64,000 bases of DNA from Nocardioides luteus (GTDB lineage: Bacteria > Actinomycetota > Actinomycetes > Propionibacteriales > Nocardioidaceae). Location of the stretch: the NCBI RefSeq assembly GCF_015752315.1, contig NZ_JADOVJ010000001.1, positions 4,828,501 to 4,892,500 on the forward strand. The letters run 5' to 3'. Position 1 is the first letter of the stretch; the number at the start of each line of letters is the position of its first letter. The notes beneath the pieces are model-generated. The model saw nothing but the letters and a program-made list of their open reading frames with translations. It did no database searches and had not been told where the DNA came from. Below are positions 1 through 64,000 of this stretch, piece after piece. The position numbers and the translations under genes were made by a program.

Positions 1-592
<592 letters not shown>

Positions 593-686
593 ATCGCCTC
601 CCATTGTCCCCGAGGGCGGTGAGGCGGCCTGCATCGCGGCGGCCATCCAGTGGCACACCGAGCGGACGAAGAGCCCCTGACCTGCC

Positions 687-692
687 TAGACT
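687..692 (+). promoter_or_regulatory. -10 box of probable leaderless promoter
   Basis: TAGACT is followed by seven bases and then the ATG of the tandem TetR gene at 700. No ribosome-binding site is visible, so transcription probably starts at or next to the ATG. Confidence 0.45.
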
Positions 693-699
693 GCGTGCA

Positions 700-1962
700 A
701 TGGTCGAGAAGACGCTCCGCGAGCACACCCACGGCTCGCGTCAGATGATCCTCGAAGCAGCGCTCCGCCTGGCGGCCGAGCGCGGCTATGTCGGCACGAC
801 GATGGCGCTGGTCCGGCGCGCGACCGGCCTCCCGCCGTCCTCCCTCTACTGGCACTTCCCCAACAAGGATCAGCTTCTCGCCGACGCGCTCGAGCACGGC
901 TACACCCGCTGGCACCGGGCCGTGCCCCGATGGGAGGAGACGCCCAGGAAGGGCGACCTGCGCGAAGGGCTGCTGGCCAACCTGCGGCGTACGACCTCGG
1001 ACACCCGCGACGCCAACGCCGACTGGTGGCGGATGGGCCTGATGCTCGCCCTCGAGTCCGGACCGACGGTCGGCGACGGCCCCCGTCAGCGCTTCCTCCA
1101 GATCCGCACGCAGACGCTGGCCGGCTTCGAGCTGTGGTGGTCCGGGGCGGTCGACCTTCCGCCCGCCCACATCGAGACCCTCGCGCGGCTGACCCTCGCC
1201 GCCCACGACGGCCTCTTCATCCACGTCCAGACCGATGCGTACGCCGCGCTCGACCCGCTCCGGCAGCGGCTCGCCGACGGACTGGCCGAGGTCGCGGACC
1301 ACCTTCGGAAGCAGGACCCCGCGGCCGTCCCGGAGGACGTGGACCTGCCGCCGGCGACCTTCGAGGGCAGGAGCAGCAGCCGCGAGAAGCTCGTCGCGGC
1401 CGCGCTGGAGGTCGCTGCGGAGAGCGGCTACGAGGGCGCCTCGATCAGCCGGATCTGCGCCGCGGCGAAGCTGCCGGCCTCCTCGGTCTACTGGCACTTC
1501 GCGAACAAGGACGACCTGTTCTCGGCCGCGGTGGACGACTCCTACCGCGCCTGGAGCAGCGCCCAGTCCTCGTGGCTGCCGCCGAGCGCCGACTGCGACT
1601 GGTCGACCGAGCTCCCCCGGATGCTGAAGCCGCTGGTGGCCAGCCTCCGCCGGCTGCCGCCGTTCCTGCGGATCGGCCTGATGCTGGTGCTTCCCAAACG
1701 CCCCGAGCCGCTGCCCGGTCGCGACCGTTTCCTCGCCGTACGCCTCCAGTCGCGCGCCGACTTCGCCGGCTGGTTCCGCGGAGCCCTCGGCGACGACGCG
1801 GCGGAGCATGCCGAGGAGATGGCCTCGCTAGTGCTCGTGATCGCAGACGGACTCCTCTTCGCCGAGGCGCTCGACAGCGCCGACATGCCACCGGCCACGA
1901 CCTCGGACCTGCTGGCGCGACTGGTCACGGCAACGCCGATTCATGCACAGATGAGCCACTGA
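700..1962 (+). CDS. Tandem TetR-type regulator (two TetR units in one chain)
   Basis: A 420-residue regulator with two complete TetR-like units. Unit one has an N-terminal HTH (residues about 13-60, ending SSLYWHFPNKDQLL); unit two repeats it at about 225-275, ending SSVYWHFANKDDLF. Each HTH is followed by its own helical ligand/dimerisation region, so length is about twice a normal TetR protein. The frame is also open upstream to 604, but the ATG at 700 sits seven bases after TAGACT and starts just before the first HTH, so I chose it. It is divergent from the ABC-F gene and may control it. The effector is unknown. Such a chain could act as an intramolecular pseudo-dimer. Confidence 0.85.
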   Translation: MVEKTLREHTHGSRQMILEAALRLAAERGYVGTTMALVRRATGLPPSSLYWHFPNKDQLLADALEHGYTRWHRAVPRWEETPRKGDLREGLLANLRRTTSDTRDANADWWRMGLMLALESGPTVGDGPRQRFLQIRTQTLAGFELWWSGAVDLPPAHIETLARLTLAAHDGLFIHVQTDAYAALDPLRQRLADGLAEVADHLRKQDPAAVPEDVDLPPATFEGRSSSREKLVAAALEVAAESGYEGASISRICAAAKLPASSVYWHFANKDDLFSAAVDDSYRAWSSAQSSWLPPSADCDWSTELPRMLKPLVASLRRLPPFLRIGLMLVLPKRPEPLPGRDRFLAVRLQSRADFAGWFRGALGDDAAEHAEEMASLVLVIADGLLFAEALDSADMPPATTSDLLARLVTATPIHAQMSH

Positions 1963-2090
1963 GCTACTACCGTAGACCCACAGAGGGTTTACGAGGCTAA
2001 CGGTCGAAAACGCATCGAAATGGGTGCTGTGTCATCTATTTCCGCAGGTCAGGAATGAGATTTATCCAACATTTCCGCCACAACCTCCGG

Positions 2091-2117
2091 AACGATCGTT
2101 ACAGTGACTGCTGTCAC
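2091..2117. promoter_or_regulatory. Candidate operator pair upstream of the IclR gene
   Basis: Two adjoining palindromes lie 67-93 bases before the IclR start: AACGATCGTT (2091-2100) and GTGAC-TGCT-GTCAC (2104-2117). Their position fits autoregulation by the IclR protein, which is an inference. The rest of 1963-2183 shows nothing else I can name. Confidence 0.35.
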
Positions 2118-2183
2118 AGAGAGTCGGGGCCACCAGATCCCCCCATCGCGGTGTGTCTTCGACTCAGTAAAGGAGATCCCCCC

Positions 2184-2996
2184 ATGAGCGTCTCTGCTAT
2201 CCCCACCCTGGCTAGTCAGCACGACCATGAAGGCGCCCCGAGGACGACCTCCTCGGCGACCCCGTCTGCGACGAAGGCCCTCCAGATCCTGGAGGCATTT
2301 CTCGGAGCCGGCCCGAAGCTCGGTGTCAGCGAGATCGCACGCACCGCGGGCCTACCCAAGTCGACCGCCTTCCGCCTCCTGCGTCACCTCGAGCAGAGCG
2401 GATACGTGGAGCGCACCGGCCGGCACTACGTGCTCGGACGTCGCCTCTTCGAGCTCGGCAACGCGGTGCAGATCTGCCGCCCGCAGGGCATCCGCGAGAC
2501 GGCGATGCCGCATCTGGCCGAGCTCTACGTGGCCACCGGCAAGACCGTCCACCTCGCCATCCTCGAGGGCACCGACATCGTCATCCTGGAGAAGATCACC
2601 GGACGCGGTGGCATCCAGCCTGATACGTACGTCGGCGGGCGAGCGCCCGCAGCCTGCTCCGCCCTCGGCAAGGCGATCCTCTCCTTCAGCGACCGCAACC
2701 ACATCGCGGCCGTGCTGGAGTCGGGCCTGGTGAGGCGCACCCGCCACTCGCACGGCGACCCGGCGAAGTTCCTCGCCGAGCTCCGCCGCGCCAACAGCGA
2801 GCGCATCGCCTTCGACCGCGAGGAGGCCCAGCTCGGCATCGTCTGCGCCGCGGTCCCGATCATGATCGAAGGCCGTGCGATCGCTGCCGTCTCCGTCTCC
2901 GGCAGCGCCGCCGGGTTCAACGCCGCCAGCATCACCCGACACCTGCGCCGCGCCGCCGCCGCGATCTCCGACGAGGTCGTCTCCAGCGCCGCCTGA
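2184..2996 (+). CDS. IclR-family transcriptional regulator
   Basis: A 270-residue DNA-binding regulator. A winged HTH occupies about residues 30-90 (ALQILEAFL, then VSEIARTAGLPKSTAFRLLRHLEQSGYV). The C-terminal two thirds is the IclR effector domain, with the conserved run GRAPAACSALGKAIL and a late QLGIVCAAVPI segment. The ATG at 2184 has AAAGGAG nine bases upstream. An in-frame ATG at 2055 would add 43 residues of poor composition and is rejected. Neighbours are unrelated housekeeping genes, so the regulated pathway cannot be named. IclR proteins often control aromatic or carboxylate catabolism. Confidence 0.9.
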   Translation: MSVSAIPTLASQHDHEGAPRTTSSATPSATKALQILEAFLGAGPKLGVSEIARTAGLPKSTAFRLLRHLEQSGYVERTGRHYVLGRRLFELGNAVQICRPQGIRETAMPHLAELYVATGKTVHLAILEGTDIVILEKITGRGGIQPDTYVGGRAPAACSALGKAILSFSDRNHIAAVLESGLVRRTRHSHGDPAKFLAELRRANSERIAFDREEAQLGIVCAAVPIMIEGRAIAAVSVSGSAAGFNAASITRHLRRAAAAISDEVVSSAA

Positions 2997-3000
2997 CCTC

Positions 3001-3115
3001 GGCCGAGGCGTCACGTACGTCGGCCGAGGCGTCGGCTAGGTCGGTCGAGGCGTCATGCGCTGACGTCTCGACCTGCCTACCTGACGTCTCGGCCGACGCG
3101 GCTGACGTCTCGGCA
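3001..3115. repeat. 21-bp-periodic giant palindrome between convergent genes
   Basis: Three copies of a 13-mer (GGCCGAGGCGTCA and close variants) start at 3001, 3022 and 3043. Three reverse-complement copies (TGACGTCTCGGCC type) start at 3061, 3082 and 3103. All six units are symmetric about position 3058, with exact 21-bp spacing. The inner pair forms a 13-bp hairpin with a 5-nt loop. The array fills the space between the IclR stop and the ispE stop, so it probably works as a bidirectional terminator, but its regularity goes beyond a usual terminator. Confidence 0.8.
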
Positions 3116-3123
3116 GGGTCGGG

Positions 3124-4026
3124 TCAATAGGTGACCACGTGGGCGCCGGCGACCGGGCCCGGGGCGGTCCAGACGCGGTCGTAGTCCTTGGCCTGCATCG
3201 CTCCGGCGACCTCGCGGGCATGGGCGGCGTCGCGGCAGAGCAACAGGATGGTCGGGCCGGAACCGGAGAGCTGGACGGCCAGTGCGCCGGCCTCCTCGCC
3301 GTCGGCGAAGGTATGGGCGAGGTCGGGACGCAGCGCGAGCGCCGGGGCCTGCAGGTCGTTGGTGAGCGCCTCGGCGAGGAGGTCGGGGTCGCCCTTCTCC
3401 AGCGCCATGAGCAGGCGCTCGGGCACCTGCGGGTCGCCGATCTCGGTACCGGCGTGCTCGTCGAACGCGCGGTAGACCGACGGCGTCGAGAGCCCCTGCT
3501 CGTTGCCGACCGCGACCCACCACCAGGCGCCGTTGTCGGTGACCGGCTCGACGATCTCGCCGCGGCCACCGCCGACGGCGGTCGCGCCGATGAGCGCGAA
3601 TGGTACGTCGGAGCCCAGCTGCCCGGCCAGAGCCAGCAGATCCTCGTCGGAGGTCTCCAGCGACCACAGGCGGTCGAGGGCGACGAGCGTCGCGGCGGCG
3701 TCGGCCGAACCGCCGGCGAGGCCGCCGGCGACCGGGATGCCCTTGTGGATCTCGATCCTCGCCGCCTTGTCGACGCCATGGTGGGCGGTGAGAGCCTTGC
3801 CGGCCCGCACGACGATGTTGTCGTCGCCGGTCGGGACCTCCCCGAGCGCGATGTGGTCCTCAGCGGTGACCGCGACCTGCCACTCGTCGGCCTCGCTCAC
3901 GGTGACGTCGTCATAGAGCCCGATCGCGTGGTAGACGGTCGCCAGCGGGTGGTACCCGTCCTCGCGGACAGGGCCCACGCCGAGGTGCAGGTTGAACTTC
4001 GCGGCCGCACGGACGGTGATCGTCAT
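3124..4026 (-). CDS. ispE: 4-diphosphocytidyl-2-C-methyl-D-erythritol kinase
   Basis: GHMP kinase that phosphorylates CDP-methylerythritol in the non-mevalonate isoprenoid pathway, in the cytoplasm. The 300 residues match the usual size. N-terminal [14 protein letters not shown] carries the catalytic lysine and asparagine typical of IspE, and the ATP-binding GHMP motif is [15 protein letters not shown] near residue 95. A glycine-rich [11 protein letters not shown] lies near the C-terminus. Its ATG overlaps the rsmA stop by four bases (ATGA), so the two are translationally coupled. The order rpfB-rsmA-ispE is conserved across Actinobacteria. Confidence 0.96.
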
Positions 4027-4892
4027 GAGGGAACCTTCTGGAGCGATTCGGTGATGCGTACGAAGTCCGCGATGGTCAGCGACTCCCCACGCGCCAGCGG
4101 GTCGATGCCGGCCGCGACGAGCGCCTTCTCGGCCGCGTCGGCGGAGCCGGCCAGCGGCTTGAGTACGCCGCGCAGCGCCTTGCGACGCTGCGCGAACGCG
4201 GCGTCGACGACCGCGAAGACCTCTTCGCGGGAGACCGCCGTCGACGGCGGCTCGCGGTGGCTCCAGTAGACGAGACCGGAGTCGACGTTGGGGGCCGGCC
4301 AGAAGACGTTGCGGCCGATCGCTCCGGCGCGGCGTACGTCGGCGTACCAGGCAGCCTTGACGGACGGGACGCCGTAGACCTTGGAGCCGGGCTTGGCGGC
4401 CAGCCGGTCGGCGACCTCGGCCTGCACCATGACCAGCCCGTGGCGCAACGACGGCAGCAGGGACATCAGGTGCAGCAGGACCGGGACCGAGACGTTGTAG
4501 GGCAGGTTGGCGACCAAGGCCGTGGGCGGCGGGCCGGGGACGGAGTCGACGCGGAGGGCGTCGGCGCGGATCAGGCTGAAGGCGTCGGCCTGGTCAGGGG
4601 CGTACTCCTCGATGGTCCGCGGCAGCCGCTCGGCCAGGACCTCGTCGATCTCGATCGCGGTGACCTTCGCGCCCGTCTCGAGGATGGCGAGGGTGAGCGA
4701 CCCCAGGCCGGGGCCGACCTCCACGACGACATCGGAGGCGTCGACGCCGGACTCGCGCACGATCCGGCGCACGGTGTTGGCGTCGATGACGAAGTTCTGA
4801 CCGCGCTGCTTGGTCGGGCGCAGATCGAGCTCGGATGCGAGCGACCGCACCTCCGCCGGGCCCAACAGGCGCGGCGGGGTGCGGTCGGTCAT
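4023..4892 (-). CDS. rsmA: 16S rRNA adenine(1518/1519)-N6 dimethyltransferase
   Basis: RsmA/KsgA makes the four methyl groups on the two adjacent adenines of the 3' end of 16S rRNA, using SAM. The 289 residues carry [10 protein letters not shown] at about 28, SAM motif [12 protein letters not shown] at about 57, and the catalytic [12 protein letters not shown] motif at about 130. It overlaps ispE by four bases. The start at 4892 lies six bases after TAGTCT on the same strand, so the gene may have its own leaderless promoter besides read-through from rpfB. Confidence 0.96.
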
Positions 4893-4898
4893 GGGTAC

Positions 4899-4904
4899 AG
4901 ACTA
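4899..4904 (-). promoter_or_regulatory. -10 box of probable leaderless promoter of rsmA
   Basis: On the minus strand TAGTCT is followed by six bases and then the rsmA ATG. No Shine-Dalgarno sequence is visible. Confidence 0.35.
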
Positions 4905-4926
4905 TGGCCCGAAGGCCGAAACAGCC

Positions 4927-6117
4927 CTACTGCGGCAGACCGAGCTGCTGCGAGCAGTGCGGCCAGGAGCCGTAGCCACCGTTGGCGTCGCGGACCTTCG
5001 TCGCGATCGCGATCTGGGCCTCACGGCTGTTCTCGTGCGGGTAGCCCGAGCCGCCGTAGGCCTGCCAGGTCTGCAGGTTGAACTGCAGACCGCCGTAGTA
5101 GCCGTTGCCGGTGTTGGTCGCCCAGTTGCCACCGGACTCGCACTGCGCGAGCTGGTCCCAGACGGTGCTGCCACCGGCGAAGTTGGCCGCCGGGGCCTCC
5201 TTCTCCTTGGTGCCGACCTTGACGATGCGCGGCTCGGCCTCCTCGATCACGTTCTGCTCGAGGACCTTCTTGGAGACGGCCCGGCCGTTCTTGTAGAAGA
5301 CGCGGTAGGTCACCGAACGGAGACCGTCGGAGCCTTCCTCGACGACCTCGGTCTCGCCCTCGTACATCGACGAGTCCTCGCGCTCCTCGACCGGCGCCTC
5401 GACCTTCTCGCGGGCGACCTTCTGGATCTTGGCGGAGAAGTCGGTGAAGACGATCTTCTGACCGGTCTTCAGGGCCTTGTCGGAGGCCGGGGAGACCTTG
5501 TCCCGGCGTTCGAGCTCGACACCGAGGTCCTCGAGCGCGTCGCCGACGGTCAGCGCGGTCACGCTGACCTTCGTGGTCTTCTTCCCGGCCAGCGCGACCG
5601 TGACGGTCTTCGGCGTGATGACGTCGAGCGACATCCCGTCGCGGCCGATGTAGGCACCGCGGCTGGTCGAGAGCTCGGCCCGGTCGTAGTCACGGCCGAG
5701 CTCGGCGAGAGCCCCGCCCACGGTCGTGGCGGTCACCCAGTGGTCCTGGGACTTGCCGTCGACCTCGAGGCTCAGCTGCCGGGCATAGCGGACGCTGATG
5801 GCGCTGCCGTCCTCGACCTCGGTGTCGACCGACGGGGCGACGGCGTCACGGTCGCCGATCTCGATGCCTTGCGCCTCGAGGACCTCTCCGACGGTGTCGG
5901 CGTGGACGCTGACGTCCTTGGCCTTGCCGTCGACCGAGAGGATGACGTCGGTCTGGGAGGACTTGACCCCGTATGCGGTGCCGCCTGCGGCGACGACTGC
6001 GGCGGCGAGTCCGCCGACCAACAGGGCCTTACGGCGACGGGTGGATGCGATGTTACGAACCCATGAGGTGGTGCTGCTGACGGGCACAATGCTCCGATGT
6101 TCGTGCTCCCCGGGCAC
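4927..6117 (-). CDS. rpfB: Resuscitation-promoting factor RpfB
   Basis: Cell-wall-associated muralytic transglycosylase that promotes regrowth of dormant actinobacteria. Domain order in the 396 residues: cytoplasmic stub, signal anchor (about 30-50, ALLVGGLAAAVVAAGG), three DUF348 repeats (about 55-230), a G5 domain (about 235-315) and a C-terminal Rpf domain with WDQLAQCESGGNW, whose Glu is catalytic, then YYGGLQF and WPHCSQQ. This order is that of RpfB rather than of the short Rpfs. The GTG at 6117 is the longest start. A GTG at 6087 with GGAG close upstream is an alternative. Upstream on the same strand tatD would be expected directly, but a protease gene intervenes. Confidence 0.95.
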   Translation of the reverse strand: MPGEHEHRSIVPVSSTTSWVRNIASTRRRKALLVGGLAAAVVAAGGTAYGVKSSQTDVILSVDGKAKDVSVHADTVGEVLEAQGIEIGDRDAVAPSVDTEVEDGSAISVRYARQLSLEVDGKSQDHWVTATTVGGALAELGRDYDRAELSTSRGAYIGRDGMSLDVITPKTVTVALAGKKTTKVSVTALTVGDALEDLGVELERRDKVSPASDKALKTGQKIVFTDFSAKIQKVAREKVEAPVEEREDSSMYEGETEVVEEGSDGLRSVTYRVFYKNGRAVSKKVLEQNVIEEAEPRIVKVGTKEKEAPAANFAGGSTVWDQLAQCESGGNWATNTGNGYYGGLQFNLQTWQAYGGSGYPHENSREAQIAIATKVRDANGGYGSWPHCSQQLGLPQ

Positions 6118-6567
6118 GGGCGCACGGTGTTGCGAGATCTGGTGATCTACGCGCTGAGGCCCACCCCCAACACCGTCCGGATCTATCCCGACCCCGGCTT
6201 TCTCGCCGGACAGCGGAACAAATGCGGGCGGTCAAATGCAAGTCCTGTGCCCGCTCCGCAGGCAATATCAAGCATGCAATCTTGGCATCAAATGAGTGCC
6301 AGAGCGCCCTGTCAATACCTGTCGTAGCGAATGACAGCCGTGCGATTCATCACGTCGAAATCGCAGGTCAAGCGGGCTGATCACGGTCGCTGTCGTAATC
6401 CCGCCACGAAATATCGGGCCCACTGGCCAATAGGCGACAAATCCTTTACAGGTAACTCCGTTGCTTGGTGTTGTACTCCGAAGCCATCTCTGTCGTGATG
6501 GCCCGTCGTGCCGGTCAGTTCTCGGGGAAGGCAGATGTGCGCGATGTCACCAGACTCCGGAGGAACG
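6118..6567. other. 450-bp divergent intergenic region, rpfB / M6 protease
   Basis: No coding region can be supported here, and it is less GC-rich than its flanks. It holds the rpfB promoter (separate entry) and a roughly 160-nt untranslated leader before rpfB. I looked in that leader for the ydaO-type cyclic di-AMP riboswitch often found before actinobacterial rpf genes and did not recognise its conserved blocks. On the plus strand TTTACA near 6444 could be a -35 element for the protease, but no good -10 follows at normal spacing. Confidence 0.5.
6287..6315 (-). promoter_or_regulatory. Sigma70-type promoter of rpfB
   Basis: On the minus strand, TTGACA (6310-6315) is a perfect -35 hexamer. 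After a 17-base spacer comes TTTGAT (6287-6292) as -10. The predicted start near 6280 leaves a leader of about 160 nt before rpfB. Confidence 0.6.
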
Positions 6568-8898
6568 ATGAACAAGCGCGTTTTCAGCGCCCTCGCCGCA
6601 GTTGCGGTCGTGGGAGTGACGCCGGTTGTCCTCTCCCCCTCGACGGCCACCGCCGCCGAGGAGACCAGGACCCCGGCTTCCGCCAGCGTGAAGCAGAAGA
6701 TCGACAACAAGCCCGATGCACTCCACACCAAGCGCACCGAGCTGAAGCAGGCCGCTGCCGAGGCCCTCGCCACGGGTGAGAAGAAGACCGTCACCAAGAA
6801 CGGCAGTGAAGTCGTCAAGATGGGCAAGGGCGACAACACCCGCTGGGTCGAGCACCAGCCGACCGAGAAGTCCCAGCTGCTCAGCTTCCTGGTGGAGTTC
6901 GGCGAGGGCGGCAACCCGGCGTTCCCCGACAACACCTCGGGCCCGCTCCACAACGAGATCGAGGCTCCGGAGGATGGCGACAACTCCACCTACTGGGAGT
7001 CCGACTTCTCGCGGGCCCACTACCAGGACATGTTCTTCAACGAGGACGCGCACGCTGAGTCCTTCCACAACGTCTACAAGGAGATGTCGAGCGGCCGCTT
7101 CGACCTCCAGGGTGACACCAGCGACTGGGTGAAGCTCCCGCACGCCGCGTCCTACTACCAGAGCGAGACCGGCGACGAGACCGCCAGCTCGATGAAGAAC
7201 TTCATCCAGGACAGCGCCAACGCCTGGTACGACGCCCAGAAGGCCGCCGGCAAGACCGACGCCGAGATCGTGTCCTACCTGAAGGACTACGACATCTGGG
7301 ACCGCTACGACATCGACGGTGACGGCAACTTCAACGAGGCCGACGGCTACATCGACCACTTCCAGGCGATCCACTCCGGCGAGGGCGAGGAGGCCGGCGC
7401 CGACCCGTGGGCCATCTGGTCGCACCGCTGGGCCGCGAACGCCTCCGGCTCCGACGGTCCGGCGAACTTCCCGAAGGTCGGCGGCGTGCAGATCGGCAAC
7501 ACCGACATCTGGATCCGTGACTACACCACGGAGCCGGAGAACGGCGGCCTGGGCGTCTTCGCGCACGAGTTCGGCCACGACCTCGGTCTGCCGGACTTCT
7601 ACGACACCGCCGGCGGCGAGAACGGCACCGGCTTCTGGACCCTGATGAGCTCCGGCTCGTGGCTGGGTCACGGTGACGGCGCGATCGGCACCACCCCGAA
7701 CCACATGGGTGCCCCGGAGAAGCTCTTCCTCGGCTGGCTCAACTACGACACCGTCGAGGCCGGCACCGCCAAGAAGCTCGCGCTCGGCCCGTCGTACCAC
7801 GACACCGGCGCCAAGACGCCGCAGGCGCTGATCGTCAACCTGCCCGACGGCGAGAAGACGTACGACGCCGGCGACGGTTCCTCCGGGCGCTCGTTCCTCT
7901 ACTCGGGCAAGGGCGACGACCGTACGGCCACCGCTGTCAGCCCGTCGATCACCGTCCCCGCGGGCGGCACGCTGTCGGCGAAGGTGAAGTACGACCTCGA
8001 GGCGGAGTACGACTTCACCTTCCTGGAGGCCTCCACCGACGGCGGCACCACCTGGTCGACCCCGCTGGCGACGAACCTGTCCTCGGCCGAGTACAACAAC
8101 GGCATCCACGGCACCTCGGACAGCTCCTGCACCGGCAACTGCGCGACCAAGGACCCGGTCGAGTGGACCAACCTGACCGCTGACCTGTCCGCGTACGCCG
8201 GTCAGAACGTGAAGCTCCGCTTCCGCACCGCCAACGACGGTGGCCTGCACTACTACGGCTTCGCGATCGACGACCTGGCCGTCGGCTCGGCCTACACGAC
8301 CGACTTCTCGTCCTTCGACGGCTGGACGGTGAACAAGTACTTCGAGCTCACCGACGGCACCTACACCCTGCCGTACAAGCACTTCTACATCGCCGAGAAC
8401 CGGCAGTACAAGGGCTACGACAAGACGCTGGCCGAGGGTCCGTACAACTTCGGCTACGCCGTCACCGCGCCGGACAAGGTCGACCACTACCGCTACCAGG
8501 ACGGCCTGCTGGTCTGGTACCAGAACGGTCTCTACACCGACAACAACACCTCCGCCCACCCCGGTGGTGGCCAGGCACTGATCGTCGACGCCACGGCCGG
8601 CGTCCAGAAGTGGTCGAACGGCACCCTGTCCCGTAACCGGATCCAGGGCTACGACTCGACCTTCGACGTGGACCGCACCAACGCGCTCCACCTCGAGAGC
8701 GAGATCGCCGGCGCTCCGAACAACGTCCTCGACATTCCGTCGCGGAAGGGTGTCACCACCTTCTTCGACAGCTCGGAGACGGCCTACTGGAACGCCGACA
8801 ACCCCCGCCACTCGACCAAGACGGCCGGTAGCGGCGTGAAGATCCAGGTGCTCTCCTCCGACGAGAGGGCCGGCATCATGAAGCTCAGCGTCTCCTGA
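6568..8898 (+). CDS. Secreted M6 family metalloprotease (immune inhibitor A type)
   Basis: Exported zinc metalloprotease of 776 residues. Signal peptide is residues 1-30 (MNKRVFSALAAVAVVGV...ATAAE), followed by a propeptide, then the M6 catalytic domain with HEFGHDLGLPD at residue 333 (two His and Glu of the zinc site) and a later Met-turn-like WTLMSSGSW. Residues about 450-776 form beta-rich modules like those of InhA, including a glycan-binding-like FDGWTVNKYFEL region. GGAGG five bases before ATG 6568 decides the start; an in-frame ATG at 6508 is rejected because it precedes the signal peptide. The gene is plus-strand inside an otherwise minus-strand housekeeping run, which suggests insertion. 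Targets are unknown. Confidence 0.93.
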   Translation: MNKRVFSALAAVAVVGVTPVVLSPSTATAAEETRTPASASVKQKIDNKPDALHTKRTELKQAAAEALATGEKKTVTKNGSEVVKMGKGDNTRWVEHQPTEKSQLLSFLVEFGEGGNPAFPDNTSGPLHNEIEAPEDGDNSTYWESDFSRAHYQDMFFNEDAHAESFHNVYKEMSSGRFDLQGDTSDWVKLPHAASYYQSETGDETASSMKNFIQDSANAWYDAQKAAGKTDAEIVSYLKDYDIWDRYDIDGDGNFNEADGYIDHFQAIHSGEGEEAGADPWAIWSHRWAANASGSDGPANFPKVGGVQIGNTDIWIRDYTTEPENGGLGVFAHEFGHDLGLPDFYDTAGGENGTGFWTLMSSGSWLGHGDGAIGTTPNHMGAPEKLFLGWLNYDTVEAGTAKKLALGPSYHDTGAKTPQALIVNLPDGEKTYDAGDGSSGRSFLYSGKGDDRTATAVSPSITVPAGGTLSAKVKYDLEAEYDFTFLEASTDGGTTWSTPLATNLSSAEYNNGIHGTSDSSCTGNCATKDPVEWTNLTADLSAYAGQNVKLRFRTANDGGLHYYGFAIDDLAVGSAYTTDFSSFDGWTVNKYFELTDGTYTLPYKHFYIAENRQYKGYDKTLAEGPYNFGYAVTAPDKVDHYRYQDGLLVWYQNGLYTDNNTSAHPGGGQALIVDATAGVQKWSNGTLSRNRIQGYDSTFDVDRTNALHLESEIAGAPNNVLDIPSRKGVTTFFDSSETAYWNADNPRHSTKTAGSGVKIQVLSSDERAGIMKLSVS

Positions 8899-8916
8899 CC
8901 TGACTCAGCCGTGACA

Positions 8917-8948
8917 GAAGGGCCCGAGGCGATCGCCTCGGGCCCTTC
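8917..8948. terminator. Strong hairpin terminator, M6 protease / tatD
   Basis: A perfect 32-bp palindrome (16-bp arms, GAAGGGCCCGAGGCGA and complement) followed by TTCC. It lies 18 bases after the protease stop and 28 before the tatD stop, so it can serve both converging genes. Confidence 0.85.
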
Positions 8949-8975
8949 TTCCGTCTGCCGGTCAGCGTCCGGAGA

Positions 8976-9797
8976 TCACCAGGTGCCGCCGAAGGCGGTC
9001 TCGGTGTTGGTGTTGACGGCGTTGCAGAGCGCCTCGAGGTCGTCGCCGCGTACGTCGGCCATCACCCGCATCGTCGCCGGGATCATGTAGCTGGAGTTGA
9101 TCGCGCCGCGGTGGGGGTGGGGCGTTAGGAAGGGCGCGTCGGTCTCGACCAGGATCCGGTCCTGGGGCACGATCGCCAGGGCGTCGCGGAGGTACTGGGC
9201 GTTCTTGAACGTCACCGTGCCGGCGAAGGAGAGATAGGCGCCGCGGTCCAGGCACTGCCGGGCGAACTCGGCGTCGCCGGAGAAGCAGTGCATCACCCAG
9301 CGCTCCGGCGGACCGACGCTGTCGATCACCTCGAGCACCGCCTCGTGGGCGTCGCGGTCGTGGATCATCAGGGTCTTGTCGAGGCGTTTGGCGATGTCGA
9401 TGTGGCGCCGGAACGAGTACGCCTGGGTCTCGCGGCCCTCCTCGTCCGTGCGGAAGAAGTCCATCCCGGTCTCCCCCACCACGCGCACCTTGTCGTGCGC
9501 CCCGGCGAGCTTCTCGATCTCGTCGAGCGCCGCCTCGAGGTCGGGCTGGCGCGGAGCGTCGTTGGGGTGGAGCGCGACGCCGGCGACCATGTTGTCGTAC
9601 GTCTCGGCCGCCTCGACCGCCCAGCGAGCCCCGGGCAGGTCGCAGCCGATCTGGACCACCCTGGTCACGCCGACCGCCGCCGCCTGGGCGAGCGCCTCCT
9701 CGACCGGGAGGCTCTCGTCGCCGCGGACGATGTCGAGGTGGGTGTGGTTGTCGACGACCGGTGCGGGAAGTGGCTCGGGTGCCGGGGCGAAGCTCAT
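8976..9797 (-). CDS. tatD: TatD family metal-dependent hydrolase/deoxyribonuclease
   Basis: Amidohydrolase-fold, metal-dependent nuclease of 273 residues. Metal-site motifs in order: VDNHTHLD near residue 14, GETGMDF near 112, MIHDRDAH near 150, MHCFSGD near 175 and VETDAPFLTPH near 225. ATG 9797 with GGTGAG upstream was chosen; the frame stays open further upstream, but that part overlaps rsmI and reads like antisense. It lies 13 bases downstream of rsmI and is probably co-transcribed. In many actinobacteria tatD directly precedes rpfB; here the M6 protease separates them. Confidence 0.95.
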   Translation of the reverse strand: MSFAPAPEPLPAPVVDNHTHLDIVRGDESLPVEEALAQAAAVGVTRVVQIGCDLPGARWAVEAAETYDNMVAGVALHPNDAPRQPDLEAALDEIEKLAGAHDKVRVVGETGMDFFRTDEEGRETQAYSFRRHIDIAKRLDKTLMIHDRDAHEAVLEVIDSVGPPERWVMHCFSGDAEFARQCLDRGAYLSFAGTVTFKNAQYLRDALAIVPQDRILVETDAPFLTPHPHRGAINSSYMIPATMRVMADVRGDDLEALCNAVNTNTETAFGGTW

Positions 9798-9810
9798 GCT
9801 CACCAGTCTT

Positions 9811-10659
9811 CTACACGCTCTTGTGGACGAGGTCGTAGACCTCACGTTTCGGTACGCCGGCGAGCCTGGCGACCTCGGCGATGGCCTCTTTCCTGGTGCG
9901 GCCCTCGCCCTCCAGGTCGGCCACGGCCTCGCGCAGGCTGCCCGGGTCGCTGCCGATCTCGGCGGACGGGTCGGCGCCGGTGACGACGATGGTGACCTCA
10001 CCTCTCACGCCCTCGGCGGCCCAGGCCACCAGCTCAGCGAGGCCGCCGCGGCGTACTTCCTCGTGGGTCTTGGTGAGCTCGCGGCAGACGGCGGCGGCGC
10101 GGGTGTCGCCGAAGGCCTCGCGCATGGCCTCCAGGGCCGCCTCGGTGCGGTGCGGAGCCTCGAAGAAGACCATGGTGCGCTCCTCCTTCGCCAGGCTCGC
10201 CAGACGCCGCGAGCGCTCGCCCGCCTTGCGCGGCAGGAAGCCCTCGAAGCAGAACCGGTCGACGGGGAGGCCGCTGACGGCCAGCGCGGTCAGGACGGCC
10301 GAGGGTCCGGGCACCGCGGTGACGTGTACGTCCTTCTCGACCGCCGCCGCGACCAGCCGGTAGCCGGGGTCGGAGACCGATGGCATGCCGGCATCGGTGA
10401 CCAGGAGGACCCGGTTGCCGTCGAGGAGATCGGCGAGCAGCGCCGGCGTACGTGCGCTCTCGTTGCCCTCGAAGTAGGACACGATGCGACCCTTGAGCTC
10501 GACCCCGAGATCGGTCGTCAGCCGACGCAGGCGACGGGTGTCCTCGGCGGCGATGACGTCCGCCGTGGCCAGCTCGGAGGCCAGGCGGGGCGGGGCGTCT
10601 TCGACACGTCCGATCGGGGTCGCCGCAAGTACGAGCACGCCGTCCTCTGGAACTACCAC
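9811..10659 (-). CDS. rsmI: 16S rRNA (cytidine(1402)-2'-O)-methyltransferase
   Basis: SAM-dependent tetrapyrrole-methylase-fold enzyme that 2'-O-methylates C1402 in the ribosomal decoding centre. The 282 residues show the family hallmarks: LVLAATPIG at the N-terminus, AEDTRRLRRL near 38, VTDAGMPSVSDPGYRLV near 88 and PGPSAVLTALAVSGLP near 115. The start is GTG 10659; a GTG six codons in is an alternative. It heads a minus-strand unit with tatD and is divergent from pmt, with only 33 bases between the starts. Confidence 0.95.
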   Translation of the reverse strand: MVVPEDGVLVLAATPIGRVEDAPPRLASELATADVIAAEDTRRLRRLTTDLGVELKGRIVSYFEGNESARTPALLADLLDGNRVLLVTDAGMPSVSDPGYRLVAAAVEKDVHVTAVPGPSAVLTALAVSGLPVDRFCFEGFLPRKAGERSRRLASLAKEERTMVFFEAPHRTEAALEAMREAFGDTRAAAVCRELTKTHEEVRRGGLAELVAWAAEGVRGEVTIVVTGADPSAEIGSDPGSLREAVADLEGEGRTRKEAIAEVARLAGVPKREVYDLVHKSV

Positions 10660-10676
10660 ACCGATATTGTTGCAGG

Positions 10677-10686
10677 CTTATAAGGT
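10677..10686. promoter_or_regulatory. -10 region in rsmI/pmt divergent promoter
   Basis: The palindrome CTTATAAG (10677-10684) sits in the 33-bp gap. On the plus strand TAAGGT (10681-10686) lies six bases before the pmt GTG, which suggests a leaderless transcript. On the minus strand TATAAG could serve rsmI with a short leader. Confidence 0.4.
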
Positions 10687-10692
10687 TCCCTC

Positions 10693-12474
10693 GTGACGAC
10701 GACGGTGACCGAGGAGCCGGAGCCCCTGGAGGGCCTGGCCAGCACCCCCTCGGGTCACCTCCTCCCGACCGCCTGGGAGCGCGCCCGGCGCCGCATCAGC
10801 GGCTCGCCGCGAGCCGGCTGGATGGCGACGATCGGGATCACCGCGCTCGCGTTCCTGCTGCGGCTGTGGCACCTGAGCACCCCGAAGGTCTTCGCCTTCG
10901 ACGAGACCTACTACGCCAAGGACGCCTGGGCGCTGCTGGAGTTCGGCTACGCGCGCAACTTCGTCGAGGGTGCCGACGAGAACATCCTGGCCGGCCAGCT
11001 CGACGGGCAGTTCGCCGACGGACCGTCGATGATCGTCCACCCCGACGTGGGCAAGTGGCTGATCGCGATCGGCATCAAGCTCTTCGGGATGGACCCGTTC
11101 GGCTGGCGGATCGCCTCGGTCGTGGTCGGCTCGCTCCTGGTGCTGCTGACGATCCGGTTCGTACGCCGCATCTCCGGGTCCATGCTGCTCGGTCTCGTCG
11201 GCGGCATCCTGGTCACCTTCGACGGGCTCGCCTTCGTGCTCTCTCGGCTGGCCCTGCTCGACCTCTTCGTCGCCTTCTTCCTGCTGCTCGCGGTGCACCT
11301 GATGGTGATGGACCGCGACTGGTGCCGGCGCCGGTTCTCGGCGCTCGCGCCCACCCAGCTCTCCGCGCCCGGCGCCTGGGGGCCGGTCCGGCGGATGCTG
11401 TTCCGCCCGTGGCTGCTCTGCTCGGGCATCGCCTGGGGCCTGGCCATCGGTTGTAAGTGGGAGGCGCTCTACCCGCTGGCAGCCTTCGGCCTCCTCTATG
11501 TCGCCTGGTCCGCCGGGATGCGGCGCTCCTTCGGCGTACGTCTCTCCTGGCTGCGCGCCTGCGTGGCCGACGGGCCGACGGCGTTCGTGCACCTGGTGGG
11601 CGTCGCGCTCGCGGTCTACGTGATGACCTGGATCCCGTGGATGGCCCACGCCGACGTCTACGAGGGCGCGCTCTCGGCGACGCAGTACACCCGCTACACC
11701 GGCGAGGGGCACTGCGAGAACAAGTCGTACGTCCCCGAGAACCTCAACGACAACCGCTGGCCGACCGCGACCGAGCCGGACGCCTCTGGCCTCGGCGAGG
11801 TCAGTCAGTCGCTGCGGTCGCTCTGGTACTACCACCGCGACGTCTACACCTTCCACACCCACTTCCTGGAGTGCGCCGAGCACACCTACGGCTCGCATCC
11901 GATCGGCTGGCTCGTCCTGAACCGGCCGGTCGGGGTCGCCGCCGACACCGGGATCCTGTCGGGCTCGAAGTCGCGTGGCGAGATGTGCGAGGCGACACCC
12001 TCGGCCGATCCCGACGGCAACGGTCCCGAGGAGGCGGGGACGTGCCTGCGGCAGGTGCTCCTGCTCGGCACCCCGGTGCTGTGGTGGGGCGCGTTCGTCG
12101 CGCTGATCGTCTCGGCGTTCCTCTGGGTCGCCGCGCGCGACTGGAGGTTCGGGGTCGCCGTCGTCGGGGTGCTGTCGACGTGGCTGCCGTGGCTGCAGTA
12201 CGCCGGGCGGCCGATCTTCTCCTTCTACATGATCATCGCGCTGCCGTTCCTCGTGCTCGGCCTGTGCCTGTGCCTGGGCAAGCTGCTCGACCGGCCGCCG
12301 TCTCCGGTCGGCGGCAGCTCCGGTCACCGCCGTCGGGTCGGCGGCGCCGTCGCCGGTGGCATCTTCGTGGTGCTGGTCGTCCTCAACTTTGCCTGGTTCT
12401 GGCCCATCTACACCGACGAGCTGCTCACCCGGCAGGAGTGGCTGACGAGGATCTGGTTCAAGCGATGGATCTAG
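10693..12474 (+). CDS. pmt: Dolichyl-phosphate-mannose--protein mannosyltransferase (GT39)
   Basis: Polytopic GT-C glycosyltransferase that moves mannose from polyprenyl-phosphate-mannose to Ser/Thr of exported proteins. The 593 residues begin with a cytoplasmic tail of about 35 and contain about ten membrane segments. The catalytic Asp-Glu pair is in AFDETYYAKD (about residue 75), and HPDVGKW follows near 118, as in mycobacterial Pmt. A large extracytoplasmic loop lies at about 330-430. It overlaps nagA by ten bases. Many secreted proteins in this window with Ser/Thr/Pro-rich tails are possible substrates (inference). Confidence 0.94.
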   Translation: MTTTVTEEPEPLEGLASTPSGHLLPTAWERARRRISGSPRAGWMATIGITALAFLLRLWHLSTPKVFAFDETYYAKDAWALLEFGYARNFVEGADENILAGQLDGQFADGPSMIVHPDVGKWLIAIGIKLFGMDPFGWRIASVVVGSLLVLLTIRFVRRISGSMLLGLVGGILVTFDGLAFVLSRLALLDLFVAFFLLLAVHLMVMDRDWCRRRFSALAPTQLSAPGAWGPVRRMLFRPWLLCSGIAWGLAIGCKWEALYPLAAFGLLYVAWSAGMRRSFGVRLSWLRACVADGPTAFVHLVGVALAVYVMTWIPWMAHADVYEGALSATQYTRYTGEGHCENKSYVPENLNDNRWPTATEPDASGLGEVSQSLRSLWYYHRDVYTFHTHFLECAEHTYGSHPIGWLVLNRPVGVAADTGILSGSKSRGEMCEATPSADPDGNGPEEAGTCLRQVLLLGTPVLWWGAFVALIVSAFLWVAARDWRFGVAVVGVLSTWLPWLQYAGRPIFSFYMIIALPFLVLGLCLCLGKLLDRPPSPVGGSSGHRRRVGGAVAGGIFVVLVVLNFAWFWPIYTDELLTRQEWLTRIWFKRWI

Positions 12475-13595
12475 ACCATGTGGTACGCGGCCGGGTGCCG
12501 CGGCCGGGAGGCTTCGACGACCTCGTCGTGACCGTCTCCGCCGGAGTCGTCGCCGACGTGCGGACCGCCGTCGACGGCGATCCGGAATCGTCCGGGATCC
12601 TGCTGCCCGGTCTGGTGGACATCCACAACCACGGTGGTGGTGGCGCGTCCTTCCACTCCACCTCGTCCGACGAGATCGCCGTCGCCGCCGGGGTCCACCA
12701 TGCCGCCGGTACGACCACGTTGCTCGCCTCGACCGTCACCGACGCGCCTGAGCGGTTGCTGTCGGTGGTCTCGGCCTTGGCCACCGCCGCGGAGGACGGT
12801 CTGATCGCCGGGATCCACATGGAGGGGCCGTTCCTGGAGCACTCCTGCCGCGGGGCGCACGATCCCGCGATGCTGCTCGCGCCGGACGCCGGTCTCGCCC
12901 GTGAGTTCGTCGAGGCCGGACGGGGTCACCTGCGGGTGATGACCCTGGCCGCGGAGCTTCCCTGGGCCGACGAGGTCGCCTCGGTGCTCACCGAGGCCGG
13001 GGTCGTGGTGGCACTGGGACACACCGCGGCGTCGGCTTCGCGGGCTCGTGCCTTCCTGTCCGGGCCCGGGAGCCTGGTCACCCATCTCTTCAACGGGATG
13101 CCGCCCGCGCACCATCGCTCGCCTGGGCCGGTGCTCGGCGCTCTCGGAGCCGCGGGTATCGGCGATGCCTGTGTGGAGCTGATCGCTGACGGCGTACACC
13201 TCGATGACGAGACGGTCCGGGCGGTGATGTCGATGGTGCCCGGCTCGGTCGTGCTCGTCACCGACGCGATGGCCGCGGCCGGGATGGCCGACGGCGACTA
13301 CCAGCTCGGCCCGCTGTCCGTGGAGGTACGCTCCGGGGTCGCCCGAGTCGCCGACGGGACCGGCAACGGGTCGATCGCCGGTGGCACCTCGCGCCTCATC
13401 GACCAGGTACGCCGCCACGCGGCCGCCGGGATCGACCTGGCCATGCTCATGAAGGCTGCCGGGTTGCGGCCGGCCTCGGTGGTCGGGCTCGACGCGGGCC
13501 GCCTCGAGCCCGGTGCCCGCGCCGACCTGGTGGTCACCGACGAGTCGCTGCAGCCGACCCGGGTGATGCGCGGCGGGGCCTGGCTGTCCGCGTAG
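12465..13595 (+). CDS. nagA: N-acetylglucosamine-6-phosphate deacetylase
   Basis: Amidohydrolase that deacetylates GlcNAc-6-P, linking cell-wall amino-sugar recycling to glycolysis. The 376 residues contain LVDIHNHGGGG near 52, the metal Glu in HMEGPFL near 120, GHTAAS near 185, THLFNGMPPAHHR near 206 and catalytic Asp in VTDAMAAAG near 265. ATG 12465 lies inside the end of pmt without a clear ribosome-binding site, which points to coupling to pmt; GTG 12480 is an alternative start. Confidence 0.93.
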   Translation: MDLDHVVRGRVPRPGGFDDLVVTVSAGVVADVRTAVDGDPESSGILLPGLVDIHNHGGGGASFHSTSSDEIAVAAGVHHAAGTTTLLASTVTDAPERLLSVVSALATAAEDGLIAGIHMEGPFLEHSCRGAHDPAMLLAPDAGLAREFVEAGRGHLRVMTLAAELPWADEVASVLTEAGVVVALGHTAASASRARAFLSGPGSLVTHLFNGMPPAHHRSPGPVLGALGAAGIGDACVELIADGVHLDDETVRAVMSMVPGSVVLVTDAMAAAGMADGDYQLGPLSVEVRSGVARVADGTGNGSIAGGTSRLIDQVRRHAAAGIDLAMLMKAAGLRPASVVGLDAGRLEPGARADLVVTDESLQPTRVMRGGAWLSA

Positions 13596-13605
13596 GCCGG
13601 GCTCG

Positions 13606-13611
13606 TATCCT
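13606..13611 (+). promoter_or_regulatory. -10 box of probable leaderless promoter
   Basis: TATCCT is followed by seven bases and then the ATG of the DUF3054 gene. No ribosome-binding site is visible. Confidence 0.4.
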
Positions 13612-13618
13612 GAGCACC

Positions 13619-14038
13619 ATGTCCTCCACGGAGTCCTCCTCCCCACTCGTCGCCGGGCTCGTGCCGAAGTGGGCGGTCGCGGCCTTCGCGGTCGACGTCT
13701 TCTTCGTCCTCCTCTTCGCCTTCGCCGGGCGCCAGTCGCACGACTCCGGCCCGGCGCTCGTCGTGCTCCGCATCGCCTGGCCGTTCCTGGTCGGGCTCGT
13801 CGTCGCCTGGGCCGTGCTGGCCTGGCGCCGCTGGCCCGCGCTCCGCGCCTGGCCGGCGGGCGTGGTCGTCTGGCTGGGGACGTACGGCATCGGGATGGTG
13901 CTGCGCGGCCTCACCGGCGAGGGCCTCGCGCCGGCCTTCCTCGTCGTCTCGATCCTCTTCCTCGGCCTCACCCTGGTCGGCTGGCGTGGCTACGTCAGCG
14001 CCAAGCTCCACTACCGCTCGAGGCGCCTCGCCGAATAG
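13619..14038 (+). CDS. DUF3054 family membrane protein
   Basis: A 139-residue integral membrane protein with four predicted segments (about 15-35, 45-67, 78-98 and 104-124). It matches the DUF3054 pattern of actinobacteria: an early AVDVFFVLLFAFAGRQSH and a later WPAGVVVWLGTYGIGMVLR. Function is unknown. It follows nagA after 23 bases but may have its own leaderless promoter, and converges on cbiO through a long hairpin. Confidence 0.85.
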   Translation: MSSTESSSPLVAGLVPKWAVAAFAVDVFFVLLFAFAGRQSHDSGPALVVLRIAWPFLVGLVVAWAVLAWRRWPALRAWPAGVVVWLGTYGIGMVLRGLTGEGLAPAFLVVSILFLGLTLVGWRGYVSAKLHYRSRRLAE

Positions 14039-14050
14039 GTGGTTGCGGCG

Positions 14051-14111
14051 GCCGAGACCGTAGAAGTGGCGGACGAAACTGTGGTTTCGTCGCCCAGAAC
14101 TGCAGTCTCGG

Positions 14112-14112
<1 letters not shown>
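14051..14112. terminator. 62-bp hairpin between convergent DUF3054 gene and cbiO
   Basis: Outer arms GCCGAGAC / GTCTCGGC and inner arms GACGAAAC / GTTTCGTC around a TGTG loop form an almost continuous 29-bp stem. It ends on the cbiO stop codon. Probably a bidirectional terminator. Confidence 0.75.
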
Positions 14113-14860
<748 letters not shown>

Positions 14861-14864
<4 letters not shown>

Positions 14865-15472
14865 CGGGGCATTCTCCCTGTGTAGCCGCGCGAGACCATG
14901 GCCAGGTGCACCCGCTCACCGCGCTCGAAGGAACGGATGAACAGCGCGCCGACCGAGCGGGCGAGCACCGGCCAGTGCAGCGGGTTGCGGGCCACGAAGC
15001 CTCGGGAGGCGCGCGCCACCGCCATCCGGCGCATCTCGTCGGTCACCACCTCCAGGTAGCGCACCATGAACGCCATGATCTGCACCAGCTGCTGAGGTAG
15101 CCGCAGCCGCTCCAGGCCGTGGACCAGCTCCTGCGGTGTCGTCGTCGCGGCCAGCAGCAGGCCCGCGATCACGCCGAGCGTGCCCTTGGCCAGCAGCCCC
15201 CACGCCGAGAGCAGCCCTGACTCGCTCAGGCTCAGCCCGAGCACCTCGATCCGCGGCCCGTGGGAGATGAACGGCATCAGCACCGCGAAGACCACGAACG
15301 GCGTCTCCACGACCATCCGCTTCAGCACCCATCCCGGACGCACCCGGCCCACCGCTCCGACCGTCACCAGGACGGCGAGAAAGAAGGCGTACGCAGCGAA
15401 CCACTCCCGCGGGGTCGCCACCACCACGAGCATGAAGCCGACCAGGGCCAGCACCTTCACATGGGCGGGCAC
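14861..15472 (-). CDS. cbiQ: ECF transporter transmembrane T component (CbiQ type)
   Basis: Membrane scaffold coupling the ATPase to the substrate-binding subunit. The 203 residues have about five membrane segments and the T-component coupling motifs MAVARASRGF and LAMVSRGYTG (A-R-x-S/G type) in the C-terminal half. The only usable start, GTG 15472, is four bases after the upstream stop and begins directly at PAHVKVLALVGF, so it lacks some 20 N-terminal residues seen in many CbiQ proteins. This seems natural rather than a frameshift, because the region upstream is the preceding gene. Confidence 0.92.
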
Positions 15473-15476
15473 TGGC

Positions 15477-15809
15477 TCAGGCCTCGTCGGAATTGGCGGC
15501 GCGGCGGCGTACGACCAAGGCGAGGCCGCCGGCCAGCACGAGCACCACCACGGTGCCGATCACGCCGGCCAACCCGCCGGAGAGCCGCTCGTTGTCGACG
15601 CCCTTCGTGCCGTAGTCGGCCAGCGGGCCGTCGGCGGCGCCGTGGTCGGAGGCGCTGTCGAGGAAGCCGGTCTTGCCGGCGACGTACTCGAGGCCGTCGG
15701 GGTGGGCGGAGGCGTAGTAGGAGACCACGCCGGCCAGGAGCAGGGCGACGACGGCGATGCCGACGGCGACCCACCTGAACGGGACGTGCCTCTTCGTCGT
15801 CGTGCTCAT
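15477..15809 (-). CDS. PDGLE-domain protein (CbiN-like component)
   Basis: A 110-residue protein with two membrane segments (about 10-32 and 80-102) and the motif SAHPDGLEYVAGKTGF between them on the outside. PDGLE proteins stand in for CbiN/NikL in cobalt or nickel ECF systems, where the extracytoplasmic loop helps load metal onto the M subunit. ATG 15809 overlaps the cbiM stop (ATGA), consistent with one operon cbiM-PDGLE-cbiQ-cbiO. Confidence 0.9.
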   Translation of the reverse strand: MSTTTKRHVPFRWVAVGIAVVALLLAGVVSYYASAHPDGLEYVAGKTGFLDSASDHGAADGPLADYGTKGVDNERLSGGLAGVIGTVVVLVLAGGLALVVRRRAANSDEA

Positions 15810-16498
15810 GCCACCGACTCCTTGGGCTTGATGACCAGGTCGCGCTCGGTGATCACGCCTCGGGCGGCGTAGACGAGGTCGGGGCGTACGGACAGGATCG
15901 CGCCGACCGCGAGGAACGTGATCACGCCCTCGCCCAGGCCGATGAGGGTGTGCCAGCCGAGCATCGCGGTGGCCAGCGTCGTCAGCGAGATGTCGGCGGT
16001 GCCACCGACGGCGTAGAGCGCGGTGAAGACGAGGGCGGCCGCCGGGACGGAGACGAAGGCGCCGATCGCCGCGGCGGGCGCGACCAGGCCGACCCGCTTC
16101 GGCAGCAGCTTGATCAGCACCCGGCTCACCAGCCAGCCGACGACCACCGTGGTGACGGCCATGAGGAGGATGTTGGTGCCGAGGGCGGTGATGCCGCCGT
16201 CGGCGAAGAGCAGCGACTGCACGATCAGCACGACCGAGACGCACAGCACCCCGGTCCACGGCCCCACAAGCACGGCCGCGAGGGCGCCGCCCATCAGATG
16301 TCCGCTCGTGCCGGCCCCCACCGGGAAGTTGAGCATCTGGGTCGCGAAGACGAACGCGGCGACGAGGCCGGCCAGCGGAGCGGTCTTGTCGTCGAGCTCG
16401 CGGCGCGCGCCGCGCAGCGCGACGCCGACCGCGACGACGGCGACAGCGCCGGTGGCGATCGACGTCGGAGCGTCGAGGAAGCCGTCGGGGACGTGCAT
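15806..16498 (-). CDS. cbiM: ECF transporter substrate-binding subunit (CbiM/NikM type)
   Basis: Metal-binding S component. It starts MHVPDGFLD; in this family the free N-terminal Met amine and His2 are metal ligands, so I choose ATG 16498 with AGAGG upstream, not the GTG two codons earlier. A later ligand-type His is in GTSGHLMGGALAAVLVGPW (about residue 70). About seven membrane segments in 230 residues. The sequence does not separate Co from Ni. A Ni-SOD gene elsewhere in the window and a Nur-like inverted repeat upstream make nickel at least possible. Confidence 0.93.
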   Translation of the reverse strand: MHVPDGFLDAPTSIATGAVAVVAVGVALRGARRELDDKTAPLAGLVAAFVFATQMLNFPVGAGTSGHLMGGALAAVLVGPWTGVLCVSVVLIVQSLLFADGGITALGTNILLMAVTTVVVGWLVSRVLIKLLPKRVGLVAPAAAIGAFVSVPAAALVFTALYAVGGTADISLTTLATAMLGWHTLIGLGEGVITFLAVGAILSVRPDLVYAARGVITERDLVIKPKESVA

Positions 16499-16555
16499 GG
16501 TCACCTCTGGGATCTGCGTGGGGTCGGTCGAAGGGGAGCCCGAGACATGGGAACT

Positions 16556-16580
16556 GCTAACGCGAACTTATCGCAATAGC
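16556..16580. promoter_or_regulatory. Candidate metal-regulator operator upstream of cbiM
   Basis: A 25-bp inverted repeat, GCTA(2)GCGA(5)TCGC(2)TAGC, lies 58 bases before cbiM and about 108 before the divergent thiolase gene. The inner half-sites separated by five bases resemble the Fur-family Nur layout (TTGCAA-N5-TTGCAA). No cobalamin riboswitch is recognisable in this gap. Confidence 0.45.
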
Positions 16581-16687
16581 CTCGCGCGCGCACTGTCCGG
16601 TCGGATAGTGGATCAAGACGTCAGAGGTGTCAATCGACGCCAAATGAATACTTCTCAAGTCATGACTGTCCGCGTAACGTCGAGGGC

Positions 16688-17914
16688 ATGAGCAGTGCCG
16701 CCAACGACATCGTCATCTGCGAGCCCCTCCGCACCCCGGTCGGCCGCTTCCTCGGCGCCCTGGCGCCCCTGACCGCCACCGAGCTCGCCACCACCGTGCT
16801 GCGCGAGCTGGTCGAGCGCACCGGCCTGCAGGAGGGTGACGTCGACGACGTCATCCTCGGCAACGGCTACGCGAACGGCGAGAACCCCGCGATCGGCCGC
16901 ATCGCGGCCCTCGACGCCGGCCTCGGCACCGGCGTTCCCGGCCTCCAGATCGACCGCCGCTGCGGCTCGGGCCTGCAGGCGATCCTGTACGCCGCGGGCT
17001 CGGTCGCCACGGGCGCCGCCAACCTGGTCATCGCCGGTGGCGCGGAGTCGATGTCCAACGTCGAGCACTACGCGCTCGGGCTGCGCGGCGGGGTGAAGCA
17101 GGGCGGCATCGAGCTGCTCGACCGCCTCGACCGGGCCCGCGAGACCGCGGGCGGCAAGGACCACCCGATCCCCGGCGGCATGATCGAGACCGCCGAGAAC
17201 CTGCGCCGTGAGTACGGCATCTCCCGCGAGGAGCAGGACGAGTTCGCGCTGCGGTCCAACCAGCGCGCCGTGGCCGCCCACGAGGCCGGCAAGTTCGCCG
17301 ACGAGCTGGTCCCGGTGACCGTCCCCGGCGGGCGCCGCAAGCCCGACGTGGTGGTCGACCGCGACGAGCACCCGCGCGCCGACATCTCCCTGGAGAAGCT
17401 CGCCTCGCTGCGCCCGGTCCGGCTGAAGATCGACGAGGAGTCGACCGTCACCGCGGGCAACGCCTCCGGCCAGAACGACGGCGCCGCGATGTGCGTCGTG
17501 ACCACCCGCGCCGAGGCCGAGAGGCGCGGCCTGACTCCCCTGCTGACGCTCAAGTCGTGGGCCGTCAGCGGCTGCGAGCCCGAGCGGATGGGCATCGGCC
17601 CCGTCCTCTCCAGCCGCGCCGCGCTCGGCCGGGCCGGGCTCACCCTCGACGAGATCGACCTGATCGAGCTCAACGAGGCGTTCGCCGCCCAGGTCCTCGC
17701 CGTGCTGCGCGAGTGGAAGATCGACGCCACCGACGAGCGGCTCAACCCCAACGGCTCGGGCATCTCGCTGGGCCACCCGATCGGCGCGACCGGCGCCCGC
17801 ATCCTCGCCACCGCTGCCTATGAGGCGCAGCGCCGCGAGGCCCGGTACGTCCTGGAGACGATGTGCATCGGTGGCGGGCAGGGGCTCGCGGCGGTGTTCG
17901 AGTCGGTCCGCTGA
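16688..17914 (+). CDS. Acetyl-CoA acetyltransferase / 3-oxoacyl-CoA thiolase
   Basis: Thiolase of 408 residues with all catalytic parts: nucleophile Cys92 in DRRCGSGLQ, ELNEAFAAQ near 325, His363 in LGHPIGATGAR and second Cys393 in MCIGGGQG. It cleaves or forms 3-ketoacyl-CoA. With the CoA-transferase genes just downstream it could degrade acetoacetate (ketone-body route) or act as 3-oxoadipyl-CoA thiolase (pcaF); no other pca gene is present, so I leave the symbol empty. TAACGT lies seven bases before the ATG. Confidence 0.93.
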   Translation: MSSAANDIVICEPLRTPVGRFLGALAPLTATELATTVLRELVERTGLQEGDVDDVILGNGYANGENPAIGRIAALDAGLGTGVPGLQIDRRCGSGLQAILYAAGSVATGAANLVIAGGAESMSNVEHYALGLRGGVKQGGIELLDRLDRARETAGGKDHPIPGGMIETAENLRREYGISREEQDEFALRSNQRAVAAHEAGKFADELVPVTVPGGRRKPDVVVDRDEHPRADISLEKLASLRPVRLKIDEESTVTAGNASGQNDGAAMCVVTTRAEAERRGLTPLLTLKSWAVSGCEPERMGIGPVLSSRAALGRAGLTLDEIDLIELNEAFAAQVLAVLREWKIDATDERLNPNGSGISLGHPIGATGARILATAAYEAQRREARYVLETMCIGGGQGLAAVFESVR

Positions 17915-17961
17915 GCAGCCGGCACGCTTCGTACGGAAAATCTCGAGAGAGCAGAGAAGAC

Positions 17962-18759
17962 ATGGGTCTGGACAAGGTGGTCGGGTCGGCCGCGGAGGCG
18001 GTCGCCGACATTCACAGCGGGGCCAGCCTGGCCGTGGGTGGCTTCGGGCTGGTGGGCATCCCCTGGTTCCTGATCGAGGCGCTGCGCGAGCAGGGGGCGG
18101 ACGACCTGATGGTCGTCTCCAACAACTGCGGCGTCGACGGTGCGGGGCTCGGGCTGCTGCTCGACGACCACCGCATCTCCCGCGTGATCGCGAGCTACAT
18201 CGGCGAGAACAAGGAGTTCGGCCGCCAGTACCTGGCGGGCGAGATCACCCTCGAGCTCACTCCGCAGGGCACCCTCGCCGAGCGGATGCGCGCCGGCGGC
18301 AGCGGGATCGGCGCGTTCTACACCCCGACCGGCGTCGGCACGATGGTCTCCGACGGCGGCCTGCCCTACCGCTACAACCCCGACGGCACGGTCGCCGAGG
18401 CCTCCGAGCCGAAGGAGGTCCGGGAGTTCCACGGCAAGCAGATGGTGCTCGAGGAGGGCATCATCACCGACTTCGCGCTGGTGCGGGCGACCCGGGTCGA
18501 CCGGGCCGGCAACGCCCAGTTCAACGCCTCCACGCGCAACTTCAACGTGCCCGCCGCGATGGCCGGACGGGTGACGATCGTCGAGGCCGAGGAGGTCGTC
18601 GAGGTCGGTGAGATCGCCCCCGCCGACGTACATCTCCCCGGGATCTTCGTGAAGCGGATCGTCGCCCTGACTCCCGAGCAGGCGGCACGGAAAGACATCG
18701 AGAAGCGTACGACGCGCGGCGAGCGCCCCACCGACACCGCATCGAGCAAGGAGGCCTGA
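17962..18759 (+). CDS. scoA: 3-oxoacid CoA-transferase subunit A
   Basis: Alpha subunit of a class I CoA-transferase of 265 residues. It opens with the CoA-binding glycine loop GASLAVGGFGLVGIP and contains GTMVSDGGLPYRY, typical of succinyl-CoA:3-ketoacid and related enzymes. ATG 17962 follows GCAGAGAAGAC. It lies 47 bases after the thiolase and 3 before subunit B, so the three form an operon moving CoA onto a 3-oxoacid that the thiolase then splits. Succinyl-CoA is the likely donor. Acetoacetate versus 3-oxoadipate as substrate is unresolved. Confidence 0.92.
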   Translation: MGLDKVVGSAAEAVADIHSGASLAVGGFGLVGIPWFLIEALREQGADDLMVVSNNCGVDGAGLGLLLDDHRISRVIASYIGENKEFGRQYLAGEITLELTPQGTLAERMRAGGSGIGAFYTPTGVGTMVSDGGLPYRYNPDGTVAEASEPKEVREFHGKQMVLEEGIITDFALVRATRVDRAGNAQFNASTRNFNVPAAMAGRVTIVEAEEVVEVGEIAPADVHLPGIFVKRIVALTPEQAARKDIEKRTTRGERPTDTASSKEA

Positions 18760-18762
18760 GTC

Positions 18763-19413
18763 ATGGCTTGGGACCGCAACCAGATGGCCGCGCGCGCCGC
18801 ACAGGAGCTCCAGGACGGCGACTACGTCAACCTCGGGATCGGCCTGCCGACGCTGATCCCCGACTACATCCCCGAGACCTCGACGGTCGTGCTGCACGCC
18901 GAGAACGGCATCCTCGGCGTCGGCCCGTTCCCCTACGAGGACGAGGTCGACCCCGACCTGATCAACGCCGGCAAGCAGACCGTGACCGTGCTCGCCGGGG
19001 CGTCCTACTTCGACTCCGCCACCTCGTTCGCGATGATCCGCGGTGGCCACATCGACGTCGCCGTGCTCGGCGCGATGCAGGTCTCCGTCAACGGCGACAT
19101 CGCCAACTGGATGGTGCCCGGCCAGATGGTCAAGGGCATGGGCGGCGCGATGGACCTCGTCTCCGGCGCCGGGCGCGTGATCGTGCTGATGGAGCACGTC
19201 ACCAAGAAGGGCGCCCCCAAGCTGCTGGCGGCCTGCGACCTGCCGCTGACCGGCCGTGGGATCGTGAAGCGGGTCATCACGGACCTCGGGGTTCTCGATG
19301 TCACCGGCGAGGCGTTCGAGCTCGTCGAGCTGGCGCCTGGGGTGACGTACGACGAGGTCGTGGCGGCCACGGGCGCGCCGGTGGTCGACAAGACGACGGC
19401 AGCGGTCGCTTAG
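18763..19413 (+). CDS. scoB: 3-oxoacid CoA-transferase subunit B
   Basis: Beta subunit of 216 residues carrying the catalytic Glu47 in [11 protein letters not shown], the SENG/AENG motif where the glutamyl-CoA thioester forms. Early [11 protein letters not shown] and later [14 protein letters not shown] are family landmarks. It is paired with subunit A through a 3-base gap. A hairpin (19472-19495) follows some 60 bases after the stop. Confidence 0.93.
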
Positions 19414-19429
19414 TCTCACTATCCAATAT

Positions 19430-19444
19430 CGGAACACGGTTCCG
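19430..19444. promoter_or_regulatory. Inverted repeat upstream of CocE-type hydrolase
   Basis: CGGAAC-ACG-GTTCCG is a perfect 15-bp inverted repeat in the gap between scoB and the hydrolase, placed where an operator would sit. No regulator gene is adjacent. Confidence 0.3.
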
Positions 19445-19471
19445 TAACTCGCGTTTGCACTTCCTCGTTTC

Positions 19472-19495
19472 GGGGTGTGATACCCACCACACCCC
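19472..19495 (+). terminator. Hairpin after scoB
   Basis: GGGGTGTG and CACACCCC are perfectly complementary around an 8-nt loop. No T-run follows. It could instead be an operator or leader hairpin of the hydrolase, whose start is 11 bases on. Confidence 0.45.
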
Positions 19496-19506
19496 TGGAG
19501 TGAGTC

Positions 19507-21330
19507 GTGAAACTCGGCAGACTGGCCTTCCTCGTTCCGTTCCTGGCTCTCCTCACGACCTTTCTGCCGCCAGCACTCTCCCCGCCCGCCGCCTCGGCGG
19601 TGCCTGCGGCCACCGCTCAGGCACCCCAGGCACGGGCCGGGACGTGGAACCCGCGGCCGGCGACGTACGGCGTGGTCGTGGAGAAGGACGTCGAGATCAC
19701 GATGTCCGACGGCGTGGTGCTGCGCGCCGACATCCACCGCCCGGCGAAGGCCGACGGCACCGCGGCGGCCGGCCGGTTCCCGGTGATCTTGACGCAGAAC
19801 CCGTACAACAAGAACGTCGCGGGCGGGGGCGGCGACTACTTCGTGCAGCGGGGGTACGTCTTCGTCCAGACCGACGTACGCGGCACCGGCTCCTCCGCCG
19901 GGCAGTGGGACGCGTTCGGCGACCGGGAGCAGAGGGACGGCCTCGAGGTGGCCAACTGGGCGACCTCGACGAAGCGTCCGTGGAGCAACGGCGAGCTCGG
20001 CCTGTGGGGCCCGTCCTACATGGCGATCAACCAGTTCTTCACCGCCGCCCAGCACCCGCGCGGGTTGAAGGCGATGTTCCCGATCGTGCCCGCCGGCGAC
20101 GTCTACCGTGACGTCGTCGCCTCCGGCGGGCAGATCGACGCCGGCTTCATCCCGCTGTGGTTCGGGCTGGTCACCGGATCGGGACTGGTGCCGCCGGCCG
20201 TCAACAAGACCCGCCCGGAGGCCACGCTGACCACGTTGCTGCAGCACGTCGGCGGCGCGCTCGGGTTCCAGGTGCCCATGCTCGTCGGTGCGGCGCTGGG
20301 GAGCGACGCGGGCTACGACGGGCCGTTCTACACGAAGCGCTCGCCGCTGAGCGTGGTCGACGAGATCGATGTGCCGACGTTCGTCACGGCCGGGCAGTAC
20401 GACATCTTCCAGCGCGGCACCCCGATGCTCTTCGACCGGATGCAGCGGAACGGGGTCGACACCAAGCTGCTCATCGGTCCGTGGACCCACGCCGAGGCCG
20501 CGACCGCAGCCGGTCTGGACGGCAGCGGGATCAACAGCCTCGACGAGATGGCGCTGCGGTGGTTCGACACACACATCAAGGACATCCCCGACGCGGCCCT
20601 CGACACGGACGTCGCCCCGGTGACCTATCACGAGATCGGGTCCGGAAAGTGGCGCACGATGAAGTCGTGGCTCGGGAGCGAGGTCCGGGCCAGGACGTAC
20701 GCCCTCGGGTCGGACCTGAAGGCGGTCGGCGGCGACACCATCGTGCCGCTGCCGGTGCAGGGGCTGTGCTCGCGCAGCACCGCGCAGTGGACCGCGGGCG
20801 CCCTCGCGATCCCCGGCTGCGTGACCGACAACCGGATCAACGACGCGCTCGGGGTCTCCTACGAGACAGCTCCGGCCACCTCCCGCACGGCCTTCTCCGG
20901 GCCGCTCAACGCCGACCTGTCCGTCTCCACGACCGGCACCGACGGACTGATCTCGGTCTCGGTCGAGGACGTCGCTCCCGACGGCTCCGTCGACCGCATC
21001 ACCGGCGGCTGGCAGACCCTGCGCCACCGCGCCGTCATCCCGTCGAGGTCGCGGACGCTGAACGGCCAGGTCGTCCAGCCCTGGCACCCCTTCACCCGGG
21101 AGGCCGAGCAGGCGGTCGTGCCGGGCCGGATCTATCGCGTTCCCGTCGAGGTCTTCCCGACCGGCGCGGTGATCGAGAAGGGCCACCGCCTCCGGGTCAC
21201 CGTCCACTCCTACGACGTCCCCCACCTGCTGCCCAACGTCAAGCAGCTGGTCCGGGGCGTGGCCGGCGTGGTCACGGTCCATCACACGGCGGCGAACCCC
21301 TCGACGCTGGTCCTCCCGGTCCGGAGGTAG
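19507..21330 (+). CDS. Secreted CocE/NonD family acyl hydrolase (S15 type)
   Basis: Exported alpha/beta-hydrolase of 607 residues. Residues 1-38 are a signal peptide (LAFLVPFLALLTTFLPPAL). Nucleophile Ser170 lies in LWGPSYMAIN, a variant of the usual GxSYxG. The acid is probably Asp in TAGQYDIFQRG (about 298) and His328 is in GPWTHAE. The C-terminal 230 residues form the jelly-roll domain of X-Pro dipeptidyl-peptidase and cocaine-esterase relatives, with VEDVAPDGS. GTG 19507 is the start before the signal peptide. The substrate (ester or peptide) is unknown. Confidence 0.9.
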   Translation: MKLGRLAFLVPFLALLTTFLPPALSPPAASAVPAATAQAPQARAGTWNPRPATYGVVVEKDVEITMSDGVVLRADIHRPAKADGTAAAGRFPVILTQNPYNKNVAGGGGDYFVQRGYVFVQTDVRGTGSSAGQWDAFGDREQRDGLEVANWATSTKRPWSNGELGLWGPSYMAINQFFTAAQHPRGLKAMFPIVPAGDVYRDVVASGGQIDAGFIPLWFGLVTGSGLVPPAVNKTRPEATLTTLLQHVGGALGFQVPMLVGAALGSDAGYDGPFYTKRSPLSVVDEIDVPTFVTAGQYDIFQRGTPMLFDRMQRNGVDTKLLIGPWTHAEAATAAGLDGSGINSLDEMALRWFDTHIKDIPDAALDTDVAPVTYHEIGSGKWRTMKSWLGSEVRARTYALGSDLKAVGGDTIVPLPVQGLCSRSTAQWTAGALAIPGCVTDNRINDALGVSYETAPATSRTAFSGPLNADLSVSTTGTDGLISVSVEDVAPDGSVDRITGGWQTLRHRAVIPSRSRTLNGQVVQPWHPFTREAEQAVVPGRIYRVPVEVFPTGAVIEKGHRLRVTVHSYDVPHLLPNVKQLVRGVAGVVTVHHTAANPSTLVLPVRR

Positions 21331-21361
21331 CGCCGAGGGGCACGGCCCTGGCATCGGGAGC

Positions 21362-22579
21362 TCAGCGACTGGCTTCTTCCGGCACGCGCTCGGAGACCTT
21401 CGGGTCCCGGGCGCGTGCGGCGTTCACGAGCAGGTACGCCGCGACCGCCGCCCCCACGGCCAACGCGATCGCCGCCGAGGCGTAGGCGGCGCCGTAGCCG
21501 GAGGTCGTGACCAGGCCCGCGGCGATCAGGGTGCCGATGAACCCGCCGGCCTGCTGGGTGGTCGTGGTCAGGCCGGAGCCGATCCCGGCGTGCTCCGGCG
21601 CCAGCGCGCCCATCGCCAGCGCCGTGACCTGCGGCATCGCGAGTCCGAAGCCCAGGCCCATCACGACCGCGCCGGGAAGGACGTCGAACGCGAAGCTGCC
21701 GGCCTCCGGCAGGCGAACGAGGTAGACCATGCCGGCGACGAAGCCGAGCACACCGGCGACCAGGACCCGCTCCGAGCCGAACCGCTCGGCCAGCGTGGCG
21801 CTGAAGCCCAGGCTCGCGACCGCGATCACCGCGCTGACCGGGAGGAACGCCAGGCCGGTCGCGAGCGCCCCGAAGCCGAGGACGTCGTGAAGGTAGAGCG
21901 TGGTGACGAACTGGAAGGTGAACCCGGCGAAGGTCAGGGTCAGCAGGATCAGATTCGCGAGGGCGAACCGGCGCTCGGCGAACAGGCCGCGTGGGAGCAG
22001 GCCACCCTTGGCACCGGTGCGCGGCGTACCTTCCACCGCGCGGAGCGCGACGAGCAGCGCGACGATGCCGACCGGCACGTTGATCAGGAACGCCCAGCGC
22101 CAGGACGCGACCTCGGTGAGTACGCCACCCAGGACCGTCCCCACCGAGGCACCGATCGAGCCGACGAAAGCGAGCACGGCGAAGGCACGGAGGCGGTCGC
22201 GGGTCTCGGAGTAGAGGCCCGCGATCATCCCGAGCACCACGGCCGAGGCGATGCCGCCGCCGAGACCCTGGACGAACCGGGCGGCGACCAGGGACGCCGG
22301 GTCCCAGGCGAGACCGCACCATGCCGACGCGAGCGTGAAGATGCTCAGCCCGGCGAGGAAGACGGGGCGGGTCCCGAAGGCGTCGCCGGCCCGGCCTGCC
22401 GGGAGCAGGACGAGCGCGAAGGCGAGGAGGAAGCCGTTGACGATCCAGGCCAGCGAGGTGTCGCCGAAGCCGAGGTCGTCACGGATGGCAGGAAGGGCGA
22501 CGGTCACGACCGTGCCGTCGAGGATCACCATCAGCTGAGTTGCTGCGAGGGTCGCGAGCGCGACTGTCTTGGTCGTCAT
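21362..22579 (-). CDS. MFS drug efflux transporter
   Basis: Major facilitator of 405 residues with about twelve membrane segments. TM1 carries LDGTVVTVALPAIRDDLG (motif D1 of the drug:H+ antiporters) and the following loop has AGRAGDAFGTRPVFLAG (motif A variant). ATG 22579 is preceded, seven bases away, by TATGGT, so it is probably leaderless; a start further upstream would lie in the operator. The upstream MarR gene and the perfect operator before this start indicate MarR-controlled efflux of a toxic compound. Confidence 0.9.
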   Translation of the reverse strand: MTTKTVALATLAATQLMVILDGTVVTVALPAIRDDLGFGDTSLAWIVNGFLLAFALVLLPAGRAGDAFGTRPVFLAGLSIFTLASAWCGLAWDPASLVAARFVQGLGGGIASAVVLGMIAGLYSETRDRLRAFAVLAFVGSIGASVGTVLGGVLTEVASWRWAFLINVPVGIVALLVALRAVEGTPRTGAKGGLLPRGLFAERRFALANLILLTLTFAGFTFQFVTTLYLHDVLGFGALATGLAFLPVSAVIAVASLGFSATLAERFGSERVLVAGVLGFVAGMVYLVRLPEAGSFAFDVLPGAVVMGLGFGLAMPQVTALAMGALAPEHAGIGSGLTTTTQQAGGFIGTLIAAGLVTTSGYGAAYASAAIALAVGAAVAAYLLVNAARARDPKVSERVPEEASR

Positions 22580-22594
22580 AGATACGACCATAGA

Positions 22595-22618
22595 AGATTG
22601 TTTGTTATGAAACAATCT
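22595..22618. promoter_or_regulatory. MarR-type operator of the efflux gene
   Basis: AGATTGTTT and AAACAATCT form a perfect 9-bp inverted repeat with a 6-bp spacer. It covers the -35/spacer region just upstream of the TATGGT -10 (22587-22592) of the MFS gene. MarR repressors bind such sites. Confidence 0.7.
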
Positions 22619-22648
22619 ATTTCTGGATATTCGCTTGTTAGACCTATC

Positions 22649-23122
22649 TCAGCGGGCCGATGCAGGCGCACGGCGCCGCAGCGTCATCGTGTGCGACGGC
22701 GTGGCCCAAGGCCCCTCGACCAGGTGCTGCAGCGCCTCGAGGAACGCCTCACCCTCGCTCGGCGCCAGGCTCTCGAGGGCCTTGGCGACGGTCGCGTTGT
22801 AGACCTTCGAGGCCTCCTTGAGCGCCTTCGCGCCGGCCGGGGTGAGCGCGACGATGCGAGCCCGGCGGTCGGTGCTCGAGACACGTCGCTCGGCGAGGCC
22901 GCGGCGCTCCAGGTTGTCGAGGGTGGTGACCATCGTGGTCTTGTCGAGCATCGCCATCTCGGCCACGGCGTTCTGGGTGTACTCCCCCTCGGCGGCCTTC
23001 ATCAGCACGCAGTACTCCCGCACCGAGAGCTCCAGGCCCGCCAGCGCCTCGCCGACCTGGGCCGCGAAGGCGTGGGCCGACTGGTTGAGCAGGAACAGCA
23101 GGTCAATACGTGGTCCGGTCAT
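22649..23122 (-). CDS. MarR-family transcriptional repressor
   Basis: A 157-residue winged-helix regulator. The wHTH spans about residues 33-100: LSVREYCVLMKAAEGEY, then the recognition helix region MLDKTTMVTTLDNLERRGLAERR and the wing DRRARIVALTPAG. It is 69 bases upstream of the MFS gene on the same strand, with the operator in between, and has its own periodic half-sites upstream (23124-23176), consistent with autoregulation. Confidence 0.93.
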   Translation of the reverse strand: MTGPRIDLLFLLNQSAHAFAAQVGEALAGLELSVREYCVLMKAAEGEYTQNAVAEMAMLDKTTMVTTLDNLERRGLAERRVSSTDRRARIVALTPAGAKALKEASKVYNATVAKALESLAPSEGEAFLEALQHLVEGPWATPSHTMTLRRRAPASAR

Positions 23123-23123
23123 G

Positions 23124-23176
23124 AACCAGATCTTAACGAACCATCTGATACGGAACTATCTTCTGATCAACTATCT
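23124..23176. repeat. 15-bp-periodic half-site array upstream of marR
   Basis: AACCATCT (23139), AACTATCT (23154) and AACTATCT (23169) are direct repeats at exact 15-bp spacing, with a weaker fourth unit AACCAGAT at 23124. The reverse complement AGATAGTT resembles the AGATTGTTT half-site of the downstream MFS operator, so this is probably where the MarR protein regulates itself. Confidence 0.6.
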
Positions 23177-23184
23177 ATGCAGAA

Positions 23185-23220
23185 CGGCGCCCGACCCCGG
23201 CATATCGGGGTCGAGCGCCG
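23185..23220 (-). terminator. Terminator of glutathione peroxidase gene
   Basis: CGGCGCCCGACCCCG and CGGGGTCGAGCGCCG form a 15-bp stem with one mismatch and a 6-nt loop, 13 bases after the gpx stop on the minus strand. Confidence 0.8.
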
Positions 23221-23232
23221 TCCGGCATCGCC

Positions 23233-23697
23233 TCAGAGATACTGGACGAGGTCCGCCTGGATCTCTTCAGGCGTCACCTGCGGCTCGTAGCGCTTGACGA
23301 CCTCGCCCTCGCGACCGATGAGGAACTTGGTGAAGTTCCACTGGATGTCGCCCGGCGCCTCGGCACGAAGGAACTCGTAGAGCGGAGCAGAGTTCTCCCC
23401 GTTGACATCGATCTTGGAGAGGACCGGGAACGTCACGTCGTAGGTCGTCTTGCAGAACTCCTGGATCTCGTCGTCGGTGCCGGGCTCCTGACCCATGAAC
23501 TGGTTGCACGGGAACCCGATGACCTCGACGCCGGAGTCGCTGGTGGCGCGATAGAGCGCCTCGAGACCCTCGTACTGCGGCGTCAGACCGCACTTGCTGG
23601 CTACGTTGACGATCAGCAGCAGCTTGCCCTTGTAGTCACCGAGCGAGACGGTGCTGCCATCAGCGGCGGTCACTTCGAAGTCGTACGTGGTGGTCAC
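23233..23697 (-). CDS. Glutathione peroxidase family thiol peroxidase
   Basis: Thioredoxin-fold peroxidase of 154 residues that reduces peroxides. Peroxidatic Cys is in VASKCGLTPQYEGL (residue about 36), the catalytic Gln in FPCNQFMGQEPG (about 70, which also holds the possible resolving Cys), and Trp/Asn in WNFTKFLIGREG. Actinobacteria lack glutathione, so thioredoxin or mycothiol is the probable reductant (family knowledge). Start is GTG 23697 with GGAGAGAG upstream. Confidence 0.94.
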   Translation of the reverse strand: MTTTYDFEVTAADGSTVSLGDYKGKLLLIVNVASKCGLTPQYEGLEALYRATSDSGVEVIGFPCNQFMGQEPGTDDEIQEFCKTTYDVTFPVLSKIDVNGENSAPLYEFLRAEAPGDIQWNFTKFLIGREGEVVKRYEPQVTPEEIQADLVQYL

Positions 23698-23754
23698 AGG
23701 TCTCTCTCCTCGATCGAGTTGCGGTGCAGGGGGACAACCTTGCTCGCCCCGAGG

Positions 23755-24057
23755 TTATGCCCCGCGCTGATGCGGGACCGACGAGGCCTCCTCGGCCAGG
23801 CGGCGGTCGCGCGCGACCGTCATGATCGCGGCCGACATCCACTCGAGCGCCTCGGGCATCTCGAAGGCGATCTCCTCGAGCAGCGTCGGCATGTCGTGAC
23901 GCCCGACCGAGAGCAGCATCTCGCTCAGCGATCCGTCGGGCGCGGCGACCATGAACCGGAACTCGATCGCCTCGGGGGTCACCGTGGCCGCGCACCGGCT
24001 GGTCTCGAACGTCCACGGCGCACGGCGGGCCTGGCCCTGGGTGCCGGGAGTCGTCAT
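23755..24057 (-). CDS. Hypothetical protein, 100 aa
   Basis: Not recognised. A soluble protein with an acidic helical middle (LLEEIAFEMPEALEWMSAAIMTV) and a preceding beta-rich part (TVTPEAIEFRFMVAAPDG). It sits 57 bases upstream of gpx on the same strand and could be co-transcribed. Codon use is like its neighbours, which supports its being real. No function is proposed. Confidence 0.6.
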   Translation of the reverse strand: MTTPGTQGQARRAPWTFETSRCAATVTPEAIEFRFMVAAPDGSLSEMLLSVGRHDMPTLLEEIAFEMPEALEWMSAAIMTVARDRRLAEEASSVPHQRGA

Positions 24058-24243
24058 GACCGCGCATCATATTCAGGTTGCCGCCCCGCCCGCACCCCTT
24101 TCACGCCTCGGATCACCCCTCGAACAGTGATTCGAATCTCGCCACGAGACACACCACCCCAACGCACGCGGAAGACGCCGACGACCGGTACGTTCATCCG
24201 CGGTCATACGGCGGGGGAACACTGGAGAGGGACACAACTTCAC

Positions 24244-25068
24244 ATGATGGGCGGGCATCACGCGGCCTCCGGGGCTGCCGCGTGGATCGCAGTGACATCG
24301 TCGGCACCGATCGCGTTCGGGTGGTACCCGGGCGTATCGGACGTGGGCGTGATGACCGGCACCCTGGTGTGCGCCGGCGCCGCGCTCCTTCCGGACGCGG
24401 ACCACCACAACGGCACGATCGCCAACTCGCTGCCACCGGTCTCCGACGGCGTGACGAGGATCGTCGGACAGGTCTCCGGCGGCCACCGCAACGGCACCCA
24501 CTCGATCCTCGGCGTGCTCGCCTTCACCGGCCTCGCCTGGGGCGCAGGCACGCTCTCCCTCCAGACCGAGCGCTTCGGCAGCATCCTGATCGGCCCGGGC
24601 ATCATGTGCGTCCTGCTGGTCGCCTTCGCGATGAACGCGCTGAAGCTCACCCGCAGAGGGTTCGTCTGGCCCTGGGTCTCCGCGGTGACGCTGGCGACGG
24701 TGATCGCGATCTTCGCGCCCGAGGAGTGGTGGTGGATGCCGTTCTCGGTCGCGCTGGGCTGCGTCGTCCATCTCCTCGGCGACTTCGTGACCACGATGGG
24801 GATCCCGCTGTTCTGGCCGATCGCGCCCAAGCCACCCAGGTGGGTCCGCCGCAACAAGTGGCTGCCCTTCGACAACATGTGGACCCGGGGCGGCAACTTC
24901 GCCCTCCCGATCCTCGGCGACGCCGGCTCCATCCGGGAGTGGGTCGTGATGACGCCGATCAGCCTCTACGCGATCGTCGGCTTCGGCTGGGCGCTGCTGA
25001 GCCAGATGGGCTTCGACGTGGAGAGCCGCTGGGACGTCCTGGTCTCGAACCTCAGCACCCTCGTCTGA
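24244..25068 (+). CDS. DUF457/YdjM-type membrane-bound metal-dependent hydrolase
   Basis: A 274-residue membrane protein with about six segments. It has the histidine/aspartate pattern of the YdjM/DUF457 family: MMGGHHAASG at the start, LLPDADHHNGT near 48, GGHRNGTHSILG near 80 and HLLGDFVTTMG near 180. These residues probably bind metal near the membrane face. The family is linked to lipid A-like or phospholipid turnover and to SOS induction in E. coli, but the role here is unknown. ATG 24244 is taken; GAGAGG lies rather far (12 bases) upstream and ATG 24247 is equally possible. Confidence 0.85.
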   Translation: MMGGHHAASGAAAWIAVTSSAPIAFGWYPGVSDVGVMTGTLVCAGAALLPDADHHNGTIANSLPPVSDGVTRIVGQVSGGHRNGTHSILGVLAFTGLAWGAGTLSLQTERFGSILIGPGIMCVLLVAFAMNALKLTRRGFVWPWVSAVTLATVIAIFAPEEWWWMPFSVALGCVVHLLGDFVTTMGIPLFWPIAPKPPRWVRRNKWLPFDNMWTRGGNFALPILGDAGSIREWVVMTPISLYAIVGFGWALLSQMGFDVESRWDVLVSNLSTLV

Positions 25069-25099
25069 CCGACGGCCCCGCCGACCGGTACGTCGAGGA

Positions 25100-27160
25100 T
25101 CAGGCCTCGACGTACCGCCGCCGCCCGCGGAGCGGGCGCACGACGAACATCCCGGCCAGCAGCGCGAGCCCGGCGAGGAGGGCGACGACGGCGAGGATCC
25201 CGCTCAGGACGACCTTCGTCTGGATGCCCCGGTGCTCCTCGCCGACATCGTCGGACACGATCAGCGTCATCGCCACGATGGTGTCCTTGAGGAGCTGGAT
25301 GAAGCGGGTCATGTCCTCGGCCCAGACCTGCGCGGCCGGCCTGCCCACGCCGTGGGTCTCCAGGTCGGGGACGACACCCTCGAGCGACCCGTCGTTGATG
25401 ACCTGGACGACGGCGTTCTGCGACACCACGCCCCGGGAGCCGTCCGCGAAGGTGCCGTCGGAGATCTTGTCGAGTGCCTTCTGGGTCGCCTTCGGGGCAT
25501 CGGCGTAGAAGGAGCGCGAGTTGAGCTGCCAGGACGTACGCGCCTCGCTCATCGCCTCCATCGACTCCTCGTCGATCCGCCCGGTCATCAGCGCGGGCAC
25601 CATGATCGCGCGCTCGATCCCCAGCGACTCGGCCGCCGACCTGACGTACTTGAGGTTGGTGACCTGCTTGTAGATCTTCTCGTTGCGGATGTTGGGCATC
25701 TCGGTCGCGAAGTCGAGCAGCTCGTAGGCGGTGTCGGTGTAGGCGGCGATCGCCGCGTCCGTGCTCGCCTTGTCGCCCTCCTCGAGGTCCTTGCGATAGG
25801 CGTCGATGCCCTTGAGGACGGTGTAGGTGCGCTCGACCCGCTCCCGCAGGCTCGGGGTGTCGGCGAGGTCGATCTTGGTGATGTCGGCGTGCCAGGCCTC
25901 GATCGAGTCGTCGGTCACCTGGCGGTAGGCCTGCCGGACCGCGTCCGGGACCTGGTCGGAGCCCAGCGCGTCCCGCTCGAAGATGAGGTCCATCCCGAGC
26001 TCGTAGCTCTCCGGGAGAGCACCCGCGATCGTCATCGCCCGGCTGGAGACGGCCCGCTCCTCGAACGCGTCGGCGAAGGTCAGCCCGCCCAGGACGAGGG
26101 CGATCACGACCGGGACCAGGAGCGCGCCGAGCACCCGGGTGCGCAGAAACCACGGCTTCGGGGCGGCATGGGACCGAGGCGTACGTTGCCCCGACTCCAC
26201 CACACCGGCGATCGCCGTCACCGGCGAGGCCAGCGACGGCGAGGAGGAGGACGAGGACGCCTTGGGGGCCATGATCGCCGCGGGCTTGGGCGGGGCGGAC
26301 AGCTCCCGGCTGCCCGCCGCGATCGCGGGCACGACGCCGGGTCTACGCGCGAAGGCGACGACCTCGCCGGCGGTGGGCCGGCGGGAGGGGTCCTTGTCCA
26401 TCATCGACGCCACGAACTCGTCGACGTGGGCCGGCACGGTGACGACGTCGTTGACGTGCGGAACCGGAGCGGTCACGTGCTGGTAGATCATCGAGACGGG
26501 CTCTGAGCCGGCGTAGGGTGCCCGCCCGGTGAGCAGCTCGAACGCGACGCAGCCGAGCGCGTAGATGTCGCTCGGCGGGCCGACCACGGTGTCGGCGGCC
26601 TGCTCCGGAGAGATGTAGGGCAGGCTGCCCATCACGTGGCGGGTCGAGGTGAGCCGCTCGGCCTGATGGTTGGCCAGCTGGGCGATGCCGAAGTCGAGCA
26701 CCCGGATCCGGCCGTCGCCGTCGTAGACGAGGTTGGACGGCTTGATGTCGCGGTGGATGATCCCGGAGGCGTGGACCGCGCCGAGGGTGCGCGCCACCTG
26801 GACGATCACCTCGCCGGTCTCCTCCATGGTGAACCGCCCCTGCTTCTCGAGCCGGTCGGCGAGCGTCGGGCCGGGAAGCAGCTCCATGACGAGGTAGACG
26901 ATGCTGCCGTACTCGGTCTGCTCGACCCCGACGTCGTGCACCTGCACCGTCCCGGGGTGGCTCGCCGCCGTCGTCGAGAGCGCCTCACGCCGGAACCGCT
27001 CGGTCACCTTCGGGTCGGCCGAGGTCTCCACGACCTTCACGGCGACCCAGCGTTCGAGCCTGATGTCGGCGGCCTGCCAGACCTCGCCCATCCCGCCGCG
27101 GCCAAGCAGTCGGTGCAGGCGGTAGCGGCCTGCGATCGGGGGGCGCGTTCGCATGCGCAT
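25100..27160 (-). CDS. Receptor Ser/Thr protein kinase with NIT-like sensor
   Basis: Transmembrane kinase of 686 residues. Residues 10-270 are a full Hanks-type kinase: P-loop GRGGMGEV (20-27), VAVK with Lys42, catalytic HRDIKPSN (136-143), DFG (156-158) and SPEQ. A Ser/Pro/Ala-rich linker leads to one membrane segment (about 350-370), an all-helical extracellular domain of about 260 residues resembling NIT (nitrate/nitrite-sensing) domains (LKYVRSAAESLGIERAIM), then a second membrane segment near the C-terminus and a short basic tail. PASTA repeats, usual in this class, are absent. It lies 76 bases downstream of a paralogous pseudokinase, and the two probably work as a pair. Confidence 0.92.
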   Translation of the reverse strand: MRMRTRPPIAGRYRLHRLLGRGGMGEVWQAADIRLERWVAVKVVETSADPKVTERFRREALSTTAASHPGTVQVHDVGVEQTEYGSIVYLVMELLPGPTLADRLEKQGRFTMEETGEVIVQVARTLGAVHASGIIHRDIKPSNLVYDGDGRIRVLDFGIAQLANHQAERLTSTRHVMGSLPYISPEQAADTVVGPPSDIYALGCVAFELLTGRAPYAGSEPVSMIYQHVTAPVPHVNDVVTVPAHVDEFVASMMDKDPSRRPTAGEVVAFARRPGVVPAIAAGSRELSAPPKPAAIMAPKASSSSSSPSLASPVTAIAGVVESGQRTPRSHAAPKPWFLRTRVLGALLVPVVIALVLGGLTFADAFEERAVSSRAMTIAGALPESYELGMDLIFERDALGSDQVPDAVRQAYRQVTDDSIEAWHADITKIDLADTPSLRERVERTYTVLKGIDAYRKDLEEGDKASTDAAIAAYTDTAYELLDFATEMPNIRNEKIYKQVTNLKYVRSAAESLGIERAIMVPALMTGRIDEESMEAMSEARTSWQLNSRSFYADAPKATQKALDKISDGTFADGSRGVVSQNAVVQVINDGSLEGVVPDLETHGVGRPAAQVWAEDMTRFIQLLKDTIVAMTLIVSDDVGEEHRGIQTKVVLSGILAVVALLAGLALLAGMFVVRPLRGRRRYVEA

Positions 27161-27236
27161 ATGGTGTCGGACTCACACCCCGTGCGTCTCGTGTACGCAC
27201 CGATGAATTCCGCCGATCTTCGCTGAAGTCGCCGGT

Positions 27237-28844
27237 TTACGCATCAACCGTTCGCTTTCGTGCTCGCAGCAGAGCGATGCCGAGCCCGGCGAACAGCGCC
27301 AGCAGGATGCCGCTGAAGATCCCCCAGCCGATCGTCTGGTTCTTCGCCTCCCGATGCTCGCGGTCGACGTCCTCGGCGAGCTGTCGGGCGGAGTCCACGA
27401 CCACCTTCTTGAGGTCCTGGACGTAGCTGGCCGCATCGGCCAGCCAGATCTGGTCGACGGGCCTGCCGTCGGCGCCGTCCCCGAGCTGCCGGATCACGTC
27501 CTCGACGTCACGAGCGTTGAGCACCCGGATGACGGCACGCTGGGACGAGACCGCGTAGGACCCGAACTCGAACGACTGACCCGAGATCCTGTCGAGCGCC
27601 TGCCGCATCGCCGGATCAGCTCGGGCGTGGATCGACGCCGAGTGGGTCGCCCAGGAGTCCTGTGCCGCGCTGAGATCGGCGATGCCGTGGTCGCTGATCC
27701 GCTCGTTCCGCAGCGCGTTCGCCATGATCCTCCGCTCGAGTCCGAGCACCTCCGAGACGGACCCGATCAGCTCGAGGTTGCGCGCCTGCCTGGCCAGCGA
27801 GTCGTCCTGGAACGAGGGCAGCTCGGCGGCGAGGTCGAAGAGCCCGTTGACCGCGTTGGTGTACATCTCGACGGCCGCCAGCTTCCCGGACCGGTCGCCC
27901 GCCCGGGCGGCCGTGCGGATATCCGAGAGCCGCTCGATGGCGGCCGCCGTCCTCTCCGTACGCCGCCGCAGCCCCGGGTCTTCGGCGGTGTCCAGGTCCT
28001 TGATCTCGGTGGCCCAGGCCTCGATGGACCTGTCGGTGACCTGCAGGAAGTCCTCGGTCAGCGCCGCGTCGGTCCGCAGCGCGTCGCGCTCGATCGAGAG
28101 GTCGAAGGCGAGCTGGAAGCTGGTCGGCAAGATGTTGGCCAGCGGCCTCGCACTCCCGACGGTCGACGTCGTGTCGCCAGCCCGGAGGGTGCCCCAGCCG
28201 CCGAAGACCAGCCCGGGCAGGACCAGAAGCATCAGCACACCCAGAAGCGTGGGCGAGAGGCGTGGGCCGGTGATGCCGGCCGGGCGCACGATCCGCTTCG
28301 GTGGGGCAGCGACCCCGCTCTCGAGCACCGCCGCGACCTCCTCGGCCCGAGGGCGCTTGGTCGGGTCCTCGGCGAGCATCGCGGTCGTGATGCCGTCCAG
28401 GTGGCCGGGCACGGTCACCAGCGTGCCGACCCGCTCGGGCTCGATGCCGGCGTACGGCGGACGGCCGGCGAGCAGCTCGAAGAACACCGCGCCGAGCGAG
28501 TAGACGTCGCTGGCGGGAGTGATCCGTCGGCGGTCGATCTGTTCGGGCGACATGTAGGGCAGGGCCTCACCGCCGCGCGGCGGGACCGCACCGATCAGGG
28601 CGACCCGGCCGCCAGGTGCGTACCCGATGGTGGCCGGCCGGACGTCGCCGTGCACCTGCCCGACGGCGTGACCCGAGTCGAGGATGCGCGCCACCTGCGC
28701 GACGACGGCGGAGGCCTCATCAGGAGAGAAGCGGTTCGCCTGGGCAAGCCGGTCGGCAAGGCTCTGACCGTTCAGAGCGGGTCCGCCCTGTCCGGTCAGA
28801 TGGTTCAAATGCTGGCGACCGGCGCGTGGGGGACGGATACGCAT
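27237..28844 (-). CDS. Pseudokinase receptor with NIT-like sensor
   Basis: A 535-residue paralogue of the downstream kinase in which the catalytic domain has decayed in an ordered way. The N-lobe is cut by about 70 residues: [15 protein letters not shown] jumps straight to [10 protein letters not shown], so the Lys and helix-C Glu are gone. HRDIKPSN has become HGDVRPAT and the DFG stretch reads LIGAV, while SPEQ and [14 protein letters not shown] remain. A membrane segment (about 205-225), a NIT-like extracellular region ([20 protein letters not shown]) and a second C-terminal membrane segment follow. The frame is intact over the whole length, so this is a kept pseudokinase, not a pseudogene. 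Confidence 0.88.
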
Positions 28845-28883
28845 GGGTACATGGTCCCTGTTGAGCGCCGTTCCAGCCCGGGA

Positions 28884-29927
28884 TCAGCCGAGAGTTTTCC
28901 TGGGCGTGGCCAAGAGTTCCACTTGCCCGGCGCGTCGCCCCAGGTACGCCAGGCAGGCGACGGCGAGCGCCACGCCCCACACCGGCCAGAGCATCTCGGG
29001 GGCCCATGCAGCCCAGTCCGAGGTGGCGCCGGGGACGGCCCAGAGGTCGCCGGCGACCACCATCCGCCAGAAGGACAGCCCGGCGGAGGTGACCGCGGCG
29101 GCGACCAGGATCCCGGGCACCAGCGCCATCGCCACCGGCACCGGACGGCCGCCGAACCGGGGCACCCAGGCCCAGAAGACCTCGCCCCAGCGGGCGACCA
29201 GACCCCAGGTCAGCACCGCCCCGACGACCGCGAAGAGCGCTAGCCCGAGGCCGGCCCATCTCCCCGAGCCGAGCTCGTCGAGCATCTCCTGCCTGATCCC
29301 GAGCGGCACGCCCACCGCCCAGGCGATCCGGGTGACGGCGTAGAGAAGGGGTACGACGACCGCGACCGTGACGGCCGGGCGACCCCAGCGCGCCCAGCGA
29401 CCCCAGTCGATCCGGCCCTCCGGTGCGGCCCGTTCGAGCAGACCGATGCCGGTGACCACGCTCGCGATCCCGCCGACCGCGTGCGCGAGCGCCGTGCCCG
29501 AGTCGAGGAAGATCGCCCAGTTCAGGTGGCCGGCGGCCGGACCGACGCCGACCAGGGCGAGCAGCGTCTGCGGCAGATAGCCCAGGAAGGACAGCGCGCG
29601 GACGTCGGAGACGACCAGCGCCACCACGAGCCCCACCCCGACCAGCAGCCAGCCGGCCCGCCGCTGCGTAGGACGCTCCCGGCCGACGGCTCCCGCGACC
29701 CCGGCGGCCAGCACCAGGAGCGCGGCGACGGTGACCACCCAGGACATCTGGGTGCCGCTGAGCCCGCCGAGCGGCGAGGCGGGCTCGGGCGCCCACGGGT
29801 CGGACGTCCGGCCCACGAGCGCGAGCCCGGACAGCGCGCCGTAGGCGAGCGCCCAGGCACCGGCCACCCAGGGCGCCGCGCGGCGAACGGACGATCGGGG
29901 CTGCGTACGTTGCATCGTGGTCGTCAT
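28884..29927 (-). CDS. Polytopic membrane protein, function unknown
   Basis: A 347-residue protein with about eight predicted membrane segments and no recognised family motif. Conserved-looking loop features are LGYLPQTLLALVG, an inward RAAPEGRIDWGRWARWG and a C-terminal WPVWGVALAVACLAYLGRR. I start it at ATG 29927, which overlaps the stop of the DUF2867 gene (ATGA); the frame is open to 29951, but that would read through a 27-bp repeat. The coupled pair may act together. Confidence 0.75.
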   Translation of the reverse strand: MTTTMQRTQPRSSVRRAAPWVAGAWALAYGALSGLALVGRTSDPWAPEPASPLGGLSGTQMSWVVTVAALLVLAAGVAGAVGRERPTQRRAGWLLVGVGLVVALVVSDVRALSFLGYLPQTLLALVGVGPAAGHLNWAIFLDSGTALAHAVGGIASVVTGIGLLERAAPEGRIDWGRWARWGRPAVTVAVVVPLLYAVTRIAWAVGVPLGIRQEMLDELGSGRWAGLGLALFAVVGAVLTWGLVARWGEVFWAWVPRFGGRPVPVAMALVPGILVAAAVTSAGLSFWRMVVAGDLWAVPGATSDWAAWAPEMLWPVWGVALAVACLAYLGRRAGQVELLATPRKTLG

Positions 29928-29949
29928 CTCGACAAGCTCGATACATCGC
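29923..29949 (+). repeat. 27-bp dispersed repeat, copy A
   Basis: This 27-bp sequence (core CTCGACAAGCTCGATACA) is identical to 31709-31735 in inverted orientation. Copy A supplies the last residues and stop codon of the DUF2867 gene and the overlapping start of the membrane protein gene. CTCGACAAGCTCGA is itself close to palindromic. Confidence 0.85.
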
Positions 29950-30580
29950 ATCGGGCCACCCCCTGAGCGTTCTCCCAGCGACGGCCGACCGTGCGCAGCA
30001 GCGCTGGGTAGACGACGAGGTAGCGGAACGGCTTGATGAGGGCCATGTAGGCCTCCCCGAACAGCCCGTTCGGCCGCACCAGCACGCTCAGCTGCGCGCT
30101 GTAGCCGTCGGGCGCGGTCTCGTCCTCGACCCAGCCGAGGTGCAGGACACCGTGCATCGTGCGGTTGGCGATCTCCGCGGCGTACTCCCGGTCCGTCAGG
30201 TAGAGCGCGTGGAACGGGCTCGCGTCGCGCTCGGGTCCGGGATGGTCCCGGAGGTCGGCCGGGAGCCGGTCGACCAGCGAGGCGACGCGGCGCCCGAGGC
30301 CGTGCTCGTCCTGCTCGGTGCCGAGCATCCGGCCGAGCGCCCAGCGGACCGCGAAGAGGAAGCGGTACGCCGCCGGGAAGTCACGCTCCTCGCCGCTCAT
30401 CATCGACTCGACGAAGCGGGGAAAGTCGTCGGCGCCGCCGTGGACGGGCAGGGCCCAGACGTCCTCGAGCTCGAAGTCCTCGGTGATCTGGTGGATCCGC
30501 CATGACTGCCCGGAGTAGGCGCCGGTCGGAAGCGGTCTGGTTCTGATCGGGGCGGGCCCGACGGGTGCGTGTGTGGTCAT
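29924..30580 (-). CDS. DUF2867 domain protein
   Basis: A 218-residue soluble protein that looks like the SRPBCC-related DUF2867 family: early SWRIHQITEDFELEDVWALPV, central FAVRWALGRMLG, then LYLTDREYAAEIANRTMHGVLHLGWV and a late GEAYMALIKPFRYLVVYPALL. ATG 30580 with GGAGAC upstream was chosen over the longer frame. The final residues ARCDVSSLSR are encoded by a dispersed repeat, so the original C-terminus may have differed. Role unknown; a small-ligand-binding fold is likely for the family. Confidence 0.82.
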   Translation of the reverse strand: MTTHAPVGPAPIRTRPLPTGAYSGQSWRIHQITEDFELEDVWALPVHGGADDFPRFVESMMSGEERDFPAAYRFLFAVRWALGRMLGTEQDEHGLGRRVASLVDRLPADLRDHPGPERDASPFHALYLTDREYAAEIANRTMHGVLHLGWVEDETAPDGYSAQLSVLVRPNGLFGEAYMALIKPFRYLVVYPALLRTVGRRWENAQGVARCDVSSLSR

Positions 30581-30635
30581 GTCTCCACACTCGTGCGCGC
30601 GCGGCCGCGGTTCGTCGCCCTCAGGTCGCGGGCCT

Positions 30636-30653
30636 CTCATCCTCCAGGATGAG
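30636..30653 (-). terminator. Hairpin after the response regulator gene
   Basis: CTCATCC and GGATGAG with a 4-nt loop, three bases after the response-regulator stop on the minus strand. No T-run. Confidence 0.5.
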
Positions 30654-30655
30654 GC

Positions 30656-31333
30656 TCAGCTCCGGGGTCCGACCAACCCGGTCTCGTACGCCAGCACGAC
30701 CGCCTGCACCCGGTCGCGCAGGCCGAGCTTGGCGAGCACATGGCCGACATGCGTCTTCACCGTCGCCTCGGAGAGATGGACGCGACGGGCGATCTCGGCG
30801 TTGCTGTCGCCGGTGGCGAGCTCGAGCAGCATGTCGAGCTCGCGGGGCGTGAGCGTCGCCCGGATGTCGGCGGCCCGCCCGTTGTCCGGAGCCGGAGCGG
30901 TCGCCACGTGCTCCAGCAGCCGGCGCGTCGTCGACGGTGCGACCACCGCGTGACCTGCGTGAACGGTCCGGATCGCCTCGACGATCTCCTCGGCCCGGGC
31001 GTCCTTGAGCAGGAACCCGCTGGCACCGGCGCGGATCGACGGGAACGCGTAGTCGTCGAGGTCGAACGTGGTCAGCGCGATCACGCGCGTCGCCGGCTGC
31101 TCGCCGGTGATCGCTGCCGTGGCCTGGATCCCGTCGAGGCGCGGCATCCGCAGGTCCATGAGGACGACGTCGACCCGCTTCGTACGCACCAGCGCGAGCG
31201 CCTCGTGCCCGTCGGCCGCCTCACCGGCGAGCTCGAGGTCGGGCTGGCTCTCCACCATCATCCGGAGGGCCGAGCGCATCAGCTCCTGGTCGTCCACGAT
31301 CGCGACCCGAATAGGGGTCTCTGGTTCCGTCAC
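30656..31333 (-). CDS. NarL/LuxR-type response regulator
   Basis: A 225-residue two-component regulator. The receiver domain (about 8-125) has acidic DD in AIVDDQELM, phospho-acceptor Asp in VVLMDLRMPRLDG and the conserved Thr and Lys in ALTTFD and FLLKDA. The C-terminal LuxR HTH has LTPRELDMLLELATG and NAEIARRVHLSEATVKTHV. GTG 31333 overlaps the stop of the kinase gene (GTGA), so the pair is translationally coupled. The regulated genes are unknown. Confidence 0.95.
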   Translation of the reverse strand: MTEPETPIRVAIVDDQELMRSALRMMVESQPDLELAGEAADGHEALALVRTKRVDVVLMDLRMPRLDGIQATAAITGEQPATRVIALTTFDLDDYAFPSIRAGASGFLLKDARAEEIVEAIRTVHAGHAVVAPSTTRRLLEHVATAPAPDNGRAADIRATLTPRELDMLLELATGDSNAEIARRVHLSEATVKTHVGHVLAKLGLRDRVQAVVLAYETGLVGPRS

Positions 31334-32520
31334 AGCGGCATCATGGCGCGGACCCGCCACCCCTCGCCGCTCGGCCCGGCCTCGAGCGTGCCGCCCACCG
31401 CGGCCACCCGCTCGCGCATCCCGCTCAGCCCTCGGCCGGGCGGACTCTGGATGCCCGCGCCGTCGTCGCTGACCTCGACCCGCAGCTGGCGCCCGGTGCG
31501 GGTCACCGACACGGTCGCGACGGCTCCGGGACCCGCATGGCGGGAGACGTTGGTGAGCGCCTCCTGTACGACGCGATAGGCGGTCAGACCGACGGCAGGA
31601 GCGACCGGCCCCGGGTCGTCCGCCTCGAGGTGGACCCTCAGACCGGCCTCGCGCATCCGGCCGACGAGGTCATCGACGTCGGCCAGCCCCGGCTGCGGCT
31701 CTGTCGAGGCGATGTATCGAGCTTGTCGAGATGACTCGCCACCGAGCACACCGAGCAGCCCGCGCATCTCCGCGAGGGCCTCCCGACCGGTGGTCGCGAT
31801 GGTGTCGAGGATCCCGGAGGCCCGCTCCGGCTGCTGTCCGACGACCATCCGGCCGGCCTCGGCGTGGCTCACCACGACCGCCAGCGAGTGCGCCACCACG
31901 TCGTGCATCTCCCGCGCGATGCGCTGGCGCTCCTCGGCGGCCGCACGGTCGGCGAGCTGGTCGATCCAGGCGGCCCGGGTCGCCCGGAACCGGCCGAGCG
32001 CCCAAGCCGCCACCGTCGCACCAAGCGTCGCGGTGGCCACCATCAGCCACCACGTCCACCCCTGCAGCCCGGTGCCCTCGAACCCCGACAGACGTACGAC
32101 GGTCACCAGGCAGCCGACCAACCCGATGCCGAGCGCGATCCCTGGCCACGGCCTCCGGTCGCGCGCGCTCACCGCGTAGAGCAGCACGAAGAAGCACAGG
32201 CTGCTGGGCAGGAGCACCGGCCCGTAGTCGCTTCCCGCCGCCTCGGCCGTGGGCCCGCTCAGGTCCGGGGCCGCGACCATCACGAGCTCGGCCACCGACC
32301 CGGCCGCGAAGGAGACCAGCGGCCAGCGACGGGCGGTGGCCACGGCGGTGTGGAGAACCACCAGCGCGGCGACGAGCGCGATCTCCCAGCCTCTGGCGAT
32401 CTCACCCTCGAGCACCGACGTCCAGCCGACCGGCAGCAGCACCAGTGCGAGCGCCCCCGCCAATGCGACCTGCCCCAGGTCACCGAGCCAACGGGGACCT
32501 GGGGCAGGGACTGAAGTCAT
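31330..32520 (-). CDS. NarL/DesK-type sensor histidine kinase
   Basis: Membrane sensor kinase of 396 residues: about five N-terminal segments in the first 180 residues, a HisKA_3 dimerisation domain with phospho-acceptor His in RIAREMHDVVAHSL, and a HATPase domain with VVQEALTNVSRHAG, DDGAGIQ and GRGLSGMRERV. Between MRGLLGVLGG and PQPGLADVDDL lies a run, ESSRQARYIAST, encoded by a 27-bp dispersed repeat that is also found 1.8 kb away. It inserted in frame in the linker before the ATPase domain. Confidence 0.93.
   Translation of the reverse strand: MTSVPAPGPRWLGDLGQVALAGALALVLLPVGWTSVLEGEIARGWEIALVAALVVLHTAVATARRWPLVSFAAGSVAELVMVAAPDLSGPTAEAAGSDYGPVLLPSSLCFFVLLYAVSARDRRPWPGIALGIGLVGCLVTVVRLSGFEGTGLQGWTWWLMVATATLGATVAAWALGRFRATRAAWIDQLADRAAAEERQRIAREMHDVVAHSLAVVVSHAEAGRMVVGQQPERASGILDTIATTGREALAEMRGLLGVLGGESSRQARYIASTEPQPGLADVDDLVGRMREAGLRVHLEADDPGPVAPAVGLTAYRVVQEALTNVSRHAGPGAVATVSVTRTGRQLRVEVSDDGAGIQSPPGRGLSGMRERVAAVGGTLEAGPSGEGWRVRAMMPL
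31709..31735 (-). repeat. 27-bp dispersed repeat, copy B, inside the histidine kinase gene
   Basis: Identical over 27 bp to 29923-29949 but inverted. Here it is read in frame and gives SSRQARYIA within the kinase linker. Confidence 0.85.
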
Positions 32521-32536
32521 GACCTCAGCGTAGGGC

Positions 32537-33550
32537 TTACATGCTGCGCGGGCCGGTGGCTTCGTCGCGCTCCTTCTCGGTCATGCTGCGCGACTTGAGC
32601 AGGCTCAGGATGGTGGTGATCGCCAGGATGCCGACGATGACGCTGAGCGAGACCTCGATGGAGACCTCCGGGGCCCACTCGACGTGGTGGCCACCGTTGA
32701 TGAAGGGCAGCTCGTTCTCGTGCAGCGCGTGGAAGACGAGCTTGAGACCGATGAACCCGAGCAGGATCGCCAGGCCGTAGGACAGGTAGACCAGGCGCTC
32801 GAGCAGGCCGCCGATGAGGAAGTAGAGCTGGCGCAGACCCATCAGCGCGAAGATGTTGGCGGTCAGGACCAGGTAGGCCTCGTTGGTCAGACCGTAGATC
32901 GCCGGGATCGAGTCGAGGGCGAACAGCAGGTCGGTGGTGCCCAGGGCGCAGATGACCACGAACATCGGGGTCGCGACCCGCTTGCCGTTCTCCCGGATGA
33001 ACATCTTCGCGCTCTCGCCCCACTGCGAGGTCAGCGGGATGTGGCGCTCGAGGAACTTCACCACGGCCGGCTCTTCGTACTCGTCCTCGTCCTCGCCGCC
33101 CTCCAGGGCCAGCTTGACCGCGGTGTAGATCAGGAACGCACCGAAGAGGTAGAAGACCCAGCTGAAGTTCTCGATCGCGGCCGCGCCCACGGCGATGAAG
33201 ATGCCGCGGAAGACCAGCGCCAGGATGATGCCGATCAGCAGCGCCTTCTGCTGGAACTGCCTCGGCACCGCGAACTTGGACATGATGATGATGAAGATGA
33301 ACAGGTTGTCGACCGAGAGCGAGTACTCGGTCAGCCAGCCCGCGAAGAACTCGGTGCCGTACTTCGGACCGGAGAACGCGAAGACACCGATGCCGAACAG
33401 CACGGCCAGGCCGATGTAGACGCTCAGCGCGATGATCAGCTCGCGACGCGAGGGCTCGTGCGGCCGCCGGCCGATGACGAGTACGTCGAAGAGCAGCACG
33501 GCACTGGCGATGCCGATGGTCAACCACCAGATGAGCGGGGAGACGTCCAC
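32537..33550 (-). CDS. TerC family integral membrane protein
   Basis: A 337-residue TerC/Alx-type protein with about nine membrane segments. Family motifs: SVDNLFIFIIIMSKFAVP near 85 and LFALDSIPAIYGLT near 205, each with a conserved acidic residue within the membrane. An acidic loop GGEDEDEYEE lies near 155. TerC proteins are tied to manganese export or metalation of secreted proteins and to tellurite resistance. Start is GTG 33550 with AAGGAG nearby. I do not recognise a yybP-ykoY manganese riboswitch upstream. It is followed after 16 bases by the histidine kinase gene. Confidence 0.93.
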   Translation of the reverse strand: MDVSPLIWWLTIGIASAVLLFDVLVIGRRPHEPSRRELIIALSVYIGLAVLFGIGVFAFSGPKYGTEFFAGWLTEYSLSVDNLFIFIIIMSKFAVPRQFQQKALLIGIILALVFRGIFIAVGAAAIENFSWVFYLFGAFLIYTAVKLALEGGEDEDEYEEPAVVKFLERHIPLTSQWGESAKMFIRENGKRVATPMFVVICALGTTDLLFALDSIPAIYGLTNEAYLVLTANIFALMGLRQLYFLIGGLLERLVYLSYGLAILLGFIGLKLVFHALHENELPFINGGHHVEWAPEVSIEVSLSVIVGILAITTILSLLKSRSMTEKERDEATGPRSM

Positions 33551-33857
33551 GAAGGGACTCCTTAGATCGTGAGGCAGAGCGTTTCTTTGGGAAGGTTAGG
33601 CGACCGACGTCCAAGCTTCGAAGTCGTAGCGGCCGCAGCCCGTCGACGGCATCGGCGACGGCGCTGGAATCGGCGGACTGCGCCATCCCAACCGGAGTTG
33701 TATAACAAGTGCTTAGCTAAACTAACAAGTAACACCTCCGGCTGGTCCCATGATCTCAGGCGCGGAAAGGCAGATGAGGCCTCGATCACACCATGGATCA
33801 CTGGACCTCAACTGGACTTGATGTTTTAGCGTCGCTGCGAAAGAGAGAGGAGGGGGT
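33551..33857. promoter_or_regulatory. 307-bp divergent region with paired direct repeats
   Basis: No gene is seen between terC and the flavin reductase gene. TAACAAGT occurs twice (33703-33710 and 33723-33730), exactly 20 bp apart on the same helix face, with the palindrome TTAGCTAA in between. This small AT-rich patch lies in a GC-rich setting and looks like a regulator site for one or both genes. Confidence 0.4.
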
Positions 33858-34388
33858 GTGAGCGACACACTCACCGACCAGTTCAAGGCCGGCTTCCGTC
33901 GATACCCCACCGGCGTGGCCGTCGTCGCCACCTCGACCGACACCGGGCCCGTCGGGGCCACGGTCTCGAGCGTGGCCTCAGTGAGCGCGAACCCGCCGAT
34001 GCTGTCGTTCTCGGTCTCGCGGTCCGGCCGGTCCGGGCCCGCACTCACCGGGAGCGACCGTCTCGCGGTGCACGTCCTGACCGATTCCCAGGCCGACGTG
34101 GCTGCGGCCTTCGCCGACCGCACCGCACCGCGGTTCACCGTGGCGCAGGGCTGGACGCTCCAGCACGGCGAGCCACCGGTCCTGGACGATGCCGCAGCGA
34201 GCTTCTACGGGCAGGTGGTGCGCGTCGTCCCCGCCGGTGAGGCCTGGCTGGTGCTGCTCGAGATCGACGCGGTCAGTCTCGACGAGACCGCCGAACCGCT
34301 CCTCCACCACGACCGGCACTACTGGTCGCTCGGCCCGTCCGCCAGCACCGTACCGCTCGACCGCATCCTGCCCGAGAAGGCTTCCTGA
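33858..34388 (+). CDS. Flavin reductase family protein (FMN-binding split barrel)
   Basis: A 176-residue flavin reductase-like protein that would supply reduced FMN/FAD to a monooxygenase. N-terminal FRRYPTGVAVVATS, then GATVSSVASVSANPPMLSFSVSRSG is the classic flavin-binding signature, followed by FAVHVL-type AVHVLTDSQ and a late HHDRHYWSL. The start is GTG 33858 with GGAGGGGG directly before it. No partner oxygenase is adjacent. It is 47 bases upstream of sodN and may be co-transcribed. Confidence 0.9.
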   Translation: MSDTLTDQFKAGFRRYPTGVAVVATSTDTGPVGATVSSVASVSANPPMLSFSVSRSGRSGPALTGSDRLAVHVLTDSQADVAAAFADRTAPRFTVAQGWTLQHGEPPVLDDAAASFYGQVVRVVPAGEAWLVLLEIDAVSLDETAEPLLHHDRHYWSLGPSASTVPLDRILPEKAS

Positions 34389-34435
34389 CCGTCGGGCTCG
34401 ACGGTCTCTTCACCACATCATCGAGAGGATCCACC

Positions 34436-34831
34436 ATGCGTCTGTTCGCTCCCACCATCGAGGTCTCGGCCCACTGCGACCTGCCCTGCGGCGTCTACGA
34501 CCCTGCCCAGGCCCGCATCGAGGCCGAGTCCGTCAAGGCGGTCATCCAGAAGGCCCTGGACAGCGACGACCCCGACTTCCGCACCCGCGCCATCATCATC
34601 AAGGAACAGCGCTCCAACCTGGTCAAGGAGCACCTGTGGGTGCTGTGGACCGACTACTTCAAGCCCCCGCACTTCGAGGCCTACCCCCAGCTCCACACCC
34701 TCGTCAACGAGGCCACCAAGCTCGCCGGCGCCTCCGGCACCAAGGGCACCCTCGACCTCGAGACCGCCGACAAGCTCCTCGCCAAGATCGACGAGATCGC
34801 CGAGATCTTCTGGGCGACCAAGAAGGCCTGA
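34436..34831 (+). CDS. sodN: Nickel-containing superoxide dismutase
   Basis: Cytoplasmic Ni-SOD, 131 residues as in Streptomyces. After a 12-residue leader (MRLFAPTIEVSA) comes the nickel hook HCDLPCGVYDP: once the leader is cut, His1, Cys2 and Cys6 bind Ni. The rest is the four-helix bundle (IIIKEQRSNLVKEHLWVLWTDYFKP). The leader must be removed by a dedicated peptidase (SodX), which is normally next to sodN but is not seen within several kb here. GAGAGGA lies seven bases before the ATG. Confidence 0.97.
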   Translation: MRLFAPTIEVSAHCDLPCGVYDPAQARIEAESVKAVIQKALDSDDPDFRTRAIIIKEQRSNLVKEHLWVLWTDYFKPPHFEAYPQLHTLVNEATKLAGASGTKGTLDLETADKLLAKIDEIAEIFWATKKA

Positions 34832-35356
34832 GGAACGAAGTCCGACACGAGAAGCCAGGTTCCGGCAGCCAGCCGGGGCCTGGCTTCGTCGATTTCTCGA
34901 CGCGCTCGAGGCGATAGGCGTACGACAGTTCCGTCACCAGCGTGACCAGCGCCCTGTCCCCATTACGTACTCACACCAACAGTTAAAGGCTGAACAACAG
35001 CCAGGTGTTACCAGGGTGTTGCAGCCACCCCGAATCGCTGAACACCAGCGTTAAGAACACTTCACTCAGCACTTTTCGTTGTTACAGGGGGCATGCGCAT
35101 GCGTAACTGCTCCGGAACCGGTCTGAGTTCAACTATAAGTGCCAGATTTTCGGCGCTAACGACATACACATTGCCGTGCGCGTTCGCGAACACAGAATGG
35201 GCATTCACCATCCCGATCCCATTCGTCCTTCGCCACCGGGCACTGAGGCCATAGATGGCGCACGACACGTGGTGCTGCGCTCTCATGCGCGGGCCCGGTG
35301 TCGACTGAGCCAGGACCCCCTAGTTCGATGACTCGAGACTCGCTCAGGTGAAAGCA
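34832..35356. other. 525-bp gene-free, AT-richer region
   Basis: No credible gene. After the sodN terminator the composition drops clearly in GC. It holds two near-identical 15-bp palindromic units, GGCTG-AACAA-CAGCC (34988-35002) and CGCTG-AACAC-CAGCG (35036-35050), spaced 48 bp, and the 12-bp palindrome GCATGCGCATGC (35091-35102). It marks the left edge of the copper island and may carry its regulatory sites, although copC is 300 bp further on. Confidence 0.5.
34851..34887 (+). terminator. Terminator of sodN
   Basis: GAAGCCAGG pairs with CCTGGCTTC and, inside, CCGGC with GCCGG, giving a stem of about 16 bp that starts 20 bases after the sodN stop. Confidence 0.8.
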
Positions 35357-35959
35357 ATGTCGAATTCTTCCACACGCGGATCGCGGCGACTCGCGACGAC
35401 GTTCGCAGCGATGATCTTCGCGCTCTCGTTCCTGACTCCCACACTATTCACAGCGGCCCCAGCGTCCGCGCACGCCCACTTGGTCGAGAGCCTTCCGCAG
35501 GCCGGCGCCGTGCTCGCCGCCGGCCCGTCGGAGGTAGTGCTCACTTTCGACCAGCCGGTCCAAGCGTTCCCCGGCGCAAACGGCGTAGTGGTGACCGGCC
35601 CAAAGAGCAGCCACTGGGCGTGCGGTCGTGCTCGCATCAACGGGAACACCCTGACCGCCTCGATGAGTGAGGTGGGGCCCCCAGGCCGCTACCAGATCCA
35701 CTACCGGGTGCTCGGAGCGGACGGTCACCCGATCACAGGGTCGGTGCCGATCGACATCCGGCGGTCGGCGTCCGCCGCGTACACCGCTTCCACAGCGTCC
35801 GCCGCGTCCGCCGCCGCAGCGATGACGGCGTTCAACGTGGATCAGCCGCGTGGTCTGGCAGCGATGCCCGCGTGGCTGTGGATCGCGCTGCTGTCCGCGA
35901 TCGCGGTGTGCGTCGGGGCTGTCGGCCGCCGGACCGTACGCCGAACGGATGCGATATGA
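35357..35959 (+). CDS. copC: Copper resistance protein CopC
   Basis: Exported copper-binding protein of 200 residues. Signal peptide to about residue 38 ends PASA, so the mature protein would start HAHLVES, giving the N-terminal His of the CopC copper site. The barrel continues LPQAGAVLAAGPSEVVLTFDQPV and ends with the second copper motif GADGHPITGSVPI. An Ala/Ser-rich linker leads to a C-terminal membrane anchor (about 172-192). ATG 35357 (AGGTGA upstream) is chosen over GTG 35348. Its stop overlaps the copD start (ATGA). Confidence 0.92.
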   Translation: MSNSSTRGSRRLATTFAAMIFALSFLTPTLFTAAPASAHAHLVESLPQAGAVLAAGPSEVVLTFDQPVQAFPGANGVVVTGPKSSHWACGRARINGNTLTASMSEVGPPGRYQIHYRVLGADGHPITGSVPIDIRRSASAAYTASTASAASAAAAMTAFNVDQPRGLAAMPAWLWIALLSAIAVCVGAVGRRTVRRTDAI

Positions 35960-36963
35960 ACGACCGTGCCTGGCTCCTGCAGGTATCGGCGCTTGTCGGC
36001 GCGAGCCTCGTCGTGCTTGCCTTCGGGATACTGGTCACGCTGCCCCACCCGGTCGTCGGCATTCCCGAGCCGTCGGTGGTGGTGCGCACCGGAATCCCGC
36101 TGCTCCGTTGGATCGCGAACGTGTGCGCGATCGGCGCCGTGGGCTCCGTGCTGGTGCTGGTGCTTCTCGGTGAGGCTGGTCGCGACCGTGCTCCTGCCCT
36201 GGCCCGACGTACGTCAACGGCGGCGGTGTGGACCGCAGCAGTCTGGACGGTCGCGGCGCTGCTGGGTCTCTGGTTCAACGCGGCGGAGATCTCGCTCCGC
36301 CAGCTTCGGCTGCCGGTCGGCGGCGTGCTCGGCTACGGCGGAAACGTCAGCCTGGGTCTCGCACTGCTGATCAGCGCCGGGTCGGCGGGAGCGTTGACCG
36401 CCTATTCGGTTGCCCGCTTGCGGCGGCCGTCACTGCCGCCGGACGTGGGCTTTCTGATCGCGCTGTCGGGCCTGACGGCCGTGTCGATGAGCGGGCACCC
36501 TTCGCAGGGTGAACCACCATTGCTGCTGATGACGGCGAGCGCCCTCCACGTGACCGGAGCGGCACTCTGGGTGGGCGGACTGGCGATCACCTCCCTGATC
36601 ATCGGCGCCGACCGCCAGGCGCTGGCTGTCGTCCTTCCCCGGTTCTCGCGGGTCGCCGAGGCGAGTTTCGCGCTGGTGGGGGTCAGCGGCCTGTTGTTGG
36701 CCGCGACCCGGCTGACCGGCGACGTGACGCCGCCCCTCGGAGACGTGGTCGACGCATTGACACAGACCGGTGCCGGCTGGCTGGTCATGGGCAAGCTCGC
36801 CTGCATGGTGCTACTGGGCTGCTCGGGGGCGTACATCCGTTCTGCCGTCGTCGACCGCGTGGCGCGCCAGCAGCCCACGCCACTCACCGCGTGGGCCGGG
36901 CTCGAGCTGGCCGTGATGGCGGTCGCGGTCTCGCTGGCCACGGCGCTCGGCCGTCCCCTCTGA
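35956..36963 (+). CDS. copD: Copper resistance protein CopD
   Basis: Polytopic membrane protein of 335 residues with eight to nine segments, taken to move copper inward together with CopC. CopD-type His/Trp features are MSGHPSQGEPP near 205, ALHVTGAALWVGGLAI near 225 and MGKLACMVLLG near 275. The start overlaps the copC stop. It ends facing the PepSY gene, with a palindrome between them. Confidence 0.9.
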   Translation: MNDRAWLLQVSALVGASLVVLAFGILVTLPHPVVGIPEPSVVVRTGIPLLRWIANVCAIGAVGSVLVLVLLGEAGRDRAPALARRTSTAAVWTAAVWTVAALLGLWFNAAEISLRQLRLPVGGVLGYGGNVSLGLALLISAGSAGALTAYSVARLRRPSLPPDVGFLIALSGLTAVSMSGHPSQGEPPLLLMTASALHVTGAALWVGGLAITSLIIGADRQALAVVLPRFSRVAEASFALVGVSGLLLAATRLTGDVTPPLGDVVDALTQTGAGWLVMGKLACMVLLGCSGAYIRSAVVDRVARQQPTPLTAWAGLELAVMAVAVSLATALGRPL

Positions 36964-37034
36964 CACGTAACGGCCTCTGGTCAAGGCAGGTTGACGCGTT
37001 GCCGAGGCTCCAACCGCTTCGGCGGCGCCTCTGC

Positions 37035-37054
37035 TTCTCTGAGGCCTCAGAGAA
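37035..37054. terminator. Palindrome at convergent copD / PepSY ends
   Basis: TTCTCTGAGGCCTCAGAGAA is a perfect 20-bp palindrome covering the last codons of the PepSY gene, 72 bases past the copD stop. It may be a bidirectional terminator. Confidence 0.5.
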
Positions 37055-38435
37055 CGGTCACACGGGCACGGCGCCGCCGCAGTGCATTCACGGTTCCGTC
37101 GAGGACGACGAAGGCGACGAGGGTGACACCGAAGACCGGCATCGCCCAGCCAAGGGCACCCGCCATGAGAAGCACCACGACCAGCATCGGCACCGACAGG
37201 TTGGGCCACACCGGCGCCGGGGCGGAACGCCCGGACCGAGTCGGCCTGCGCTGCCACCACATCCGGTATCCCAGCCCCAGGAGCACGAGCGACCCCAAGG
37301 CCAGCAGGGCGAGCGCGAGCTGGTTGGCCAGACCAAACAGAGTGCCGCTGTGGGCGGCGATACCGATGCTGGTGAGCTTGGCCATCAACGGGTAGTCCTC
37401 CCAGCCCTGGCGGGCAGTGACCTGCTCCGTGTAGGGATCGATGACGACGGAGGTCTTGCGGATCGGCAGCCCATCGGACGACTCCTTGACGGTGAAGGGC
37501 TCTTCGGCAGCGTGCGGTGGGACGAGAGTGAGTTCACCCTGCAGACCTTCGGACCTGGCCACCTCGACGGCACGGTCGAAACTGATCGGCTCAGCCCTGT
37601 CCGCGGGCGTCACCTCCGGCATGGAAAGCCAAGGTGTCTTACCGTTCAGGGCTGTGATCGCGGCGTCGACGCGTCCCCCCGCATAGTTCGACCAGGTCAG
37701 GCCGGTGATGCTGATGCCGAGCAGCCCGACCGCCAGCCAGAGACCCAGGACCCCGTGCCAGGACCGATTGCGTCCACGTCCCTTGGCCGTGAAGGACGGA
37801 ACCAGCAAGGCCCGCAGGGATCGGCCACGGGCGCGCTTACTGAGCCACAACACCAGGCCACCGAGCACGATCAGGGGCAGCCAGCTGGCAACGAACTCGG
37901 AATAGAGCCGACCTGGGTCACCCAGGTGCAGGTTGCCGTGGAACTCGCGCAGCCACACCTGCGCGGGTGGGCGGTTGTCCACGGTGACCAGCTCCCCGTT
38001 GACGCCACCGGTGTACGGATCGACGTACACGGTCAGCGACTCCGAGGAGAAGTCGCTCCCGGTCTGTTTCAGGCCTTCGATGCCCCCGAGCACGACCTCG
38101 GTGGTTCGGTCAGGGTTCTCCGCCGGAATGACTGACGTGACATGTGCGTCAGGATGGACGGCGAGGGCCGCCGCGACCTGCTCCGACAAAGGTCGGGGGC
38201 TTCCGGTCTGCGCCTCGACATACAGTTTGTCGCCGTACAGCACATCGTTGATCTGGGGGCTGAAGGCGTAGGCCATGCCGGTCAACGCCAACACCGCAAG
38301 GAACGGCGCGACCAGAAGGCCCGCCATGAAGTGCACGCGTCGCGCGAGCAACCACAGCAGGGCGCTGGAGCGCTTTCGGTCGGGCGTGCCGGGACCAGTC
38401 CGGGGCTGTGAGGGTTCGGTGGGGATCGTGGTCAT
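37047..38435 (-). CDS. PepSY-associated transmembrane (PiuB-like) protein
   Basis: A 462-residue membrane protein with four main segments: about 30-55 (MAGLLVAPFLAVLALTGMAYAF), 185-205, 230-250 and 375-400, plus two near the C-terminus. The two extracytoplasmic loops are PepSY-like (VYVDPYTGGVNGE, VVIDPYTEQVTARQG), with histidines in LREFHGNLHLGDPG and IGIAAHSGTLFG. Relatives act in iron/siderophore reduction or in copper uptake and heme-linked redox; here the copper island favours metal handling. Its ATG overlaps the stop of a 30-residue peptide gene. Confidence 0.88.
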   Translation of the reverse strand: MTTIPTEPSQPRTGPGTPDRKRSSALLWLLARRVHFMAGLLVAPFLAVLALTGMAYAFSPQINDVLYGDKLYVEAQTGSPRPLSEQVAAALAVHPDAHVTSVIPAENPDRTTEVVLGGIEGLKQTGSDFSSESLTVYVDPYTGGVNGELVTVDNRPPAQVWLREFHGNLHLGDPGRLYSEFVASWLPLIVLGGLVLWLSKRARGRSLRALLVPSFTAKGRGRNRSWHGVLGLWLAVGLLGISITGLTWSNYAGGRVDAAITALNGKTPWLSMPEVTPADRAEPISFDRAVEVARSEGLQGELTLVPPHAAEEPFTVKESSDGLPIRKTSVVIDPYTEQVTARQGWEDYPLMAKLTSIGIAAHSGTLFGLANQLALALLALGSLVLLGLGYRMWWQRRPTRSGRSAPAPVWPNLSVPMLVVVLLMAGALGWAMPVFGVTLVAFVVLDGTVNALRRRRARVTVL

Positions 38436-38524
38436 GCCAGCACCCGCTTGCATGCAGCGCCGGCGACGACCACTCGGATCTTCCCTCCAGCGCCGTCCTG
38501 GTAATCGTAGGTAAAACCAGACAT
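38432..38524 (-). CDS. 30-aa peptide gene coupled to the PepSY gene
   Basis: Short open frame starting ATG 38524 with an excellent ribosome-binding site (AAGGAGGGG) five bases away. It encodes MSGFTYDYQDGAGG, then a basic/hydrophobic part ending CKRVLA, with a single Cys. Its stop overlaps the PepSY start as ATGA, so translation is coupled. The spacing and Shine-Dalgarno argue for real translation. I do not recognise the peptide. It could be a leader that sets PepSY expression, a small metal-binding subunit, or a RiPP-like precursor; no modifying enzyme is nearby. Confidence 0.65.
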   Translation of the reverse strand: MSGFTYDYQDGAGGKIRVVVAGAACKRVLA

Positions 38525-39008
38525 GACCCCTCCTTCTTTACTTTTCACCTCGAATACCCAACTGGTTGCGGATGTTTCAGAGGTTTGTTTTGGATGTTTC
38601 AAGGCTTCACAGAAGCGCTATTCAGGCTCAGATAGTCAGTAGGCCGACCAGGTATGTCTGCTTCGTCGCTGTGATGTAACGCGGCAGTAAAAAGAGGACG
38701 AGGGCGCCCAATTCTTCCTTTTCAGGCGGCCACCCGCGGCGCGCATTAGAGGTCCCGGAATAAACACCCCGGGGTATTATCGAGGTGAAACCACCCGGGG
38801 TATTATCGAGAACATCGCGCCTGGTTTTTACCTCATCACATCCCGGTTTTTAATGCCGCTCGTGAGGCTGTGAGGTCCCATTAACGATGAGATTTCGCCC
38901 AGGGTTCTGGGGCCTTAATGCGCGCAGGATTTAGTGGATCACACTCCTCGGAATCCCAAAATCTTCACCTTGGAGCTCACATCAATGCGCGAAAAGGAGA
39001 TGCGTTCT
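38525..39008. other. 484-bp AT-rich divergent control region of the copper island
   Basis: Gene-free and strikingly AT-rich for this genome. Apart from the CsoR-like boxes listed separately, it contains a direct repeat GGATGTTTCA at 38570-38579 and 38592-38601 (22 bp apart) near the peptide gene. On the minus strand, GGGTATTCGAGGTGAAA near 38535-38555 resembles the GGGTATTATCGAGGTGAAA context of the first CsoR-like box, which suggests a common control of both directions. The beta-propeller mRNA would have a leader of over 200 nt. Confidence 0.5.
38766..38810. promoter_or_regulatory. Tandem CsoR-like boxes with TATTAT -10 elements
   Basis: CCCGGGGTATTATCGAG occurs twice (38768-38784 and 38794-38810), 26 bp apart. 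The first lies in the perfect palindrome ACCCCGGGGT (38766-38775). Each box abuts TATTAT, a good -10, on the plus strand. CsoR/RcnR-family sensors bind such C-tract/G-tract palindromes with flanking TAT; metal-relieved repression of the beta-propeller gene is the inferred role. No csoR gene is in the window. Confidence 0.55.
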
Positions 39009-41312
39009 ATGTCTGAATTAGCTCCCCAAGGCTTCTTGGGGCTCAAGAAGCGACGGCGACGGCTCGGTGCAGTCGCCGTGGCGGCGGCCTCGGCGATCAC
39101 AGCAGCGAGCCTGACCACGATGCCGGCGGTGGGCCAGCAGCCGGTCGGGGTGGGCCCGCTCCCCATCACCTTCGACCTGACCGACGAGAACGGAGGATGG
39201 TTCGACGCCGGGCTCAACCTCTTCGGCAGCAAGTCCCTCGCGGTCGGCGTCCTCCCCCGGGTCGCCGTACCTTCTGGCGGCCTGCCCTCCGTCGGTGGCC
39301 CGGTGCTGCCGGCTGACGGGTCGTTGGTGGAGAACCTCCTCGGTGGGCTCGGTGCTGCCGGCGGGGCGGGTGCCCCGACCGACCCGCTGGCCCTCGACAC
39401 GACCCTGGCCACCGTGAAGGGCATCGCGAAGTCCTCGCCGGAGGCGGCTTCCAAGGCCGCCGAGGCCGAGAAGCTGATCGGCGAGCTCGAGACGACCGTC
39501 GCCGACATGCCGGCGGACGAGCCGGTCGACCTGACCTCGCTGCCGGTCGGCGTCGACCTGGCGGGTGTCCTGGACTCCCTCCAGGAGTTCGCGGTCGAGG
39601 GGCCTCCGGTCACCGTCACCTTCAACGTGGACCCGGCCAAGTCGCAGGGGATCCGCAACCCGATCGGGCTGATCGCCCCGGAGGGGGCGGACGAGTTCCC
39701 GTACATGGATGCCAAGGGCGCCTTCTTCGGCGAGAAGACGATCCAGCTCACCGAGCCGGGGCTGTACGCCTTCACCGACTCGGTCGCGCCGTACATGCTC
39801 GGCGCGGTCGTGGTCGACGACCCGCTCACCTTGGGTCTCGACTTCGGCGAGAAGCTGGTGGTCAACGGCAAGCCTGAGGCCGTTCCGTCGAACGCCGACA
39901 TCATCCAGCGGCTGGTGAACGCCTTCTTCACCATCACCAACCCGAACAACTGGCAGCAGTTCAGCAGCACCAAGGAGGTGTCCTGGAACCCGGTCCAGCC
40001 GCCCGCCCCGATCCTGCAGTACGACGCGGACGGCAAGCCGGTGCTGATCCCGAACCTGGACGCGTACTACGACCAGAAGTTCGAGTACCCGAGGAAGCTG
40101 CCTGCGCTGAAGAAGCCGACCACCCCTGGCGTGGGTGAGGTCTGGATGGCCACGCAGATGGAGGACTACGCAGGGAAGGAGAAGCACGGCTCCATCACGA
40201 AGATCGACGTGGAGAACTGGACGATCGATCGGAAGATCGCGGCCCCCGAGATCAACATGAACAACGTCCACAACATGTGGTCGGACAAGAACTACAAGTA
40301 CGTGTACGGGAACGAGTGGTTCGACAACGAGACCGACGTGTTCGACCGGGAGACCGGCAAGTTCGTGCGGAGCCTCGAGGTCGGGCCCAACCCGGCACAC
40401 GTCATGACCCGTCCGGGCAACGACAACCTCACGATCGGCATCAACGCCGGGACGGACATCGTCGAGGCGGCACCAGGCGCCACGAAGGTCGTCAAGCGCA
40501 TCCACGCCGACCCGGAGAGCGGCATGACCCCGCACCCGCACGCGCACTGGACCAGCCATGACGGCAAGACGGTCGTCGCGCCGAACACGATGACCGAGGA
40601 GGCCGTCATCGCCGACTTGGACTCGGGCACCGTCAGGCACGAGCCCGTCGGGGCGTTCCCGATCGCAACGTCGATGACGCCGGACTCGAAGAAGGCGTAC
40701 CTGTCCAACTTCCTGGGCATGAGCGTGTCGTGTGTGTCGCTGAAGGAGGACGCGTGTGCGACCCCCGACGGCGGTGTGGCGAAGAACTCCACGATCGACC
40801 TGTGGCAGAACTACGACCCGCAGTCCGGCCCTGAGAAGGGCAAGTCGTGGGGCGGACTGACCATCCAGCTCCCGGTGAGCCCGGACGGTAAGGCGCTGCT
40901 GGCGGTGAACACCCTGTCCCAGACGGTCAACGTGATCGACCCGAAGACGCACAAGTTGATCAAGGATCTGCCGTGCAACGCCGGTTGCCACGGCGCCAAC
41001 TTCGGCGCCAAGCAGGGTGGCGGCTACTACGCCTACGTCTCCAACAAGTTCTCCAACGCCATGCAGGTCATCGACGTCGACCCGAACAACGATGGCGACA
41101 TCTCGGATGCCGCCATCGCCGGCCAGCTGCCGCTGGGACCGACGTCGGACACCAAGATGGACGACGAGCTCGTCGCCCACCCCGGTGTGGGTGGACAGGG
41201 CGTCCTGGCCCTCCCGCTGGTCTACAACGGCTGGTCACAGGAGATCCCGGCGGCCTGGCGAAAGGGTCTGACCTGCGAGCAGATCAACCCGATCGACGAG
41301 TCGGCCTGCTGA
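39009..41312 (+). CDS. Tat-exported cupredoxin-like / beta-propeller protein
   Basis: A 767-residue exported protein. The N-terminus KKRRRRLGAVAVAAASA looks like a Tat or Sec signal. Residues about 180-300 resemble a cupredoxin, ending PGLYAFTDSVAPYMLGAVVV, where the expected Cys and His ligands are Thr and Ala. Residues about 375-740 form a YncE/N2OR-like beta-propeller with His-rich loops (NNVHNMW, PHPHAHW, VAHPGVG) and LPCNAGCHGANFG, a CX3CH motif. AAAAGGAG before ATG 39009 decides the start. A strong terminator follows. Its place in the island suggests a copper-dependent or copper-storing function; no enzyme activity can be named. Confidence 0.75.
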   Translation: MSELAPQGFLGLKKRRRRLGAVAVAAASAITAASLTTMPAVGQQPVGVGPLPITFDLTDENGGWFDAGLNLFGSKSLAVGVLPRVAVPSGGLPSVGGPVLPADGSLVENLLGGLGAAGGAGAPTDPLALDTTLATVKGIAKSSPEAASKAAEAEKLIGELETTVADMPADEPVDLTSLPVGVDLAGVLDSLQEFAVEGPPVTVTFNVDPAKSQGIRNPIGLIAPEGADEFPYMDAKGAFFGEKTIQLTEPGLYAFTDSVAPYMLGAVVVDDPLTLGLDFGEKLVVNGKPEAVPSNADIIQRLVNAFFTITNPNNWQQFSSTKEVSWNPVQPPAPILQYDADGKPVLIPNLDAYYDQKFEYPRKLPALKKPTTPGVGEVWMATQMEDYAGKEKHGSITKIDVENWTIDRKIAAPEINMNNVHNMWSDKNYKYVYGNEWFDNETDVFDRETGKFVRSLEVGPNPAHVMTRPGNDNLTIGINAGTDIVEAAPGATKVVKRIHADPESGMTPHPHAHWTSHDGKTVVAPNTMTEEAVIADLDSGTVRHEPVGAFPIATSMTPDSKKAYLSNFLGMSVSCVSLKEDACATPDGGVAKNSTIDLWQNYDPQSGPEKGKSWGGLTIQLPVSPDGKALLAVNTLSQTVNVIDPKTHKLIKDLPCNAGCHGANFGAKQGGGYYAYVSNKFSNAMQVIDVDPNNDGDISDAAIAGQLPLGPTSDTKMDDELVAHPGVGGQGVLALPLVYNGWSQEIPAAWRKGLTCEQINPIDESAC

Positions 41313-41335
41313 TCACCATCTGACACCACCGACGG

Positions 41336-41367
41336 TCCGGGGCTGGGCAGCGCAGCCCAGCCCCGGA
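41336..41367 (+). terminator. Terminator of beta-propeller gene
   Basis: Perfect 13-bp stem, TCCGGGGCTGGGC and its complement, around a 6-nt loop, 23 bases after the stop. Confidence 0.85.
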
Positions 41368-41426
41368 TCGTCTCTGCCGGGCGCCGGCACTTTCCCCAGA
41401 TTCCGACTCATGCAGGAGGTCCGCCG

Positions 41427-42761
41427 ATGACGGCGCAGAAGATTCGCCCACAGGCTGTCACGACCCCATCGCACCCCGGGTTCCGTCGGCGCGTGATCGG
41501 CCTGGTCGTGTTGGTTGCAGTCTGCTGGGGCGTGTTGCTCACGGTGCTGCCGTCGCCAACCGGTGACCCGGTGCTGGTCGCGCTGAGCCCGAAGGACGGC
41601 GAGACGGTGAGGTCCCCCGACGAGGTCCGGATCACGTTCGACCGGCCGGTCCCCGCGGAGCTCGCGACGGTCCAGATGACGGATCCCGCAGGCGAGCGCA
41701 TCGTGTCGACCCGGCCGTACAACCCGCCAGATGCCGACGACACGGTTGCCGTGCCGATGCCGAAGACCCGCTACGAGGGGATCTACTCGGTCGTCTGGTC
41801 GGTGCCGTCCAGCGCCCTCGAACCGATGGTCGGGTCGTCGACATTCTCGGTGTTCTCCGCGGCGAGGCTCACCGCTGTCCCCGGGCTCGTCGTCGACCGT
41901 GACCCGGTCGTCGTCACGGTCTACACAGTCGCGGGAGCCCTCGCGACAGCCGCCCTGGTGCTCGGCGTCGGCACCGTGTTCGTGCTCGGGGTCGTCTGGC
42001 CCGAGGGCATCCGTCGCCCGGGATCGCGCCGTCTTCTCGGGTACACATGGGCGACCTTGGTGCTGGCGACGCTCGTGTCCCTGCTCTCGTTCGGCGGTTA
42101 CGCCGCCCGGACCTCGCTCGGGGACGCGTTCGATCCGGCACTCCTCGCCGGGACGTTCAAGTCGGACATCGGGGCAGCGCTCATGGCCCGGCTGCTCATC
42201 CTGGTGCCGATCACACTCGGCTTCTGGCAGCTCCTGCGAAGCGCGCCCGCCCGGACCCCGGTCGAGCGCTGGACGTCTGCCGCCACGGTGCTCGGGGCCG
42301 CCTCGGCGTTGGCGGCCACCTGGGTCTTCGCCCGCCCGCACGCACCGGCGGGACCGGGGCCGCTCACCGTGGCTGCGGGCACCGCTCTCCTACTTGCGGC
42401 TGCGGTCGTCGTCGGCGTCGCGGTGATGCAGTGGACGATCCTGCGTCGAGCCGGTGGACAGGCGGCGCCCGCCAAGCGGCTGCTCGCCCAGATCATGCCG
42501 GTGGGCGGTGCGGTGCTGCTGCTCGCGGCGACCGCGACCGGTGGCTGGCGGCTGATCGCCTACGGCGCGCTGGCGGTGGTGATCTTCGGCACGGGGGTGG
42601 CACTTCTGATCCGGGAGCGGCGCCGCAGATCCGACCCCGTGAAGAGCCGCGGCCGGCGGGACAAACCCGCTCGCCGGCGGCTGCAGGAGGTGGCCGCGGT
42701 GTCGGCCTCGGCCACCGTCGTGGTGCTCGCGGCGCTGCCCGGTTCGGCCCTCCCCGGTTAA
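41427..42761 (+). CDS. CopC-like domain fused to CopD-like membrane domain
   Basis: A 444-residue protein: an N-terminal membrane anchor (about 23-43), a CopC-like barrel (VLVALSPKDGETVRSPDEVRITFDRPVP...IYSVVWSVPSSALEPMVGSSTF), then about eight membrane segments and a basic C-terminal tail. The barrel lacks both the N-terminal His and the DGH motif of true CopC, so it should not bind Cu(II) in the standard way. AGGAGG lies six bases before the ATG. It starts an apparent operon with the lipoprotein and the polytopic membrane protein. Confidence 0.82.
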   Translation: MTAQKIRPQAVTTPSHPGFRRRVIGLVVLVAVCWGVLLTVLPSPTGDPVLVALSPKDGETVRSPDEVRITFDRPVPAELATVQMTDPAGERIVSTRPYNPPDADDTVAVPMPKTRYEGIYSVVWSVPSSALEPMVGSSTFSVFSAARLTAVPGLVVDRDPVVVTVYTVAGALATAALVLGVGTVFVLGVVWPEGIRRPGSRRLLGYTWATLVLATLVSLLSFGGYAARTSLGDAFDPALLAGTFKSDIGAALMARLLILVPITLGFWQLLRSAPARTPVERWTSAATVLGAASALAATWVFARPHAPAGPGPLTVAAGTALLLAAAVVVGVAVMQWTILRRAGGQAAPAKRLLAQIMPVGGAVLLLAATATGGWRLIAYGALAVVIFGTGVALLIRERRRRSDPVKSRGRRDKPARRRLQEVAAVSASATVVVLAALPGSALPG

Positions 42762-42786
42762 GACGCGGCTCACACGAGAGGTACCC

Positions 42787-43254
42787 ATGCCTACGTACCA
42801 CCGCCCTCTCGGGCGATCCAGCATCACCATCGCCGCGACGTTCACGCTCGTCCTCACGCTCGCCGCGTGCGGAAGCGCCGACGAGGACACCGCCCCATCG
42901 GCCGAGTCGACCGATGCGACGTCCTCCGTGACCCCTTCGGTTACCACATCGCCAGCAGCTCCGGTCAGCCCCACGACCGCGTCAACCGATCTCGGTCCGA
43001 CTCTCACGGTCACGATCGACGGCGACGAGGTGTCGCCCAATGCGGAGGAGATCCATCTCGGCACCGGAGAGAAGCTTCTCGTGGAGATCGACTCCGACCG
43101 AGCCGGCGAGCTGCACGTCCACTCCGCCTCCGAGCAGCTCATCGAGTTCGCCGAGGGGACCACGAACAGCGAGATCGTCGTGAGCACCCCTGGCACCGTC
43201 GAGGTCGAGGACCACGACACCAGCGCAGTCGTCGCCCTCATCGAGGTGCACTGA
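42787..43254 (+). CDS. Exported lipoprotein with cupredoxin-like domain
   Basis: A 155-residue lipoprotein: signal peptide with lipobox LTLAAC (Cys28), a Ser/Thr/Pro-rich spacer to about 70, then a small beta domain (EKLLVEIDSDRAGELHVHSA, later STPGTVEVEDHDTSAVVALIEVH) that resembles cupredoxin-1 domains with HVH and DHD but no Cys. It may bind a metal at the outer membrane face. It sits 25 bases after the fusion protein gene and 1 base before the next. Confidence 0.8.
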   Translation: MPTYHRPLGRSSITIAATFTLVLTLAACGSADEDTAPSAESTDATSSVTPSVTTSPAAPVSPTTASTDLGPTLTVTIDGDEVSPNAEEIHLGTGEKLLVEIDSDRAGELHVHSASEQLIEFAEGTTNSEIVVSTPGTVEVEDHDTSAVVALIEVH

Positions 43255-43255
43255 C

Positions 43256-44584
43256 TTGTTCCCCATGATCCTGCCCATGCATGGCTTGGGCGGGGGCGCC
43301 GACCTGCCCATTCCTGCCCCCTTCGCGATCGCCGGCGGCACCGCCGCCCTCGCGCTGTCATTCGTCGTCCTGCTCCTGGCGTGGCGTACGCCTCGGTTCG
43401 CGACGGCAGGCGGCGAGCGAACTGTCCACGTGGGTCTGGCAGGTCTCCTCGACAGCCGCGGCTGGACCATGAGCATCCGCACACTCGGGATGACGTTCTT
43501 CTGCTTCATGCTCTGGCCCGCGCTGTTCGGGCCGGACCTGCTGAGCAACCCCACCTTCGGCGTGGTCTACGTCTGGCTCTGGGTCGGCATCGTCCCGGCT
43601 TCGCTGCTGTTCGGCCGCTTCTACCGCGCTGTCAGCCCGGCCCGTACCCTCCACTCGATCCTCGCGAAGGTCGCCGGGCGACCACCTGGCGAGGGCCAGC
43701 GCCGATATCCGGCCCACCTGGGGTACTGGCCCGCAGCGATCGGTCTGTTCGCCTTCGTCTGGCTCGAGCTGGTCTCACCCCAAGCGACGTACCTGGGCTC
43801 GGTTCGCGCGTGGTTCGCGTGCTACCTCGCTGCGATGTTGATCGGCGGCGCGATCTTCGGCGAACGATGGCTCGAGCGGGCCGACCCGTTCGAGGTCTAC
43901 TCCACCCTTCTGGCCCACCTCTCACCCTGGGCACGCAACGACGAAGGTGACCTCGTCTGGATCAGTCCACTGCGGCACATCGCCCGCGTGCCTGGCGAAG
44001 CTGGACTGGTGGCCACGGTCGCCGTCCTCCTCGCAAGCACCGCATACGACAGCTGGCGCGAGAGCGTGACCTGGATCCGGTTCGTGCAGTCCAGCGGCAT
44101 CGATCAGACCGTGCTGGGAACAGCCGGTCTGCTGACGGCGGTCACCGTCGTCGGAGTCGTCTTCATGGCGGCGTCGATGGCAACAGGGGCGGATGGGAAG
44201 GTCGCTCGCTGGCAGATCCCACGTCGGCTGGCTCACTCTGTTGTTCCGATCGTCGTCGGCTACATGGTGGCGCACTACCTGAGCTTCTTCGTACAGGTCG
44301 GCTCACAGACTCTGATCCAGATCAGCGATCCCATCAGAACCGGGGCGAATCTGTTCGGGACCGGCGACTGGGAGGTCAACTACTGGTTCTCCCAGCATCC
44401 GACCTTCCTGGCCACGACCAAGATCGTCGCCATCGTGACCGGGCACGTCTTGGGCGTCATCGCAGCTCACGACCGTGCCTTGGAGTTCCTCCCCCGCCGT
44501 CACCATGTCGCAGGTCAGTTTCCGCTACTCATCGCGATGGTGCTCTACACCTACATGGGCCTCTACCTGCTGTTCGGAGCCTGA
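43256..44584 (+). CDS. Conserved polytopic membrane protein of the copper cluster
   Basis: A 442-residue protein with about ten membrane segments. It begins MILPMHGLGGGADLPIPAPFAIAGG, an opening I associate with a conserved actinobacterial family found beside copC-like genes; its function is unknown. His residues in LLAHLSP, MVAHYLSFF and the tail RRHHVAGQF might bind metal. The first start, TTG 43256, overlaps nothing and lies one base past the lipoprotein stop; ATG 43265 is an equally good start. The neighbouring gene beyond is convergent. Confidence 0.8.
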   Translation: MFPMILPMHGLGGGADLPIPAPFAIAGGTAALALSFVVLLLAWRTPRFATAGGERTVHVGLAGLLDSRGWTMSIRTLGMTFFCFMLWPALFGPDLLSNPTFGVVYVWLWVGIVPASLLFGRFYRAVSPARTLHSILAKVAGRPPGEGQRRYPAHLGYWPAAIGLFAFVWLELVSPQATYLGSVRAWFACYLAAMLIGGAIFGERWLERADPFEVYSTLLAHLSPWARNDEGDLVWISPLRHIARVPGEAGLVATVAVLLASTAYDSWRESVTWIRFVQSSGIDQTVLGTAGLLTAVTVVGVVFMAASMATGADGKVARWQIPRRLAHSVVPIVVGYMVAHYLSFFVQVGSQTLIQISDPIRTGANLFGTGDWEVNYWFSQHPTFLATTKIVAIVTGHVLGVIAAHDRALEFLPRRHHVAGQFPLLIAMVLYTYMGLYLLFGA

Positions 44585-44620
44585 CACGGTCAGCCGACAT
44601 CTTCGACCCTGTCCACCAGC

Positions 44621-45841
44621 TCAGCGGATCAGGTCGTCGACGCACCGGTTCCAGGCCACCAGGTCGAGCCGACCCACGCCGTTCACCGTGCACAGCGTGA
44701 TCGCCTGGGTCAACGTCACGACTTGATCGACAGGTTCGCTGACAGGGGCTGGAAGTGGCTCGGTGACCTTCTCGAGAGTCCCCTCGTCCTCGTCCTGGCC
44801 CTGCTCGGGCGGCGAAGACGGCTCCGGAGCAGGTGACTCGGGTCTGGTCTCAGGCTCGTCTTCCGTGCTTGCCTGACCACCGCGATCCCGGTCCGGAGCG
44901 GAGGCCGGGCGATCCGTCGCGCCGTTGTCAGCCCCCGGGAACCGCCCTGTGTTCGGTGCCCCATTCTCGCCGTTCGCAGCAGCGTCAACCCGCCGATAGG
45001 AGCCGGACATGGCGGTCGCCGGCCCGATGTGGTCGGGAACGGCGGCGTAGTCACCCTTCAGGTACGCCACTCGAGTCCGCAGCACCTGGTCGGCGTAGGA
45101 CCGCGACCGGTTGTAGCGGAGGAGCGCTTCGCGGCGGCCGGCCTCGCTACCGAGATCAAAGGGCCCTGAGCACAGGTACACCGCTGCTGCCAGCGCGGCG
45201 TCATTGATGTTCTGTGGGTTCCTCTGCCCGTCGCCATCGGCGTCCACCCCGACGGCCGACCACGTGGCAGGGACGAACTGCATCGGACCGACAGCACGAT
45301 CCCAGACCTTGTCCCGGTCGTACTGCCCGGCGTCGGTGTCTTCGATCGCCTGGGTGTCATTCGTACCGTCAAGCGGGATGCCGTAGACGCCTGGACGGGA
45401 GACACCGTCAGGGCCCAGGGTGCTGCCGCCGAAGCGGCCGTGGTCCGACTCCACGTGACCCACAGCCCCGAGCAGCTGCCAGTCGATGTTGCACGTCTCG
45501 TCGGCAGCGTTGATGACGGTCTCAGCGCGCTGGTACGCGGCAAGTGCAGCTCTCGGGATTCCACTTGCCGAAGCGGCCGACGCAGCCTGCACGACACGCC
45601 GTTGTGGCACTCCGGCCCCGACGACCTCGGGTAGGGAGTAGCTCGCCGGTGCCTGCGGCGCCTCCACCGGCACCGAGATACGGCTGGAAGGCGTGGCGCC
45701 CAGCCCGCTTGCGCCAGCGAACGCGTATGGACCCATCAGGTGCGCGCTCCATACGAATGACAGGGCGGCCAGATGGACGTGGGCGGCAACGCGCCGCTTC
45801 GTGCTCGACGTCGGCATCTCGGCACTATCCGTGGCAAGCAT
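44621..45841 (-). CDS. Lytic murein transglycosylase (SLT type)
   Basis: Exported peptidoglycan hydrolase of 406 residues. After a signal/anchor (about 18-40), the catalytic domain runs from 85 to 275: the Glu is in LLGAVGHVESDHGRFGG, followed by VGPMQFVPATWSAVG and an Asp-rich DADGDGQRNPQNINDAALAAAVYLC, as in the MltB-like actinobacterial family. A Pro/Glu/Asp-rich tail follows, ending in RCVDDLIR. ATG 45841 with GGAGG upstream is chosen; the longer frame upstream is not coding-like. Confidence 0.9.
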   Translation of the reverse strand: MLATDSAEMPTSSTKRRVAAHVHLAALSFVWSAHLMGPYAFAGASGLGATPSSRISVPVEAPQAPASYSLPEVVGAGVPQRRVVQAASAASASGIPRAALAAYQRAETVINAADETCNIDWQLLGAVGHVESDHGRFGGSTLGPDGVSRPGVYGIPLDGTNDTQAIEDTDAGQYDRDKVWDRAVGPMQFVPATWSAVGVDADGDGQRNPQNINDAALAAAVYLCSGPFDLGSEAGRREALLRYNRSRSYADQVLRTRVAYLKGDYAAVPDHIGPATAMSGSYRRVDAAANGENGAPNTGRFPGADNGATDRPASAPDRDRGGQASTEDEPETRPESPAPEPSSPPEQGQDEDEGTLEKVTEPLPAPVSEPVDQVVTLTQAITLCTVNGVGRLDLVAWNRCVDDLIR

Positions 45842-46055
45842 GGCACCTCCGCAGGGTCCACAGTGATGACGCTGGGGCGAAGGATCGCGCCTTTGCGACC
45901 GGAGACAGACGGGTCCTACCAAGCGGGGGCCGCATCCGTCGCGGCTCTGATACGAGCTGGGCAACGGGGGACACCGGACCTCTTGACCGTCAATACTGGC
46001 GAGGCCGATCGCACCTCCAGACCACGTCGGCGTAAACATGCGGGACGCCTAGGTC

Positions 46056-46694
46056 TCACAACCTCACATCACGATCGCCCCGCTCCCGGCCATCGCCGAG
46101 CACACCGGCCCCGTGACCGCCTTCGCGGGCAGCTAGGACCAGTCCGGCCATCCAGCCGGGAGCGCGACCGCCGTCCGGCGGCCTGATGCTCACGGTGTCG
46201 TGCCCGCTCGCGGCGAGCAGCCAGGAGATCAGCGAGTTGGAGTTCCACATCTCTCCGGCGCCCAGCTCGTCCCGACCCCAGGTGGCTGTGGGAAACGACG
46301 GTACGAGCTCGAGGAGCCGCGTCGTACGCCCCAAGTCGGTCGCCACCGGGACCGGACCACCGACGGCGGCGGAGACGTCCGGGATGACTCCGTCGCGCCA
46401 GCAGCGGACCTCGTAGCGGAAGGCGCGGGAACGCCCCAGGACGCGCAGGCCGACGGACCCCTCGGACACCGCACCCTGGCCGGCGCCGACGCTCCACACC
46501 GGCGCCATCTCGATCACGTAGCGCGCTCCTCCCAGCGAGACGTCCAGCGCCGAGTGGTAGAGGTCGCACCGGTCACGTCGCTCGATGAGCGCGACCAGCG
46601 TTTCGTAGGCCCGGCCGTTGACGCGTACGCAGTGCGTGTTGTCCCCGGCGCCCAACGGCAGCCAGTAGAGGTCGATGCGCGGTTCGGGCTCCAC
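46056..46694 (-). CDS. Conserved hypothetical protein, 212 aa
   Basis: A soluble protein of an actinobacterial family I recognise by pattern but cannot name: RIDLYWLPLGAGD at the start, RCDLYHSALDV near 42, YVIEMAPVWS near 60, FRYEVRCWRDGVIPD near 92 and WNSNSLISWLLAASG near 150. These blocks suggest an enzyme-like fold with conserved Asp, His and Cys. Function unknown. It lies between the transglycosylase and sulfatase genes on the same strand. Confidence 0.78.
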   Translation of the reverse strand: MEPEPRIDLYWLPLGAGDNTHCVRVNGRAYETLVALIERRDRCDLYHSALDVSLGGARYVIEMAPVWSVGAGQGAVSEGSVGLRVLGRSRAFRYEVRCWRDGVIPDVSAAVGGPVPVATDLGRTTRLLELVPSFPTATWGRDELGAGEMWNSNSLISWLLAASGHDTVSIRPPDGGRAPGWMAGLVLAAREGGHGAGVLGDGRERGDRDVRL

Positions 46695-46798
46695 ACCTCC
46701 ACGCTGCCCCTCCCGACGCGCGGCGGCGAGGGCCCTTGTTCCCTGCCTGAGGGTCCGTTGGGCGGTTCACCCTGCCCGGAGGTTCTCGCCGGCCCGGG

Positions 46799-48403
46799 TC
46801 AGCTCGGACTGGGAGTGGCCATGGTGGCTGCGTACGTCTTGGGGCAGGTGCTTCCCGAGCAGGCACGGTACTTCGCATCGAGCGCCCTCAGCTGGGCGAC
46901 GACCTGGGTGTACCTCGGGTCGCGGGCCAGGTTGCGCGTCTCGTACGGATCGACGGCGCGGTCGTAGAGGACGGGCACGCCGGTCGCGGTGAGGGTGATG
47001 TAGGTGTAGCGCCCGTAGCGGATGCCGCGGTACTTGCTGGTCGTTCCGCCCTGGGTCGGCCAGGCGGCGATCGGGATCGGGCGGTAGAGCGTCCTGCCGG
47101 CCTTCACGCTCGACGCGAGCACCCGGGTGATGTCGACGCCGTCCTGGGTCCGCCCCGGCGTCGCCCGCCCGAGCGCGGCGACCGTGGTCGCGATGTCAGG
47201 GTTGCCGACCGCGGAACCGACCTTGATGTTCTTCGGGATCCCCGGTCCGACCATGATCAGTGGGATCCGCATCGACTGCGAGAACTCCCACAGCTTGCCC
47301 TGACGGTTGTGATGGCCGGTGGTGTAGCCGTTGTCGCCGGAGAAGATGATGACGGTACGCCAGTACTGCCCGCTGTCCTTCAGGTGAGCGATCGTGCGGG
47401 CGACCGCCCGGTCGACCGACTGCGCCGCTTCGATGCGCTGCTGGTAGACGTAGCGCATGACCCGCTTCTGGGCCGTCGTGTAGGGCTTCCCGGCCGTCAC
47501 CTGGCCCGGCCCGGCGTAGAACATGTCGGGTGTCTTCGGCAGCTCGAGGCCGCTGAAGCGTCCCTTGTCCGCACCCATCGGCCGGGTGTTCTCCAGCCAC
47601 AGCGACGGCTGGTCGGGGTAGCGCTTCTTCGGGTCGCTGGCCTCGACCGGTCCGCCCGCATGCGGCGCGACGTAGTTGACCCACAGGAACCACGGCTTCC
47701 TGCCGCCCACGTTGGTGCCGGCGTGCTTGATCATCCTGATGCTGCGGTTCTGCAGGGCGACCGAGCTGTAGATCGCCGGCGACTGGAGCGTCCCGTTGCT
47801 GTTGAACGTCGGACTCAGCAGGTTGTAGGTCGAGGGATCGACCGTCGCCTGCCAGTCATCCCACCCCGGCTCACCGCTGGAGTAGCGCTCCGAGCCCTTG
47901 CCGTAGTTGTTGAGGTACTTCCCCAGGAACATCGTCCGATAGCCGGCCTTGTCCATCCACACCGGAAGCGTGTTCCGACGCCCTGTGAAGCCCGCGTAGC
48001 CGCCGTTGGTCCCTGTGATCGACCAGTTCTTGTGGTTGTGCGCGTACTTCCCGGTCAGCAGACTCGCCCGCGCCGGCACGCACAACGGCGTCGGCGCCAC
48101 CCCATCGGTGAACGTCGTCCCCTGCTGCACCAGCAGCCTCTGCACGTTCGGCATGTACTTGATGTCGGTCGCCGCCAGATCGTCGACGTTGATCATCAGC
48201 ACGCTCGGCCGCCCCGACTCCAGCCGACCCGGCAGCGCGGCCGCCTCCGCCGTCGACGTCGGACCGCACAACACCCCGACCGTGCTCGCCACCGCCACCG
48301 TCGCGATCGCAAGCCGTCCGCGCCGAAGAATGCCACCCAGACTTGCTTCAGAACTCAACGTCCGACCCGCTTCAGAAGACAGACAGCGACCATGCGACGG
48401 CAT
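46799..48403 (-). CDS. Secreted sulfatase (arylsulfatase family)
   Basis: Alkaline-phosphatase-fold sulfatase, 534 residues from ATG 48403. The signal segment is at about 30-55. Metal-site residues are in MINVDDLAATD; the formylglycine motif is LCVPARASLLTG with Cys108 (CxPxR), which needs maturation by FGE or an anaerobic enzyme. Later VAPHAGG and FSGDNGYTTGHH hold further active-site residues. The frame is also open upstream to a TTG at 48475. The substrate is unknown; a sulfated polysaccharide or aryl sulfate is possible. Confidence 0.9.
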   Translation of the reverse strand: MPSHGRCLSSEAGRTLSSEASLGGILRRGRLAIATVAVASTVGVLCGPTSTAEAAALPGRLESGRPSVLMINVDDLAATDIKYMPNVQRLLVQQGTTFTDGVAPTPLCVPARASLLTGKYAHNHKNWSITGTNGGYAGFTGRRNTLPVWMDKAGYRTMFLGKYLNNYGKGSERYSSGEPGWDDWQATVDPSTYNLLSPTFNSNGTLQSPAIYSSVALQNRSIRMIKHAGTNVGGRKPWFLWVNYVAPHAGGPVEASDPKKRYPDQPSLWLENTRPMGADKGRFSGLELPKTPDMFYAGPGQVTAGKPYTTAQKRVMRYVYQQRIEAAQSVDRAVARTIAHLKDSGQYWRTVIIFSGDNGYTTGHHNRQGKLWEFSQSMRIPLIMVGPGIPKNIKVGSAVGNPDIATTVAALGRATPGRTQDGVDITRVLASSVKAGRTLYRPIPIAAWPTQGGTTSKYRGIRYGRYTYITLTATGVPVLYDRAVDPYETRNLARDPRYTQVVAQLRALDAKYRACSGSTCPKTYAATMATPSPS

Positions 48404-48617
48404 GGGAGATTCAACGAGACTCCTGGCAAGAATCGGACAGCTGGAACGCTTCTCCGATCCCGAGCCGGCGAGCAAGGCCGAACTTAGCCTCCGGAGGCAT
48501 TTTTCGCAGAGGATTCAGGGCACTGTTAACCACGTGTCCATCAGCCGGCCTCGCCCCTCTTGACCTCTGACGGACATGGCCGAGCGAAGCGCTCGCGACG
48601 ACCGCACAGCGACGACC

Positions 48618-49442
48618 TCAGGGCAGGTTCACGAACCCGGCGAGGAAGTCGCGGGCGGCTGGGGTGTCCACGCGATAGGTCACGTCGGTGGCCTTGCAGA
48701 CGGTGTCGCCGGTGGCCGTGATGGACACGACGACGTTGGTCTCGGTGGCTCCGGCACCCAGGAAGTGCGGCCCTCCGGAGTCGCCGTAACAGGTGCCGCC
48801 GTCGCCGGTGGCCTGGTTGACCGACAGGGTCAGCCGGGTACTGGTCAGCCATGCCGGGGTCTGGACGGCGAATCGTCGCTCGGTGTTGTCCAGGATCCCG
48901 GCGGGCCCTCCCTTGCGGGTTTCGCGGACCGCCCCGTAGCCGACGGTTGTGAACTCGGTGCTCCTCAGCTGGTGGGCGGCGTTGAGGTCATCCAGGCGGC
49001 CGGCTTCGGGGAGCTGGGCGGGCTGGATACCGATGGGCTCGTCGAACACGATCACAGCGATGTCGTACGGCTCGGCGAAGCCGCCGGCCCCGGAGTAGCC
49101 GTAGTCGGGGTGAGTGTGCGCGGTTCCGAAATGCAGGGTCATGCCCGGTCCGACCTCGTCGTCGAAGGTCACCGCGGCCTCGCCCTCGCCGACGCCCTGC
49201 TCATCGAGGAAGGCGGTGCAGTGCGAGACGGTCAGGAACACGGTCGGCGAGATCAGGGTCCCCGTGCACGCCTGGTCCAGCGCACCGTCCCCGTCGAAGT
49301 CGTAGAGGAGGCTGCCCACGGCCGGGTGCCGACCTTGGTCAGGCGCCCCGTACACGATGGCCGTCGCCGGTGACACCACCGCGAGCACCACCACGCTCGC
49401 CGCCGCCGAGGCCGCCAGTGTGCGCCGAAGCCATGCCCCCAT
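48618..49442 (-). CDS. Secreted trypsin-like serine protease (S1)
   Basis: Chymotrypsin-fold protease of 274 residues with a signal peptide (to about 28). Triad: His in TVSHC (about 74), Asp in YDIAVIVF (about 125) and Ser in CYGDSGGPHF (about 218). The usual AAHC is VSHC here. An acidic DFDGDGALDQ insertion near 50 could bind calcium. ATG 49442 has GGAGGGAA directly upstream; a longer frame starting at 49496 is rejected. Confidence 0.92.
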   Translation of the reverse strand: MGAWLRRTLAASAAASVVVLAVVSPATAIVYGAPDQGRHPAVGSLLYDFDGDGALDQACTGTLISPTVFLTVSHCTAFLDEQGVGEGEAAVTFDDEVGPGMTLHFGTAHTHPDYGYSGAGGFAEPYDIAVIVFDEPIGIQPAQLPEAGRLDDLNAAHQLRSTEFTTVGYGAVRETRKGGPAGILDNTERRFAVQTPAWLTSTRLTLSVNQATGDGGTCYGDSGGPHFLGAGATETNVVVSITATGDTVCKATDVTYRVDTPAARDFLAGFVNLP

Positions 49443-49597
49443 GATTCCCTCCGCCCGTCGCGGTGTGTCGTTGCGGCTCCGAGACTCTTGCAGCATGCCC
49501 GGCGCTGCTCTTTGGCGTCATGCCCCATTTGGGGGCGATGTGAGGACCGGGGGGAACCAGGGGGGCACGACACGAGGAGACAGGCGGATGACAAGCA

Positions 49598-49647
49598 AGA
49601 AACCCGGCTCTCACCGCCGTGTTGTGGCTGGTCAGAACCGGGTTTCT
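49598..49647 (-). terminator. Terminator downstream of tRNA-Ala
   Basis: AGAAACCCGG and CCGGGTTTCT pair perfectly across a 30-nt loop, five bases past the 3' end of tRNA-Ala. On the minus strand the stem ends in a T-rich stretch. Confidence 0.65.
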
Positions 49648-49652
49648 ACTTG

Positions 49653-49725
49653 TGGAGCTGAGGGGATTCGAACCCCTGGCCTTCTCATTGCGAACGAGAC
49701 GCGCTACCAACTGCGCCACAGCCCC
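49653..49725 (-). tRNA. tRNA-Ala (anticodon CGC)
   Basis: A complete 73-nt cloverleaf on the minus strand: acceptor GGGGCTG / CAGCTCC with one G-U pair, D-arm GCGC...GCGC, anticodon loop TTCGCAA giving CGC (reads GCG), T-arm with GGTTCGAATCC. CCA is not encoded. It stands between the protease and sepX. Confidence 0.95.
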
Positions 49726-49779
49726 AAGCGATGAGAAACGTTAGCACCTCGTCGCGGGTGTTACCCAATCAGTAGGGCT

Positions 49780-50604
49780 TCAGGAGCCCGTGGCGCGGCC
49801 GCGCGCCTCTTCGGCCGCCGAAGCCGCGGCGCGCTCAGCCTCCTCGGCCTGGCGGACGAGCTCGGAGTCGGCGGCGTTGCGGCCCGAGCTCCACACTCCG
49901 GTGGCGTCCAGGTCGATGGTGCGCACGGTGCGGCGCGGCGCCGCCTCCTTGGAGACGTACGTCGGCAGCGGCGTCTCCACCGGCTTCCAGGCACCCTCGG
50001 GGAGCTGCTCGCCGGTGTCGTCGTGCTCGACGACGGCCACCAGGTCGCCGGTGTCCTGGTCGATGTCGAAGGTGACCCGGGGCGGGGCGACGGGCTCCGG
50101 CTCGGGGATGTCCTCCGGGAACGGGATCCGCGCCCAGACCTCGCGCTGGTGGCGCACGCTGAGCCGGCAGGTGACCAGCCAGGCGACAACGAGCCCGGCC
50201 GGGATCGAGATCCAGACCGGGCCGAAGACACCGAAGCCGGCGAGCGCACCGACCGCGGCCAAGCCGAGGACGAGCACACCGAGCACGATGCTGCGGCGTT
50301 TGGCCGCGACGCGAGCCGCGCGGCGGCGTACGGCTATCGGGACCGGCCGTGGAGCAGACTTCTCGACCTCGGGCTTCTTCGAGGACTTCTCGGTCACCAG
50401 GTCGGTGGAGTCCTTGCCCGTGGCCTCTCGCCGTGCGAGGATCCGGCGGGACTTGGAGATGGCGGCGCCGGCCCGGCTCTTCGTCCCGTCCTCGGCCGTC
50501 GCCGTGTGCTCGAGCGCTTTAGGCACCAAGTACACCGCCCACGCCACGGCGAGGGCGACGAAGATGAGTGCGCTCGGGTCCACGTTAAGAAGCGTAGGAG
50601 CCAT
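49780..50604 (-). CDS. sepX: SepX/GlpR-like divisome membrane protein
   Basis: A 274-residue membrane protein with an N-terminal segment (about 10-28, ALIFVALAVAWAVYLVP), a basic cytoplasmic linker, two further close segments (about 108-150) and a hydrophilic tail of about 120 residues (VTFDIDQDTGDLVAVVEHDDTGEQLP). Layout and gene context match SepX of Streptomyces and GlpR of Corynebacterium, which binds the gephyrin-like Glp and guides FtsZ-dependent division. ATG 50604 is the first start; GTG 50583, giving VDPSALIF, matches the family N-terminus and is a strong alternative. The assignment rests on synteny and topology. Confidence 0.75.
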   Translation of the reverse strand: MAPTLLNVDPSALIFVALAVAWAVYLVPKALEHTATAEDGTKSRAGAAISKSRRILARREATGKDSTDLVTEKSSKKPEVEKSAPRPVPIAVRRRAARVAAKRRSIVLGVLVLGLAAVGALAGFGVFGPVWISIPAGLVVAWLVTCRLSVRHQREVWARIPFPEDIPEPEPVAPPRVTFDIDQDTGDLVAVVEHDDTGEQLPEGAWKPVETPLPTYVSKEAAPRRTVRTIDLDATGVWSSGRNAADSELVRQAEEAERAAASAAEEARGRATGS

Positions 50605-50684
50605 TACCAGCCCGTAGGCGGACGTGCAGTGGTGTGTCGCGTGTGACTTGTGTGATTTCAGAAGGACACGCCGACGTCAATGCC

Positions 50685-51284
50685 TCATTCAGGTGACAAA
50701 CCCAGTCTGGCCAGCATTCCCTGGTGACATTCCTCGACCGTTATCGCGAAGATTCGGTGATCTCGCCAGGCGCCGTCGATATGCAGGAATCGAGGCGCAT
50801 ATCCGATCTCGTTGATTCCGAGCTTCTCCACGACACGGAGCGAGTTGGAGTTCTCCGGGCGGATGCAGATCTCGACCCGGTGCAGCCGAGCGGTGGTGAA
50901 GCAGTGGTCGATGACCAGCGCCACCGCCAGCGGCATCACGCCCCGGCCGGCGAAGCCCTGGTCGATCCAGTAGCCGATCGAGGCGAACTGCGCGGACCCG
51001 CGAACGATGTTGTTGACCGTGACCTGACCTGCGAAGACACCGTCGACATCGATCGCGAACGGATAGGTCACGCCGCGCTTGGCCTGACGCCGAAGACGAC
51101 GTACGAGGCTGGCGAACGTCGTGGGCCGGGCGCTCGAACCCGGGGGCACGGTCGCGTCCCACTGGTGCAGCCAGGCAGCCGAGCGGCGGCGCGCCTCGGT
51201 CCACGCCTTGGCGTCGCTACGGTCGAGAGGGCGTACGGTCACCGCGCCGTGGGACAGGACGGCGGGCCAGCCGGGATCGGTCAT
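50685..51284 (-). CDS. GNAT family N-acetyltransferase (RimJ-like)
   Basis: Acetyl-CoA-dependent acetyltransferase of 199 residues with the RimJ/RimL pattern: VTVRPLDRSDAKAWTEARR at the start, VFAGQVTVNNIVRGSAQFASIGYWID in the middle, GRGVMPLAVALVIDHCF (acetyl-CoA loop), then LHRVEICIRPENSNSLRVVEKLG. It is the RimJ paralogue that lies between moeA and sepX in many actinobacteria. ATG 51284 is used. The target (ribosomal or division protein) is unknown. Confidence 0.9.
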   Translation of the reverse strand: MTDPGWPAVLSHGAVTVRPLDRSDAKAWTEARRRSAAWLHQWDATVPPGSSARPTTFASLVRRLRRQAKRGVTYPFAIDVDGVFAGQVTVNNIVRGSAQFASIGYWIDQGFAGRGVMPLAVALVIDHCFTTARLHRVEICIRPENSNSLRVVEKLGINEIGYAPRFLHIDGAWRDHRIFAITVEECHQGMLARLGLSPE

Positions 51285-51296
51285 CAATGGTCCCAA

Positions 51297-51773
51297 TCAG
51301 TGATCGCTGCCGACCGACTGCTCCACGGCGTGGGGCAGCACCGGACGCAACACATCGATCGCATCCTTCACCCCGCCCCGGGACCCGGGAAGGTTCACCA
51401 CAATGCACGCTCCGATCTGACCGGCCAGACCGCGGGACAGTAGCGCCGTCGGGATCCCCTTGGCCACTCCGGCCGCTCTGATGCCCTCGGCGATGCCGGG
51501 GATCTCACGATCGAGCAGCGGCCGGGTGACCTCAGGGGTGCGGTCGGTGGGGGTCAGGCCCGTGCCTCCGGTGGTGAGGACGACCCGCGCCCCCTCGTTC
51601 GCGGCCCGGGCGATCGCCTCGCCGACCGGGTCGCCGTCGCGTACGACCTCGGGAGGGCCGACCACGAAGCCGAGCTCTTCGAGAAAGGCGACCAGGAGAG
51701 GGCCGGTGGTGTCCTCGTAGACACCGGCCGAGGCGCGGTTGGAGGCGACGACGACGGTGGCTTTCAGGCTCAT
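51297..51773 (-). CDS. mog: Molybdopterin adenylyltransferase (MogA/MoaB family)
   Basis: A 158-residue enzyme that adenylylates molybdopterin before molybdate insertion. VVVASNRASAG at the N-terminus, VVLTTGGTGLTPTDRTPEVTRPLLD with the conserved Asp, and VNLPGSRGGVKDAID near the end are the family motifs. The ATG overlaps the moaC stop by four bases. Confidence 0.94.
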   Translation of the reverse strand: MSLKATVVVASNRASAGVYEDTTGPLLVAFLEELGFVVGPPEVVRDGDPVGEAIARAANEGARVVLTTGGTGLTPTDRTPEVTRPLLDREIPGIAEGIRAAGVAKGIPTALLSRGLAGQIGACIVVNLPGSRGGVKDAIDVLRPVLPHAVEQSVGSDH

Positions 51774-52240
51774 CTCTGGAACGCACCCGACTTTCCGCCG
51801 GTCTTCGTCTCGACGCGGATATCGGTGATGACCGCCCTCTTGTCGACGGCCTTGATCATGTCGACCACGGTGAGGCCGGCCACCGCCACAGCGGTCAGTG
51901 CCTCCATCTCGACACCGGTGCGGTCGGTGGTCTTCACGGTCGCGGCGATATCGACCGATTCGTCGGAGACGCTCAGCTCGACCTTGACGCCGGAGATCGC
52001 CAACGGATGGCACAGCGGAATCAGGTCGGGCGTCTTCTTGGCGCCCATGATCCCGGCGATGCGGGCGACGGCGAGCGCATCGCCCTTGGGTACGCCCTCG
52101 CCACGGAGCAGCTCGATCACCTCAGGAGAGACCAGAACTCGCCCGGAGGCGGTCGCGGTGCGGGTGGTGACCGCCTTCTCGGACACGTCGACCATCCGCG
52201 CAGCGCCGGTCTCGTCGACATGGGTCAACCGGTCAGCCAT
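51770..52240 (-). CDS. moaC: Cyclic pyranopterin monophosphate synthase accessory MoaC
   Basis: MoaC converts the MoaA product into cyclic pyranopterin monophosphate, the first stage of molybdenum cofactor synthesis. The 156 residues have MVDVSEKAVTTRTATASG, KGDALAVARIAGIMGAKKT, PLCHPLAISG and EMEALTAVAVAGLTVVDM with catalytic Lys and His in place. It is coupled to moeA (TGATG) and mog (ATGA). No moaA is in the window. Confidence 0.96.
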   Translation of the reverse strand: MADRLTHVDETGAARMVDVSEKAVTTRTATASGRVLVSPEVIELLRGEGVPKGDALAVARIAGIMGAKKTPDLIPLCHPLAISGVKVELSVSDESVDIAATVKTTDRTGVEMEALTAVAVAGLTVVDMIKAVDKRAVITDIRVETKTGGKSGAFQR

Positions 52241-53448
52241 CAGAACTCCACATCCAGCTCGATCACGTCGACCTCGGCATCCTTGTCCAGCGAGGTCGTC
52301 TCCGGCGGGATCACGATCAGGCAGTTCGCGCCGGCCAGGTCACCGATCAGGTGCGATCCCGGGCCGCCGATGGGCGAGACACCGGCACGGGAGCCGTCGT
52401 ACCAACCGCGGAGATACTGCTCCTTGCCCTTCGGGGAGCGTACGCCGTGGGTCAGCGCGGCACGGCGCGCCGGACGGGCCTCGGGGGTCATGCCCATCAG
52501 CCGGCGCAGCGCCGGGAGCACGAAGAGCTCGAAGGAGACGAACGAGGAGACCGGGTTGCCGGGGAGACACAGGACCGGCACCCGCTCCTCACCGATCCGG
52601 CCGAAGCCCTGGGGCTTGCCCGGCTGCATGCTCACCGGACCGAACCAGACGCCCTCCGGCGTCAGCGCCTCCTTGACCACGTCGTAGTCGCCCATCGAGA
52701 CGCCGCCGGAGGTGACCACCAGGTCGGCACGGACGAGCTGGTCGGAGAGCGCGGTCATGAACGCCCGCGGCTCGTCGGGCACGATCCCGACGCGGTAGGC
52801 GATCGCGCCGGCCTTGCGGGCGGCGGCGGCCAGGAGGAAGGAGTTGCCGTCGTAGATCGAGTCGTGACCCAGCGTCTCGCCGGGCTCGCGCAGCTCGGTG
52901 CCGGTCGAGAGCACCACGACCCGGGGCCGCGGCCGCACGGCCACCTGGGCGCGTCCGACCGAGGCGATCAGACCCAGATGGCGTGGGCCGAGCACCGTGC
53001 CCGCGGGGATGAGCAGGTCGCCCTTGGCGACGTCTTCGCCCGCGTAGCGGACGTGCTGGGCCTCCTCGGGCGTCTGCCGGATCTCGACCTCGGCGACGCC
53101 GCGGTCGGTCCACTCGTAGGGCACGACCGTGTCGGCGCCCGTGGGCAGCGGAGCGCCCGTCATGATCTTCGCCGCCGCACCCGGCGGCAGCGCCAGCAGC
53201 GAGGCCTGTCCGGCGCCGATCTCACCGAGCACCGGCAGCCGCACCGGTGCGTCCGCCGAGGCGGTCGCGACGTCGGCGTAGCGGACCGCGTAGCCGTCCA
53301 TCGAGGAGTTGTCGAAGCCCGGGAGCGCGACCTCGGCATGAATGTCCTCGGCCACCGCCAGCCCGAGGCAGTCCATCAGGGGCTGCGGGTAGGCCGGCAT
53401 CGGCTCGAGATCGGCCAGGATTCGCTCGCGGTATTCGGCGGGGGTCAC
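52240..53448 (-). CDS. moeA: Molybdopterin molybdenumtransferase MoeA / gephyrin-like Glp
   Basis: A 402-residue MoeA/gephyrin-fold protein. FDNSSMDGYAVRYADV near 48, AAKIMTGAPLPTGADTVVPYE near 95, TGTELREPG near 180, SGGVSMGDYDVVKE near 245 and LPGNPVSS near 290 are all present. Coupling to moaC and mog argues for a role in cofactor synthesis. The position between UGPase and the rimJ-sepX pair is that of Glp, the gephyrin-like divisome protein. It may do both, and sequence alone does not decide. Confidence 0.93.
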   Translation of the reverse strand: MTPAEYRERILADLEPMPAYPQPLMDCLGLAVAEDIHAEVALPGFDNSSMDGYAVRYADVATASADAPVRLPVLGEIGAGQASLLALPPGAAAKIMTGAPLPTGADTVVPYEWTDRGVAEVEIRQTPEEAQHVRYAGEDVAKGDLLIPAGTVLGPRHLGLIASVGRAQVAVRPRPRVVVLSTGTELREPGETLGHDSIYDGNSFLLAAAARKAGAIAYRVGIVPDEPRAFMTALSDQLVRADLVVTSGGVSMGDYDVVKEALTPEGVWFGPVSMQPGKPQGFGRIGEERVPVLCLPGNPVSSFVSFELFVLPALRRLMGMTPEARPARRAALTHGVRSPKGKEQYLRGWYDGSRAGVSPIGGPGSHLIGDLAGANCLIVIPPETTSLDKDAEVDVIELDVEF

Positions 53449-53458
53449 CCCGCCAACA

Positions 53459-54835
53459 CTAGTCGGACAGCACGGTGGCGGGCGCGACGCGTTCGGCGTT
53501 GGCGCCGTCGAGCTCGACCGCCCCGATGACCTGGACGCCCTTGCCGAAGGTCCAGTCGCCGTTGACGGTCAGCGAGGACGCCTTCCGCAGCGACGGAGCA
53601 CCCTCGGGGAAGCGCTCGTCGAAGTTGGCGACGTACTTGTAGTAGTCGCCGTCCAGGTCGATGAACGGCACCTCGTCGGCGACCTGGTCGAGCACGAAGT
53701 CCTCGCCGATGTCGTAGACGTCGGAGCGCAGCACGAGCAGGTCGTTGGTCGTCTTGACCGGCACGAACCGGTCGCGGCCGACCTCGATCAGCTGCGAGCC
53801 CTCGAAGACCTCGATCGCGGCGCCCATGGCGGTCTCGATCTGGACGACCTTCGGGGTGTTCGGGTCCGAGGGGTCGACGGTCTTCTCGTTGCGGATCAGC
53901 GGCAGGCCGAGGATGCCGTCGCGCTCGGAGAGGACCTTCTTGAGCGCCTTGAGGTCGAACCAGATGTTGTTGGTCGAGCAGTACTTGTGGCGGCTGAGGT
54001 CCTGCAGCGCCACCTTGTCCTCGTCGCGCGTCTGCGCGGTCTCGCGCAGGATGAGGCGACCGTCGGACTTGCGGCGCGCGAAGTGACCGCCCTTGCGGTC
54101 GCTCGGGGTGCGGCGTACGGCCTCGATGGCGAAGGGCGCTCCGCTCTTCGCGAACCAGCCGGCGACCTTCTCGTCGGGGACGGCACCGAGGTTGTCGGAG
54201 TTGGAGACGAAGACGCGCTCGTAACCCTGCTCGATGAGCAGGTCGAGCAGCCCGGTGTCGAGCAGGGCGGTGTAGATGTCGCCGTGGCCCGGCGGGCACC
54301 ACTCGAGCTCGGGGTCCTTGGGCCACTCGACCGGGGTCAGGTCGTCGACGAGCAGGCGCGGCTCGCGGTTCTGCAGGAACTCCAGCGGCAGCCCCTCGAC
54401 CGGAAGGTCCTGGTAGCGCTCGAGCGCGGCCAGGCTGTCCTCGGAGGTGCGGAAGGAGTTCATCAGCAGCAGCGGGAGGCGTACGTCGTACTTCTCGCGC
54501 ATGTGCAGGATCTGGCGGGCGATCACGTCCAGGAAGCTGAGGCCCTTGCGCACGCACAGCAGCGACTTGGCGCGGTCCATGCCCATCGAGGTGCCGAGGC
54601 CACCGTTGAGCTTGATCACCGCGGTGGTGGAGATGGCGGCGTGCGCCTCGTCGTCGCTGACCACGGCGTCACTGATCGACGGGATGTCGACCGGCTCGAT
54701 CGTGTCCTCCGGGATCATCCCGGTCTCCCCGTGCTCGAGCTGGCGGTAGTAATGTGCGAATGTCTGCACCGCGACGTCTTCCACGCCGGCGTCGCGCATC
54801 TTCGCCATTGCCTTGGCCAAACCTGGGCTACCCAT
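53459..54835 (-). CDS. UTP--glucose-1-phosphate uridylyltransferase, UDPGP (eukaryotic) type
   Basis: A 458-residue enzyme making UDP-glucose, but of the UDPGP fold family found in eukaryotes, not the roughly 300-residue bacterial GalU. The nucleotide loop is VIKLNGGLGTSMGMDRAKSLL (about 68-88), with later PPGHGDIYTALL, FVSNSDNLGA and KYCSTNNIWFDL. ATG 54835 lies seven bases after a TAGGCT -10, so a leaderless transcript is likely; the frame is open to a GTG at 54871, which would overlap the divergent gene. It occupies the place of galU in the conserved order 5-FCL, galU, moeA, rimJ, sepX. Confidence 0.92.
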   Translation of the reverse strand: MGSPGLAKAMAKMRDAGVEDVAVQTFAHYYRQLEHGETGMIPEDTIEPVDIPSISDAVVSDDEAHAAISTTAVIKLNGGLGTSMGMDRAKSLLCVRKGLSFLDVIARQILHMREKYDVRLPLLLMNSFRTSEDSLAALERYQDLPVEGLPLEFLQNREPRLLVDDLTPVEWPKDPELEWCPPGHGDIYTALLDTGLLDLLIEQGYERVFVSNSDNLGAVPDEKVAGWFAKSGAPFAIEAVRRTPSDRKGGHFARRKSDGRLILRETAQTRDEDKVALQDLSRHKYCSTNNIWFDLKALKKVLSERDGILGLPLIRNEKTVDPSDPNTPKVVQIETAMGAAIEVFEGSQLIEVGRDRFVPVKTTNDLLVLRSDVYDIGEDFVLDQVADEVPFIDLDGDYYKYVANFDERFPEGAPSLRKASSLTVNGDWTFGKGVQVIGAVELDGANAERVAPATVLSD

Positions 54836-54842
54836 AAAGGAA

Positions 54843-54852
54843 AGCCTAGGCT
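54843..54852. promoter_or_regulatory. Shared palindromic -10 for two divergent leaderless genes
   Basis: AGCCTAGGCT is a perfect palindrome giving TAGGCT on both strands. On plus it ends six bases before the 5-FCL GTG; on minus it ends seven bases before the UGPase ATG. Each is the spacing of a -10 to a leaderless start. The whole divergent control region is only 23 bp. Confidence 0.55.
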
Positions 54853-54858
54853 GTCGTT

Positions 54859-55476
54859 GTGTCGGGTTCACACACCCCTCCGGGTTCTGAAGGTCCAGCC
54901 CCCGCTGACTTCGTGGGGCGCAAGACTGCCTTACGCGACCAGTTGTTGACCACCCGGGGGCGCATCGGGCTCCCCCGGCTGGGCTCGCTCGCGCGCGCCC
55001 TGTCGCAGGTGGTCACTGATATTCCAGACGTACGCAGCGCCGCCACGGTTGCCCTCTACGTCTCGATCGGCACCGAACCGGGCACCGGACCTCTTATCGA
55101 CGAGCTGGACGCAGCCGGGAAACGCATCCTCCTTCCGTGCCTGCTGCCGGACAACGACCTGGACTGGGCCGTCTACGACGGAGAGCTGGTCCGGGCGGCT
55201 CGGGGGCTGCTGGAGCCCGGCGGGGAGCGGCTGGGCGTCTCCGCGATCGCCGGGGCAGACGTGGTGCTCGTCCCGGGCCTGGCCGTCGACTCGAGGGGAC
55301 ATCGGATGGGACGGGGCGGTGGCTCCTACGACCGGATCCTGGCTCGGGTGCCGGCCGGAACCTTTACCTGCGCACTTCTCTATCCGTGGGAGATCGGCGT
55401 CCCGGTGCCGGTGGAGGACCACGACCGGGCCGTGGGTGCGGCCGCGAGCGCGGAGGGAATGCAGCGCTTCTCCTAG
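54859..55476 (+). CDS. 5-formyltetrahydrofolate cyclo-ligase
   Basis: ATP-dependent enzyme that returns 5-formyl-THF to 5,10-methenyl-THF in folate metabolism. The 205 residues include RKTALRDQLL at the N-terminus, VALYVSIGTEPGTGPLI, the active-site block VPGLAVDSRGHRMGRGGGSYDR (given in part) and a late EDHDRAVGAAAS. The start is GTG 54859, probably leaderless. It is followed after 59 bases by the FmdB-type gene. Confidence 0.93.
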   Translation: MSGSHTPPGSEGPAPADFVGRKTALRDQLLTTRGRIGLPRLGSLARALSQVVTDIPDVRSAATVALYVSIGTEPGTGPLIDELDAAGKRILLPCLLPDNDLDWAVYDGELVRAARGLLEPGGERLGVSAIAGADVVLVPGLAVDSRGHRMGRGGGSYDRILARVPAGTFTCALLYPWEIGVPVPVEDHDRAVGAAASAEGMQRFS

Positions 55477-55535
55477 GCGTTCGCTAATATTGGCAGTCGC
55501 ACCCGACGAGTGCCAGATTCTGTTCTAGGAGAAAC

Positions 55536-55802
55536 GTGCCCACCTATCAGTACGCCTGCACCGAGTGCGGCCACGCCTTCGACCAGTTCCAGAGCTTCAG
55601 CGACGCCTCGCTGACCGAGTGCCCCGAGTGCGGCGGCAAGCTGCGCAAGGTCTTCAGCGCCGCCGGCGTCGTCTTCAAGGGCTCCGGCTTCTACCGCACC
55701 GACTCGCGCTCCGGTTCGTCCTCGTCGACGTCGTCCACGTCCTCGACGTCGTCCTCGAGCACCTCGTCCCCGGCTCCCGCAGCCTCCGGCTCCTCGGACT
55801 GA
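55536..55802 (+). CDS. FmdB family zinc ribbon protein
   Basis: An 88-residue protein: an N-terminal zinc ribbon with paired Cys (YACTECGHAF and TECPECGG), then FSAAGVVFKGSGFYRTD, the standard FmdB ending, and a low-complexity Ser/Thr tail of about 30 residues. The family is often annotated as a putative regulator; its real role is unknown. GTG 55536 follows AGGAGAAAC. Confidence 0.93.
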   Translation: MPTYQYACTECGHAFDQFQSFSDASLTECPECGGKLRKVFSAAGVVFKGSGFYRTDSRSGSSSSTSSTSSTSSSSTSSPAPAASGSSD

Positions 55803-55803
55803 G

Positions 55804-55820
55804 ACCGCCCGCGACGGCGG
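55804..55820 (+). terminator. Hairpin after the FmdB-type gene
   Basis: CCGCC and GGCGG pair around a 6-nt loop directly after the stop, followed by GTTAT. Confidence 0.5.
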
Positions 55821-55821
55821 G

Positions 55822-55864
55822 TTATCCACAGGTTCATCCACACCATCAGCTGGGCTGTGGATAG
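55822..55864. promoter_or_regulatory. Cluster of three DnaA boxes
   Basis: TTATCCACA (55822-55830) is a perfect DnaA box. TCATCCACA (55834-55842) differs at one position. TGTGGATAG (55856-55864) is the inverted CTATCCACA. Three boxes in 43 bp lie between the FmdB-type gene and the SAF gene, 40 bases before the latter. Confidence 0.55.
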
Positions 55865-55903
55865 CGAGATGCGGGAATCGCGGGGGCGACCTAGCGTGCC
55901 CGC

Positions 55904-56563
55904 ATGCTCACTCGAATCACGTCCTTCACCCGTCGCGTACGCCGCGGGGTCCTCGCCCACCGACGCCTGCTGGCGTTCCTGCTGACCGCCTCGGCGGTCG
56001 CGATCGGGTTCTCGGCCACCCGGCCGGACCCACCCGACACCTCCACGATGGCGGTCGCGTCCCGAGATCTGCCGGTCGGCACGGTCCTCACCGCTGCCGA
56101 CCTGACCGACATCGAGGCCGACCCCGGCAGCGTGCCCGCCGACCTCGCCGAGGCGCCGCTCGGTGAGCGCCTCGCGGCTCCCCTGCGGCGGGGCGAGCCC
56201 GTCACCGACGTACGTCTCGTGGGGCCGGAGCTGACCGAGGGACACCCCGATCTGGTGGCGGTCCCGGTCCGGCTCCCCGATGCCGAGATGGCCGGCCTGC
56301 TCCATGTGGGCGACACCGTGGACCTCTACGCCACCGACCCCGCCACCGCCGAGACCGCCCGGGTCACCACCGACACGCTGATCCTCAGCCTCCCTCAAGG
56401 CATCGAGCCGAACCGGAATGATTCTTCGGGACAAGGAAAGACCGAAGGGTTTGGCGTCACGAACACTTCGGCGGGGCGTCTGGTCATCGTCGGAGTCGCC
56501 GCGAGCAGCGTCGAGGACGTCACATCAGCAGGGGTGGGTGGCTACCTCACCTTCGCGTACTGA
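55904..56563 (+). CDS. SAF-domain protein (CpaB/RcpC-like)
   Basis: A 219-residue protein with a basic N-terminus, one membrane segment (about 20-38) and an extracytoplasmic SAF domain at about 48-110 (VASRDLPVGTVLTAADL, then GERLAAPLRRGEPVTDVRLV), followed by a beta-rich half with VPVRLPDAEMAGLLHVGDTVDLYAT. This is the CpaB/RcpC plan of Flp/Tad pilus assembly, but no other pilus gene is near, so its partner is unknown. Confidence 0.85.
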   Translation: MLTRITSFTRRVRRGVLAHRRLLAFLLTASAVAIGFSATRPDPPDTSTMAVASRDLPVGTVLTAADLTDIEADPGSVPADLAEAPLGERLAAPLRRGEPVTDVRLVGPELTEGHPDLVAVPVRLPDAEMAGLLHVGDTVDLYATDPATAETARVTTDTLILSLPQGIEPNRNDSSGQGKTEGFGVTNTSAGRLVIVGVAASSVEDVTSAGVGGYLTFAY

Positions 56564-56630
56564 CGGCCCACGCACGCCATATCCGGGGTCTCCTTCACCT
56601 CACACAATGAGCACAGGAGAAATGCAAGAC

Positions 56631-56981
56631 ATGGACGGTTTCAAGAAGTTCCTGCTCCAGGGCGACCTGATCAAACTCGCGGTCGCCTTCATCATGGGTG
56701 GCGCGTTCGCCACGGTCGTGACCGCGACGGTTGACATCATCATGGACCTGCTCGGCAAGCTCGGCGGCACGCCGGACTTCTCGAACTACGAGCCGCAGGG
56801 CATCAGCCTCGGCGCATGGCTGACCGCGGTGATCGCCTTCCTCATCATGGCCTCGGTCGTCTACTTCCTCATCGTGAAGCCCTACACCCACGCCAAGGAG
56901 CGCTTCTTCCCGGACCCGGACCCGGGCGAGACGGAGATCGACATCCTCAAGCAGATCCGCGACAGCCTCAGCGCCCGCTGA
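56631..56981 (+). CDS. mscL: Large-conductance mechanosensitive channel MscL
   Basis: Osmotic safety valve, a homopentameric channel with two membrane segments (about 17-40 and 62-85). N-terminal MDGFKKFLLQGDLIKLAVAF matches the MscL amphipathic S1 helix and TM1, and the C-terminus has a charged helix (ETEIDILKQIRDSLSAR). The 116 residues are slightly short. I choose ATG 56631, with AGGAGA at proper distance; in-frame ATGs at 56607 and 56622 are alternatives. Confidence 0.9.
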   Translation: MDGFKKFLLQGDLIKLAVAFIMGGAFATVVTATVDIIMDLLGKLGGTPDFSNYEPQGISLGAWLTAVIAFLIMASVVYFLIVKPYTHAKERFFPDPDPGETEIDILKQIRDSLSAR

Positions 56982-56995
56982 TCCCGGTCGCACCC

Positions 56996-57031
56996 AGGTG
57001 CCGTCTCACCCACCGTGGTGAGGCGGCACCT
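56996..57031. terminator. Bidirectional terminator mscL / 70-aa gene
   Basis: A 15-bp stem, AGGTGCCGTCTCACC against GGTGAGGCGGCACCT (one G-U pair in RNA), with a 6-nt loop. It starts 15 bases after mscL and overlaps the end of the convergent 70-aa gene. Confidence 0.8.
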
Positions 57032-57218
57032 GCGATTTCAGCCATCGGTCCGACGCCGACTCCTCCGACTCGGCCGACGCCTCCCGCTCGTCCTGAGTCG
57101 TCTCGGGGAGTACGTCACCGAAGATCCGCGCCAGCCGCTGCTTGCGCTGCCACTCCGGCTCCTCCGGCTCCTCGGGCTCCTCCGGCCCTGCCGTCTCGGA
57201 GGAGGTGTCCTCGTCCAT
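57006..57218 (-). CDS. Small acidic protein coupled to the LCP gene, 70 aa
   Basis: Not recognised. Very acidic (runs such as GPEEPEEPEEPEW and ASAESEESASD) with a short basic amphipathic middle (QRKQRLARIFGDVLPET). No membrane segment. Its ATG overlaps the LCP stop (TGATG), so it is translated together with the LCP protein and is probably a real gene of the same operon. The function is unknown. Confidence 0.7.
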   Translation of the reverse strand: MDEDTSSETAGPEEPEEPEEPEWQRKQRLARIFGDVLPETTQDEREASAESEESASDRWLKSQVPPHHGG

Positions 57219-59362
57219 CAGCAGAGACCCGCCCGCTCACGCGCCGCCTTCGCCTCTTCGGCGATCTGGGCGAGCTCTTCCTCGGAAGCGCCGCTGCTGG
57301 CACCGTCGGACGCGGTGTCCGACGACTCACCGGTCGCCGCATCTTCAGAGGGCTTCGTGTCCGCGGTCTCGCCGTCGGTCGAGCCACTGTCAGACGGCGC
57401 GTCGCCCGTGTCCTTGCTCTTCTTGCCGGAAGCCTCTCCGGCGTCCAGCGCCCCGGCGGCGATCTTCTTGGTCAGCGGCTTGTCGTTGGCGATGGCCTTG
57501 AAGACGTTCTTCGCCTTCTCCTCGTCGAGGACGACGGTCGCCTCGGGGTTCTCGGGATCGGGAACCGTCGGGATGGTGAGGAACTTGATGTTCTCCATCC
57601 CGATGCTCTTGAACCCGGCGCCGATCTTCGCCATCGTCTCGAGGTTGTCCTTGAGGCCTTCGTCCATGGTCAAGCCCTTGGTCGCGGCGTTGAGGAAGCT
57701 GAGCACCTTCGTAGGACTGGACAGGGTGTCGCCGGAGAGCAGCTTGGCCGCCATCGACCCGATGAACGCCTGCTGGCGCTTGGACCGGTCGAGGTCACCG
57801 CCGTCACCGAGGCCGTGTCGCAGGCGTACGTAGTTGAGGGCCTGTTTACCCGTCAGCCTCTGCTTGCCCGCGTCGAAGTGAGCGCCGGTGTACTTGTCAT
57901 CGACCTCCTCGGGAAGACAGACGTCGACGCCGTCGATGGCGTCGACCATTCCCTTGAAGCTCGCGAAGTCGACGACCACGAGATGGTTGACCGTGATGTC
58001 GCACTTCTTGCCGCACATCTCGCTGGCGACGGACTCCAGCTGGGTGATCGTGCAGGTCGGACCGGCCGTCGCGTACGCGGCGTTCCACCGCACGTACTCC
58101 GCCGGCGCCGTGCTCCCGTCCTCGGTCTTGCAGGAAGGGCGGTTCACCATCGTGTCGCGAGGGATCGAGACGCCGTAGGCGAACTTCCGGTTGGCGGACA
58201 GGTGCAGCAGGATGTTGGTGTCCGAACCGCCACCGCTCTCACCATCGACGCCGCACCCTTCGCAATCGCGGCTGTCCGAGCCCATCACCAAGATGTTGAT
58301 CGGCTCCTTCGGACCGACATCCGCCGCTTTCTCTCCGAGGCTGACGGTGGTGATGTTCGACTTGAGGTCGCGGTAGGTGTAGACGACGAACAGCCCGACG
58401 ATCAGCGCCAGCACGAGCAAGGTCGAGCTGAGCACCTGCCACACACTGATCCGCGGCTTGTCGCGGTCCTCGTCCTCGTCACCCGGGTAGGGGGCGTACG
58501 GCTCTTCGTAGCCGCCCTGGGGCGGGTAGTCGTCATACGGCTCGTCGTCGTAGCCCGACGCGTACGACGCGCCCCGGCGCTCCGGAGCGGGATAGGCCTC
58601 ATGCCGGGCCTCGTGCAGCTCGTCACGCGAGGACGTACGTCCGCGGGGCCGCTCGGCGGGGGCAGGGGCGTTCCAGTCGAACTCGCGGGCAGCCGGCGGG
58701 GCGAGCTGCTGGTCGGGGACCTTGGGCGCGGACGGAACCGGCTGAGGATCCTGGCGATACCACTCGGGCGCGGGCGCGACCGCGGTCTCCTCGAGGGAGG
58801 GCGTCGGCGCGGGCGGCGGGGGTACGTGACGGGCGGGGCGCGGTGTCTCGCGTGGTGTCTCGCGCAGCGCCGGCGCGACCGCGGTCAAGTCCGGGTCGCC
58901 CCACTCCTGAGGTGACGGCGGAGCAGGCGTCGGTGACGCACCCGCGCTCCCCCGGCCCATCGCCTGGTAGCGCTCGGCCCGGGTCGGCTCCCGCCGCACC
59001 GGTTCGACGCGCAGAGGGTCGACACGCGGCGGCTCGGCGACGGAACGATCGACCGGAGCCGGCTCCTGACGAGCCGGACGCGCAGCGCGGCGACCACCGC
59101 CCGCTGACCCCGGCCCCGGACCTGGGCCCGGAGGCGGCGGCGACACGAACTCGGACTGCGGACGCGCGGCCCGCCGTCCACCGCCGGGCTCCGCCGACGG
59201 CTGGTCGGTCGGTACGTCAGCGGCCCGGGCACCACGGCCGGAACGAGTCCCCCCAGACTCATTGCCGGCAGCCTCGTCGGCGCCGTACATCCACTCGAAT
59301 CCGGACACGCCCGAGCCAGAATCCGCACCCCCACGTCGGGGAGGCAGGGAGGGGTCAGGCAT
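57218..59362 (-). CDS. LytR-CpsA-Psr family cell-wall glycopolymer ligase
   Basis: LCP enzymes attach polyprenyl-linked glycopolymers to peptidoglycan. This one has 714 residues, long for the family, because of a 350-residue Pro/Arg-rich disordered cytoplasmic N-terminus. One membrane segment follows (about 363-385, VLSSTLLVLALIVGLFVVYTY). The LCP domain (about 405-610) has VMGSDSRD, GVSIPRDTMV, VDFASFKGMVDAIDGVDVCL, LNYVRLRHGLGDGGDLDRSKRQQ with catalytic Arg and Asp residues. A Ser/Asp/Thr-rich tail ends the protein. The cytoplasmic tail may be phosphorylated by Ser/Thr kinases (inference). Confidence 0.94.
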   Translation of the reverse strand: MPDPSLPPRRGGADSGSGVSGFEWMYGADEAAGNESGGTRSGRGARAADVPTDQPSAEPGGGRRAARPQSEFVSPPPPGPGPGPGSAGGGRRAARPARQEPAPVDRSVAEPPRVDPLRVEPVRREPTRAERYQAMGRGSAGASPTPAPPSPQEWGDPDLTAVAPALRETPRETPRPARHVPPPPAPTPSLEETAVAPAPEWYRQDPQPVPSAPKVPDQQLAPPAAREFDWNAPAPAERPRGRTSSRDELHEARHEAYPAPERRGASYASGYDDEPYDDYPPQGGYEEPYAPYPGDEDEDRDKPRISVWQVLSSTLLVLALIVGLFVVYTYRDLKSNITTVSLGEKAADVGPKEPINILVMGSDSRDCEGCGVDGESGGGSDTNILLHLSANRKFAYGVSIPRDTMVNRPSCKTEDGSTAPAEYVRWNAAYATAGPTCTITQLESVASEMCGKKCDITVNHLVVVDFASFKGMVDAIDGVDVCLPEEVDDKYTGAHFDAGKQRLTGKQALNYVRLRHGLGDGGDLDRSKRQQAFIGSMAAKLLSGDTLSSPTKVLSFLNAATKGLTMDEGLKDNLETMAKIGAGFKSIGMENIKFLTIPTVPDPENPEATVVLDEEKAKNVFKAIANDKPLTKKIAAGALDAGEASGKKSKDTGDAPSDSGSTDGETADTKPSEDAATGESSDTASDGASSGASEEELAQIAEEAKAARERAGLC

Positions 59363-59401
59363 AGATCACCGTCACTCGTCGCTTGTCATCGGGGGGATTC
59401 G

Positions 59402-59425
59402 GGTTGAGTCGACGGTGACTCAACC
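59402..59425. promoter_or_regulatory. Inverted repeat upstream of the LCP gene
   Basis: GGTTGAGTC and GACTCAACC form a perfect 9-bp inverted repeat with a 6-bp spacer, 40 bases before the LCP start. It could be an operator or a leader hairpin. Confidence 0.4.
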
Positions 59426-59511
59426 TACGCGAGGGCCCCAAGTTTGGCCCCTGACCGCATCGAACCCCAAACCGTAGTATCACCCGCCACCATGGCAAGA
59501 TATCCGCGAAC

Positions 59512-59587
59512 GCCCCAGTAGCTCAGTGGATAGAGCAGCCGCCTCCTAAGCGAAAGGTCGCAAGTTCGACTCTTGCCTGGGGCACCA
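59512..59587 (+). tRNA. tRNA-Arg (anticodon CCT)
   Basis: Acceptor GCCCCAG / CTGGGGC, D-arm GCTC...GAGC, T-arm GCAAG / CTTGC and an encoded CCA make a full 76-nt tRNA. The anticodon loop CTCCTAA gives CCT (reads AGG). In the anticodon stem only three of five pairs form (GCCGC against GCGAA), so the two outer pairs are mismatched. Confidence 0.9.
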
Positions 59588-59647
59588 CGAACCACCCGCC
59601 ACACCATCCCGGACCGGCCCCGTGAGGCCGCTGACCTGCGGATAGCG

Positions 59648-60229
59648 TCAGTGCAGAGAGCCGTCCGGCGCCCCGACCCTCCAGTCGAAGAACGGGACCT
59701 CGAGCCCTGCACGTGTCGGAGCGCAGAGAAACGGCCCCGCGCTCACCTCACGGCGCGTCTCGAACGGAAGTACGCGCACCAGCTGCCAGCTCGCATCCTC
59801 CCTGCGCGCACGGATCGTCAGCGCGTCGTCCGCCCAGCTCACCCGGAACGTCACCCGGGTGTCGCCCCACTCGGGAGCTGACGAGGCCGACCAGTCCGAT
59901 CGGCCGTCGGTCACGACCGCGCCGATCTGAGGAACACCGTCGGCGAACTCGATACCGGCCTTGACCCAGTGCTCATCCGAGGCACGGACGAAGATCCCGG
60001 CCTGGTCGAACTGCTGCGAGAACGGCGTGCCGAACTCGACCTCCATCGCCGACCCCGGAGCGAGCGGAGCGACGAGCGCGTGCTCGGTGTCGTGCACGAA
60101 GCCGTACGCGGTGTGCCGCCAGGCGTCGCTGCCCTCCACCGCGGTCGCGACCAGGACGCCCTCGGGCGTCACCCGGGCGGCGGCCGGCTCGTGCGTCCAC
60201 CGGCCTGCCGACCAGTCGAGTGAATTCAT
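59648..60229 (-). CDS. DUF1349 domain protein
   Basis: A 193-residue protein of the DUF1349 (concanavalin-like) family. Landmarks are HDTEHALVAPLAPGSAMEVEF, FSQQFDQAGIFVRASDEHWVKAGIEF and the C-terminal GPFLCAPTRAGLEVPFFDW. Some relatives are called regulators of enolase, but no activity is established. It is soluble, without signal peptide. It is divergent from the DapA-type gene and shares its control region. Confidence 0.9.
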   Translation of the reverse strand: MNSLDWSAGRWTHEPAAARVTPEGVLVATAVEGSDAWRHTAYGFVHDTEHALVAPLAPGSAMEVEFGTPFSQQFDQAGIFVRASDEHWVKAGIEFADGVPQIGAVVTDGRSDWSASSAPEWGDTRVTFRVSWADDALTIRARREDASWQLVRVLPFETRREVSAGPFLCAPTRAGLEVPFFDWRVGAPDGSLH

Positions 60230-60343
60230 GGCGGTGATCCTAGGTCGGTCGGCTCCCGAGGCGACTCAGCCGGCCGGCTGCAGCCGCCAAAGCAAAGTTC
60301 TCCTCGGCCCCTTGACTGATATGAGGTCCGTCACACACTATGA

Positions 60344-60371
60344 ATGGGAACGTTCCCGCTAACGTTCCCAT
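60344..60371. promoter_or_regulatory. LacI-family operator upstream of the aldolase gene
   Basis: ATGGGAACGTT and AACGTTCCCAT form a perfect 11-bp inverted repeat with a 6-bp spacer; within it GGGAACGTTCCC (60346-60357) is itself a palindrome with the central CG typical of LacI-family sites. It lies 28 bases before the aldolase start, so the LacI regulator encoded 1.6 kb downstream is its likely ligand. Confidence 0.7.
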
Positions 60372-60398
60372 CCGTCCCAGACACGAGGAGCCTCGCTC

Positions 60399-61313
60399 AT
60401 GAACCTCGACCTTCGCGGCCTCACCCCCGCGCCCGTCACACCCTTCACTCGCGACCTCGAGGTCGACTACGACGCCCTCGCCTCGCTCACCCGTTGGTAC
60501 GCCTCGATCCCCGGCATCACCGGGCTGGTCTACCTGGGCCACGCCGGCGAGGGCACCTACCTCACCCCCGAGGAGCAGGTGCGGGTCATCGAGGTCGCCG
60601 TGGAGAACGCCGGTGACGTACCGGTGATCGCCGGCATCACCGGCGAGGGCGACAAGGTCGCCGGACTCGAGGCCAAGCGCGCGATGGAGGCCGGCGCGCG
60701 TGCCGGCCTCCTCTACCCCTCGCACGGCTGGCTGCGCTTCGGGTTCCAGAAGGGCGCCCCTCAGGAGCGCTACCGCATCGTGCACGAGGAGTCCGGCCTC
60801 CCGCTCATCCTGTTCCAGTACCCCGACGCCACCAAGGCCAGCTACGACCTCGCCACCCAGCTCGAGATCGGGGCCCAGCCCGGCGTCTTCGCCACCAAGA
60901 ACGGGGTGCGCAACATGCGCCGCTGGGACACCGAGATCCCTGTCCTCCGCCAAGAGCTCCCGGACCTGCAGATCCTGAGCTGCCACGACGAATACCTGCT
61001 GCACACGATCTTCGATGTCGACGGCCTGCTGGTCGGCTACGGAGGCATCGCTCCCGAGCTGCTCGTCGAGTTCATCGCAGCGGGCAAGGCCAAGGACTAT
61101 CCCGAGGCGCGCCGCATCCACGACACCCTGCTCCCCGTCACCAAGAACGTCTATCACCGCGGCTCCCACATGGAGGGGACCGTCGCGCTCAAGCTGGCCC
61201 TCGTCGAGCGCGGCAAGCTCGAGCACGCCGCCGTGCGGCCGCCGCTGCTGCCGCTGGCACCCGAGGCCCAGGGCGAGATCTCGCTCGCGCTCAAGCACGC
61301 GGGCATCATCTGA
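60399..61313 (+). CDS. DapA/NanA-type aldolase (dihydrodipicolinate synthase family)
   Basis: Class I, Schiff-base aldolase of 304 residues in the DapA superfamily. The lysine is Lys167 in VFATKNGVRN, Tyr141 in LILFQYPDAT, and GHAGEGTYLTPEE (about 48) is in the place of the GGTGE loop. Sequence departs from true DapA (no lysine genes nearby, and the LacI control), so a catabolic keto-acid lyase/hydratase is more likely: pyruvate plus an aldehyde, or a 2-oxo sugar acid. It is the first gene of a LacI-controlled unit with a transporter. Confidence 0.88.
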   Translation: MNLDLRGLTPAPVTPFTRDLEVDYDALASLTRWYASIPGITGLVYLGHAGEGTYLTPEEQVRVIEVAVENAGDVPVIAGITGEGDKVAGLEAKRAMEAGARAGLLYPSHGWLRFGFQKGAPQERYRIVHEESGLPLILFQYPDATKASYDLATQLEIGAQPGVFATKNGVRNMRRWDTEIPVLRQELPDLQILSCHDEYLLHTIFDVDGLLVGYGGIAPELLVEFIAAGKAKDYPEARRIHDTLLPVTKNVYHRGSHMEGTVALKLALVERGKLEHAAVRPPLLPLAPEAQGEISLALKHAGII

Positions 61314-61317
61314 GACC

Positions 61318-61354
61318 GGTGCCGGCCCCGCCACGATCCGCGTGGGCCGGCACC
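61318..61354 (+). terminator. Hairpin after the aldolase gene
   Basis: GGTGCCGGCCC and GGGCCGGCACC pair over 11 bp with a 15-nt loop, five bases after the stop. The remaining 216 bases before the transporter start show no other feature. Confidence 0.65.
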
Positions 61355-61570
61355 CACCCCGCACCGTACGACCGGCGACGCCTTCGGCTCGCGGCCCCAC
61401 GCTCCGCATCCCGTCACCACTGACAGAGGCTTCTCGCGGAGCATCATCGACGGCATCATGGCGACTGTCACGGTCGGCCGCCGTCCCCGCCCGACGCCCG
61501 TTGCGTCGTGAGCATTCTTCCGCACATCCCCGCTGGCGTCGGGGCCGTGCCGAGATGAGAGGACCTCCCC

Positions 61571-62866
61571 ATGTCCCACCCCACCGCCGTACCCTCCGAC
61601 GCCGTCAGCACCGAACGCCACCCAGCCTCCCCGGTTCGCAGGCGGGGCGTCCTCCAGATGCTGAAGCTGATGGGCCCCGCCTTCATCGTCGGCGCCTGGC
61701 AGTTCGGGCCCGGCAATCTCGTCTCTGCCGTCCAGGCCGGAAGCCTCTACACCTACGACCTCATCTGGGTCATCGTGCTCTCGACCGTGCTCATGCTCGT
61801 CTTCGCGGACATGAGCGTCCGTATCGGTATGTCGTCACGCGGCTCCGTCGTGGCGACCATCAAGGAGACGCTCGGAAAGCCCACGGGTGTCGCAGCCGGA
61901 CTCGGCGTCTTCGGCATCACGCTGTGCTTCTCCGTCGGCAACGCGGTGGGCACCGGCCTCGGTCTCTCGCTCGTGCTCGGCGGCAAGCCCGTCATCTGGA
62001 CCATCGCGTGCAGCGTCCTCGTCGTCGCGATCCTCTTCACCCGCAGTGCCTACAAGGTGATCGAGAAGCTGGTGCTGGCGATCGTCGCCCTGATGGCAGC
62101 CGCCTTCATCGTCACGGCCATCGTCACGAAGCCGGACTGGATGGGAGTCGCCGAAGGTGCGGTCGTTCCCACCGTGCCGCACGGTGTCGGGCTCCTCATC
62201 GTTGCCCTCGTCGGCACGAACTTCTCCCTCAACGCCGCCTTCTACGCCGGCTACGCCAGCCGCGAACGTGGCCTCCGGCCCGAGGACTACCGCGACACGA
62301 CGATCGCCGACACGATCCCCGGGATCCTCGCTCCCGGCATGATGACCGCACTCGTGATCGCCGCGGCCGCGGCCACGCTCGCCGGCGAGGGCGGACCGGC
62401 CGGAGCCACCATCGAGCAGTTCTCCGCGGTCCTCGAGCCCGTCGCCGGCGAGGTCGGCCGGACGATCTTCGCCCTCGGCTTCTTCGGCGCCGCCCTCTCC
62501 GCCATGATCGCGAACGCCACGGCGGGCGGAACGCTCCTCGCCGACGGACTGGGACTCGGGAACCAGATCGCGTCCAGCCGGGTGCGGGTCGGCATCGTCG
62601 GCGTCCTCACCTTCGGCGCGACCGTCACCATCCTCGCCGCGGGCACATCGCCGGTGCAGCTGATCATCGTCGCGCAGGCGATGACCGTCCTGATCGCCCC
62701 GCTGCTGGGCATCCTGCTGGTGATTCTCTCGAACAACCGCCGCCTGATGGGCGGTCTGCGCAACCGCTGGTGGCAGAACGTGCTCGCCGCGGTCGGGCTC
62801 GTCACCATCATCGCCATGTGCTACCAGCTCATCGACACCGTCACCACCCTGCTCTCCACCTTGTGA
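61571..62866 (+). CDS. Nramp-fold transporter without canonical metal ligands
   Basis: A 431-residue protein with about eleven membrane segments and the Nramp/LeuT-type fold. In TM1 the usual DPGN reads GPGN (residues 46-49, QFGPGNLVSA), so the metal-binding Asp is missing. In TM6 the expected MPHN is VGTNFSLN (about 214-221), lacking the metal-binding Met. True Mn/Fe transport is therefore unlikely. Its place between a DapA-type aldolase and a LacI regulator suggests that it takes up the organic substrate of the aldolase, perhaps a carboxylate. ATG 61571 follows GAGGACCTCCCC. Confidence 0.82.
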   Translation: MSHPTAVPSDAVSTERHPASPVRRRGVLQMLKLMGPAFIVGAWQFGPGNLVSAVQAGSLYTYDLIWVIVLSTVLMLVFADMSVRIGMSSRGSVVATIKETLGKPTGVAAGLGVFGITLCFSVGNAVGTGLGLSLVLGGKPVIWTIACSVLVVAILFTRSAYKVIEKLVLAIVALMAAAFIVTAIVTKPDWMGVAEGAVVPTVPHGVGLLIVALVGTNFSLNAAFYAGYASRERGLRPEDYRDTTIADTIPGILAPGMMTALVIAAAAATLAGEGGPAGATIEQFSAVLEPVAGEVGRTIFALGFFGAALSAMIANATAGGTLLADGLGLGNQIASSRVRVGIVGVLTFGATVTILAAGTSPVQLIIVAQAMTVLIAPLLGILLVILSNNRRLMGGLRNRWWQNVLAAVGLVTIIAMCYQLIDTVTTLLSTL

Positions 62867-62880
62867 GCCGTGGCGGACGT

Positions 62881-62915
62881 ACGGCCCGACCGGCATCAGC
62901 TGCCGGCCGGGCCGT
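62881..62915 (+). terminator. Terminator after the Nramp-like gene
   Basis: ACGGCCCGACCGGC and GCCGGCCGGGCCGT pair over 14 bp with one mismatch and a 7-nt loop, 15 bases after the stop. Confidence 0.8.
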
Positions 62916-62980
62916 CCTGCTCCGCAGGTCCACGCCGCCGGAGCGGTTATGCTCGCGCCGACGGCGAGAAGGTGACACAC

Positions 62981-64000
62981 ATGACGGATACAGCAGGCCA
63001 GGCACGATCCGCGCGTGCGACGATCCGCGACGTCGCCCGAGAGGCCGGCGTCAGCACCTCGACCGTCTCCCGCGTACTGGACGAGCGGTTGCCCCCTTCG
63101 CGCAACGAGACCGCCGAACGCGTACGCGAGGTGGCGGCCCGTCTGGGTTACCGCAAGGACTCCCGTGCCTCTGCCCTGCGGCGCCAGCAGAGCGGGACCA
63201 TCGGGGTGCTCGTGCCCCGCCTGACCGACACCGTGATGGCCATCCTCTTCGAGAACATCGCCACCGCCGCCGCCGAGCGCCAGATGTTCGCGATCGTGGC
63301 CACGACCGCCGACGACCCGGCCTCCGAGCGGTCGGCGGTGGAGAGCCTTCTGGACCAACACGTCGACGGGCTCGTCCTCACCACCGCGCGCCCGGACGAT
63401 GCGGTGATCACCGACCTCCGCGAGCGCGGCGTTCCCCTGGTCCTCGCCCTACGGCACGACGGCGTGACGCCGGCCGTCGTCGGCGACGACGAGCTCGGCG
63501 GCTACCTGGCCACTCGCCACCTCCTGGACCTCGGCCACCGCGAGATCGCACTGGTCGCCGGACCGTCCTACGCGTCGAGCGCCGTCGGACGTGTCGCCGG
63601 GTTCAGGCGGGCGATGGCCGAGGCCGGCATCGATGACGTCGACCACCTCATCCACCCGTCGACGTTCGGGATGGAGTCCGGGGAGGAGGTCGGCCGTCGC
63701 ATTCTCTCGACCTCGCCGCGCCCCACCGCCGTGTTCGCCGTCAACGACAACACCGCGGTGGGTGTCCTGGCAGCTGCGCGGGCAGCCGGGCTGAGCGTTC
63801 CGGACCAGCTCTCGGTCGTGGGCTACAACGACATCCCGCTGGCGGCTCGGTTGCCGGTACCCCTCACGACCGTCCACGTGCCGTTCGACCAGATCGCCGC
63901 GCGCGCCGTCGCTGCGCTTGCCCGCCTGCTCGCCTCGCCCGGCGGGACCCCGCCCGGCACGACCACGACCCTCATGCCCTCGCTGATCCCGCGCGCCTCC
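62981..64000 (+). CDS. LacI-family transcriptional regulator, runs off window
   Basis: Regulator with N-terminal LacI HTH (TIRDVAREAGVSTSTVSRVL, residues 15-34) and a hinge helix (ASALRRQQSGTIGVLVP), followed by a periplasmic-binding-protein-like effector domain (LLDQHVDGLVLTT, DLGHREIALVAGP, PTAVFAVNDNTAVG, LSVVGYNDIPLAARL). The frame stays open for 340 codons to the last base, so only the final few residues are missing. AAGGTG lies eight bases before ATG 62981. It probably binds the palindrome before the aldolase gene; the ligand may be the aldolase substrate. Confidence 0.95.
   Translation, partial: MTDTAGQARSARATIRDVAREAGVSTSTVSRVLDERLPPSRNETAERVREVAARLGYRKDSRASALRRQQSGTIGVLVPRLTDTVMAILFENIATAAAERQMFAIVATTADDPASERSAVESLLDQHVDGLVLTTARPDDAVITDLRERGVPLVLALRHDGVTPAVVGDDELGGYLATRHLLDLGHREIALVAGPSYASSAVGRVAGFRRAMAEAGIDDVDHLIHPSTFGMESGEEVGRRILSTSPRPTAVFAVNDNTAVGVLAAARAAGLSVPDQLSVVGYNDIPLAARLPVPLTTVHVPFDQIAARAVAALARLLASPGGTPPGTTTTLMPSLIPRAS

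Follow-up and report, generated by a model that had tools for sequence, protein, structure and literature searches.

Adjacent NIT-sensor receptors in Nocardioides luteus: a predicted Ser/Thr kinase and a paralogous pseudokinase without an N-lobe

The window, i.e. the whole stretch of 64,000 nucleotides of Nocardioides luteus DNA that was analysed, contains two neighbouring open reading frames on the minus strand, both of which were found at the coordinates given by an earlier reading of the letters alone (the sequence-only reading). The upstream frame (27237..28844; open reading frame, Pfam, BLASTP and residue check) codes for a putative NIT-receptor pseudokinase of 535 amino acids without an N-lobe, hereafter called P, and the downstream frame (25100..27160) for a putative NIT-receptor Ser/Thr kinase of 686 amino acids, hereafter called K. 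A spacer of 76 nt (27161..27236) separates them; all features given here for P, K and the spacer are on the minus strand. The plan shared by the two proteins, a kinase part, a membrane segment, a sensor and a second membrane segment, had been proposed before and agrees with the two hydrophobic peaks present in each. In K, the kinase domain (residues 13-268, 26357..27124, Pfam) is followed by the first membrane segment (hydrophobic peak 343-361, 26078..26134), the NIT sensor (residues 366-648, 25217..26065, with the Pfam match at 405-626) and the second membrane segment (hydrophobic peak 650-668, 25157..25213). P begins with a remnant of the kinase N-terminus (residues 1-21, 28782..28844, BLASTP) and a reduced C-lobe (residues 24-175, 28320..28775), followed by its membrane segments (hydrophobic peaks 196-214, 28203..28259, and 508-526, 27267..27323) on either side of the NIT sensor (residues 223-503, 27336..28178, Pfam and structure model).

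Judged by its sequence, K belongs to the Hanks kinases and carries a sensor that is unusual for them. Lys42, Glu59 of helix C, H136-R-D, Lys140, Asn143 and the DFG motif at 156-158 are invariant in 9/9 orthologues, in agreement with the catalytic residues (Lys42, HRDIKPSN and DFG) that had already been recognised; the catalytic loop HRDIKPSN lies at 26732..26755. K resembles the PknA/PknB-type Hanks receptor kinases, which are the nearest solved structures to its kinase domain (E 4e-58), and differs from them in its score with the PASTA kinase profile NF033483, 294 bits with a cut-off of 450 bits, and in its helical sensor between two membrane segments. P, with 63.2 bits, is also under this cut-off.

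P and K appear from their alignment to be paralogues of shared ancestry, as had been proposed: they have 34 % amino acid identity over 596 aligned columns (BLASTP), with P residues 1-21 aligned as a separate piece to K 3-23, and both have NIT sensors. P residue 24 is aligned to K residue 95, so that approximately 71 residues, opposite K 24-94, are gone (BLASTP), which upholds the earlier estimate that P had lost about 70 residues of the N-lobe. A stop codon closes the P frame 13 codons 5' of the start (548 vs 535 amino acids). An N-lobe encoded 5' of P or through a frameshift was considered and rejected, nothing resembling one being seen by eye in three frames of the 300 nt upstream. The ATP-binding lysine is absent with its N-lobe segment. 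The former catalytic loop, HGDVRPAT (28629..28652, residue check), retains the position of the catalytic aspartate (H65-G-D67) in 10/10 P genes, in all of which Arg69 replaces the lysine, Thr72 replaces the asparagine and I/V-G/A/S-A stands in the place of DFG; the degenerate loop and the loss of DFG were both as previously described. P is thus classed as a pseudokinase by its residues. Beyond what had been seen earlier, the C-lobe of P has lost 12 residues opposite K 222-233 (BLASTP), which we take to be helix G, and part of its activation segment is missing, the segment being shorter than that of K (BLASTP). The Pkinase Pfam score was 45.9 bits for P and 167.3 bits for K (cut-off 31.7). The kinase parts of both proteins were modelled poorly, the P lobe (block means 31-49) worse than the K kinase domain (23-81) from similarly shallow alignments, and the P lobe may not be able to fold alone.

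The NIT domain (PF08376) was recognised in both proteins, at 76.3 bits in K and 58.2 bits in P (curated cut-off 24.9), which supports the assignment of NIT sensors to both. Structure models of the sensors were good in P and K (block means 72-93 for the P sensor), and the predicted fold of the P sensor matches NasR (4akk) in a fold search. Among the matches listed in fold searches with the K model (50 each), all were kinases matching the K kinase domain. In sequence searches of the solved structures the K sensor gave no match, and NIT alignment A3 gave seven, mostly designed helical proteins, with NasR absent. P and K share with NasR and the NIT histidine kinases a PF08376 score over the cut-off, the match of the P model to NasR and two conserved arginines. 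They differ in output, which is a Ser/Thr kinase or pseudokinase here and ANTAR or a HAMP-histidine kinase there, and in the absence of Gly/Gln from the first half-site.

The E-R of both NIT half-sites is invariant in 26/26 sequences, both arginines being kept in P and K; it was equated by motif and position with E175-R176 of NasR, as given in the part of PMC7496416 that was available. Published nitrate sites, in the portion of PMC8199190 covered, have two arginines in G-x-x-R, one Gly being changed to Gln in NasR. The second half-site is G-x-E-R in both P and K, with Gly retained; the first is S-x-E-R in P and I-x-E-R in K, and the Gly/Gln three residues before the arginine is missing. An anion is a plausible ligand on the basis of these motifs; nitrate is not established, the pair of arginines being complete and the Gly/Gln ahead of the first arginine missing. 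The loss of a third ligand arginine from K (Asn582, vs Arg in P, in the unlinked paralogue K3 described below and in a NIT histidine kinase of the same genome) was considered and rejected, as other NIT domains vary there too.

A search with the K sensor matched 13 of 215 Nocardioides genomes at E 1e-8; nine contain a K orthologue, the same nine hold P, and the other four have NIT in other proteins. An earlier scan with P as query found eight of 196 Nocardioides genomes. In all nine genomes with K in the survey of 215, P lies directly upstream, on the same strand and 76 nt away; the adjacency noted by the sequence-only reading is conserved, and in none of these relatives is P broken or absent. 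In the Nocardioides scans (196 and 215 genomes), P was never found in a genome lacking K. The adjacency would also follow from tandem duplication, which weakens it as evidence for a functional pairing of P and K.

One genome, G110, has a second intact P (67 % identical to that of the window) and a 34-residue P fragment (L071 3864-5644, L068 3086-6887), in the order extra P and P fragment, inserted oxidoreductase operon, P-K. The apparently solitary P of G110 was rejected as an example of P in the absence of K, since the contig that carries it and the one with P-K match adjoining stretches (31-3302 and 3309-6290) of a single inserted operon in L066. The extra copies on the far side of this operon from P-K would fit P being an independent receptor, signalling via its membrane helices or another protein and not on K, with adjacency explained by tandem duplication and shared control. 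The pairwise distances described below are in line with this explanation, which is nevertheless considered unlikely: P stays beside K in 9/9 genomes and was found in none without K.

P has no stop or frame break in 10/10 copies, in agreement with the intact frame reported for the window, and is present wherever K was found. Omega, pooled over three disjoint species pairs, was 0.237 (95 % 0.164-0.346) for C-lobe residues 30-175 of P, 0.247 for the P sensor, 0.104 for the K C-lobe and 0.039 for the K N-lobe; across nine single pairs, which share species, the value for the P C-lobe was 0.19 to 0.54. The dead lobe of P is under purifying selection, looser than that on K. The N-lobe deletion is common to all ten P copies, including the one in G001, which is 64 % identical, and so predates the divergence of the species sampled. 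That P is a decaying duplicate without function would agree with its loss of the catalytic residues and about 71 N-lobe residues and with its faster evolution than K, but the omega interval of the dead lobe, the lack of any broken copy among the ten and the shared deletion make this highly improbable.

The mean distance was 0.248 for the P lobe and 0.052 for the K kinase domain, and a tree of P, K and K3 gave a trifurcation for the order of duplication. Pairwise distances of the P sensor correlated with those of the K sensor at r = 0.97 and of the K3 sensor at 0.95 (0.66 and 0.73, respectively, without G001), and those of the P C-lobe with the K kinase at 0.50 and the K3 kinase at 0.78. By this measure there was no coupling of P with K beyond that with the unlinked K3. 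The heterodimer of the two sensors put forward in the sequence-only reading is a tentative proposal.

The dead copy P probably tunes the live kinase K. The reading favoured here, tentatively, is that P is a kinase-dead receptor subunit which binds K via the NIT domains and the membrane helices and restrains it. A small ligand, with an anion such as nitrate or nitrite as the first candidate, would determine how much of K is paired with itself and how much with P. Hanks-type receptor kinases activate one another through contacts between their kinase domains. A K-P pair would be unable to make these, since P is without an N-lobe, its activation segment is cut short and residues are missing at helix G; P would stand in for a second K and leave K inactive until the ligand altered the pairing. 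Because such contacts would be missing from K-P, restraint is the most likely effect of P on K. The least secure parts of this reading are the ligand and the inhibitory effect, and both the lack of a P-K-specific link in the distances and the poor model of the P lobe count against the pairing.

The back-to-back contact of PknB is located on the N-lobe. Two dimer modes of PknB are described in the part of PMC6333020 covered: an asymmetric face-to-face dimer, which is linked to trans-autophosphorylation, and a back-to-back dimer, for which an allosteric role is proposed. Having no N-lobe, P could not be a PknB-like allosteric activator, this route being closed to it; the role of allosteric partner given to it by the sequence-only reading is a tentative one.

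Alternatively, P could be a scaffold or positive partner, its C-lobe recruiting substrates or its sensor presenting ligand to K and so raising K output. The C-lobe remnant is constrained as much as the P sensor, and bacterial pseudokinases, e.g. EssB/YukC, are known to act as scaffolds, according to the covered parts of PMC12599244; the helix G region, which in kinases serves for docking according to the same parts, seems however to be deleted in P, and the lobe diverges fast (0.248 vs 0.052), so that this role appears rather unlikely. It is very unlikely that P, instead of regulating K, is phosphorylated by it or anchors it at its location: the same operon order and membrane topology would suit it, but the retention of a kinase remnant would be left unexplained.

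HER2 and HER3 form a eukaryotic live/dead receptor pair, in which HER3, with both lobes retained, activates the other receptor. P-K is similar in having live and dead paralogues with matching sensors, and different in that P is without the lobe needed for HER3-like activation. The bacterial Ser/Thr pseudokinase families ActPs1-3, GLW, CP1, DYD and DLHK, as described in the available parts of PMC12599244, resemble P in lost catalytic motifs and a membrane link; ActPs3 also has a shortened activation loop, and ActPs1 has lost helix G in about 60 % of its members. P, compared with these descriptions and not with family profiles, differs in lacking most of the N-lobe and in its NIT sensor. The family-specific dimer-interface residues of ActPs3, placed there in the N-lobe, are absent from P, which has no N-lobe beyond the first 21 residues. 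The reduction of P is thus a feature beyond the descriptions of the seven published families in the parts covered. The main text of this pseudokinase review does not contain the terms NIT, nitrate or Nocardioides, and among the papers listed in literature searches, judged by their titles and the opening of their abstracts, none dealt with a NIT Ser/Thr kinase or an N-lobe-less receptor pseudokinase.

The third paralogue, K3, is a lone NIT kinase of 686-698 amino acids with the tested catalytic residues intact, present in 9/9 P-K genomes. In the window's genome it has 690 amino acids, lies at L072 5416-7488 (G000:C1, about 829.4-831.5 kb), unlinked to P-K, and has well conserved upstream DNA. 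NIT was found in two of 293 genomes in an order scan with the K sensor and in two of 394 in a class scan with the K3 sensor, one being the window's own genome in each case; each scan used one sensor, at E 1e-8 (genus) or 1e-12 (order, class), so distant NIT Ser/Thr kinases may be missed. The same applies to the homologue searches, which scored the best 8000 candidates by shared words: these gave at least 34 proteins for the K sensor and at least 27 for the K3 sensor, from Nocardioides where a genus was named and one labelled just Actinomycetota, and, among the best 120 of 134 matches to P, 16 that were P-like, the others matching the kinase part only. PF08376 rings were found in none of 14 control genomes. 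All six NIT proteins of genomes outside the clade (five from the genus scan, one from the class scan) were examined with Pfam; five are NIT-HAMP-histidine kinases, the sixth (596 amino acids) has NIT alone, and none has a Ser/Thr kinase domain.

The window's genome also codes for a NIT-HAMP-histidine kinase of 1159 amino acids (L081 5118-9958; G000:C1, about 693-698 kb), followed by roadblock, DUF742 and ATP/GTP-binding frames, a conservon-like cluster. A 358-amino-acid protein (L082 4742-5818) has NIT as its sole Pfam domain; short NIT frames similar to it are found near the NIT histidine kinase in some relatives. A swap of the NIT sensor from a histidine kinase, the L081 kinase being a possible donor, to a Ser/Thr kinase is plausible. 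With P-K, the range of NIT sensing, so far histidine kinases and antiterminators, would come to include Ser/Thr phosphorylation. A bolder and doubtful proposal is that one Nocardioides lineage moved the sensor onto Hanks kinases and then cut one duplicate to a C-lobe-only, ligand-sensing subunit, which controls the live kinase by taking the position of its partner, giving a Ser/Thr receptor that is an obligate heterodimer; P would then be a minimal receptor pseudokinase without an N-lobe. P-K is a compact natural pair of a dead receptor and a live paralogue, with related sensors and a selected N-lobe-less remnant, and the effect of a pseudokinase on its kinase is therefore directly testable in it.

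The P-K spacer contains an inverted repeat, GTGCGT-N7-ACGCAC, with flanks (27178..27201), whose arms are invariant in 9/9 genomes and which is single in the genome at the mismatches allowed; it may be an operator or an RNA hairpin. A block 46-75 nt before P (28890..28919, minus strand), a possible control region, is conserved even where the upstream gene differs and is likewise single in the genome at the mismatches allowed. Because of these two elements P-K looks like a unit with its own control and not the tail of the two-component genes upstream, which with their companions do not adjoin P in all relatives. In the window, these genes (28884-32520), on the same strand and running towards P, code for a histidine kinase and a LuxR-type regulator, a DUF2867 protein and a 355-amino-acid protein without a Pfam match.
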